In this document: positions 1 to 36,401 of the stretch, piece by piece
Position numbering within the stretch: position 1 is the first letter of the stretch
Layout: each line of letters opens with the position of its first letter
From: Salinivirgaceae bacterium
Lineage (GTDB): Bacteria; Bacteroidota; Bacteroidia; Bacteroidales; SZUA-534
Length of the DNA stretch: 36,401 nucleotides
Assembly: GCA_030620515.1 (NCBI GenBank)
Contig: JAUXEM010000012.1
Coordinates: 1 to 36,401, forward strand
Direction of reading: 5' to 3'
The notes under the pieces: generated by a model
Seen by the model: the letters and a program-made list of their open reading frames with translations, nothing else
Databases searched by the model: none
Told to the model about the DNA's origin: nothing
Translations under genes and position numbers: made by a program

Positions 1-2055
1 CGCTAAGCCTAGCTTATCGTTTGTGCCTGGTGTATAAACAGGTTCTAATGCTGACGGAACATCAAAGCTACCATCGCCACTTGTTGTCCATGCTAAACTT
101 GCATAGTTACTGGCACTAGATTTGGTTGCAAAATCGTAAGTGTTATCGGAACATATCGTGGCTGGACCGCCTGCATCGGCTGTTGGTGCAGGCATAAAAG
201 TTAGAGTTAAAACTTCAGTTGTTTCAGCACAGGTCCCATTGCCATAGGCCTTTAAAGTTAAAATTACCGATCCCAAAACTTCATCAGCAGGACTAGCATC
301 ATATGTAGCTGTAAGTTGATCTCCATCTGTAAATGTACCAGTACCATTAGTTGACCATTCCAATAAAGAATAATTAGCTGCAGAAGCCTCTGAGATAGCA
401 TAAGGAATTTCTTCACAAACACTAGTCGTATTTGGGGTCATTGTGATTGAAGGCGCCGTAATCGGGTCAACAGTTATAACATTGCCATACATAATTGAAC
501 AACTATTATCATCAATTACATATAAATCATAATCACCAGCAGCAACAGTAAATACCGAGTCTGCCTGATAATCATTAATATCTACAGGAGCAGCTCCACC
601 ACTTGATACAATATAATATCCATAGCCAGTAATATTCAATTTAGGATTAAGTATATCTGGTGTACCACCGCTCATGCCTGTAACTTCAATTATACCTGTG
701 GGACTCCCAACAGTACAGTCAGATAAAATATCAACATTACCAACTGAAACAACAGAGGGCCCATTATAATTACCACCAGCGGACAAATATAAAAATGCAC
801 TATCGTTATTAACACATCCATTTACATCCTGTAAATAAACTGTATAAAAACCATATCCAAGAAAGCTGGTTATTTTTCCTGTTGAAACAATAGTTGGTAA
901 ATTATTTTCCCATTTTGTTGCAGGATAATTATATCTTGCTGCATTCCCACTACCATCAACAGTAAGTTTTATATTATCACCATTACAATTGGCAGGACTA
1001 TCGAGCGTAATAGTTGGTAATATATCAGTTGGTTTAAGTACCTCAACATTCTTGGTTTGACCACTTGATAAATCAGCATTTTCGCTTACTGCAATAATGT
1101 ATCTACCAGGTATAACATCAGAAAAATTCACATTATTACCAGTTTGAGTCACTCCAATTTGCAAAAAAGGAGCATCATTTTGAAATAGACCAGTATAATA
1201 GGTATCGGGACCAGTTATTTCGACTGAAATACTACCCTTTTGTCCCGTTGTAGGGGAACCAGTTGGTAATGGAGAATTAGATGGACATATTGCATCTGTA
1301 GGAGTTGGCACAAAAGTAAAAGCCTTTGAAGCTAATTTTCCAACGCTAGAATAATCATAACCAGCACCTTTAAAATCTTCAAAAATATCACCTAAAATTT
1401 GAATATGCGATTCCCCAGCATCAAAATCTAAATTTTTAGTGTTGGTAAAATCCCAACTCTCTACAACTATTAATGATTCTCCAAGGTTTAAGGCTTTTGA
1501 ACCTTTTCCAACACTTTCAAAGGCAACACTTTCAATAGTATTATTATTAGTGTTTACTGTTCCTTGTTCTAAATATATATTTTTGTTTGTTTTAATGTTT
1601 GATTTAATATCCCAAGTCCCATTTGGGTTAGAAAAATAAATACTTGATTTTAAAGCAACAGGGATATATACGGTGCAGTTATTTGAAGATGTTAAAATAA
1701 TATCACCTTTATATTTATTCAGTATTGTGCTTTTATCAACATCTATAGAGCCATTAATCTTCATTGCTCCTTTACCTTTAAAAGTAGCACTGTGTGCACT
1801 TACAGTAAAGTTTGCAAGTTCAATATCGTTTTTAATAGATATATTAAAACTTTTATCGCTACTTGAATTTGCATCGAAAATAACGTTATAATCTTTAGTA
1901 GGTAAGGATACTCCACTAGCACCACCACTAGTAGCAGACCAATGTGTAGTATCGTTCCATGAACCACTTCCATTTACCCAATAAAGGTTGTTGCTTTGGG
2001 CAAACAATGTAACTGAGATATAACAAAATAATAGGGACAGTAAAAATTTTTTCAT
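1..2055 (-). CDS. Large secreted surface protein with Ig/PKD-like repeats (3' end beyond left edge)
   Basis: Reading the minus strand from the ATG at 2055-2053 gives an uninterrupted frame of 685 codons that leaves the window without a stop. The N-terminus (MKKFLLSLLFCYISVTLFAQ) is a clear signal peptide ending in an FAQ cleavage site. It is followed by a WVNGSGSWNDTTHWS segment, a motif frequent at the start of large Bacteroidota exported adhesin/gliding-type proteins, then a beta-rich region with many D, N, T and S residues. From about residue 545 there are two tandem units of roughly 90 residues, each with a Cys near the start, an A-x-NY-x-x-L-x-W core, a GTG/GDG-x-F turn and a TY-x-P strand, as in Ig/PKD-like domains. 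Inference: exported by Sec, probably with a T9SS C-terminal signal outside the window, which the gldKLMN block nearby could serve. Function unknown; adhesin or matrix protein is a guess. Confidence 0.85.
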   Translation of the reverse strand, partial: MKKFLLSLLFCYISVTLFAQSNNLYWVNGSGSWNDTTHWSATSGGASGVSLPTKDYNVIFDANSSSDKSFNISIKNDIELANFTVSAHSATFKGKGAMKINGSIDVDKSTILNKYKGDIILTSSNNCTVYIPVALKSSIYFSNPNGTWDIKSNIKTNKNIYLEQGTVNTNNNTIESVAFESVGKGSKALNLGESLIVVESWDFTNTKNLDFDAGESHIQILGDIFEDFKGAGYDYSSVGKLASKAFTFVPTPTDAICPSNSPLPTGSPTTGQKGSISVEITGPDTYYTGLFQNDAPFLQIGVTQTGNNVNFSDVIPGRYIIAVSENADLSSGQTKNVEVLKPTDILPTITLDSPANCNGDNIKLTVDGSGNAARYNYPATKWENNLPTIVSTGKITSFLGYGFYTVYLQDVNGCVNNDSAFLYLSAGGNYNGPSVVSVGNVDILSDCTVGSPTGIIEVTGMSGGTPDILNPKLNITGYGYYIVSSGGAAPVDINDYQADSVFTVAAGDYDLYVIDDNSCSIMYGNVITVDPITAPSITMTPNTTSVCEEIPYAISEASAANYSLLEWSTNGTGTFTDGDQLTATYDASPADEVLGSVILTLKAYGNGTCAETTEVLTLTFMPAPTADAGGPATICSDNTYDFATKSSASNYASLAWTTSGDGSFDVPSALEPVYTPGTNDKLGLA

Positions 2056-2132
2056 AATAATAAATATTGAATTCTCAAACAATAACGCTGATAATAAATA
2101 AACAATATGTCCGCTTTTATTAACAGTAACTG

Positions 2133-2140
2133 CAAATATA
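2133..2140 (-). promoter_or_regulatory. Bacteroidota-type -7 element (TATATTTG)
   Basis: On the minus strand this reads TATATTTG, a full match to the Bacteroidota -7 consensus TAnnTTTG, 77 nt upstream of the ATG of the surface-protein gene. No convincing -33 TTTG was found at the right spacing, so the call rests on the -7 box only. The remaining gap between the genes (2056-2373) is AT-rich. It also holds a small perfect inverted repeat at 2247-2263 (GCAATG/CATTGC, 5-nt loop) and nothing else recognised. Confidence 0.35.
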
Positions 2141-2373
2141 AAATAAAATACGCTTTACCCTATAATGCTTTTGATAATTATGCAAATATCTTGGCTGAAT
2201 GTATTAAAATTAAAAGCAAAACAATAATTAGTAGTTAAATATATACGCAATGTTACGCATTGCAAGTGTATTGGTTCCAATTTTCGTCAATTAAACAAGT
2301 GCATTTATCACATTGACTATTAAATAAAAAAGATGATTAAAAATTACAATAAGGTATCAAATTCTATAAAATA

Positions 2374-3126
2374 TCAAATTCTACTTTTTAATTTCTGCAT
2401 TATTTCAGATGAGTATAAAAATTCTTCCAGTTCTTTATTTCCGGTACTTAAAAGTTGATCTTTTGTTCCATTCCACCAGCTACGTCCCTTGTTTATATAA
2501 ACAATACTATCAGAAACGGCAAAAACAGAGTTCAAGTCGTGGGTGTTTATTACTGTGGTTATATCATACTCGTGGGTGATTTCCTGAATAAGCTTATCAA
2601 TAATAATAGCAGTTTGCGGATCTAATCCAGAATTAGGCTCATCGCAGAAAAGATACTTTGGGTTTAATGCTATTGCCCTTGCAATGGCGGCTCGCTTTTG
2701 CATTCCACCGCTAAGTTCAGACGGGTACTTGTTATTTACCCCTTCGAGATTAACACGCTCTAAGCAAAAGTTTGCTCTATTTATTTTCTCCTGATATGTC
2801 TTATCCGTAAACAAGTCCAACGGGTACATAATATTCTCCTCAATGGTAGCAGAATCAAACAAGGCTCCACCTTGAAAAAGCATACCTACCTCTTTTCGAA
2901 TATTTGTTCTATCCTTATGTTTGAGTTTTGTAAAATCTCTACCATCAAAGTATATAGATCCGTTATCAATGTCATGAAGGCCAACTAATGATTTTAAAAG
3001 AACCGTTTTTCCAGAACCACTTCTCCCAATTACCATATTCACTTTGCCAGGTTCAAATAAAGCATTTACATCTTTTAATATATGCTGCTCTTGAAAAGTT
3101 TTATTGATATTCTCGACCTTAATCAT
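2374..3126 (-). CDS. mlaF: MlaF-type ABC transporter ATP-binding protein
   Basis: A 250-residue nucleotide-binding subunit of the Mla/Mkl phospholipid-transport family, acting on the cytoplasmic side of the inner membrane to drive lipid movement between inner and outer membranes. Walker A is GRSGSGKT (residues 34-41, Lys40), the ABC signature is LSGGM (138-142) and Walker B ends in CDEP (Asp162, Glu163). The length is usual for the family. Its start overlaps the end of the upstream permease gene by 4 nt, so the two are translationally coupled. No MlaD-type substrate-binding (MCE) gene follows; the next gene downstream is a surface protein on the same strand, so the MCE partner must be elsewhere in the genome. 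Assignment to the MlaF group rather than a generic ABC ATPase comes mainly from the MlaE neighbour. Confidence 0.92.
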   Translation of the reverse strand: MIKVENINKTFQEQHILKDVNALFEPGKVNMVIGRSGSGKTVLLKSLVGLHDIDNGSIYFDGRDFTKLKHKDRTNIRKEVGMLFQGGALFDSATIEENIMYPLDLFTDKTYQEKINRANFCLERVNLEGVNNKYPSELSGGMQKRAAIARAIALNPKYLFCDEPNSGLDPQTAIIIDKLIQEITHEYDITTVINTHDLNSVFAVSDSIVYINKGRSWWNGTKDQLLSTGNKELEEFLYSSEIMQKLKSRI

Positions 3127-3863
3127 GATAATAAGAGTTGGGTTAATACTAAATCAAATAATAATATTAGAACGCAACTGTATACTACAGATCTAGTGCT
3201 AGCTCTACCAACTTCAAGGGCTCCGCCTTTAACATAATACCCTTGATAAGCCGAAATGGTAATTATAATAAACGCAAATGCCAAAGCCTTTATAATAGAA
3301 TATGTAACGTAATAAGGAATAAAAGCTAAGCGGATTCCGGTAATGTAATCTTGCGCTGAAATTGCATCAGTTAAAACAGAAGATAACCACCCACCACCAA
3401 TACCAACAAACATGCTAATAATAACAATAACTGGAATAAAGAATACAAAAGCAAAAACCTTAGGTAACACAAGAAATGAAGCTGAATTCACTCCCATTAT
3501 TTCAAGTGCATCAATTTGCTCTGTTACTCTCATTGTTCCAATTTCAGAGGCAACACTAGATCCAACTTTTCCTGCTAAAACTAGGGATATTATGGTTGAG
3601 GAGAATTCTAATAGCATAGTATCACGTGTAGTCAAACTTATAACATAATCAGGAACTAATGGACTAGTAATATTATAGGCCATTTGAATTGTTATTGCAG
3701 CACCGATAAAAATAGATACGAGAATAATAATCCCAACAGAGCTGACTCCAAGACTCTGCACTTCTTTAACAAACTGTTTTAACCAAACCGAGTATTTTTC
3801 AGGTCGTGAAAATATATTCCAAACAAATACAAAATACCGTCCTAGATGATAAACCAAATTCAT
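3123..3863 (-). CDS. mlaE: MlaE-type ABC transporter permease
   Basis: A 246-residue polytopic membrane protein of the MlaE permease family, the membrane subunit of the lipid-transport complex powered by the adjacent MlaF. It has five to six hydrophobic segments, starting near residue 38 (VSSVGIIILVSIFIGAAI) and ending with a hydrophobic C-terminus. The hallmark cytoplasmic loop G-T-M-R-V-T-E-Q-I-D-A-L-E-x-M-G-V is complete at about residues 108-124. The stop codon overlaps the mlaF start by 4 nt. It is divergent from manC, with 139 nt between the two start codons. No clear promoter box was found for it. Confidence 0.92.
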   Translation of the reverse strand: MNLVYHLGRYFVFVWNIFSRPEKYSVWLKQFVKEVQSLGVSSVGIIILVSIFIGAAITIQMAYNITSPLVPDYVISLTTRDTMLLEFSSTIISLVLAGKVGSSVASEIGTMRVTEQIDALEIMGVNSASFLVLPKVFAFVFFIPVIVIISMFVGIGGGWLSSVLTDAISAQDYITGIRLAFIPYYVTYSIIKALAFAFIIITISAYQGYYVKGGALEVGRASTRSVVYSCVLILLFDLVLTQLLLS

Positions 3864-4002
3864 ATTTCAGTAGTACTACAATAAGATTTTATAAAACACA
3901 ACAAATATCAAGAATATTTAGCAAATAATAAATTATATTAGCAGAACATGCAAGTATAATAAATCTTGTTCAAATTATCGATTAACTTTTAAACTTTATA
4001 AA

Positions 4003-5094
4003 ATGGATTCTAACTTTTATTGTGTCATTATGGCAGGTGGTGCAGGAACACGATTCTGGCCAATTAGTCGCTCAGCTCATCCAAAACAGTTTTTAGACAT
4101 TCTAGGTTTAGGAAGAACATTACTTCAGCAAACTTTTGATAGATTTACACAAATTTGTCCTTCAGAGAATATCTTCATTGTTACAAGTTCTGAATATAAA
4201 GAATTAACCCTTAAACAACTCCCATCTATAGATGAAAGCCAAGTATTGCTTGAGCCAGCAAGAAGAAATACAGCACCCTGTATAGCATATGCTAATTTTA
4301 GGATTCAAAACCTTAATCCGAATGCTAAAATAATTGTTGCGCCATCAGACCATTTAATTCTCAATGAAAATAAATTTATTGAAACCATTAAAACAGGTTT
4401 AGATTTTATTTCTAAGAAGGGGCGTCTACTTACTCTTGGAATAGAACCATCTCGCCCAGATACGGGGTATGGGTACATACAAATAAATAAGGAAGAGAAT
4501 CTTGAGTTCAATGCAAATATTAGAAAAGTAAAAACTTTTACCGAGAAACCAGATATTGAAATGGCTAAGTTCTTTGTTGAAAGCGAAGAGTTTTACTGGA
4601 ATTCTGGCATTTTCTTGTGGTCCTTAGAAACAATACAAAACTCTTTTGAGCAATTATTGCCAGAAATATACTCGCTTTTTAATGAAAATAAAGAAGCTTT
4701 TGGAACCCTAAATGAAAATGAGGCAATAAATCAAATATATCCAACTTGTTCAAACATATCTATAGACTACGGAATAATGGAAAAAGCTGAAAATGTATTT
4801 GTATTGGGGGCTGAATTTGGTTGGTCCGATTTAGGCACATGGACTTCTTTATTTGAACACATGGATAAAGATGAGAATAACAATGCTATAAATGGAGATA
4901 ATGTAATGCTATATGATGTAAAAGACACCATAATAAACTCTACTAATAAAAAACTTGTTTTGATTCAAGGGTTGAAAAATCATATTGTTGTGGACACTAA
5001 AGATGCTTTATTAATATGTGATAAGGATGAAGAACAACAATTACGATTATTTGTAAATGATATTAAAGCAAAAAAGGGCGATGAGTTTGTTTAA
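4003..5094 (+). CDS. manC: Mannose-1-phosphate guanylyltransferase
   Basis: A 363-residue single-domain GDP-mannose pyrophosphorylase: mannose-1-phosphate plus GTP gives GDP-mannose and pyrophosphate, a precursor for surface glycans and for GDP-fucose. The nucleotide-binding signature GGAGTRFWP is at residues 12-20 and PKQFL at 27-31. The FTEKPD block and the GWSDLGTW motif typical of ManC enzymes are present. It lacks the C-terminal phosphomannose isomerase domain of the roughly 470-residue bifunctional type; the short form is common in Bacteroidota. It stands alone on the plus strand, divergent from mlaE and convergent with the T9SS block. The cytoplasmic enzyme is complete. Confidence 0.93.
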   Translation: MDSNFYCVIMAGGAGTRFWPISRSAHPKQFLDILGLGRTLLQQTFDRFTQICPSENIFIVTSSEYKELTLKQLPSIDESQVLLEPARRNTAPCIAYANFRIQNLNPNAKIIVAPSDHLILNENKFIETIKTGLDFISKKGRLLTLGIEPSRPDTGYGYIQINKEENLEFNANIRKVKTFTEKPDIEMAKFFVESEEFYWNSGIFLWSLETIQNSFEQLLPEIYSLFNENKEAFGTLNENEAINQIYPTCSNISIDYGIMEKAENVFVLGAEFGWSDLGTWTSLFEHMDKDENNNAINGDNVMLYDVKDTIINSTNKKLVLIQGLKNHIVVDTKDALLICDKDEEQQLRLFVNDIKAKKGDEFV

Positions 5095-5246
5095 GCTCAT
5101 TTCACTAGAATAAGTTTAAGTTAAACATTTGTATTTCACCATAATATCAGTGTAATTCAAAATATAACACTTTCAAAAATCGTGAAGCATTCAAATTATT
5201 CATGAATTTTGCGTGAACTTTCTCGTGATTGTTTCATAATAAAAAA

Positions 5247-5278
5247 AATAGCCGTTCAGACAAAACTGAACGGCTATT
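5247..5278 (-). terminator. Rho-independent terminator after gldN (probably bidirectional)
   Basis: A perfect 13-bp stem, AATAGCCGTTCAG (5247-5259) pairing with 5266-5278, encloses a 6-nt loop. On the minus strand it is followed directly by a run of T (plus-strand A run 5241-5249), which makes it a textbook terminator for the gldK-L-M-N transcript, 22 nt past the gldN stop. It also lies downstream of manC on the plus strand, where the following sequence is only moderately T-rich. Confidence 0.9.
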
Positions 5279-5299
5279 CTATTTATTTTATAGATTTTA

Positions 5300-6154
5300 T
5301 TAGTATTCCCACAAATCTTGTTCAAGATTAGAAATCTTTGTTTTAATTTTCTCACCTTCTAGTAAAGTTTGTATCCCTAAAGAATAATCTGCAACTCCCC
5401 TATCGTCATAAACATTTGTTTCACGTACAATTATACTATTAAAATACCTTTTAAAAAATATATCATCAAAAGTTCTGCGTTCAGCATCATTGTGCTCATT
5501 AAAAACTTCATGATTTGCTAATATTCTTCTAGCTTCAGGGAAGTATATCCAGAATACTTGTGACTTTCGTAGCTCGGCATCACCATCTATACCAGTATCA
5601 TCTTTTGTATAGAATCTTATTGGGCACATTCCAATAATTCTTACCTCCAATGTAGAATATTGTTTGTCAAAAAACCAATCTTCTTTAAGAATCATCTGCT
5701 TTACCTCAGAACTTACAATCTCATTTGTAATTTCTTGGGTAACCTCGTTTCCATTTTCATCTGTATATGAAATTGGTTGAGGTGTTGCTCCAAATTGCTC
5801 ATCAATCTGAGTTCGAGTTATTGGTTGCGTAAATCTGTCATCATCGGCAGAATAAGCTGTTAATCCTTCTGTATTAATACCCCACAGAAATAAGTCAATA
5901 AGACTCATTCTATCACCAATTCTTGTGGTTGGGTAATAAAGTTTATGATTTATCTTTTCTCTATAATCAATAACTCTCCAAATACGTTTTTGCCACATTA
6001 CATCAGACTCACGTAAAAATTTATATGGAGCAGGTCTTCTACTAGGAACGTTTTCTTTTTCATAAATTCCATCCAATACCTGAGCTTGCACATTAGCAAC
6101 CGGAGCTAATACAAATGCTAATAATATAAAAGAAACTATTACAATATTTTTCAT
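5300..6154 (-). CDS. gldN: Type IX secretion system protein GldN/PorN
   Basis: A 284-residue periplasmic component of the type IX secretion system. It associates with the GldK ring under the outer membrane, while the GldL-GldM motor sits in the inner membrane. The N-terminal signal peptide ends in VANVQAQ near residue 25. The mature part carries the family's typical W-x-K-R-x-W-R-V-I-D-Y-R-E-K segment (about 54-67), the region around SLIDLF, and the FYTKDD region. Length matches the family. It is the last gene of the gldK-L-M-N run, 12 nt after gldM and just before a strong terminator. Confidence 0.95.
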   Translation of the reverse strand: MKNIVIVSFILLAFVLAPVANVQAQVLDGIYEKENVPSRRPAPYKFLRESDVMWQKRIWRVIDYREKINHKLYYPTTRIGDRMSLIDLFLWGINTEGLTAYSADDDRFTQPITRTQIDEQFGATPQPISYTDENGNEVTQEITNEIVSSEVKQMILKEDWFFDKQYSTLEVRIIGMCPIRFYTKDDTGIDGDAELRKSQVFWIYFPEARRILANHEVFNEHNDAERRTFDDIFFKRYFNSIIVRETNVYDDRGVADYSLGIQTLLEGEKIKTKISNLEQDLWEY

Positions 6155-6166
6155 AACTTCAATAAT

Positions 6167-7774
6167 TTATTTAACCTTAAAGATAATTGGAGAAAGAACT
6201 TTTGTTCTTCCATCAGGACCAACTGCCTCAATATTTTCAATAATAACTTTTGAATTTGATTTCATGCCTTTAAAAACATCTTTTTGAGCTTTTGTAAACT
6301 TATTGCCTTTAGCATTTAATTCCTTTGTGTACCCACCCTGCGTAGTTGTTACAGTAAATTTGGTAACTCTAAATTTCAAATCAAATACAAAATCTTCTAA
6401 TTCGGCAATCAGTACAGGTGCGTTCGACAACATGGCTTTTGTAATCTTACCACTACTTCTACCTAAAACTTTAGCTTTAGGTTCCGGAATAGTTTTTATC
6501 CTAAACTTCATGCTTCCCATTGATTTTGACTCTCCGTCAATTTCAGCATAAACTCGAATATTTACATTACCACTTGTTTTGGTAGGTTTAACTATATATC
6601 CTTTTCTAGCCTTTCTAATAGTTGCACCACCACCAGACATACTAGGCCTTATTTTATCGCCCGCTATACCAGGAACTGAAATGTCAACAGGATTATTAAT
6701 TCCATAATAGAAAACATTCATTTTTGTAGGTGATATTACTAAACTTGGTTCAGCAACCTGATATTGCACATCAAAAGGATAGTTAATTGTGCCACCGTCA
6801 GGGGAGGTTACTTCAATTAATCCACCCCATTTTTTTTCACCTATTGCGCTAGAATTATCTGAAAATATTCCTTTACCACTTTTTACATCAAGGGTTTTAT
6901 AATCACCGACCATTTCATATTTTCCACCCTCTTCTTTATAGGTTCCCACTTTTATTATAGGAGCTTTAGTAGAATCATATGCGGCTAAAAAAACTTCTGC
7001 TCTATATTCATTCCCTTTCATAATATAATTACTATTAGGAATAACAGTAGCAGCCATAGCATTAACTTTAAAATCACTTGCACTAATTTGGCTAAACAGA
7101 TAATTTATAACATCGGTTTCCATGTTTTTTACATCTGTTTGTATTTTTGAAAGCATTACAAAATCTGCAATTAATGGAATGTGTTCGAAAGTAGAACTAA
7201 CCCAACTATGCTTTACCTTCTCATGATCAATATGTTCATTAGTTTCAAGCGCCGTTTCTATATTGTGTCTTTTTTGTTCTTCGTTTTCTGGTACAATTGT
7301 TAACAGTAATTCACGATAAGCATCTATTTGTTTCTCAATTTCAACACCATGCTTTTTACCCAATTCACCAAAATACTCACCCCCTTTATCAATATTATCT
7401 TTTTGCTCTAATTTATTTATCAAAAATTTTCCGTCAACTACAGCTTCTGAGTCCTCACCTTCCGCATACTTTGCTAAACCAATTTTGTGTTCTTCTAAAG
7501 ATTTAAACAATGCTGTAGCCTCAACCCTAACTGATTCAGCTAGTTTCAACCAAGGTCCAACTTTGGTAGGATTTTGCATATTTGCTTCTGCAAATTCGCT
7601 ATAAACCTTATCGTTTTTCGCTTCGTAGTTTTCAATTGTTTTTTCAAGACTATGCCCAACTAAAATAAATGAGTTTAATACTTCTTTCGAAACATTAAGT
7701 GCTAACATAGCCGTTAAGAATAGGTACATAAGACCTATCATCTTTTGCCTTGGAGTTTCTTGTCCGTGACCCAT
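6167..7774 (-). CDS. gldM: Type IX secretion / gliding motor protein GldM (PorM)
   Basis: A 535-residue inner-membrane protein that forms, with GldL, the proton-driven motor of the type IX secretion system. The single N-terminal transmembrane helix lies at about residues 12-33 (IGLMYLFLTAMLALNVSKEV). The remainder is periplasmic: an alpha-helical D1 region (about 40-220) with charged heptad-like stretches, followed by beta-rich D2-D4 domains ending in the characteristic IKTIPEPKAKVLGRSSGKI segment. Length is in the family range (about 510-540). It sits 15 nt after gldL and 12 nt before gldN, which supports co-transcription. Confidence 0.96.
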   Translation of the reverse strand: MGHGQETPRQKMIGLMYLFLTAMLALNVSKEVLNSFILVGHSLEKTIENYEAKNDKVYSEFAEANMQNPTKVGPWLKLAESVRVEATALFKSLEEHKIGLAKYAEGEDSEAVVDGKFLINKLEQKDNIDKGGEYFGELGKKHGVEIEKQIDAYRELLLTIVPENEEQKRHNIETALETNEHIDHEKVKHSWVSSTFEHIPLIADFVMLSKIQTDVKNMETDVINYLFSQISASDFKVNAMAATVIPNSNYIMKGNEYRAEVFLAAYDSTKAPIIKVGTYKEEGGKYEMVGDYKTLDVKSGKGIFSDNSSAIGEKKWGGLIEVTSPDGGTINYPFDVQYQVAEPSLVISPTKMNVFYYGINNPVDISVPGIAGDKIRPSMSGGGATIRKARKGYIVKPTKTSGNVNIRVYAEIDGESKSMGSMKFRIKTIPEPKAKVLGRSSGKITKAMLSNAPVLIAELEDFVFDLKFRVTKFTVTTTQGGYTKELNAKGNKFTKAQKDVFKGMKSNSKVIIENIEAVGPDGRTKVLSPIIFKVK

Positions 7775-7789
7775 AGAATATTGCCTTTA

Positions 7790-8848
7790 TTACTTATTAA
7801 AGTTTAACGAAGAAAGCATATTTCCGTAAATACTATTTAAGGAAGCTACATTTTGTTCTAATTTAAGAACACCATCATTTAGTTTTGAAGTGTTCTCAAC
7901 AGTCTCTGATATATTATTTGCCATGTTATTCAATCCATCAAAATGTCCTTTTGCAGACTCCACATAACTATTAGTATTCTGAATTTGCAATTCATAAACA
8001 GAATTTAAGGCAGCTAAATTTGAATTTAAAGAACCAAGTTTTTCAGCATAAGCTGTACCTTCTGTTCCTATGGTATCAATTTCAGTAGTCAATTTATTTG
8101 CAAAACTACTATAAGCCTCCGAGAGTTGTGCGTTAGTATTATTGAAAGTGTTAGCTGTTTCAACGTATGATTCTGATAAATTATTTACAGATTCCTTCAG
8201 AACTTCAGACGATTTCTGATATGTTTCATCCAATTGTCCAATTGAATTTGTAGCTCCTTGCATTCTACTAACAAATTCTTTTGTGACAACACCAGCTTCC
8301 GACAAATCATTTAATTTAGCAGCAGTATCGCTCAAACTATTAAGCCCTGCCCCAAGCTTTTCAAATATCTCTGGTCCAATTTCGGCATTGTCAAGCATTT
8401 GATCAAACTTAGCTAATGCTGAAGGACTTCCTCCACCTACAATAACCTGACCTGTTGCTCCGCCAGAAACTATTTGTCCGCCAACTATTGGCTCACCATC
8501 TTGAACAACTCCTCCAGAACCTCCAACTGGAACTCCAATTACTTGAGGCATTTCATGTGCTCTATCAAATTTTCTTACGCTATCATCATCGTCAAACTCA
8601 TCAGTTAATCCTGCAAGTTCAGGATAAACTAAAGTCCAATCCAATTCTTCATGCAGAGGCTCAAAAGCAGAAAAGAAGAAAATAAGAGCTTCTATTATTA
8701 AACCAATGGTAAGCATCATAGATGCTCCTGGAAAATGCTGTATTTTAAATAAGGCTCCAATAAGTACAACGGATGCTCCCCATCCGTATACGTACTTCAT
8801 GAAATTTTTGTAGCCTTTGCTTTCTGTTAGTTCGCTTATGCTTATCAT
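7790..8848 (-). CDS. gldL: Type IX secretion / gliding motor protein GldL (PorL)
   Basis: A 352-residue inner-membrane motor subunit. Two transmembrane helices near the N-terminus (about 22-36, WGASVVLIGALFKI; and 44-62, MMLTIGLIIEALIFFF) carry the conserved Glu53 of the second helix, thought to take part in proton flow. A charged segment is followed by a Gly/Val-rich low-complexity linker (about 108-140). The long C-terminal cytoplasmic part is rich in N, S, L and E and is probably coiled coil. The protein is longer than the roughly 215-residue Flavobacterium GldL; longer Bacteroidales PorL proteins have the same C-terminal extension. It sits 36 nt after gldK and 15 nt before gldM. Confidence 0.94.
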   Translation of the reverse strand: MISISELTESKGYKNFMKYVYGWGASVVLIGALFKIQHFPGASMMLTIGLIIEALIFFFSAFEPLHEELDWTLVYPELAGLTDEFDDDDSVRKFDRAHEMPQVIGVPVGGSGGVVQDGEPIVGGQIVSGGATGQVIVGGGSPSALAKFDQMLDNAEIGPEIFEKLGAGLNSLSDTAAKLNDLSEAGVVTKEFVSRMQGATNSIGQLDETYQKSSEVLKESVNNLSESYVETANTFNNTNAQLSEAYSSFANKLTTEIDTIGTEGTAYAEKLGSLNSNLAALNSVYELQIQNTNSYVESAKGHFDGLNNMANNISETVENTSKLNDGVLKLEQNVASLNSIYGNMLSSLNFNK

Positions 8849-8884
8849 GGCTATTAATCTTTAATAATTAAATATATCTTCTTT

Positions 8885-10261
8885 TTAATAAACGTTTGAT
8901 TTTGTGCCATTATTGGTAGGCCCCATATATGTTCTAACACATCTAAATCCAATGTAGGCTTTGGCAGAATCTTGATACTCATAGGTTCGAGTTCCATTCT
9001 GCAAGTAAAATGCTATGTCTTTCCAAGATCCTCCACGTATTACTTTTCTTTTTAATGATGGTGGATCATCAGGTAAAGCATGAAACATATATTGAGGACT
9101 CATGTCATGAGTAAATGAATAAGCACTTTCATCAAAAGCATTTGCTGTCCATTCTGAAACATTTCCAGCCATATCATACAATCCGTAATCATTTGGTTCA
9201 TAAATACCAACTTCAACAGTTTTTAAACCACCATCACTAGCATAATTTCCCCTTAATGGTTTAAAATTTGCCAAGAAACAACCTAAATCATTTCTAGTAT
9301 ATGGACCACCCCATGGGTAAACTGCAAGGTCGAGTCCGCCTCGAGCTGCGTATTCCCATTCTCCTTCCATTGGAAGTCTATAATCTTGAACAAATGTTTC
9401 TCCTTGAGATCTTAAAAACGAATTCATATAAGTGGTTCTCCAAATACTAAAAGCACTTGCTTGTTTCCAAGTAACTCCTACTACAGGATAATTGTCATAA
9501 GCTGCATGCCAAAAATACATATTTGCCATAGGCTCGTTATATGAGTATGAAAAGTCACCTATCCAACAAAGAGTATCGGGATAAACATTAACCATGTCTC
9601 TCATTATGTATGAAGATCTATCCTTTAAAGGCACTCTTTTTCCTTCAAGATTATAAATATCTCCATCATATTGTCCTGTTTTGTAATTATAACTTCTCCT
9701 TGTTTCGTTATCAAAAGTCGATTTCCTTGCTGCTTGGCGATAATCTACCCAAAAATACTCGAAATTAAGTTTTCGCGGGTCTATTGTTTTCATTCTATAA
9801 AAACGCTCATGTTCCGGATAATATAAATCTTGAAGAATTTCGTTCTCCTCTTCACCGTTCCATACAATTTCCATATCCCAATTAATGAATGGAGGATCAA
9901 TTTCCTCTCCATAAATATCTTCCGAAATGAAAAATTCATCTATTTGCTCTCCCAGCAAACGATAAGCAAGCGAATCACGAACCCAATGAACAAACTGTCT
10001 GTACTCGTTATTGGTAATTTCTGTCTCATCCATCCAAAACGAAGGAACAGAAACATTTTTTGATTGGGCTGTGTTTGCCCAAGGCACATCTTGATAACTT
10101 GGACCCATTCTATAACTTCCTTCAGGTACTTGAATCATACCGTAGGGTGGTGGGCTAAACCAAGGAGCTCTATCTTGAACACCGGTTAATTCCCCGTTAT
10201 TATAACTTGAACAACTTGTAAGTAATAAAATAACTATACTGAAAAATGCTAGTTTCTTCAT
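8885..10261 (-). CDS. gldK: Type IX secretion lipoprotein GldK (PorK), FGE/SUMF1-like fold
   Basis: A 458-residue lipoprotein with a signal peptide and lipobox LLTSC (Cys17), so it is lipidated and outer-membrane associated. The rest has a formylglycine-generating-enzyme-like (SUMF1) fold: PEGSYRMG near residue 47, WMDETEITNNEYRQFV, the long central insertion typical of GldK, GVTWKQASAFSIWR, RLPMEGEWEYAARGG, YDMAGNVSEWTAN and RGGSWKD toward the end. In GldK this fold is structural: it forms the periplasmic ring with GldN rather than acting as an enzyme. It is the first gene of the gldK-L-M-N run and lies 56 nt downstream of the PorP/SprF-like gene. Confidence 0.95.
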   Translation of the reverse strand: MKKLAFFSIVILLLTSCSSYNNGELTGVQDRAPWFSPPPYGMIQVPEGSYRMGPSYQDVPWANTAQSKNVSVPSFWMDETEITNNEYRQFVHWVRDSLAYRLLGEQIDEFFISEDIYGEEIDPPFINWDMEIVWNGEEENEILQDLYYPEHERFYRMKTIDPRKLNFEYFWVDYRQAARKSTFDNETRRSYNYKTGQYDGDIYNLEGKRVPLKDRSSYIMRDMVNVYPDTLCWIGDFSYSYNEPMANMYFWHAAYDNYPVVGVTWKQASAFSIWRTTYMNSFLRSQGETFVQDYRLPMEGEWEYAARGGLDLAVYPWGGPYTRNDLGCFLANFKPLRGNYASDGGLKTVEVGIYEPNDYGLYDMAGNVSEWTANAFDESAYSFTHDMSPQYMFHALPDDPPSLKRKVIRGGSWKDIAFYLQNGTRTYEYQDSAKAYIGFRCVRTYMGPTNNGTKSNVY

Positions 10262-10317
10262 AGTTTGTGCGAATATTTAAGAATATAAAAATGAACAAAA
10301 TAAATTAAAAAAGCAAA

Positions 10318-11256
10318 TTAAAGAAACCGAACGCTCTTATACTTTCGATTATCTTTATCAATATCGAGGCTAAATGAATAGCCTAACATAAATTCTAATG
10401 AACCACTACTCACCTTTGCCATACGAGAAGTGCTTATATCATATGCAACAGCAACCTCAATGCCACTGGGCAAATCAATTCCTGCTAATACTGTAACAGC
10501 ATCAAAATACCTATAGCCCAAACCTCCAAAAAATCGTTTATTATAAGTAACTATTCCGGTTGCGCTAAAAGTTGTATTCGAAAAATCAGATCCAATAGCT
10601 ACTGATGGTTTAAAAGAATACATTGGATTAGCTAACTGGTATTCATACCCAGTTGCCAAATATATTTGCCTTCCAATATATGAGTATCCGTCCGATTTTT
10701 TATATTTCATTTTTGAGTTAGCTAAATTTCGTCCTGAAATACTTAAGTATAAGTTATCTGACCGGTAAAATAAACCAAAATTAAAATCTAAAACTATTGG
10801 CTCTTCACTAATGTCAGGTATGGTTTGATCCATGGAGGCTTCCATTTCAGAAGGACTCCATATGCCATTTAAACCTGTACTTATCAAATTTAAACCTATA
10901 CCTATTCCCAAATCTCCTTGTATTAAATTTCTCCTGTATGCATACGAAAGATTTAGTCCAGTGTTACTATAATTACCAATATTATCGGTAATTATTGATA
11001 ACCCAGCACCATGACGCTGGCTAAAAAGGTTAAAAGGAGCATCTACATTAAAAAATGTTGATGTTGGACTACCTTCAAAACTTTTCAATCGTTGCTGATT
11101 TAAAATTTTCGCTTCAATTTCATTGCCATCGCCAGCATAACCAGGATTATAGTACATCTGATTAAACATATACAAGCTTACAAATGGGTCATTTTGCCCA
11201 AATGAAAAAATGGAAAATCCACCCAATATGATTAATAATGTTGCTTTTTTAAACAT
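10318..11256 (-). CDS. PorP/SprF family type IX secretion outer-membrane protein
   Basis: A 312-residue beta-barrel-type protein with a signal peptide (MFKKATLLIILGGFSIFSFG-Q). The family opening is clear: Q-N-D-P-F-V-S-L-Y-M-F-N-Q-M-Y-Y-N-P-G-Y-A-G, where the YNPGYAG block is diagnostic of PorP/SprF. Alternating hydrophobic strands and a closing FMLGYSFSLD strand fit an outer-membrane barrel. PorP is a core T9SS component and is encoded next to porK-L-M-N in Porphyromonas; SprF paralogues assist secretion of specific cargo. Position directly upstream of gldK favours the core PorP role, but the family has many paralogues, so no symbol is given. Confidence 0.9.
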   Translation of the reverse strand: MFKKATLLIILGGFSIFSFGQNDPFVSLYMFNQMYYNPGYAGDGNEIEAKILNQQRLKSFEGSPTSTFFNVDAPFNLFSQRHGAGLSIITDNIGNYSNTGLNLSYAYRRNLIQGDLGIGIGLNLISTGLNGIWSPSEMEASMDQTIPDISEEPIVLDFNFGLFYRSDNLYLSISGRNLANSKMKYKKSDGYSYIGRQIYLATGYEYQLANPMYSFKPSVAIGSDFSNTTFSATGIVTYNKRFFGGLGYRYFDAVTVLAGIDLPSGIEVAVAYDISTSRMAKVSSGSLEFMLGYSFSLDIDKDNRKYKSVRFL

Positions 11257-11391
11257 TAATTTAATGTAGTTCTAGTTATATTTGGTATTAATTGGTAAAT
11301 TAAGTAAAAAATAAATAGTGAAACAAGTTTTAATCACTATTTGAAATTTAATAACGGAAAGATAGTAAACTTAGTGCTTACAATGAAACTT

Positions 11392-12528
11392 TTATTTCAT
11401 TGTGTTACTAATTCGTTTCCAAATACGCTCTGGAATTTCTTTCATGCAAACGGCTTTGTAATCTGCTTCAGAGCAAGATACAACCTCTTTTGTCAATATA
11501 TTCCCAGGTAATTCTATCCAAAATCTATTATTGCTCTCGTTTTGATAAAAAACAAGTTCATCATCTAATTTATCTATTTTAACAAATATTTTCTTGTATT
11601 CACTCAGGTTTTGCAAAGGATAATCACCTTTACGTTCGGAAAAACCTTGGAGTAGATGCCATATAAGCTGTGCCATTAAATGGGCACTCTGTTCCTTATC
11701 ATCTTCACCAGAATTAATTTCGGAAGCGGAAAAAACCTTTATTTTATCACTTAATCCGGCAATATTTGCGAGTTGGCAGGCTTCTTCGGCATACAAGCCA
11801 TTAGGGCTTTTAAAGCCTGATGCTGGCGAATCAGATTGTCGGATTGAAGAAAAATCAAATGAAACAAAATCTGAATCTCTTAAAACCGGTTCAATTAGAT
11901 TAAAATTATTTCTAATGGTACCTAATCTATACAGATTAAAGCCCGATTCTTTTAAAACACGAAGTTTATGCTGAGTTGTAAAATAGGTTTGATATCCTAA
12001 AATTGATTTAATAATCTTTCTTTCATTAATTATCGATTTATGATTTAAATACGATTTTGAATGAAAGTCATCATCTTCAGCAAAATCAATTAAAGCATCG
12101 ATAAAAGTAATTTCAGGAGAGCTTATGTTCTGATTAAGCGCTTCAATAATTGAAATGGACAATTCTTGAGTTCCGCCAAAAAAAACTGGTATTATACCAT
12201 TTTTAATCAGATATAAGACAAGTTCTTTAATGCAAGCATAAGTGTCAGCTACTGTGTTACCCGTTTTAACATCTCCTAAATCAATAATTTTTAAATTGCT
12301 AAAATCAGCTAACTGATACAAGTAATTCCTAACTGCTTTTGTATTAAAACTTTGCATTGCAGGAAAACTATTTCTTGTTTCAGTCAAGCCAACAAGCGCT
12401 ATTTGGAAACCTTCTAGGCATTTATGTTTAATGTCTTGTTCAGTACTGTATCCTATTTGCCCAATAAAAAACTTATTTTTATTAAGCCCCGAGTCATCAA
12501 TATTGCTTAAGTAATCTTGAATATTCAT
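11392..12528 (-). CDS. Arginase/formimidoylglutamase-fold protein with degenerate metal site
   Basis: A 378-residue protein of the ureohydrolase (arginase, agmatinase, formimidoylglutamase) superfamily, aligned by its motif blocks. The GGDHS block reads GGTQE (118-122), the DAHxD block reads DALID (144-148), and the SxDxDxxDP block reads SFDFSSIRQ (224-232), followed by a recognisable SPASGFKSPNGLYAEEA loop (about 233-250) and FSASEIN (266-272). Relative to arginase, two metal-binding His and one Asp are replaced (Gln, Leu, Ser), so a binuclear Mn site and hydrolysis are unlikely. Homologues next to topA are usually labelled formimidoylglutamase, a label the residues here do not support. It starts 3 nt after topA and ends 135 nt before the PorP-like gene. 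Inferred role: structural or regulatory, unknown. Confidence 0.8.
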   Translation of the reverse strand: MNIQDYLSNIDDSGLNKNKFFIGQIGYSTEQDIKHKCLEGFQIALVGLTETRNSFPAMQSFNTKAVRNYLYQLADFSNLKIIDLGDVKTGNTVADTYACIKELVLYLIKNGIIPVFFGGTQELSISIIEALNQNISSPEITFIDALIDFAEDDDFHSKSYLNHKSIINERKIIKSILGYQTYFTTQHKLRVLKESGFNLYRLGTIRNNFNLIEPVLRDSDFVSFDFSSIRQSDSPASGFKSPNGLYAEEACQLANIAGLSDKIKVFSASEINSGEDDKEQSAHLMAQLIWHLLQGFSERKGDYPLQNLSEYKKIFVKIDKLDDELVFYQNESNNRFWIELPGNILTKEVVSCSEADYKAVCMKEIPERIWKRISNTMK

Positions 12529-12531
12529 ACA

Positions 12532-14865
12532 TTACTTTTTACTTTTTGCCTTAGATGCTTTAGGTGGTGCATTCTTAATTAATTCTTTACATTCATCAAG
12601 AGTAAGCTTTGATGCATCCTGACTTTTTGGGATCCTAAAATTTTTCTTGTTAAAAGTAATGTATGGACCGTAACGCCCATTTAGAACCTGAATTTCACCC
12701 TTTTTATCTTCAAATATACTAATCACCTTATTCTTCTCAATCTCTCTTTTCTCAATAATTAGCTCTATAGCTCTATCTATTTCAATTTTATACGGATCAT
12801 CAATATCCTTTTTAAGAGAATAAAATTTTGCATCATGCCTAACATATGGACCAAAACGACCAATTGCCGCAACAACTTTTTTGTCTTCAAACATACCAAC
12901 ATCTCTTGGTAATTTAAATAATTCAAGAGCCTCTTCTAAGGTTATTGTTTCCAGATGCTGGTCTCTTCGTAAGCCTGCAAATTTAGGTTTCTCTTCATCT
13001 TTATTATCGCCAACATTATCGCCAATTTGCGCCATTGGACCATAGCGCCCAATCTTAACAAGAATTGGCTTACCTGTTTTAGGATCCTCTCCTAATATTC
13101 TTTCTCCACTTTTTCGTCCAGCAATTTCAAGAGCAGCATCAATACTTTTATGGAAAGGATTGTAAAAACGATCTATCATTTTAGTCCATTCTTTATTTCC
13201 ATCAGCAATATCGTCGAATTCTTTCTCAACCTCTGCAGTAAAATTAAAATCTAATATTTTAGGGAACTGCTCTAATAAATAATCGGTTACAACCATGCCA
13301 ATATCAGTTGGGAACATCTTGCTTTTTTCGTTTCCGGCTATTTCAACCTTATCAAGTGTTTCAATCTTATCGTTTGCTAATGTAATTTGCTTATACCCTC
13401 TCTCTTTTCCTGGTCTATCTTCTTTTATTGCATATTGCCTATTCTGAATTGTTGAAATTGTTGGTGCATATGTAGATGGACGCCCAATACCAAGCTCCTC
13501 TAACTTACGTACCAAGCTAGCTTCAGTAAAACGAGCTGAATGTTTGGTAAAGCGTTGTGTTGCAACAATTGAGTCGTAGTTTAACGGTTCATCTGCTGTT
13601 AGTTTCGGTAATAATCCTTCTTGTTCTGCATCCTCTTCATCATCTGTTGATTCCATATATACTTTTAGGAATCCATCAAATTTTATCATTTCGCCTTGTG
13701 CCGTGAATTTATGCTTGCTTTCTGACACATCAATGCTAATTGTTGTTTTCTCCAACTGAGCATCGCTCATTTGCGAGGCAATGGTTCTTTTCCAGATTAA
13801 TTCGTAGAGTTTTTTCTCGCCGGCGTTTCCAGCTACGGTTGATTTATTTAAATAGGTAGGTCTAATGGCTTCGTGAGCTTCTTGCGCACCTTTTGCTTTT
13901 GTTTTATATTTTCGAACTTTAAGGTATTCTTTGCCGTATTCATTTTCAATCTCAGCAGATGCCGCAGCTACTGCAGAATCAGCAAGATTGACAGAATCTG
14001 TTCTCATATATGTTATTTTTCCTGCCTCATATAATTTTTGAGCTAAAGTCATGGTTTGCGATACTGAGAAACCAAATTTCCGACTTGCCTCTTGTTGCAA
14101 TGTAGAGGTTGTAAATGGAGCAGCAGGAGTTCTTTTAGCCGGTTTCTTACTAATGTCGCTTACCTTAAAATCGGCATTTTTACACACAGCTAAAAAATTA
14201 TCAGCGTCATTGAGTGCTTTAAAGCGGGTATTTAATTCTGCTTTTAATTCCGTGTTATTTGATGAAGGTATCTTAAAATTACCTAATACTCGATAATTTG
14301 TTTCTGGCTTAAATTTTATTATTTCTCGTTCTCGTTCCACCAATAAGCGAACTGCCACTGACTGTACACGCCCTGCAGATAATGATGGCTTAACCTTTTT
14401 CCACAATACCGGCGATAGTTCAAATCCAACTAAACGATCAAGGATTCTTCTAGCTTGCTGTGCATCAACTAAACTTTGATCAATCTCTCTTGGATTATCA
14501 ATTGCCTTTAATATGGCTTCTTTTGTAATCTCATGAAAAACAATTCGTTTTGTTTTTTTAGGATCAAGTTTAAGCACTTCGCAAAGGTGCCAAGCGATAG
14601 CCTCTCCTTCGCGGTCCTCATCGGACGCTAGCCATACTATATCTGCTTTTTTAGCAAGTTTTTTTAATTCGGCAACTACTTTTTTCTTATCAGCTGACAC
14701 TTCATAGTTTGGAGTAAAGTTATTTTTAATGTCTATTCCAAAATCTTTTTTCGCTAAATCACGAATATGTCCAAAACTAGAAGTAACCGTATACCCCTCC
14801 CCTAAAAACTTCTCAATTGTTTTCGCCTTAGCTGGCGACTCGACGATAACTAAATTCTCTTGCAT
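12532..14865 (-). CDS. topA: DNA topoisomerase I
   Basis: A 777-residue type IA topoisomerase that relaxes negative supercoils. The Toprim domain carries LVIVESPAKA with Glu9 and the acidic SDEDREGE block (81-88, Asp82 and Asp84). SAGRVQSVAVRLL is at 163-175 and the catalytic Tyr286 lies in ITYMRTDS. The C-terminal part has no tetracysteine zinc ribbons. Instead it has at least three repeats of the type GRYGP/GRFGPYV (about residues 610-755), as is usual in Bacteroidota TopA, and a Lys-rich tail. It heads the minus-strand block, has its own promoter candidate at 14896-14927, and is followed after 3 nt by the arginase-fold gene. Confidence 0.97.
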   Translation of the reverse strand: MQENLVIVESPAKAKTIEKFLGEGYTVTSSFGHIRDLAKKDFGIDIKNNFTPNYEVSADKKKVVAELKKLAKKADIVWLASDEDREGEAIAWHLCEVLKLDPKKTKRIVFHEITKEAILKAIDNPREIDQSLVDAQQARRILDRLVGFELSPVLWKKVKPSLSAGRVQSVAVRLLVEREREIIKFKPETNYRVLGNFKIPSSNNTELKAELNTRFKALNDADNFLAVCKNADFKVSDISKKPAKRTPAAPFTTSTLQQEASRKFGFSVSQTMTLAQKLYEAGKITYMRTDSVNLADSAVAAASAEIENEYGKEYLKVRKYKTKAKGAQEAHEAIRPTYLNKSTVAGNAGEKKLYELIWKRTIASQMSDAQLEKTTISIDVSESKHKFTAQGEMIKFDGFLKVYMESTDDEEDAEQEGLLPKLTADEPLNYDSIVATQRFTKHSARFTEASLVRKLEELGIGRPSTYAPTISTIQNRQYAIKEDRPGKERGYKQITLANDKIETLDKVEIAGNEKSKMFPTDIGMVVTDYLLEQFPKILDFNFTAEVEKEFDDIADGNKEWTKMIDRFYNPFHKSIDAALEIAGRKSGERILGEDPKTGKPILVKIGRYGPMAQIGDNVGDNKDEEKPKFAGLRRDQHLETITLEEALELFKLPRDVGMFEDKKVVAAIGRFGPYVRHDAKFYSLKKDIDDPYKIEIDRAIELIIEKREIEKNKVISIFEDKKGEIQVLNGRYGPYITFNKKNFRIPKSQDASKLTLDECKELIKNAPPKASKAKSKK

Positions 14866-14895
14866 CTATGTCCGTTTTTTTCATGAAAATTCACG

Positions 14896-14927
14896 CAAAT
14901 TAAATCATTTACTACAACAACTTCAAA
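14896..14927 (-). promoter_or_regulatory. Candidate Bacteroidota promoter for topA
   Basis: Read on the minus strand: TTTG (14927-14924), a 20-nt spacer, then TTAATTTG (14903-14896), which is one base off the -7 consensus TAnnTTTG. The -7 box ends 31 nt before the topA start codon. It could drive the whole topA / arginase-fold unit. Confidence 0.5.
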
Positions 14928-15097
14928 TAAATTTGTACTCAATAAATAATTTATCTGCTAAAAACACGTATAAGTTACGTATTGTTTTAAATAGAGTTAC
15001 ATTGTTCTAAAAAACAAATTTAAGTATAAGTATCATAATAAATTAGTATAGGTTTACTACTTTTACCCCAATCATATAAAAATAAAGCTGAAATCTT

Positions 15098-17422
15098 ATG
15101 AACCTTAATTTATCTAAAAAAACAATTCTTGGATGGTCAATTATCATATTGCCTTTGTTTCTAGTAATTATTCTATTTTATAATATTTCAGTAGGTAATT
15201 TAGGATTCATGCCAACATTTGAACAGCTTGAAAATCCTAAAAGTGCATTAGCATCCCAGATTTATACAGAAGATAGTCATTCATTATTGCCATTTTTCTA
15301 TCAAGCCAACCGTTCTCGTACAGAATATCACGAACTTTCACCATATTTGGTAGATGCCTTAGTTTCAACTGAAGATAAAAGGTACTATAAACACTCGGGT
15401 ATTGATTTTCGCGGGCTTGCTCGAGTTTTAGTAAAGACCATTTTAAGTGGGGATAAAAATGCGGGAGGTGGTAGTACAATATCGCAGCAATTGGCAAAAA
15501 TGCTTTTCCCACGAGAATATTTTAACAATTCATTACAAATAGCAAATAGAAAATTTAGAGAGTGGGTTATTGCGGTTAAGCTTGAAAAAAGCTATACCAA
15601 AGAAGAAATAATGGCAATGTATTTTAATCAATACGATTTTTTGAATCTTGCTGTTGGAATAAAATCAGCAGCAAAAGTTTATTTCAATTGTAATCCAAAT
15701 GAATTAAATATTGAACAATCGGCCATGTTAGTTGGAATGGCAAAAAATTCGTCGCTCTTTAATCCATTACGACGCCCAGACACAACATTTCACAGAAGAA
15801 ATGTTGTTTTGCACCAAATGTTAAGAAATAATAAAATTTCGCAAAGCGATTTCGATTCTCTAAAAATGATTCCTCTGGAGCTAGATTATCAGAAAGTAGA
15901 TCATAAAATTGGACCTGCTACATATTTTAGAATGTTTTTGCAAAAAACACTAACGGCAAAAGAACCTAACGCTGAATCAAGCAAATATGATGAGTGGAAT
16001 ACCAATCCTCTTTATGGTTGGTGTAATAAAAACTTTAAACCTGATGGAAACCCTTATTCGCTTTACGAGGATGGTTTAAAAATTTATACAACTATTAATT
16101 ATAAAATGCAGGTATTTGCTGAAGAAGCAGTATATGCACATTTAAAAAATAGCTTGCAAGTTGCATTTGATAGAGAAAAGAAATATCAAAAAACAGCCCC
16201 ATTTACTAAAGACCTTAATGAAGATCAAGTTAAAAATATTATGATGCTTGGCATGAAAAGGAGTGAAAGGTATAGAGTGCTTAAAAAGCAAAAAATAGAT
16301 GCTGACTCTATACTTGAAAATTTCAACACTAAAACCGAAATGACTGTATTTACTTGGAGTGGTGAGGTTGATACCGTACTTACACCTATGGATTCGATTC
16401 GCTATTATAAACACTTTTTACTTTCGGGTTTAATGTCGATGGATCCACAAACCGGCTTTGTTAAGGCATACGTTGGTGGAATAAATTACAAGCATTTTCA
16501 GTATGACCATGTTACCCAAGCAAAACGCCAGATTGGCTCTACTTTTAAACCATTTCTATATACATTAGCAATGCAAGATGGTTTCTCTCCTTGCTACCAA
16601 ATACCAAATGTGCCTGTAACCATATTGCTTGACAATGGCGATACTTGGACTCCTAAAAGCGGCAGTAATACAGAATGGGAAAGACATATGATCTCATTAA
16701 GATTTGGTTTACGCCATTCCTTAAATAATGCATCTGCCTGGTTAATGAAACAATTTGGACCTGCCGAAGTAATAAATATTGCTAGAAGTATGGGCGTGAA
16801 AAGCTTTATTCCACAAGTTCCCTCTATTTGCTTAGGTGTTGCCGATTTATCGTTATGCGAAATGGTTGGTGCTTATTCTACTTTTGCAAACAAAGGGGTT
16901 TATACTCAACCAATATTTGTTACACGTATTGAAGATAAGAATGGAAACTTATTAGCAAGTTTTCAGCCTACTAAAAAAGAAGCCATTAGTGAGAAAACTG
17001 CATTTTTAATGTTAGAATTATTGAAAGGTGTTTATCGACAAGGCACAGCAGTTCGTTTGCGATCAGAGAATCATCCATATAAAATTCATGCTGAAATTGC
17101 TGCTAAAACAGGAACCACTCAAAATCAATCGGATGGTTGGTTTATGGGGGTAACACCAAATTTAGTTACAGGCGTTTGGACAGGTGCTGAAGACCGAGCT
17201 ACACACTTCGATGGAATATACTACGGACAAGGGGCTAATATGGCGTTACCTATTTGGGGGCTTTACATGAACAAAGTGTACAATGATAGTACACTGAATA
17301 TTTATAAATCGGATAAATTTGAAAGACCTTCTGGTTTTAATAAAGTATTTAATTGTATTGATTTATCTGGTCAACACAATAGAAACGAATTTGAAGAAGA
17401 GAATAATGAGTTTGGGATGTAA
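15098..17422 (+). CDS. Class A penicillin-binding protein (PBP1A type)
   Basis: A 774-residue bifunctional peptidoglycan synthase anchored in the inner membrane by one helix (about residues 11-29). The GT51 glycosyltransferase domain has the catalytic Glu92 in STEDKRYYKHSGID (90-103) and GGSTISQQLAKML (124-136). The transpeptidase domain has the acyl-acceptor Ser481 in STFK (481-484), SLN (541-543) and KTGT (670-673). It polymerises lipid II and cross-links stem peptides. An insertion rich in charged residues (about 355-435) separates the two domains. It stands alone on the plus strand, divergent from topA and convergent with radA. The genes are complete and have family-typical length. Confidence 0.95.
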   Translation: MNLNLSKKTILGWSIIILPLFLVIILFYNISVGNLGFMPTFEQLENPKSALASQIYTEDSHSLLPFFYQANRSRTEYHELSPYLVDALVSTEDKRYYKHSGIDFRGLARVLVKTILSGDKNAGGGSTISQQLAKMLFPREYFNNSLQIANRKFREWVIAVKLEKSYTKEEIMAMYFNQYDFLNLAVGIKSAAKVYFNCNPNELNIEQSAMLVGMAKNSSLFNPLRRPDTTFHRRNVVLHQMLRNNKISQSDFDSLKMIPLELDYQKVDHKIGPATYFRMFLQKTLTAKEPNAESSKYDEWNTNPLYGWCNKNFKPDGNPYSLYEDGLKIYTTINYKMQVFAEEAVYAHLKNSLQVAFDREKKYQKTAPFTKDLNEDQVKNIMMLGMKRSERYRVLKKQKIDADSILENFNTKTEMTVFTWSGEVDTVLTPMDSIRYYKHFLLSGLMSMDPQTGFVKAYVGGINYKHFQYDHVTQAKRQIGSTFKPFLYTLAMQDGFSPCYQIPNVPVTILLDNGDTWTPKSGSNTEWERHMISLRFGLRHSLNNASAWLMKQFGPAEVINIARSMGVKSFIPQVPSICLGVADLSLCEMVGAYSTFANKGVYTQPIFVTRIEDKNGNLLASFQPTKKEAISEKTAFLMLELLKGVYRQGTAVRLRSENHPYKIHAEIAAKTGTTQNQSDGWFMGVTPNLVTGVWTGAEDRATHFDGIYYGQGANMALPIWGLYMNKVYNDSTLNIYKSDKFERPSGFNKVFNCIDLSGQHNRNEFEEENNEFGM

Positions 17423-17433
17423 AACTACTTAGA

Positions 17434-17457
17434 GTTAGACTATAAAGTCTGACTTTT
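17434..17457 (+). terminator. Rho-independent terminator after the PBP gene
   Basis: An 8-bp stem, GTTAGACT (17434-17441) with AGTCTGAC (17446-17453), contains one G-U pair and a 4-nt loop, and is followed by TTTT. It starts 12 nt after the PBP stop codon and reads in its direction. Confidence 0.7.
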
Positions 17458-17491
17458 GCGTTGTTTCTCAAAAACACAAATCCTCAAATAC

Positions 17492-17615
17492 ACTAGTGTC
17501 ATGTCAAGTGTACCTTGGTGGGCATAGCAGTCAAGCTAACAAAAGGTTTACGCCCTTACAGGCAAAAGCTATAATATAAACTTCTTAACTTGACGGATAT
17601 GCCATGGTAAGTCAG
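17492..17615. repeat. Imperfect inverted repeat, MITE/REP-like
   Basis: In the gap between two convergent genes, GGCATAGCAGTCAAGCTAA (17521-17539) is matched in inverted orientation by 17585-17603, with 16 of 19 positions identical and a 45-nt spacer. A weaker match (TACC) continues outward. The left flank contains the palindrome ACACTAGTGT (17490-17499) and a GTCATGTCAAGT stretch resembling the end of the element at 29270-29435. The base composition is richer in G and C than the neighbouring intergenic DNA. No open frame is present. Exact borders are a guess. Confidence 0.45.
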
Positions 17616-17705
17616 ATTCCTTCACTGCGCCTGCCTGCCCCACAACTTCATTCAAGAGGGTTTAAATTCAAACTTTATAGCTCATTTTAATTTTATGGAC
17701 AGGCT

Positions 17706-19058
17706 CTATTGAAACAATTGAGAAAATACTTTCTCAATTTTATCGGCTTCAATAATTTGTAGCTTAGTGGTACTTTGGACTGCTTGCTTTTGAACAGGAA
17801 TCACTATTTTCTTATATCCTAACTTATGAGCCTCATCAATGCGTTGCTGTATGCGTCCTGTTTGTCTTATTTCTCCAGATAGCCCTACCTCACCGGCAAA
17901 ACAAATCTCTTTATTAATTGCTCTATCTAAATCTGAAGATAAAATTGCACAAATTACAGCCAAATCAATAGCCGTATCGGCTACTTTAATTCCCCCAGCA
18001 ATATTCAAAAATACGTCTTTTGTTGATAATTTAAATCCAACTCGCTTTTCAAGAACTGCCAAAAGCATATTTAATCGTCGCACTTCAAAACCAGTTGCCG
18101 ACCTTTGTGGAGTTCCATAAACGGCAGTACTAACTAATGCCTGAACTTCTATTAACAATGGTCTCATACCCTCAATAGTTGCGCAGGTAGCAATTCCGCT
18201 ATAATTCTCATTATGATTAGACAATAGTAATTCTGAAGGATTATCAACTTCTTTTAATCCATTGCTTTGCATCGAGAAAATTCCCATCTCAGAAGTAGAA
18301 CCGAAACGATTTTTATGAGCTCGTAATATTCTATAATTAAAACTATTATCTCCTTCAAATTGCAGAACTGTATCTACTACATGTTCCAACACTTTTGGTC
18401 CAGCCAAAGATCCTTCCTTTGTAATATGCCCAACTAACAATATAGGCATGGAATGTTCTTTTGCATATTGCAGTAAAATAGTTGTGCTTTCTCTAATTTG
18501 CGAAACCGTTCCAGGAGAAGAGTCTAGTTGCTCGGTTCGTAATGTTTGAACTGAATCAACAATTAATAATTTAGGTTGAATGTGTTTGGTTTGGTTAAGT
18601 ATATTCTCAACCAAAATTTCGGATAAAAAATAAGCTTCATCATTAATTTTTCCTAATCGTTTAGCTCGCAGTTTAATTTGCTCGGCACTTTCTTCGCCCG
18701 AAACATATAGTACTTTACCTCTTACTGCATTTGCAACTTGTAATAATAAAGTTGATTTACCAATTCCTGGCTCGCCTCCAACCAAAACAACTGATCCTGG
18801 AATAATTCCACCACCTAAAACACGATCAAACTCATTAAATTGAGTAGATATTCTTTCAAGCTGATTTTCGGGTAAGTCTTTTATTAAAACTGGCTTGCTA
18901 CCTGTTGCATAACCAACATTAAGGGCTGGTTTATTCGATGAGGATTCAATTTCTTCTGAATAAGTATTCCATTCATGACAAGCATTACATTTACCTATCC
19001 ATTTAGGAGATTTAGCTCCACAGCTTTGGCAAACATAAATAGTTTTACTTTTTGCCAT
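17706..19058 (-). CDS. radA: DNA repair protein RadA
   Basis: A 450-residue RecA-like ATPase that promotes branch migration of recombination intermediates. The N-terminal zinc finger has Cys10, Cys13, Cys24 and Cys27 (CQSCG...CNAC). Walker A is GGEPGIGKST (Lys101), the RadA-specific KNRFGS motif is at 249-254, and the C-terminal third is the Lon-protease-like domain (from about 275; GEVGLSGEIRQ near 396). It starts 7 nt before the small lipoprotein gene's stop, on the same strand, and is the last gene of the panC-panD unit. The sequence is complete and typical. Confidence 0.97.
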   Translation of the reverse strand: MAKSKTIYVCQSCGAKSPKWIGKCNACHEWNTYSEEIESSSNKPALNVGYATGSKPVLIKDLPENQLERISTQFNEFDRVLGGGIIPGSVVLVGGEPGIGKSTLLLQVANAVRGKVLYVSGEESAEQIKLRAKRLGKINDEAYFLSEILVENILNQTKHIQPKLLIVDSVQTLRTEQLDSSPGTVSQIRESTTILLQYAKEHSMPILLVGHITKEGSLAGPKVLEHVVDTVLQFEGDNSFNYRILRAHKNRFGSTSEMGIFSMQSNGLKEVDNPSELLLSNHNENYSGIATCATIEGMRPLLIEVQALVSTAVYGTPQRSATGFEVRRLNMLLAVLEKRVGFKLSTKDVFLNIAGGIKVADTAIDLAVICAILSSDLDRAINKEICFAGEVGLSGEIRQTGRIQQRIDEAHKLGYKKIVIPVQKQAVQSTTKLQIIEADKIEKVFSQLFQ

Positions 19059-19065
19059 TTAGCTC

Positions 19066-19488
19066 TTATTGCTTAACTAATTCTATTCTCAGAAATGCAC
19101 CATCGGTAGAGCCTCCCCAATAGGCTGTATCTGAAGGATGCTTCCTTTTAGTCATTTTAAGAAATTCCTTATCTAAAGCATCCACCCAATATTCACCTCG
19201 TACATCTCCAGTTGCAGGACCATAAACTCCATCTCCAAATATTTTTAAAGTACTACCATCAATATTATATGTATAGAGTAATGTATCAACTTCTCCTGCT
19301 TGGCTGGTACTTTCTATTTCTAAAGCATCACCTGCATAAAAACTCCATATTTTTATTTCTAGTGCCTCTTCTGGTTTAACAAATGGTATTTCTTTCCAAG
19401 TACCCACAAGTTTCTGATCTTCTTTATTTCGGCAACCAATAAAAGGAATTGTAAATGCTAATATCAATACGATAATAATATTTTTCAT
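19066..19488 (-). CDS. Small lipoprotein, possibly lipocalin-like
   Basis: A 140-residue lipoprotein: MKNIIIVLILAFTIPFIGC gives a signal peptide with lipobox FIGC (Cys19). The mature part begins with KLVGTWKEIPF, a G-x-W opening seen in lipocalin-like lipoproteins of Bacteroidota, and continues as beta-rich sequence with no catalytic motif. An in-frame ATG 48 nt further upstream (19536) exists, but it would put 16 extra residues before the signal peptide. The -7 box at 19515-19522 lies downstream of that ATG, so the inner start is preferred. It sits between the heptose adenylyltransferase-like gene (62 nt) and radA (7 nt). Function unknown. Confidence 0.75.
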   Translation of the reverse strand: MKNIIIVLILAFTIPFIGCRNKEDQKLVGTWKEIPFVKPEEALEIKIWSFYAGDALEIESTSQAGEVDTLLYTYNIDGSTLKIFGDGVYGPATGDVRGEYWVDALDKEFLKMTKRKHPSDTAYWGGSTDGAFLRIELVKQ

Positions 19489-19514
19489 GGAATCTGCTTT
19501 ATTAAATATTTTAA

Positions 19515-19522
19515 CAAAAATA
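19515..19522 (-). promoter_or_regulatory. Bacteroidota-type -7 element before the small lipoprotein
   Basis: The minus strand reads TATTTTTG, a full match to TAnnTTTG, 26 nt upstream of the ATG at 19488. No clear -33 box is present (TTTT at the expected place). It supports the choice of the inner start codon and suggests that the lipoprotein and radA can be transcribed separately from the pan genes. Confidence 0.4.
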
Positions 19523-19550
19523 AAAATTAAATGCAACGAATGAAAATTAA

Positions 19551-20042
19551 TTAGACTAAGCCACCTTTTTTAATGATTGACGATGAAGAAAATCCATCAA
19601 CAAAGTTAATTGTAACCACTTCTCCACCATTTGTTGTAACCACATCATAACCCACAATCTCTTCAATAATATAATCGCCTCCTTTAACTAAAACATCAGG
19701 TTGAACTTGCTTAATCAAATTAATTGGAGTATTGTCGTTAAATAGTATAACAGCATCAATAAAAGAGCATGCAGCCAACACCATAGCTCTTGCTGCTTCT
19801 GGGTTTATAGGTCTGTCGTTTCCTTTTAGTTTCTTTACAGATTGATCAGTATTCAACCCAATAACTAACTTCGATCCTAAATTGGCGGCTTGTGCTAAAT
19901 ACTCAATGTGACCACGGTGTATAATATCAAAACACCCGTTTGTAAAAACAATTTTCTCGTTTTTAAAACGCCATAAAGAAAGAAGCCGGTCTATTTGATC
20001 CGGCTCAATTATTTTTGACTGAATTAAATCAGTAGCATTCAT
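19551..20042 (-). CDS. rfaE2: D-glycero-beta-D-manno-heptose 1-phosphate adenylyltransferase (RfaE2-like)
   Basis: A 163-residue cytidylyltransferase-fold enzyme equal to the C-terminal half of HldE: it activates heptose-1-phosphate with ATP to ADP-heptose for lipopolysaccharide core synthesis. TNGCFDIIHRGH (34-45) holds the nucleotide-binding HxGH motif (42-45), followed by LVIGLNTDQSVKKLKG and the ISSTSI-like FSSSSIIKK end. The separate kinase half is not in this window; split forms are normal in Bacteroidota. It sits 11 nt after panD on the same strand. A related glycerol-phosphate cytidylyltransferase activity cannot be excluded by eye, but length and motifs favour RfaE2. Confidence 0.88.
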   Translation of the reverse strand: MNATDLIQSKIIEPDQIDRLLSLWRFKNEKIVFTNGCFDIIHRGHIEYLAQAANLGSKLVIGLNTDQSVKKLKGNDRPINPEAARAMVLAACSFIDAVILFNDNTPINLIKQVQPDVLVKGGDYIIEEIVGYDVVTTNGGEVVTINFVDGFSSSSIIKKGGLV

Positions 20043-20053
20043 AATAGGATAAT

Positions 20054-20404
20054 TTAAATCACTGTATTTGTTTCCACATCGGGGAAAATAAATGTTGGCT
20101 TAAATGATTTTGCTTCATCAAAATCCATACTAGCATAAGATATTATAATAACAATATCTCCAATTGCCACTTTACGAGCAGCTGGTCCATTTAAACAAAT
20201 TGATCCAGAGCCTCTTTCACCTTTAATAACGTAGGTTTCAAGTCTTTCACCATTGTTAATGTTAACAACTTGAACCTTCTCATTTTCAATAATATTTGAA
20301 GCTTCCATTAAATCCTCATCAATGGTAATACTTCCTACATACTGAAGATTAGCCTCTGTTACTCTAGCTTTATGTATCTTCGATTTTACAACCTCAATGT
20401 TCAT
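20054..20404 (-). CDS. panD: Aspartate 1-decarboxylase precursor
   Basis: A 116-residue pyruvoyl-dependent enzyme making beta-alanine from aspartate for pantothenate and CoA synthesis. The self-cleavage site is Gly24-Ser25 in YVGSITID; Ser25 becomes the pyruvoyl group. [16 protein letters not shown] and NGPAAR (about 74-79) are the other conserved active-site blocks. It follows panC after 25 nt, which puts both branches of pantothenate synthesis (beta-alanine supply and ligation) in one transcript. Confidence 0.96.
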
Positions 20405-20429
20405 TATTCTAAACTTTATGGGTACAAAG

Positions 20430-21275
20430 TTAAAAATTAAAAATGATATTATCTATTAATCTTACTTTACCAGCCCAAACGGCTATGCATCCTATTGTTG
20501 AATCACCAGTCTCTTTCTCTTTAACAGATAAGAGTGTATTTCTGTTTATTAATTCAAAGTACTCTACTTCAAAAAGTGGGGATTTGTTAATTTCGCCTAC
20601 AACCTTTTTTTGAATTTCCTTAATAGACATCTTCAAATAATTAAGCTGTGCCTCTTTAAGTACAGAGTATATAATGGATGCACCCTCTCTGTGTTCTTTT
20701 GTAAGCAGCTGATTTCTAGAACTCATTGCTAATCCATCACTTTCTCTTACAATTTTACAAGGTGCAATTTCAATATTAATATTTAATATTTGCGTAAGCT
20801 TCTTAATAATAGCAACTTGCTGAAAATCTTTCAAGCCAAAATATGCTTTATTTGCAGGAACTGCATCAAAAAGTTTACTTACAACTTGCGCTACGCCATT
20901 AAAATGGCCCTGTCTATGTGCACCCTCCATTCTAGTATCAATGCCATTAAAATCAAATTCTCGTTTATCAGGCTCTGGGTACATTTCACTTACCGAAGGA
21001 TTAAAAATAATACTACATCCTGCTTGTTCCAACATTTTTTTATCTGCCTCAAAATCTCTAGGATAATTCTTCAAATCAGACAGATCATTGAATTGTGTTG
21101 GATTCACAAATATACTAACAATAGTAATGTCCGTTTGCTTTAAAGATGCTTGCACTAATGATAAGTGTCCCTCGTGTAAAGCTCCCATTGTAGGTACAAA
21201 GCCAACAGTTTTACCATCGTTTTTCACCTCTTCAACAAACTTCTTTATTTCTACTATGTAATTAAATATCTGCAT
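20430..21275 (-). CDS. panC: Pantothenate synthetase (pantoate-beta-alanine ligase)
   Basis: A 281-residue cytoplasmic ligase joining pantoate and beta-alanine with [18 protein letters not shown] contains the HxGH motif (34-37). FVNPTQF, the [11 protein letters not shown] helix and the AMSSRNQLL block (the KMSKS-equivalent region) are intact. It is the first gene of a minus-strand unit panC-panD-rfaE2-like and is preceded by a good promoter candidate at 21297-21327. It is divergent from the GT5-like gene. Confidence 0.97.
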
Positions 21276-21296
21276 TTCTTATTTTAAAAATGAGTG

Positions 21297-21327
21297 CAAA
21301 TGAAGTTGAAAAAGCTAAATATTCAAA
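21297..21327 (-). promoter_or_regulatory. Candidate Bacteroidota promoter for panC
   Basis: On the minus strand: TTTG (21327-21324), a 19-nt spacer, TTCATTTG (21304-21297), one base off TAnnTTTG. The box ends 21 nt before the panC ATG, a spacing much like that of the other promoters in the window. Confidence 0.5.
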
Positions 21328-21473
21328 ATAATAAAGAGAAAATATCAGTGTTTTTTTAATAAAAAATAATCATAACATAAGCTAGGTATTTTGCTTTTAA
21401 AAAATATTCGTTAAAACCTGATGTCATTTTAATTGAAGATAACATCATGTATTAAGTTTTTCAGCATTACAAA

Positions 21474-21509
21474 CCACGCATATAAGGTCTGAAAGACTTT
21501 TTAGCGTGG
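21474..21509. other. Hairpin in the divergent panC / GT5-like spacer
   Basis: CCACGC (21474-21479) pairs with GCGTGG (21504-21509). Inside it, AAGGTCT and AGACTTT form a second stem around a GAA loop. It lies upstream of both promoter candidates, so it is not a leader of either gene. The 340-nt spacer also holds the short inverted repeat TGATGT/ACATCA near 21420-21448. Either could be an operator or part of an unannotated small RNA; nothing in the sequence decides this. Confidence 0.3.
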
Positions 21510-21555
21510 CTAAAAGTCTTTAAAAGTGAATTACCAGAACATAAGCAAAGGAATG

Positions 21556-21586
21556 TTGAGTATCTCTAATATTTTTATTACCTTTG
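21556..21586 (+). promoter_or_regulatory. Candidate Bacteroidota promoter for the GT5-like gene
   Basis: TTG (21556-21558), a 20-nt spacer, and TACCTTTG (21579-21586), a full match to the -7 consensus TAnnTTTG. The -7 box ends 29 nt before the ATG at 21616. Confidence 0.6.
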
Positions 21587-21615
21587 CCGCGTTAAATAAT
21601 CAGATATCATTATAG

Positions 21616-22425
21616 ATGGAAAAAAAGAAAGTACTGTTTATTTCTCAGGAAATTACCCCTTATTTACCGGAAAGCGAAATATCGAAAATAGGACGAGAAC
21701 TACCCCAAGGAATACAAGAGCGAGGAAAGGAAATTCGTACATTTATGCCTAAATTTGGCAGTATAAATGAGCGTCGTAATCAATTGCATGAAGTAATACG
21801 GCTTTCAGGCATGAACTTAATCATTGATGACACCGACCATCCTTTAATTATTAAAGTAGCCTCAATACAAGCTGCACGTATGCAGGTGTATTTTATCGAT
21901 AATGAAGACTATTTTCAGCGTAAGCAGGTATTAGTTGATTCGGAAGGTAACTCTTTTGAGGATAATGATGAGAGAGCAATATTTTTTGCTCGGGGAGTAA
22001 TAGAAACGGTTCAAAAATTAAGATGGTCGCCTGATATTATTCATTGTCACGGCTGGTTTACTGGATTAATTCCGCTTTTAATAAAGCGCACATTCAAAGA
22101 CAATCCGCTATTTAGCGATGCAAAAATGGTGTATTCACTATATAACGATGAGTTTAAACCAGATCTTAATAATAGTTTTAAATCAAAACTTGTTTTTGAT
22201 GGAGTTTCACCAGAAGATACAGCTCAAGTTGAGCAGCCATCTTACGAGAATTTATCTAAACTGGCGGTCAATTATTCCGACGGAATAATTTTTGGTAGTG
22301 ACTCTGTAAACGAAAATGCAAAAAAACACGTTATAGATTCTGGCAAACCATATCTAGAATATAAAAATGGCGAAGAATACATTGATGCATACTCAGAATT
22401 TTATGATAAAATTCTTTCGGTTTAA
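21616..22425 (+). CDS. Stand-alone N-terminal domain of a GT5 glycogen/starch synthase-like protein
   Basis: A 269-residue protein matching only the N-terminal Rossmann half of GT5 starch/glycogen synthases: KVLFISQEITPYLPES (5-20), a PELPxGI-like region (RELPQGIQERGKEIRTFMPKF), a substrate-domain FIDNEDYFQR, and DIIHCHGWFTGL (144-155). The C-terminal half that binds ADP-glucose is missing, and the KTGG loop near the N-terminus is changed to KIGR. True synthases are about 480-600 residues, so glycogen synthesis by this protein alone is unlikely. A similar short gene beside panC and a DUF4270 gene is, from memory, a recurrent arrangement in Bacteroidota, which argues for a maintained gene rather than a fragment. 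Its role is unknown; envelope sugar metabolism is a guess. Confidence 0.8.
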   Translation: MEKKKVLFISQEITPYLPESEISKIGRELPQGIQERGKEIRTFMPKFGSINERRNQLHEVIRLSGMNLIIDDTDHPLIIKVASIQAARMQVYFIDNEDYFQRKQVLVDSEGNSFEDNDERAIFFARGVIETVQKLRWSPDIIHCHGWFTGLIPLLIKRTFKDNPLFSDAKMVYSLYNDEFKPDLNNSFKSKLVFDGVSPEDTAQVEQPSYENLSKLAVNYSDGIIFGSDSVNENAKKHVIDSGKPYLEYKNGEEYIDAYSEFYDKILSV

Positions 22426-22450
22426 TATTAATCACGAAACTTTTATACAA

Positions 22451-23803
22451 TTGAAAAATAAATTTAGAATTAAAACCTGGCTAGTGGCAGGTTTTTCTGC
22501 TTTAAGCATGTTATATGCTTGTTCTGACGATGGCAACTCAGCTGGTCTTGAGATTCATCCTCCAAATGACAACATATCGCTGCTAATTCACTCTTCGAAT
22601 GATTTAAAAGCTTTCACTTATGAAAGCGAAAATAAAATATTTATATCTACTTCTCACAGTAATGTGCTTTTAGGTTTATGTAACGATCCTATTTTAGGGC
22701 AATTCCAAAACAACTTTATTACAAAGGTTGGAATTGCACCTTCAAATGATATTTATGACACAGTAATTGTAGAAGTTGATTCGCTAATTTTATATTTAAA
22801 TTTCAATTCTAGTGATGGAGATACTACTGAGATTCAAGATATTAATATTTATGAGCTAGAACTTGATAGCGATATAACTGATTTGAATGGCGTTGAATTA
22901 TATAGTCATACTCTTAATGGATATTATAACCCAAAGGTTCTAAAGACTTTCCCACTTCAACCTAGAAAATCATGGTATAACGACAATGTAAATCGCAGCC
23001 CTATTAGAGTAGATCTTTCTAAAGAACAAGAACTAATAGACCGACTCTTAATAAGGGAAATTGCTATTAACGAAGATTCGTCAATATATCCATATCAAAA
23101 TTTAACACTCTTTAATGAACACATACTAAATGGTTTTTATTTTGAAGCTGTTAAAAACGATAAAAGCGGATCTGTTGCGAGTCTTAGTAAGGATTCAACA
23201 CGAATGGTAATGTATTATAGAGTAATAGGCGACACAAAAACCGACACTACATCATTTATTTATGATATAGCATCACAACCAAAAGCCAACATATTTTATA
23301 GGACATTTAAAGAAGACCTTACATACAACAAAATGTACACTGATATAAATAGGGCTTCTGAAGACACAGTTATCTATATAAAAAATAATAATGCTTTTTA
23401 CACTAAAATAGTTATAGATGATATTGGCATTTGGACTCAAGATTCTGGATCAATAAATAAAGCAGCAATCTTTCTTGAATTTTCTGAAGTAATAGATACA
23501 AATACTCTTTTTTATCCTATTGGATCATTGATAGCTCATAGAAAAGTAGGCTCAGAATTATATCCATTGTTTAAACACACAAGTTCAAAAGGTATTGTTC
23601 CAATAGGTATAAACTTTGATAGAACTGGCTACGAAATAGTTATAACTAAAGAGGTTCAAGATATGATTAAAGAACGCGAAAACTCAATAACGCTTGTTAT
23701 TAAAAGTGCAGAAAACTACTCTACGCCACGAAGGGTAATATTAAACAGCCCATTAAAAGATGAAAGCCCAATGAATTTTACAATTACTTATACAAAATAC
23801 TAA
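22451..23803 (+). CDS. DUF4270 family lipoprotein
   Basis: A Bacteroidota-specific DUF4270 protein of about 450 residues. The lipoprotein signal is LKNKFRIKTWLVAGFSALSMLYAC. Starting at TTG 22451 puts the lipobox LYAC at residue 24, which is ideal. In-frame ATGs at 22403 and 22367 lie inside the preceding gene and would add 16 or 28 residues before the signal. Hallmarks of the family are LGLCNDPILGQF near the start (TTS-H-SNVLLG in front), VEVDSLILYLNF, and a C-terminal region of repeated beta strands. Function unknown; probably an outer-membrane or periplasmic lipoprotein. It lies between the GT5-like gene and glmS (21 nt), in one plus-strand run. Confidence 0.85.
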   Translation: MKNKFRIKTWLVAGFSALSMLYACSDDGNSAGLEIHPPNDNISLLIHSSNDLKAFTYESENKIFISTSHSNVLLGLCNDPILGQFQNNFITKVGIAPSNDIYDTVIVEVDSLILYLNFNSSDGDTTEIQDINIYELELDSDITDLNGVELYSHTLNGYYNPKVLKTFPLQPRKSWYNDNVNRSPIRVDLSKEQELIDRLLIREIAINEDSSIYPYQNLTLFNEHILNGFYFEAVKNDKSGSVASLSKDSTRMVMYYRVIGDTKTDTTSFIYDIASQPKANIFYRTFKEDLTYNKMYTDINRASEDTVIYIKNNNAFYTKIVIDDIGIWTQDSGSINKAAIFLEFSEVIDTNTLFYPIGSLIAHRKVGSELYPLFKHTSSKGIVPIGINFDRTGYEIVITKEVQDMIKERENSITLVIKSAENYSTPRRVILNSPLKDESPMNFTITYTKY

Positions 23804-23824
23804 TAACATCAATAAGTCTAGATT

Positions 23825-25660
23825 ATGTGCGGAATTGTAGGTTATATAGGAGATAAACAGGCTTATCCTATTTTAATAAAAGGATTACAACGACTTGAAT
23901 ACCGAGGATATGATTCAGCAGGAATCGCCTTGCTTAATAAACAAACTGTTTTATACAAACAAAAAGGAAAAGTTAGTGACCTTGAAGCACATATTTCAGG
24001 TAGAACAACAGATGGAACTATTGGAATTGGGCATACTCGTTGGGCAACTCATGGTGAGCCAAACAATGTAAATGCACATCCTCACTCATCGTTCAATAAT
24101 AAATTCATTGTTATTCACAATGGTATTATTGAGAACTATTCTATGTTAAAAACCAAGCTTATAAAGAGAGGATACAAATTTTCCAGCGAAACAGATACAG
24201 AGGTATTAGCCAACTTAATTGAATTTATATATTTAACTGGAAAAGTAACTGCCGAATTAGCTGTTCGTTTAGCTTTGTCAAAAGTAGTTGGAGCATATGG
24301 TTTAGTTGTTATGTGCAAAGATGAACCTGATAAACTAATTGCAGCCCGGAAGGGAAGTCCGCTAGTTATTGGTGTTGGACAAGGAGAATATTTTATTGCA
24401 TCAGATGCTACACCAATTGTTGAATACACCAAAAGTGTTATTTATTTAAACGATGATGATGTAGCTGTAATAAAAAAAGATGAGCTAAAATTAAAAACCA
24501 TTGATAACGAAGACTTAACTCCGAAAATTCAAGAGCTTGATTTAGATATTGGTGAAATAGATAAAATGGGATTTGACCATTTTATGCTAAAAGAAATATA
24601 TGAGCAACCTAAGGCTATATCTGATACTTTTAGAGGTAGAGTTCGTAAAGATCATTCAGATATCCATCTTGGTGGCTTACATGAGGTTTGGGATGATTTA
24701 GAAAAAGCTCGCAGAATTATTATTATTGCTTGCGGTACTTCGTGGCATGCTGGTTTGGTTGGTGAATATCTTTTTGAAGAATTTGCGCGTGTTCCTGTTG
24801 AAGTAGAATATAGCTCGGAATTTAGATACAGAAAACCAATAATTTTTAGCGACGATGTTGTAATTGCTATTAGCCAAAGTGGCGAAACAGCTGATACATT
24901 AGCCGCCATTAGAATTGCAAAAGAGGCTGGTGCAAAAGTATTGGGGATTTGTAATGTTGTTGGAGCAAGTATTCCGCGTGAAACCGATGCTGGTGTTTAT
25001 ACACATGCAGGACCAGAAATTGGAGTAGCATCTACAAAAGCATTTACAGCACAAGTTACAGTACTTACTATGATGGCTTTAAAATTAGCCAATAAAAAAA
25101 ATAAAATTAGCGACGATAAGTTTAGTTCCCTAATCAACGAATTAACACTTATTCCTGAAAAAATTGAGATTGCTTTAAAAGCTAATAAAGAAATTGAGAG
25201 AATAGCTGCTCTTTATAAAGATAGTACTAATGCACTTTATTTAGGACGTGGGTTTTTATTCCCTGTGGCTTTAGAAGGTGCTTTAAAGCTAAAAGAGATT
25301 TCTTATATTCATGCTGAAGGCTACCCTGCTGCTGAAATGAAACACGGTCCAATTGCTTTAATTGACGAGCAGATGCCTATTATTATTGCTGCAACAAAAG
25401 ACAGCTCTTACGAAAAAATAGTTTCGAACATTCAAGAAGTGAAAGCTAGAAAAGGAATTGTTATTGCTGTAGTTACAGAAGGTGACGAAACCATTAAAGG
25501 AATGGCTGACCACGTAATTGAAGTTCCAGAAGCACCTGAGCATTTGGCTCCATTATTAACGGTAATTCCTTTGCAATTATTATCTTACCACGTTGCTGTA
25601 ATGCGTGGTTGTAATGTTGACCAACCAAGGAATTTAGCAAAATCGGTAACTGTAGAATAA
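23825..25660 (+). CDS. glmS: Glutamine-fructose-6-phosphate aminotransferase (isomerizing)
   Basis: A 611-residue two-domain enzyme making glucosamine-6-phosphate from fructose-6-phosphate and glutamine, the first step toward UDP-GlcNAc for peptidoglycan and LPS. The N-terminal glutaminase domain begins MCGIVGYIG with the nucleophile Cys2 and has TRWATHGEPNNVNAHPH and HNGIIENY. The two SIS domains carry CGTSWHAG, ISQSGETADTL and GPEIGVASTKAFTAQ. The C-terminus ends PRNLAKSVTVE, the canonical end of GlmS. No ribozyme element is visible in the 21-nt gap upstream. A terminator follows. Confidence 0.97.
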   Translation: MCGIVGYIGDKQAYPILIKGLQRLEYRGYDSAGIALLNKQTVLYKQKGKVSDLEAHISGRTTDGTIGIGHTRWATHGEPNNVNAHPHSSFNNKFIVIHNGIIENYSMLKTKLIKRGYKFSSETDTEVLANLIEFIYLTGKVTAELAVRLALSKVVGAYGLVVMCKDEPDKLIAARKGSPLVIGVGQGEYFIASDATPIVEYTKSVIYLNDDDVAVIKKDELKLKTIDNEDLTPKIQELDLDIGEIDKMGFDHFMLKEIYEQPKAISDTFRGRVRKDHSDIHLGGLHEVWDDLEKARRIIIIACGTSWHAGLVGEYLFEEFARVPVEVEYSSEFRYRKPIIFSDDVVIAISQSGETADTLAAIRIAKEAGAKVLGICNVVGASIPRETDAGVYTHAGPEIGVASTKAFTAQVTVLTMMALKLANKKNKISDDKFSSLINELTLIPEKIEIALKANKEIERIAALYKDSTNALYLGRGFLFPVALEGALKLKEISYIHAEGYPAAEMKHGPIALIDEQMPIIIAATKDSSYEKIVSNIQEVKARKGIVIAVVTEGDETIKGMADHVIEVPEAPEHLAPLLTVIPLQLLSYHVAVMRGCNVDQPRNLAKSVTVE

Positions 25661-25681
25661 AAATAGAAATAATATATTTGA

Positions 25682-25712
25682 AGGAGCTGCTTTAATAGTA
25701 GCTCCTTTTTTT
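25682..25712 (+). terminator. Rho-independent terminator after glmS
   Basis: A 10-bp stem, AGGAGCTGCT (25682-25691) with AGTAGCTCCT (25697-25706), has one G-U pair and a 5-nt loop, followed by seven T. The T tract runs into the stop codon of the convergent gene at 25711. Confidence 0.9.
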
Positions 25713-26457
25713 ATAGTGTTGAATTAAGAAGATTCAACTCCATAATATTATTAATTACCCCTTGTTTGAGTTTAAGATTTTTTAACTGACCCATTTGATA
25801 CTCATTGTGTAAATCAGTTCCCAACACCTCAACCATTTTATTTTTAATTAGGTATTCGGCAACTGAAGTAACTTGCGGCGAATAGATGCCAATTAACGAT
25901 AAAATATTAACCTGAAATAAAATATCACGATCTTTTAACTCATCATAAAAATTTGTACGCTTATGCCAATACTGATAGCGTTCAGGGTGAGCTAATATAG
26001 GCTTGTATCCGTTTATTTGTAATCTAAACAGTCCTTCTTTAAAATCTCTAGGCGGTTCAATAAATGAGCATTCAATTAATATGTAATTATCTCCAAACGT
26101 AAGCAACTCTTCTTTTCCAATCTTTTCAATAAAATCGAAATCAACATAATATTCAGCCGCTGCCTCCACCTTTAAATCAATATCATTCTTTTCAAGCGTT
26201 GAGTTTAATTCTAAAAGCCCCTTTTTTATTATAGTTGGATTATTTTTATAATAATCGCTCATAATATGTGGAGTGGTAATTACCTTTTTGTAACCTAAAT
26301 CAGCTAATCCAGATGCTAAAAATAATGAATCTTCCATAGTTTTTGCACCATCATCAATTCCGGGAATTAAATGCGAATGCAAATCGTTACCAATAAATGA
26401 TAAACTAAAAGGAACCAGTGGCTCCTTTTTTTTAAATATATGATTGAAGATTCCCAT
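25711..26457 (-). CDS. CpsB/CapC (YwqE) family PHP-type tyrosine phosphatase
   Basis: A 248-residue metal-dependent phosphoesterase of the PHP family, as in the CpsB/YwqE tyrosine phosphatases that dephosphorylate capsule-related tyrosine kinases. NDLHSHLIPGIDDGAKT (24-40, His27 and His29, Asp36), TTPHI (61-65), LAHPERYQY and GTDLHNEYQ are the metal-binding blocks and all are intact. It lies 8 nt after rfbB on the same strand, which suits a role in surface polysaccharide control. The partner tyrosine kinase is not in this window. Confidence 0.88.
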   Translation of the reverse strand: MGIFNHIFKKKEPLVPFSLSFIGNDLHSHLIPGIDDGAKTMEDSLFLASGLADLGYKKVITTPHIMSDYYKNNPTIIKKGLLELNSTLEKNDIDLKVEAAAEYYVDFDFIEKIGKEELLTFGDNYILIECSFIEPPRDFKEGLFRLQINGYKPILAHPERYQYWHKRTNFYDELKDRDILFQVNILSLIGIYSPQVTSVAEYLIKNKMVEVLGTDLHNEYQMGQLKNLKLKQGVINNIMELNLLNSTL

Positions 26458-26465
26458 TTCTTATA

Positions 26466-27521
26466 TTAGTTATCCTTATACATATTTTTATAATAATCTT
26501 CGTAAGCTCCTGAAACAATGCGATCCATCCACTTCTGGTTATCTAAATACCAATCAATAGTTTTCTCTAATCCTTCTTCAAATTGTAATGAAGGTACCCA
26601 ACCTAATTTTTTCTCAATTAACGATGCATCAATAGCATAGCGCAAATCGTGACCGGCACGGTCAGTAACATAGGAAATAAGCTTTGCCGATTCGCCTTCA
26701 GCTCTACCAAGTTTTTTATCCATTACTTTACACAACAAACGAATTAAATCAATGTTTGTCCATTCGTTATGCCCCCCAATATTATACGTTTTCCCTATTT
26801 CTGCTTTATGGTAAATTAAATCAATAGCTCTGGCATGGTCAACCACATAAAGCCAATCGCGAATATTTTCGCCTTTACCATAAATTGGAATAGGCTTATT
26901 GTTTTTAATATTATTTATTGCTAGCGGTAATAATTTTTCAGGAAACTGATTCGGACCATAATTATTTGAGCAATTACTTATTACTATTGGTAATTTATAA
27001 GTGTTCATATAGGCACGCACAAAATGATCGCTTGATGCTTTTGAAGCTGAATATGGGCTTTTAGGGTCATAAGAAGTATCCTCATAAAAGAAGCCTGTTT
27101 CACCCAAAGCACCATAAACTTCATCGGTAGAAATGTGATAAAACCTACGACCTTCAAAATCGTCTTTCCAGTATTTTTTTGCGGCATTCAGTAAATTAAC
27201 CGTTCCAAAAACATTTGCTTTAATAAATGCCATAGGGTCGGTTATTGACCTGTCAACATGGCTTTCGGCAGCTAAATGTATTACTCCTTTAAAATCGTTT
27301 TTTGCAAATAAATCGTCAATAAATTGCTCATCGGAAATATCGCCTTTAACAAAGCTATAATTTGGTGCTTTATCAATATCTGAAATATTTTCTAAGTTAC
27401 CTGCATAAGTTAGTTTATCTAAATTAACTATCTCATATTCAGGATATTTATTAACAAATAAACGAACCACATGCGAACCAATAAATCCCGCACCTCCTGT
27501 AATTAATATCTTATTTCTCAT
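26466..27521 (-). CDS. rfbB: dTDP-glucose 4,6-dehydratase
   Basis: A 351-residue extended short-chain dehydrogenase converting dTDP-glucose to dTDP-4-keto-6-deoxyglucose, a precursor of rhamnose and other deoxysugars of O-antigen or capsule. The NAD-binding ITGGAGFIGSH is at 7-17, STDEVYG at 131-137 (Thr132, Asp133, Glu134 are the catalytic trio region), and the YxxxK pair is Tyr157/Lys161. RDWLYVVDHARAID and TDRAGHDLRYAID are the sugar-nucleotide blocks. The rest of the rml pathway (rfbA, C, D) is not in the window. It forms a two-gene unit with the PHP phosphatase gene. Confidence 0.96.
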   Translation of the reverse strand: MRNKILITGGAGFIGSHVVRLFVNKYPEYEIVNLDKLTYAGNLENISDIDKAPNYSFVKGDISDEQFIDDLFAKNDFKGVIHLAAESHVDRSITDPMAFIKANVFGTVNLLNAAKKYWKDDFEGRRFYHISTDEVYGALGETGFFYEDTSYDPKSPYSASKASSDHFVRAYMNTYKLPIVISNCSNNYGPNQFPEKLLPLAINNIKNNKPIPIYGKGENIRDWLYVVDHARAIDLIYHKAEIGKTYNIGGHNEWTNIDLIRLLCKVMDKKLGRAEGESAKLISYVTDRAGHDLRYAIDASLIEKKLGWVPSLQFEEGLEKTIDWYLDNQKWMDRIVSGAYEDYYKNMYKDN

Positions 27522-27625
27522 TAAACAATCTTTTTACTTTAACCCGCAATATGCGTTAATTTTATATAAATACATAAACAGCACTTTATCAATACGTTTA
27601 TAATGTAACAAACTAAAGCGGACCG

Positions 27626-27649
27626 AACCTGCACAAATAGTTCAGGCGG
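27626..27649. repeat. Decayed REP-like fragment
   Basis: AACCTGC (27626-27632) and CAGGCGG (27643-27649) flank a 10-nt core. The same two outer words flank a longer core in the palindrome cluster at 33824-33857. The rest of the 299-nt gap between rfbB and the CCDC81-type gene is AT-rich; apart from the promoter at 27771-27800 nothing else stands out. Confidence 0.3.
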
Positions 27650-27770
27650 ACTCGAAGTGCGTATTTAATCATTCTGATAAAAGCTTAATTTATTCCTTTC
27701 AAACCTATTGAATAAATAGGGTTTAATACTCAATAAGATGCAAACATACATATTTTTAAAAAGAACAAAA

Positions 27771-27800
27771 TTGAACCCATCAAAATATTTTGTATTTTTG
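27771..27800 (+). promoter_or_regulatory. Candidate Bacteroidota promoter for the HU-CCDC81 gene
   Basis: TTG (27771-27773), a 19-nt spacer, and TATTTTTG (27793-27800), a full match to TAnnTTTG. The -7 box ends 20 nt before the ATG at 27821. Confidence 0.65.
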
Positions 27801-27820
27801 CAACATAATAGGTCAAAAAG

Positions 27821-28792
27821 ATGCAAGATTTAAATAAATACATTAGCGGATTACTGTTTATTCACGATTGTGTAATTCTACCTGGTTTTGGTGGTTTTGT
27901 TACTAATTACCACGAAGCAGAACATGAAGAGTTAAGTAATACTTTTCATCCGCCAAAAAAGGATGTGCTATTCAATAAAAATCTTACCTATAACGATGGC
28001 TTAATTATTAACTATTTAGCAAAGAATGCAAATATTAGTTATCGTGAAGCTGAACAAATAATTAAGAACGAAGTGCAAAATGCTTGGTTAAAGCTAGAGG
28101 ACGATGGAGAGGTTTGTTTTGATGGTATTGGCACTTTTAAATACAACAAAAACTGTCAACTAGTTTTTAATCCTGTTATTACCGAGAATCTGCTAACTGA
28201 CTCTTACGGTCTTTCTTCGTTCAGGTTTCCGCCATTGAATTACCAACAAAATGCTCACAAATTAAGTTCAACCTATAATTCACAAACAATGAACCTTGGC
28301 TTGAAACAAACCTTAAAATGGGCAGCAATTGCAATTCCTATTGTGGGAATATTGGCTCTAGTTCCGTACATAAAAAACCAAAACCAGCAATCGGCAAATA
28401 TCGGGTTTTCTACTCCCGTACAGAATGAAACTCCTATTGAAGATACTCATTCTGCAATGATTCCTGACACAAATATTTCAGGCATGATTAATAATGCCAC
28501 CGATAAGCGCACTGCACTATTTTATTCGGAAGAAAACCAAACTGCAATAAAAAAACAGACTATAGATGCAAATAATTTTCACATTATTGGCGCCAGTTAT
28601 AAAGCAGAAGAAAATGCACTAACGCATGCCAATAACTTTATAACAAAGGGCTTTAATGCCGAAGTTATCGAAAATAATAATCTATATCGTGTTTCTATTG
28701 CACAGTTCGACAGCAAAGTAAATGCATTGCACGAATTACGCCGTATTAGGAACGAAGAACAAAACGATAAAGTTTGGCTTTTTGCAAATTAA
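27821..28792 (+). CDS. HU-CCDC81 and SPOR domain-containing membrane protein
   Basis: A 323-residue protein with the Bacteroidota-specific architecture CCDC81-like HU domains, a transmembrane helix, and a SPOR domain. The N-terminal part (1-135) shows the ISGLLFIHDCVILPGFGGFVTN opening and a second HU-like unit ending FDGIGTFKYN. One hydrophobic helix lies at about 165-184 (LKWAAIAIPIVGILALVPYI). The linker (185-250) is rich in N, T and Q. A C-terminal SPOR domain (about 252-323) starts FHIIGASYKAEENA. SPOR domains bind denuded peptidoglycan at division sites, and the HU-like part may contact DNA or protein in the cytoplasm; both roles are by family. It has its own promoter candidate. Confidence 0.92.
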   Translation: MQDLNKYISGLLFIHDCVILPGFGGFVTNYHEAEHEELSNTFHPPKKDVLFNKNLTYNDGLIINYLAKNANISYREAEQIIKNEVQNAWLKLEDDGEVCFDGIGTFKYNKNCQLVFNPVITENLLTDSYGLSSFRFPPLNYQQNAHKLSSTYNSQTMNLGLKQTLKWAAIAIPIVGILALVPYIKNQNQQSANIGFSTPVQNETPIEDTHSAMIPDTNISGMINNATDKRTALFYSEENQTAIKKQTIDANNFHIIGASYKAEENALTHANNFITKGFNAEVIENNNLYRVSIAQFDSKVNALHELRRIRNEEQNDKVWLFAN

Positions 28793-28845
28793 CAGTATTT
28801 AATAAGTATGACAAAGGGTTAAATGTAGGGCAACCGCATTCAAAT

Positions 28846-29301
28846 ATGCAAAAAATTAAACAAACCAATAATTATCCAAAGAGATTAAACTCAATAAAGG
28901 AGCTTTCCCTACCTCTTACAATTGCAACAGGTTCATATGCCACAAATGTTGATTTTTACTTTGAACATTTAAAGCTCAACAAGTGGTTTGAACGCTCTCT
29001 TGTTGTTCTTAATGATGGTACATATCCTGGAAAGCCCGCTCCAAATATTTTTAAAATAGCCGCACAAAAATTAAGTTTTCAAACTTCGGAATGCATAGTG
29101 TTTGAAGATAGTTATTCAGGAAATGAGGCAGCACACAATGCTGGTATTGGAAAAATAATTGCTGTTGAACCTAAACTAAACGCCAACAAATTTAGCATCC
29201 CAACAAAAGATATCGAATTCTGTAATGGTTTTACAAAACTAGACATGTCCTTTTTAAGTGGCTTAAAACTAGTGTTAAGTCATGTACGAGATTTCGGGTA
29301 A
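28846..29301 (+). pseudogene. N-terminally truncated HAD-superfamily hydrolase
   Basis: The frame matches the second half of a phosphatase/phosphoglucomutase-like HAD hydrolase: motif II in PLTIATGSY, motif III Lys in YPGKPAPNIF, and motif IV in CIVFEDSYSGNEAAHNAG. Motif I (DxDGT), with the nucleophilic Asp, and most of the cap domain are missing. Upstream sequence in the frame runs back into the end of the HU-CCDC81 gene (to 28774) without restoring them. Without the nucleophile it cannot be an active enzyme. The last 11 or so codons lie in the left end of the inverted-repeat element at 29270, so the natural C-terminus may also be altered. 28846 is an arbitrary in-frame ATG. Confidence 0.75.
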
Positions 29302-29435
29302 GTTGACGTTATTTTTATAATTTTGTAAAAGTAAAAAAAGTAAAAATAGCCGTAGCTACGTGAGTCTTTTTTTAGTAAAGCAAAAAATAAAAAGAACTAG
29401 ACTTGGTCCTAAAGACTATGCTTGACTTAACACTA
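29270..29435. repeat. 166-bp element with perfect 13-nt terminal inverted repeats
   Basis: TAGTGTTAAGTCA (29270-29282) recurs exactly in inverted orientation at 29423-29435, with further partial matches inward. The interior has no open frame. It contains A-rich runs, the palindrome CGTAGCTACG and a following T run. Size and structure fit a MITE-like non-autonomous element. It overlaps the end of the truncated HAD frame and fills most of the gap before the activase gene. The ends resemble the start of the element near 17492. Confidence 0.6.
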
Positions 29436-29498
29436 AGTATTAATAATTAAAGTGTTGTTTTTGAATGCTCGTAAAAAACAAGTTAAATTAGTCGAATT

Positions 29499-32400
29499 AT
29501 GGAAACTTTAAAACTAGGAGTTGACATTGGTTCGACCACAGCAAAAGTAGTGGTTTGCAATTCTGTTGGTAAAATACTGCATGCTGAATATGTTCGGCAT
29601 AACACCCGTATTCAAGAAACTCTATTGAGCTTATTGAATGAGATTGATATTAAATTTGCCGATTCGCATTTTCAACTTGCCTTTTCAGGTTCTGCAGCAA
29701 TGGGAATAGCTGAAACCACAGGCGCACTATTTATTCAGGAAATTATTGCGGCTGCAACATTAGTCAAAAAAAACTTTAAAAGCGCAAAAAGCCTTATTGA
29801 TATTGGCGGTGAAGATGCTAAACTAATTTTGTTTAAAGACTCTAAAACTCCCGATATTCGCATGAATGGGAGCTGTGCTGGGGGAACTGGTGCATATATT
29901 GACCAAATGGCAGCATTATTAAACGTTTCAATACACGAGCTTAATAGTCAGGCGTGGAAATCGACAAAAACCTACCCAATTGCATCACGCTGTGGAGTTT
30001 TTGCAAAAACCGATGTTCAGAATTTAGTTAGTAGGAAAATTAATATCGCTGATATTGCAGCTTCCATTTTTGAAGCAGTAGCAGGACAAATAGTCAACAC
30101 ACTTGCCCGAGGTAGTAGCATTGAACCAGAAATATTGTTTTGCGGAGGACCATTAACCTATATCAGCTATTTGAGTGAAGCTTTTTGCAAACTTCTAAAA
30201 ATAAGCAAACAGCAAATAATTATTCCCAAACACGCTGAACTATTCACTGCATTAGGAACGGTGTTTTCAATTGACCCAAATACAAAGCCGCTCAAAATAT
30301 CTGATTTTATTCAAACACTTAAAACAACACAGGGCATTTATTCCGAGAGCAACCGCCTTGACAGCTTATTTGCAAATAAAGAGGAAACTATTAATTGGGA
30401 GCTTCAACGACATGAAATAGTAATTCCGGAAAGAAAGCCTACAAGCGGCGAAACCTGCTTTATAGGTATAGATTCAGGTTCAACAACAACTAAAATAGTT
30501 GTTGTTGAACCTGAAGGAAAAATGCTGTATTCTTACTATAAAAACAATAATGGCAAACCACTAGAAACAGCCATTGAAGGACTAAAGGAATTCACAGAAC
30601 TAAAGCATATTGACATTTCAACCCTTATTATTGGCAAGGCAGCAGTAACTGGCTATGGTGAAGAATTAATAAAATCGGCATTAAGAATCGACTATGGATT
30701 GGTAGAAACCGTTGCTCACTTTATTGCGGCAAAACACATTGAACCTTCTGTCACATTTATTCTGGATATTGGCGGGCAAGACATTAAAGCTATTTTTGTT
30801 CAGAACAATACCATAAGCAATATTGAAATTAACGAAGCTTGCTCGTCAGGATGCGGCTCATTTATAGAAGGATTTGCTAATAACTTAGGCTATTCGCGCA
30901 GCGATTTTTCAAATTTAGCTCTACAGGCTGATGCTCCTTACGATTTAGGTACGAGGTGCACTGTTTTCATGAACTCGAAAGTAAAACAAGCTTTACGCGA
31001 AGGAGCCACTATTCCAGATTTATCGGCTGGCTTGGCATATTCTGTAATTAAAAATTGCCTTAATAAAGTACTACGCATTAAAAGTGCATCGAATATAGGT
31101 AACAATATTGTAGTTCAGGGAGGAACTTTTAAAAACAAAGCAGTTTTCAGAAGCCTTGAAGTATTATCGGGTAAAAAAGTTGTTGTTTCAAACAAACCTG
31201 AAATGATGGGTGCATATGGAGCAGCTTTGCATGCGATAGATTTAAACCAATCTGCCGATGTATTTAGTTCGTTCGTTGGTTTCCAAAATCTGGATAATAT
31301 TATTAAATACGATACAAATATATCTACTTGCAAGGGTTGTACAAATAGCTGCCAAATTACTACTTACAAGTTTGCACACCAAGGGCTATGTTTTTCTGGA
31401 AACAAGTGCGAAAAATATTTTACGAACAACAGTAAAGCCATTAAACATGGACTCAATATTTTTGATTATAAACGCCAAATTCTTTTTGACAGACCTGTTA
31501 AAAACGAGACTTCAAAAAAAGGCATAATAGGAATACCGCGAATTCTTAATATGTATGAAAACTATCCTTTTTGGCACACACTATTTTCCAATTGTGGATT
31601 TCAGGTTAAGATATCAGATGAAAGTACATATAAAATTTATAAAGAGGGAATTGGTGCTTTAATGTCTGACAATATTTGCTTTCCAGCAAAATTAGCACAT
31701 GGGCACATTGTAAATTTAATTAAAAGAAAAGTTGAGCGAATATTTTTCCCTTTTGTTATTTATGAAAAAAACGAATTCCAAAATACGGACAATAGCTATA
31801 ACTGCCCAATAGTTACTGGGTATTCCGAAGTTTTAAAAAACACTACCTTTTTAGATAATTCAGCAGATATACCTTTCGATTCGCCGGCAATAAACTTCAA
31901 TAATTCTGATTTACTGAAAAAAGCATGCTGGAAATATTGCAAAAATTTGGGTGTTGCAAAATCATCGTTCACCAAAGCCTTTGCTGCTGCCTTACGCGAA
32001 CAACAAAACTACAAATCACTTTTACAAATTGAAAACCAAGCCATTCTTAGCAATGCATTAATAACGAATAAACTGGTAATAATGCTAGCTAGTCGCCCAT
32101 ATCATACTGACAAGCTTATTCATCAACAAGTATCACAAATTCTTTCAGATTTAGGAGTAAATGTAATTAACGAAGACATTATACTAGGAGAAAAAAATGA
32201 AGGATTTGATTCTTATCATTCTGTTTCGCAATGGAACTACACGAACAGAATGTTACAATCGGCATATTGGGCGTCCAAACAAAAGTTTGTTATGGGCTTT
32301 ATTCAATTAAATTCGTTTGGCTGTGGTCCTGATTCTTTTATTATTGATGAGATTAGTGATTTGTCTAAAAAATCAGGCTTATCTTATGCCCTAATCCGAA

Positions 32401-32513
32401 TCGATGAAATATCTAGTCCAGGATCCATTAAACTTAGACTTCGTTCATTAGTTGAATCGTTAAAAATAAAAGCTCAAAATGTTCAAACTAAAAACCAAAC
32501 AGCACTAGTATGA
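29499..32513 (+). CDS. Acyl-CoA dehydratase activase, duplicated BadF/HgdC ATPase domains plus DUF2229-like region
   Basis: A 1004-residue protein with two tandem BadF/BadG/BcrA/BcrD-HgdC ATPase domains. Domain 1 (about 5-262): LGVDIGSTTAKVV, DIGGEDAKLI (101-110), CAGGTGAYID (Cys126), RCGVF (Cys165). Domain 2 (about 321-585): IGIDSGSTTTKIVV, DIGGQDIKAI, ACSSGCGSF (Cys448, Cys452), RCTVF (Cys487). In HgdC two cysteines of this kind hold a [4Fe-4S] cluster at the dimer interface and feed ATP-driven electrons to a 2-hydroxyacyl-CoA dehydratase. A Cys cluster follows (Cys611, 614, 618, 631, 637), then a DUF2229-like part from about 672. The true dehydratase substrate is unknown. The stop overlaps the next gene's ATG by 4 nt. 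Confidence 0.9.
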   Translation: METLKLGVDIGSTTAKVVVCNSVGKILHAEYVRHNTRIQETLLSLLNEIDIKFADSHFQLAFSGSAAMGIAETTGALFIQEIIAAATLVKKNFKSAKSLIDIGGEDAKLILFKDSKTPDIRMNGSCAGGTGAYIDQMAALLNVSIHELNSQAWKSTKTYPIASRCGVFAKTDVQNLVSRKINIADIAASIFEAVAGQIVNTLARGSSIEPEILFCGGPLTYISYLSEAFCKLLKISKQQIIIPKHAELFTALGTVFSIDPNTKPLKISDFIQTLKTTQGIYSESNRLDSLFANKEETINWELQRHEIVIPERKPTSGETCFIGIDSGSTTTKIVVVEPEGKMLYSYYKNNNGKPLETAIEGLKEFTELKHIDISTLIIGKAAVTGYGEELIKSALRIDYGLVETVAHFIAAKHIEPSVTFILDIGGQDIKAIFVQNNTISNIEINEACSSGCGSFIEGFANNLGYSRSDFSNLALQADAPYDLGTRCTVFMNSKVKQALREGATIPDLSAGLAYSVIKNCLNKVLRIKSASNIGNNIVVQGGTFKNKAVFRSLEVLSGKKVVVSNKPEMMGAYGAALHAIDLNQSADVFSSFVGFQNLDNIIKYDTNISTCKGCTNSCQITTYKFAHQGLCFSGNKCEKYFTNNSKAIKHGLNIFDYKRQILFDRPVKNETSKKGIIGIPRILNMYENYPFWHTLFSNCGFQVKISDESTYKIYKEGIGALMSDNICFPAKLAHGHIVNLIKRKVERIFFPFVIYEKNEFQNTDNSYNCPIVTGYSEVLKNTTFLDNSADIPFDSPAINFNNSDLLKKACWKYCKNLGVAKSSFTKAFAAALREQQNYKSLLQIENQAILSNALITNKLVIMLASRPYHTDKLIHQQVSQILSDLGVNVINEDIILGEKNEGFDSYHSVSQWNYTNRMLQSAYWASKQKFVMGFIQLNSFGCGPDSFIIDEISDLSKKSGLSYALIRIDEISSPGSIKLRLRSLVESLKIKAQNVQTKNQTALV

Positions 32514-33769
32514 GTGAATTAGCTATTTTTACCGAAGCCGATAAATCGAGAACTATTCTATTGCCTTGGCTATCGGAATACTATTCACCATTTGCACCTG
32601 TTATTGGGTCTTTAATTGGCTATAAAATTGAAAATTTACCTCCTTCAAATAATCTTTCAATTGATTTAGGATTAGAATATGCGAATAACGAGATATGCTA
32701 CCCTGCCACCTTAATAGTTGGTGATGTTATTCAGGCTTTAAAAAGCAATAAATACAAACCCGAAGAAATTGCCATTGGCATAACACAAACAGGTGGCCAA
32801 TGTAGAGCTACCAACTATATTTCAATAATTAAACGGGCAATGGAACATGCCGGCTTTAGTAATATTCCCATTGTTGGTATTGCACCTTCAGGCTCAATGT
32901 TTAATGAGCAACCTGGTTTTAAACCAAATTGGCTGAAAATTATTAAGCCAGTATTTCAAGCTATACTATTCTGCGATAGCATCTCGCGCCTGTATCATGC
33001 AACTGCTTCTCGCGAACAAGGTAGTATCAATTCAAAAAAATTAAGAGATAAATACATACAGCTTGGAGCTGAATTAGTGGGAAAGAAAAAAGGAAGTAAA
33101 CTACTACCATTATTAGAAAAAGCTATTGATGAATTTAATGAAATTCCTATTATAAATTCGAATATTAAAACAGTAGGTATTGTTGGTGAGATATTTATAA
33201 AATACAATTCTTTTGGAAAATTCCATATTACTGACTGGCTGATTGAAAATCAGATTGAAGTGGTTTTACCTCCATTAATGGAATTTTTTATGCAAGCTTT
33301 TGTGAATTCTAAAGTTTTAGAGAAAGAATACATAAACAAGAAAAATAGCTTTGGATTTGTAAGTGACATACTCAAATTATTAGCAAATAAGCATATTGCA
33401 AAATATGAGAAAACTCTAACAAAATTTAAATACTACCGCCCCTTTCACAATATAAACCACTCAGCAAAACTTGCATCTGAAATACTTAGCTTAAACAACC
33501 AATACGGCGAAGGTTGGCTTATACCTGCCGAAATTGCTGCCTATTCAAAGCAAAACATTAATCATGTTATTTGTATTCAGCCTTTTGGTTGTATAGCTAA
33601 TCATATTGTAGGTAAAGGCATGGAAATGAAGATAAAAAGCCTTTATCCTGATATGAACCTTTTGTACCTCGATTTTGATTCAGGAATGAGCAAGGTTAAT
33701 ATATTAAACAGGTTACATTTTTTAATTCAAAACATTAAATTACCTCGGGGCAAGCCCACGAGGCATTAA
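32510..33769 (+). CDS. 2-hydroxyacyl-CoA dehydratase-related protein (partner of the activase)
   Basis: A 419-residue protein related to the C-terminal part of the large activase/dehydratase-related proteins. Seen: EYANNEICYPATLIVGDVIQALK (about 60-82), TQTGGQCRATNY (about 91-102, with conserved Cys), IVGIAPSG, and a C-terminal CIQPFGCIANHI block. These cysteines are likely Fe-S ligands. Translationally coupled to the preceding gene by a 4-nt overlap (ATGA). In many Bacteroidota and Clostridia the two parts are, from memory, one polypeptide of about 1400 residues. The last nine residues (LPRGKPTRH) and the stop are encoded inside a REP-like palindrome (33743-33763), so the original C-terminus was probably replaced. 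Catalytic role unproven. Confidence 0.82.
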   Translation: MSELAIFTEADKSRTILLPWLSEYYSPFAPVIGSLIGYKIENLPPSNNLSIDLGLEYANNEICYPATLIVGDVIQALKSNKYKPEEIAIGITQTGGQCRATNYISIIKRAMEHAGFSNIPIVGIAPSGSMFNEQPGFKPNWLKIIKPVFQAILFCDSISRLYHATASREQGSINSKKLRDKYIQLGAELVGKKKGSKLLPLLEKAIDEFNEIPIINSNIKTVGIVGEIFIKYNSFGKFHITDWLIENQIEVVLPPLMEFFMQAFVNSKVLEKEYINKKNSFGFVSDILKLLANKHIAKYEKTLTKFKYYRPFHNINHSAKLASEILSLNNQYGEGWLIPAEIAAYSKQNINHVICIQPFGCIANHIVGKGMEMKIKSLYPDMNLLYLDFDSGMSKVNILNRLHFLIQNIKLPRGKPTRH

Positions 33770-33857
33770 AATTCAAAAAAACAAATTTCAAATTTCAAAA
33801 AAAAGACGAGGCAAGCCTCGGGGAACCTGCCCGTCGTGTAACTTTGGCAGGCGGGTT
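33743..33857. repeat. Cluster of three REP-like palindromes
   Basis: Three GC-rich hairpins sit in otherwise AT-rich DNA: 33743-33763 (CCTCGGGGC...GCCCACGAGG, one bulged base), 33807-33820 (perfect CGAGGC-AA-GCCTCG), and 33824-33857 (AACCTGCC...GGCAGG...GTT). The first and second share the CGAGGC/GCCTCG core in a related form. Between them is an A-rich stretch with the short direct repeat AAATTTC. The first palindrome supplies the end and stop codon of the upstream gene. These look like dispersed extragenic repeats; the cluster could also act as a transcription barrier. Confidence 0.6.
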
Positions 33858-33924
33858 AAACCCAAAAGAGATTAAATACTAACTATGCATTTAAAAGAAA
33901 ACCAGTACTAAAAAAAATTAAACT

Positions 33925-34401
33925 ATGAACAAAATTTGGCTGATAACTCTAATAATGATTTCTGTTTTTGCATATTCGTGCAAAACACAACAAAAATCCG
34001 AAAAACCAAGTACCGAACCAATTACAGTAATTAAAGCAACACAAGAACATTGGCATGCTGGTGTTCGCGATGGTGGTAGTGGCACCGATTATTTTATAAA
34101 ATTATTGGTTAATAGCAGCAAAACTATCTCGTTCGATTCTTTATGGGTTGCAAATACACGCCTAAAAATTAGGATAGTGAAAAACGGCTCTGTCCTTTTA
34201 AACCAAACAGAGATTACTAAAGGCGATACTATTACCTTACGTAGCACTTTATTAAAACGTGGCGATTCAAAACCCGAACCCATTGTAAGCCCTATGTCAA
34301 AAGGTGAATTACAAGTTCTAATTCAATATTATTTGGATAAAAAAGCAAATTATTTATTGACTCCCGATTTAGAAGAAATAAAAGGTCCTTTGCGTCCTTA
34401 A
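33925..34401 (+). CDS. Hypothetical lipoprotein
   Basis: A 158-residue protein with a lipoprotein signal peptide, MNKIWLITLIMISVFAYSC (lipobox AYSC, Cys19), followed by a charged linker and one compact beta-rich domain (HWHAGVRDGGSGTDYFIKLL, about 44-63, and later L-x-I-x-I-V-K-N-G-S strands). I do not recognise a family. The HAGVRDGGSGTDY stretch is the most distinctive feature. It is preceded by the REP-like cluster and followed by the decayed restriction-modification locus. No terminator was found after it; the 207-nt gap to the HTH-methyltransferase gene is AT-rich and otherwise without recognised features. Confidence 0.75.
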   Translation: MNKIWLITLIMISVFAYSCKTQQKSEKPSTEPITVIKATQEHWHAGVRDGGSGTDYFIKLLVNSSKTISFDSLWVANTRLKIRIVKNGSVLLNQTEITKGDTITLRSTLLKRGDSKPEPIVSPMSKGELQVLIQYYLDKKANYLLTPDLEEIKGPLRP

Positions 34402-34608
34402 AAAGGATATCGGCAGATAATTTTCAGACTTACGAAAAGTTTACAAATTAAAGAATGTATAAAATTATTTATTACTACAACAAACTCAAATTGAGCCCTT
34501 TCTGACAAATGCTTTATATACATTGTTACTCGTTCATTCTTTTTCCTTTCTTTGTTAATCATTTCTATACATATTTGTAACCATTGTATAAGGTTTAATA
34601 ATGTGGTT

Positions 34609-35769
34609 ATGAGCGAATATTTATCTCTTTCAGAAACAGCAGAAATAGTTGGCAAGAGCAAACAAACTCTTCGAAGATGGGACAATGAGGGCATACTAAA
34701 TGCTGTTAGAGAACCTGGTTCTGAATATCGTGTTTACAGAAGAAAAGATGTCCAAACGTTTCTTGGAGAATTCTACAAGGATAATATTGAAGAAACTTCC
34801 AATTTTATAGAACCAGAACATTCTTATTCGGTTCTATAATTATTTGCAGGAGCTGGTGGTTTAGCTGTTGGTCTTGAAAAATCTGGACTAAAGTGTGTAG
34901 CTTTAAATGAAATTGATAAATGGGCATGCAATACTTTACGCAAAAACCGTCCAAATTGGAATGTATTAGAAGGTGACATAAAAGATTATAATTTTTCTGA
35001 AAATAAAAAACAAGTCGATGTTATCACAGGTGGTTTTCCTTGTCAAGCATTTAGTTATGCTGGGAAAAAATTAGGTTTAAAAGATGCTAGAGGAACCTTG
35101 TTTTATGAATTTGCAAGGGTTGTTCAGGAAGTTTCCCCTGCAATCTGTATTGGTGAAAATGTTAGAGGATTGCTTAGTCATGAAAAAGGAAAAACCTTAC
35201 AGGGAATGATTTCTATTCTTGATGAAATAGGTTACAATGTTGTTCCTGTACAGGTACTAAAAGCAATAAATTATAAAGTTCCGCAAAAAAGAGAACGCTT
35301 GATTCTTGTTGGCATCAGAAAGGATATTGATGTTAAATACGAATACCCAAAACCATCTAAGAAGATATAAAACCTATCCGATGCCCTTAAAAAAGGTGTG
35401 TTATTTAATAAAAATGTTCCAAAATCTGGCGGAGCTAAATATCCAGAATCAAAAAAGAAAGTTCTTGATTTAGTACCACCTAAAGGCTATTGGCGTGATT
35501 TACCTCTAGAAACTCAAAAAGAATATATGGGTGGCAGTTTCTATCTTGGTGGCGGTAAAACAGGAATGGCTCGTAGAATTGGTTGGGATGAACCTAGCTT
35601 AACATTAACTTGTAGTCTTGCTCAAAAACAAACTGAAAGATGCCATCCTGATGAAACGCGTCCATTTACTGTTCGTGAATACGCTAGAGTACAAACATTT
35701 CCTGATGAATGGACTTTTGATGGTTCTATTGCTCAGCAATACAAACAAATTGGGAATGCCGTACCTTAA
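34609..35769 (+). pseudogene. HTH-C5-cytosine DNA methyltransferase interrupted by three in-frame TAA codons
   Basis: One frame of 387 codons from ATG 34609. Residues 1-76 are a MerR/excisionase-like HTH (YLSLSETAEIVGKSKQTLRRWDNEG...RVYRRKDVQTFL). TAA at 34837-34839 falls where an LFAGAGG methyltransferase normally has an ordinary residue (SVL-stop-LFAGAGGLAVGLE). The methyltransferase then shows motif I, motif IV with the catalytic Cys (GGFPCQAFSYAGK), ENVRGLL (VI) and QKRERLILVGIR (VIII). A second TAA (35368-35370) sits between PSKKI and NLSDALKKG. Motif X (QQYKQIGNAVP) ends at a third TAA (35767-35769). No frameshift is visible. Substitutions such as GAA or CAA to TAA explain the first two. 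HTH-methyltransferase fusions of type II systems are known. An active enzyme is not expected unless stops are read through. Confidence 0.85.
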
Positions 35770-35791
35770 ATTCAATTAGTAAATGCAAATT

Positions 35792-36401
35792 TTAAGAAAA
35801 AGGGGCGAGGTTAATTATTATATTGAAAAAGTTATTCTGAAATTTTTTGGCTCTAAAAAAGCCATAAAAAATTTTGGAAATAACTTTTCCTCCAAATAAA
35901 AATAAGTTTTTTACTCTAAAAAGTGTTCTATCTGACTCTTCTATCGAATTCTTAATTTCAGATATCGCAGAGTTTCCTTCTTTACTTTCTAATTTATTAA
36001 CATCTGCTAAAAAATCAGAAATAGCAAGTGGCAGAGCTTTATATAATGCAAAGAATGCATCCTCTTGTCCTGTCAATAAAGAATAAAACTTATCGCCTGA
36101 AATTTTGATGACCCTACTATGACTATATTCTTTCCCATTAATATCACCTGACCAACTGTCACAAAAGCTATTCTTTGCTAAAATTTGTACCCAATAACAT
36201 TTTGCTTTCTTATAAGTATCAGCATAGCGTGCAAGTTTTTGGAATAAACTCTCTGCTGCACTCAGCAATTCCGAAAAATAATAACACAAATAGTATCCTC
36301 TGATATATAGTTGATTACGAGTATTTGAAAAATGTAATTTTCTTGCTATTTTGCCAGTAATTCCTCGTAATATTTAACGCTACTATTAAGTGCTCGTAAT
36401 C
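35792..36401 (-). pseudogene. Type II restriction endonuclease-like gene, frameshifted, 5' end beyond right edge
   Basis: Convergent with the methyltransferase. An open frame from 36373 down to 35792 encodes NSFCDSWSGDINGKEYSHSR and then VIKISGDKFYSLLTGQEDAF and ALYKALPLAISDFL, which from memory resemble the Eco47II/Sau96I (GGNCC-type) endonuclease family; this is not verified. The frame contains no ATG at all, only a TTG at 36289. Upstream, another frame from the window edge reads LRALNSSVKYYEELLAK before TAG at 36346-36348 or nearby. A single base lost from the AAAA run there would join it to IARKLHFSNTRNQLYIRGYY. So the gene is probably frameshifted. The tail past about 35885 crosses a hairpin and may be read-through. 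Confidence 0.5.
35831..35884. terminator. Long imperfect hairpin, possible bidirectional terminator of the R-M pair
   Basis: An imperfect palindrome of 54 nt: GTTATT (35831-35836) with AATAAC (35879-35884), AAATTTTTT and GGCT with AGCC and AAAAAATTT, a 2-nt bulge and a short A-rich loop. It lies between the C-terminal ends of two convergent genes, the usual place for a shared terminator. It is inside the last 31 codons or so of the minus-strand frame, which argues that the original endonuclease ended before it. Confidence 0.5.

Follow-up and report, generated by a model that had tools for sequence, protein, structure and literature searches.

Whether the gene for a C5 cytosine DNA methyltransferase fused to a helix-turn-helix (HTH) domain is dead, read through its stop codons or wrongly sequenced is the question raised by three TAA codons in one frame. 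An earlier note on this DNA had proposed recent loss by nonsense substitutions, possibly tolerated since the facing endonuclease is dead, and had placed stop-codon read-through or suppression second. The window, i.e., the whole stretch of DNA that was analysed, is contig C155 (36,401 bases) of a 319-contig draft genome of 3.93 Mb that is 96.5% complete. The locus is very probably a fairly recently inactivated Eco47II-type type II restriction-modification (R-M) module, made up of an HTH-fused C5 methyltransferase and a convergent PF09553 endonuclease. Both genes are damaged by insertion sequences, and the methyltransferase gene would in addition have taken two nonsense substitutions. The features are presented in Table 1.

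Table 1. Features of the dismantled module (window coordinates)
Feature	Position	Strand	Evidence
N-terminal HTH (MerR/HTH_17-like) domain and linker, 76 codons, still open	34609..34836	+	PF13411 1e-7 and PF12728 8.5e-7, both above cut-offs
TAA 1, putative nonsense change at invariant Glu, lead-in of motif I (ELFAGAGG)	34837..34839	+	E in 86/86 relatives
C5 cytosine methyltransferase domain, FPCQ at 35035-35046, homology ends at GNAVP	34840..35766	+	PF00145, TIGR00675
TAA 2, putative nonsense change at Tyr/Phe position	35368..35370	+	Y in 81, F in 5 of 86 relatives
End (remnant) of IS30-family element, starts with TAA 3, replaces 3' ends of both genes	35767..35925	+	Likeness to G001:C317
C-terminal half of Eco47II-type endonuclease gene (PF09553 profile 117-201)	35918..36262	-	88.7% identity to L036
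8-bp target duplication GCTGCACT, second copy on C212 beside the other endonuclease half	36255..36262	.	Exact duplication
End of insertion sequence A, terminal repeat CAGCAATTCCGAAAA	36263..36354	.	Full 1855-bp copy at G000:C40:19697-21551
End of second repeated element B, after the first 92 bases of A; the contig breaks here	36355..36401	.	Repeats in other contigs

Relatives Used for Comparison

Of 99 genomes searched, among them the window's own, 50 gave matches, and the best 80 of 279 loci confirmed in a contig scan were kept. The alignment holds 86 loci (L003-L008 and L032-L111) with methyltransferases 76-89% identical to that of the window; the more distant L009 (54-55% identical) is not among them, nor are L010-L031, which are weaker or partial loci. 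One of the 86 rows is probably a duplicate, L003 and L033 having contigs of equal length and a tree distance of almost zero. Most of the records are titled Bacteroidota or subgroups of it. Two methyltransferases that are 79% identical to the window's come from metagenome bins labelled outside Bacteroidota, L088 (titled Phycisphaerales) and L103 (Limnohabitans). These copies are due either to horizontal transfer or to contamination of the bins; the module may have spread horizontally.

The Methyltransferase Gene

The methyltransferase frame runs from 34609 on the plus strand for 386 codons to 35766 and contains in-frame TAA codons at 34837 and 35368. Profile searches of the product were run with these two codons masked as X. 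The masked product matches PF00145 (C5 cytosine DNA methyltransferase; 8.6e-78) over positions 2-311 of the 324-position profile. This match, together with those to MerR_1 and HTH_17 and relatives up to 89% identical, argues that the frame is not there by chance. No second match to the masked protein (E <= 0.001) was found in the window's own 96.5%-complete genome. As the earlier note had stated, there is no frameshift inside the homologous part.

The residue that stands at each stop in the relatives was obtained from the alignment, as the note had advised. The first TAA falls where the note had put one, at the invariant glutamate ahead of motif I, and the second replaces tyrosine or phenylalanine; the motif numbers (I to X) are labels that we assume to fit this protein. 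A single substitution separates each codon from codons that occur in relatives, and the two, as read from one draft assembly, appear to be nonsense changes. The window protein differs at 3 of 208 near-invariant columns, one of them the stop at residue 77 and the others residues 39 and 337; leave-one-out scoring of relatives gave 0 to 5 such differences.

Homologues that naturally begin and end at the TAA positions, which the note had named as evidence against its reading, were sought among the relatives and not found, none of the 86 having an internal stop. A split-subunit enzyme, of which M.AquI is an example, was considered and rejected on the same ground; the first in-frame ATG, GTG or TTG after the first TAA, at 35098, also lies beyond PCQ (35038-35046).

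Loss of the 3' End

The relatives' methyltransferases are 409-422 residues long, longer than that of the window (L080 is cut by a contig end). Past GNAVP, complete relatives have a further 22-35 residues, 52 of the 86 rows having 25; in L080 the contig ends after 14, and L007, with GNAFP, was not counted. This tail, the far part of motif X, most commonly starts VNLG.E.GYS and is gone in the window. The coverage of the NCBIfam dcm profile TIGR00675 agrees with the loss: the masked window protein spans positions 2-318 of 329, and the relative L036 reaches 324. The claim that all catalytic motifs including X are intact therefore fails, and, with two nonsense codons and the tail lost after GNAVP, the reading frame is not open from motif I through the whole of motif X.

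Homology to L036 breaks off at 35766 and starts again at 35918, within the opposite-strand gene. The 151 bases between these positions have no second match in the window's own genome, and 35767-35917 was for that reason considered as unrelated filler; this reading was dropped after the search of relatives and the finding of an IS30 neighbour in G001. Bases 35765-35925 are 86% identical to G001:C317, where the stretch ends 85 bases upstream of an IS30-family transposase (NF033563, 7.3e-64). The assignment of 35767-35925 to this family is made from one end only, the other end being absent from the window and the G001 contig ending inside the transposase gene. The remnant has a hairpin with 22-nt arms (35827-35848 and 35867-35888), and its first 34 nt are found again at 7 sites of G057. 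Its last eight bases, 35918-35925, agree with the element and with the endonuclease gene alike.

The TAA at 35767 is thus best read as the start of the IS30-family end and not as a substitution. The 387-codon frame with three interruptions that the earlier note had described keeps its TAA codons and is shortened to 386 codons, the third TAA being the first codon past the homology.

The Facing Endonuclease Gene

The minus-strand piece at 35918-36262 corresponds to residues 135-249 of the 266-residue L036 frame and has no stops or frameshifts. The N-terminal half is found at C212:87-452 (PF09553 profile 1-121). No single gene gives a complete PF09553 match, the halves being split by an insertion at 36263. 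The facing endonuclease, which the note had called dead, is indeed encoded by a broken gene, split with an exact 8-bp duplication and with its C-terminus replaced by the IS30 remnant.

Insertion sequence A, which lies between the halves, carries the 15-nt terminal repeat at both ends. The full element (G000:C40:19697-21551, equal to L158:3198-5052) is 1855 bp long with a 373-aa open reading frame. Its family was sought with DDE transposase models, which gave sub-threshold matches (PF13701 1.4e-4, PF01609 3.5e-3), and in NCBIfam, which gave none. A short, MITE-like derivative of 179 bp occurs in C111. Element B was apparently inserted in insertion sequence A. Its 47 nt are identical in five other contigs, four of which stop 70 bases on, and 98% identical in a sixth; C272 matches 36343-36401 at 95%. 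A frameshift of the endonuclease near 36345 had been suspected from the reading frames and was discarded, this stretch consisting of the two repeated elements and not of endonuclease.

For the endonuclease, columns were scored against the 47 relatives with a match to each half. The C-terminal half has no change at 49 near-invariant columns, and the N-terminal half has two at 52: I in place of T83 (47/47 relatives have T) and Y in place of D104 (46/47 have D, one has N). The conserved GYD...DIK residues, presumably of the PD-(D/E)XK class, are accordingly incomplete, and from this pattern D104 would be the first catalytic acid. At least two such changes are carried by 9 of the 47 relatives (leave-one-out), so two are not unusual and D104Y adds little to the case for endonuclease death.

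C155 and C212 would be adjacent contigs, as suggested by the endonuclease gene divided between them and by the target duplication. The module would then sit between the open reading frame at 33925-34401 and a MarR/RND efflux cluster. Bases 33735-33885 form a dispersed repeat rich in palindromes (CTCGGGGCAAGCCCACGAGG...), with 46 other matches in the genome, some of them neighbouring pieces. It extends into the end of the open reading frame at 32510-33769 (C-terminus LPRGKPTRH), and one copy lies on C212 between the MarR and efflux genes.

Timing of the Loss

Pairwise dN/dS between the window methyltransferase and 11 near relatives is 0.058-0.100, and the 19 pairs of relatives printed gave 0.048-0.090. 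Because the window values resemble those of the relatives, most of the divergence would have arisen under selection, and the death of the methyltransferase appears fairly recent. With five single outgroups, changes on the window lineage were not significantly different from those on its sister L032 (e.g., 51 S:18 N vs 66 S:23 N, p = 1.0; lowest p 0.241). Sets of three outgroups leaned to more nonsynonymous change in the window (S:N of 15:12 vs 32:15, p = 0.32; 18:15 vs 34:12, p = 0.094). Private residues, too, are most numerous in the window gene when seven near sequences are compared (10 of 310, against 1-9 of 301-309 in the other six). Both this and the nonsynonymous lean are signs that the death may not be very recent.

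Explanations of the Internal Stops

The course of events may have been as follows. An insertion sequence split the endonuclease gene, and the 3' ends of the two genes gave way to an IS30-family element. With no active endonuclease to guard against, two nonsense substitutions could then have been tolerated in the methyltransferase, which would have lost its activity. The proposal of the earlier note survives in this form for two of its three TAA codons and for the broken endonuclease; its third TAA is the border of an insertion sequence, and the enzyme that it took to be otherwise intact lacks part of motif X.

It is improbable that both internal TAAs arose from faulty sequencing or assembly and that the methyltransferase lost its tail alone, to the IS30-family element. 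The codons do rest on one draft assembly, of 319 contigs, and this contig ends in repeats; in PMC3488263, moreover, some methyltransferase "pseudogenes" turned out to be errors of sequencing. Against this, two substitutions would have to be wrong independently, at distances of 1562 and 1031 bases from the contig end, in a contig with many long open reading frames, and the structural lesions, which are independent of single base calls, already break both genes.

Read-through or suppression of the stops, giving a low, regulated level of methyltransferase, can be given hardly any credence. The low dN/dS and the 205 of 208 near-invariant columns that are unchanged would fit it. The C-terminal tail of the relatives would nonetheless be missing even if UAA were read as sense, the two TAAs replace different residues (E vs Y/F), and TAA terminates 22 of 26 selected main open reading frames of the window. 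A UUA anticodon was sought in the tRNA set and found in none of the 30 hits read of 31, a set that is incomplete, with Ile, Val, Lys and Asp tRNAs missing. Restart of translation after the first TAA would come too late to include PCQ. Very unlikely, too, is retention of the 76-codon HTH piece, freed by the first TAA, as a free-standing DNA-binding regulator after the death of the R-M module. That piece is still open, and the N-terminal 71 residues of M.SsoII regulate transcription of the R-M genes (PMC3978073); in the window, residue 39 of this domain is no longer the N that 85 of 86 relatives have, and the likely target, the endonuclease gene, is broken.

Inactivation of the whole module by insertion sequences and nonsense substitutions thus stands as the preferred reading. 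The locus shows a facing R-M pair dismantled together, with mobile elements having hit the nuclease gene and both 3' ends, and with stops in the methyltransferase gene. A false lead for stop-codon recoding is removed, and one clear example of ordinary gene decay, which poses no new question, is added to known patterns.

Comparison with Known Systems

The module resembles Eco47II-type type II R-M systems in having an endonuclease of the same PF09553 family and a convergent C5 methyltransferase partner, and an endonuclease frame matching both halves lies within 1500 bases downstream at 47 of 87 relative loci. It differs from them in that both of its genes are broken. An Eco47II homologue is linked to GGNCC in PMC10305163, and GGNCC would be the specificity of the module. 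Avoidance of GGNCC as a sign of an active system gave no signal in the window (31 sites vs 27.9 expected).

HTH-fused C5 methyltransferases that regulate their own R-M genes are known, M.SsoII being the example described in PMC3978073. In the window protein as in M.SsoII, the methyltransferase domain is preceded by an N-terminal HTH region about 71-76 residues long. Unlike the SsoII region, which according to that paper was modelled on the phage 434 repressor, the HTH of the window matches MerR_1/HTH_17, and the methyltransferase part is cut off by the first TAA.

A survey of methyltransferase pseudogenes that carry premature stops and lie next to an endonuclease gene is given in PMC3488263, which warns that some are sequencing errors. 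The window gene is like these in having premature stops and adjoining an endonuclease gene. The 74 systems discussed in that paper have a full-length endonuclease, whereas the endonuclease of the window is broken as well, and the paradox posed by such systems is thereby removed.
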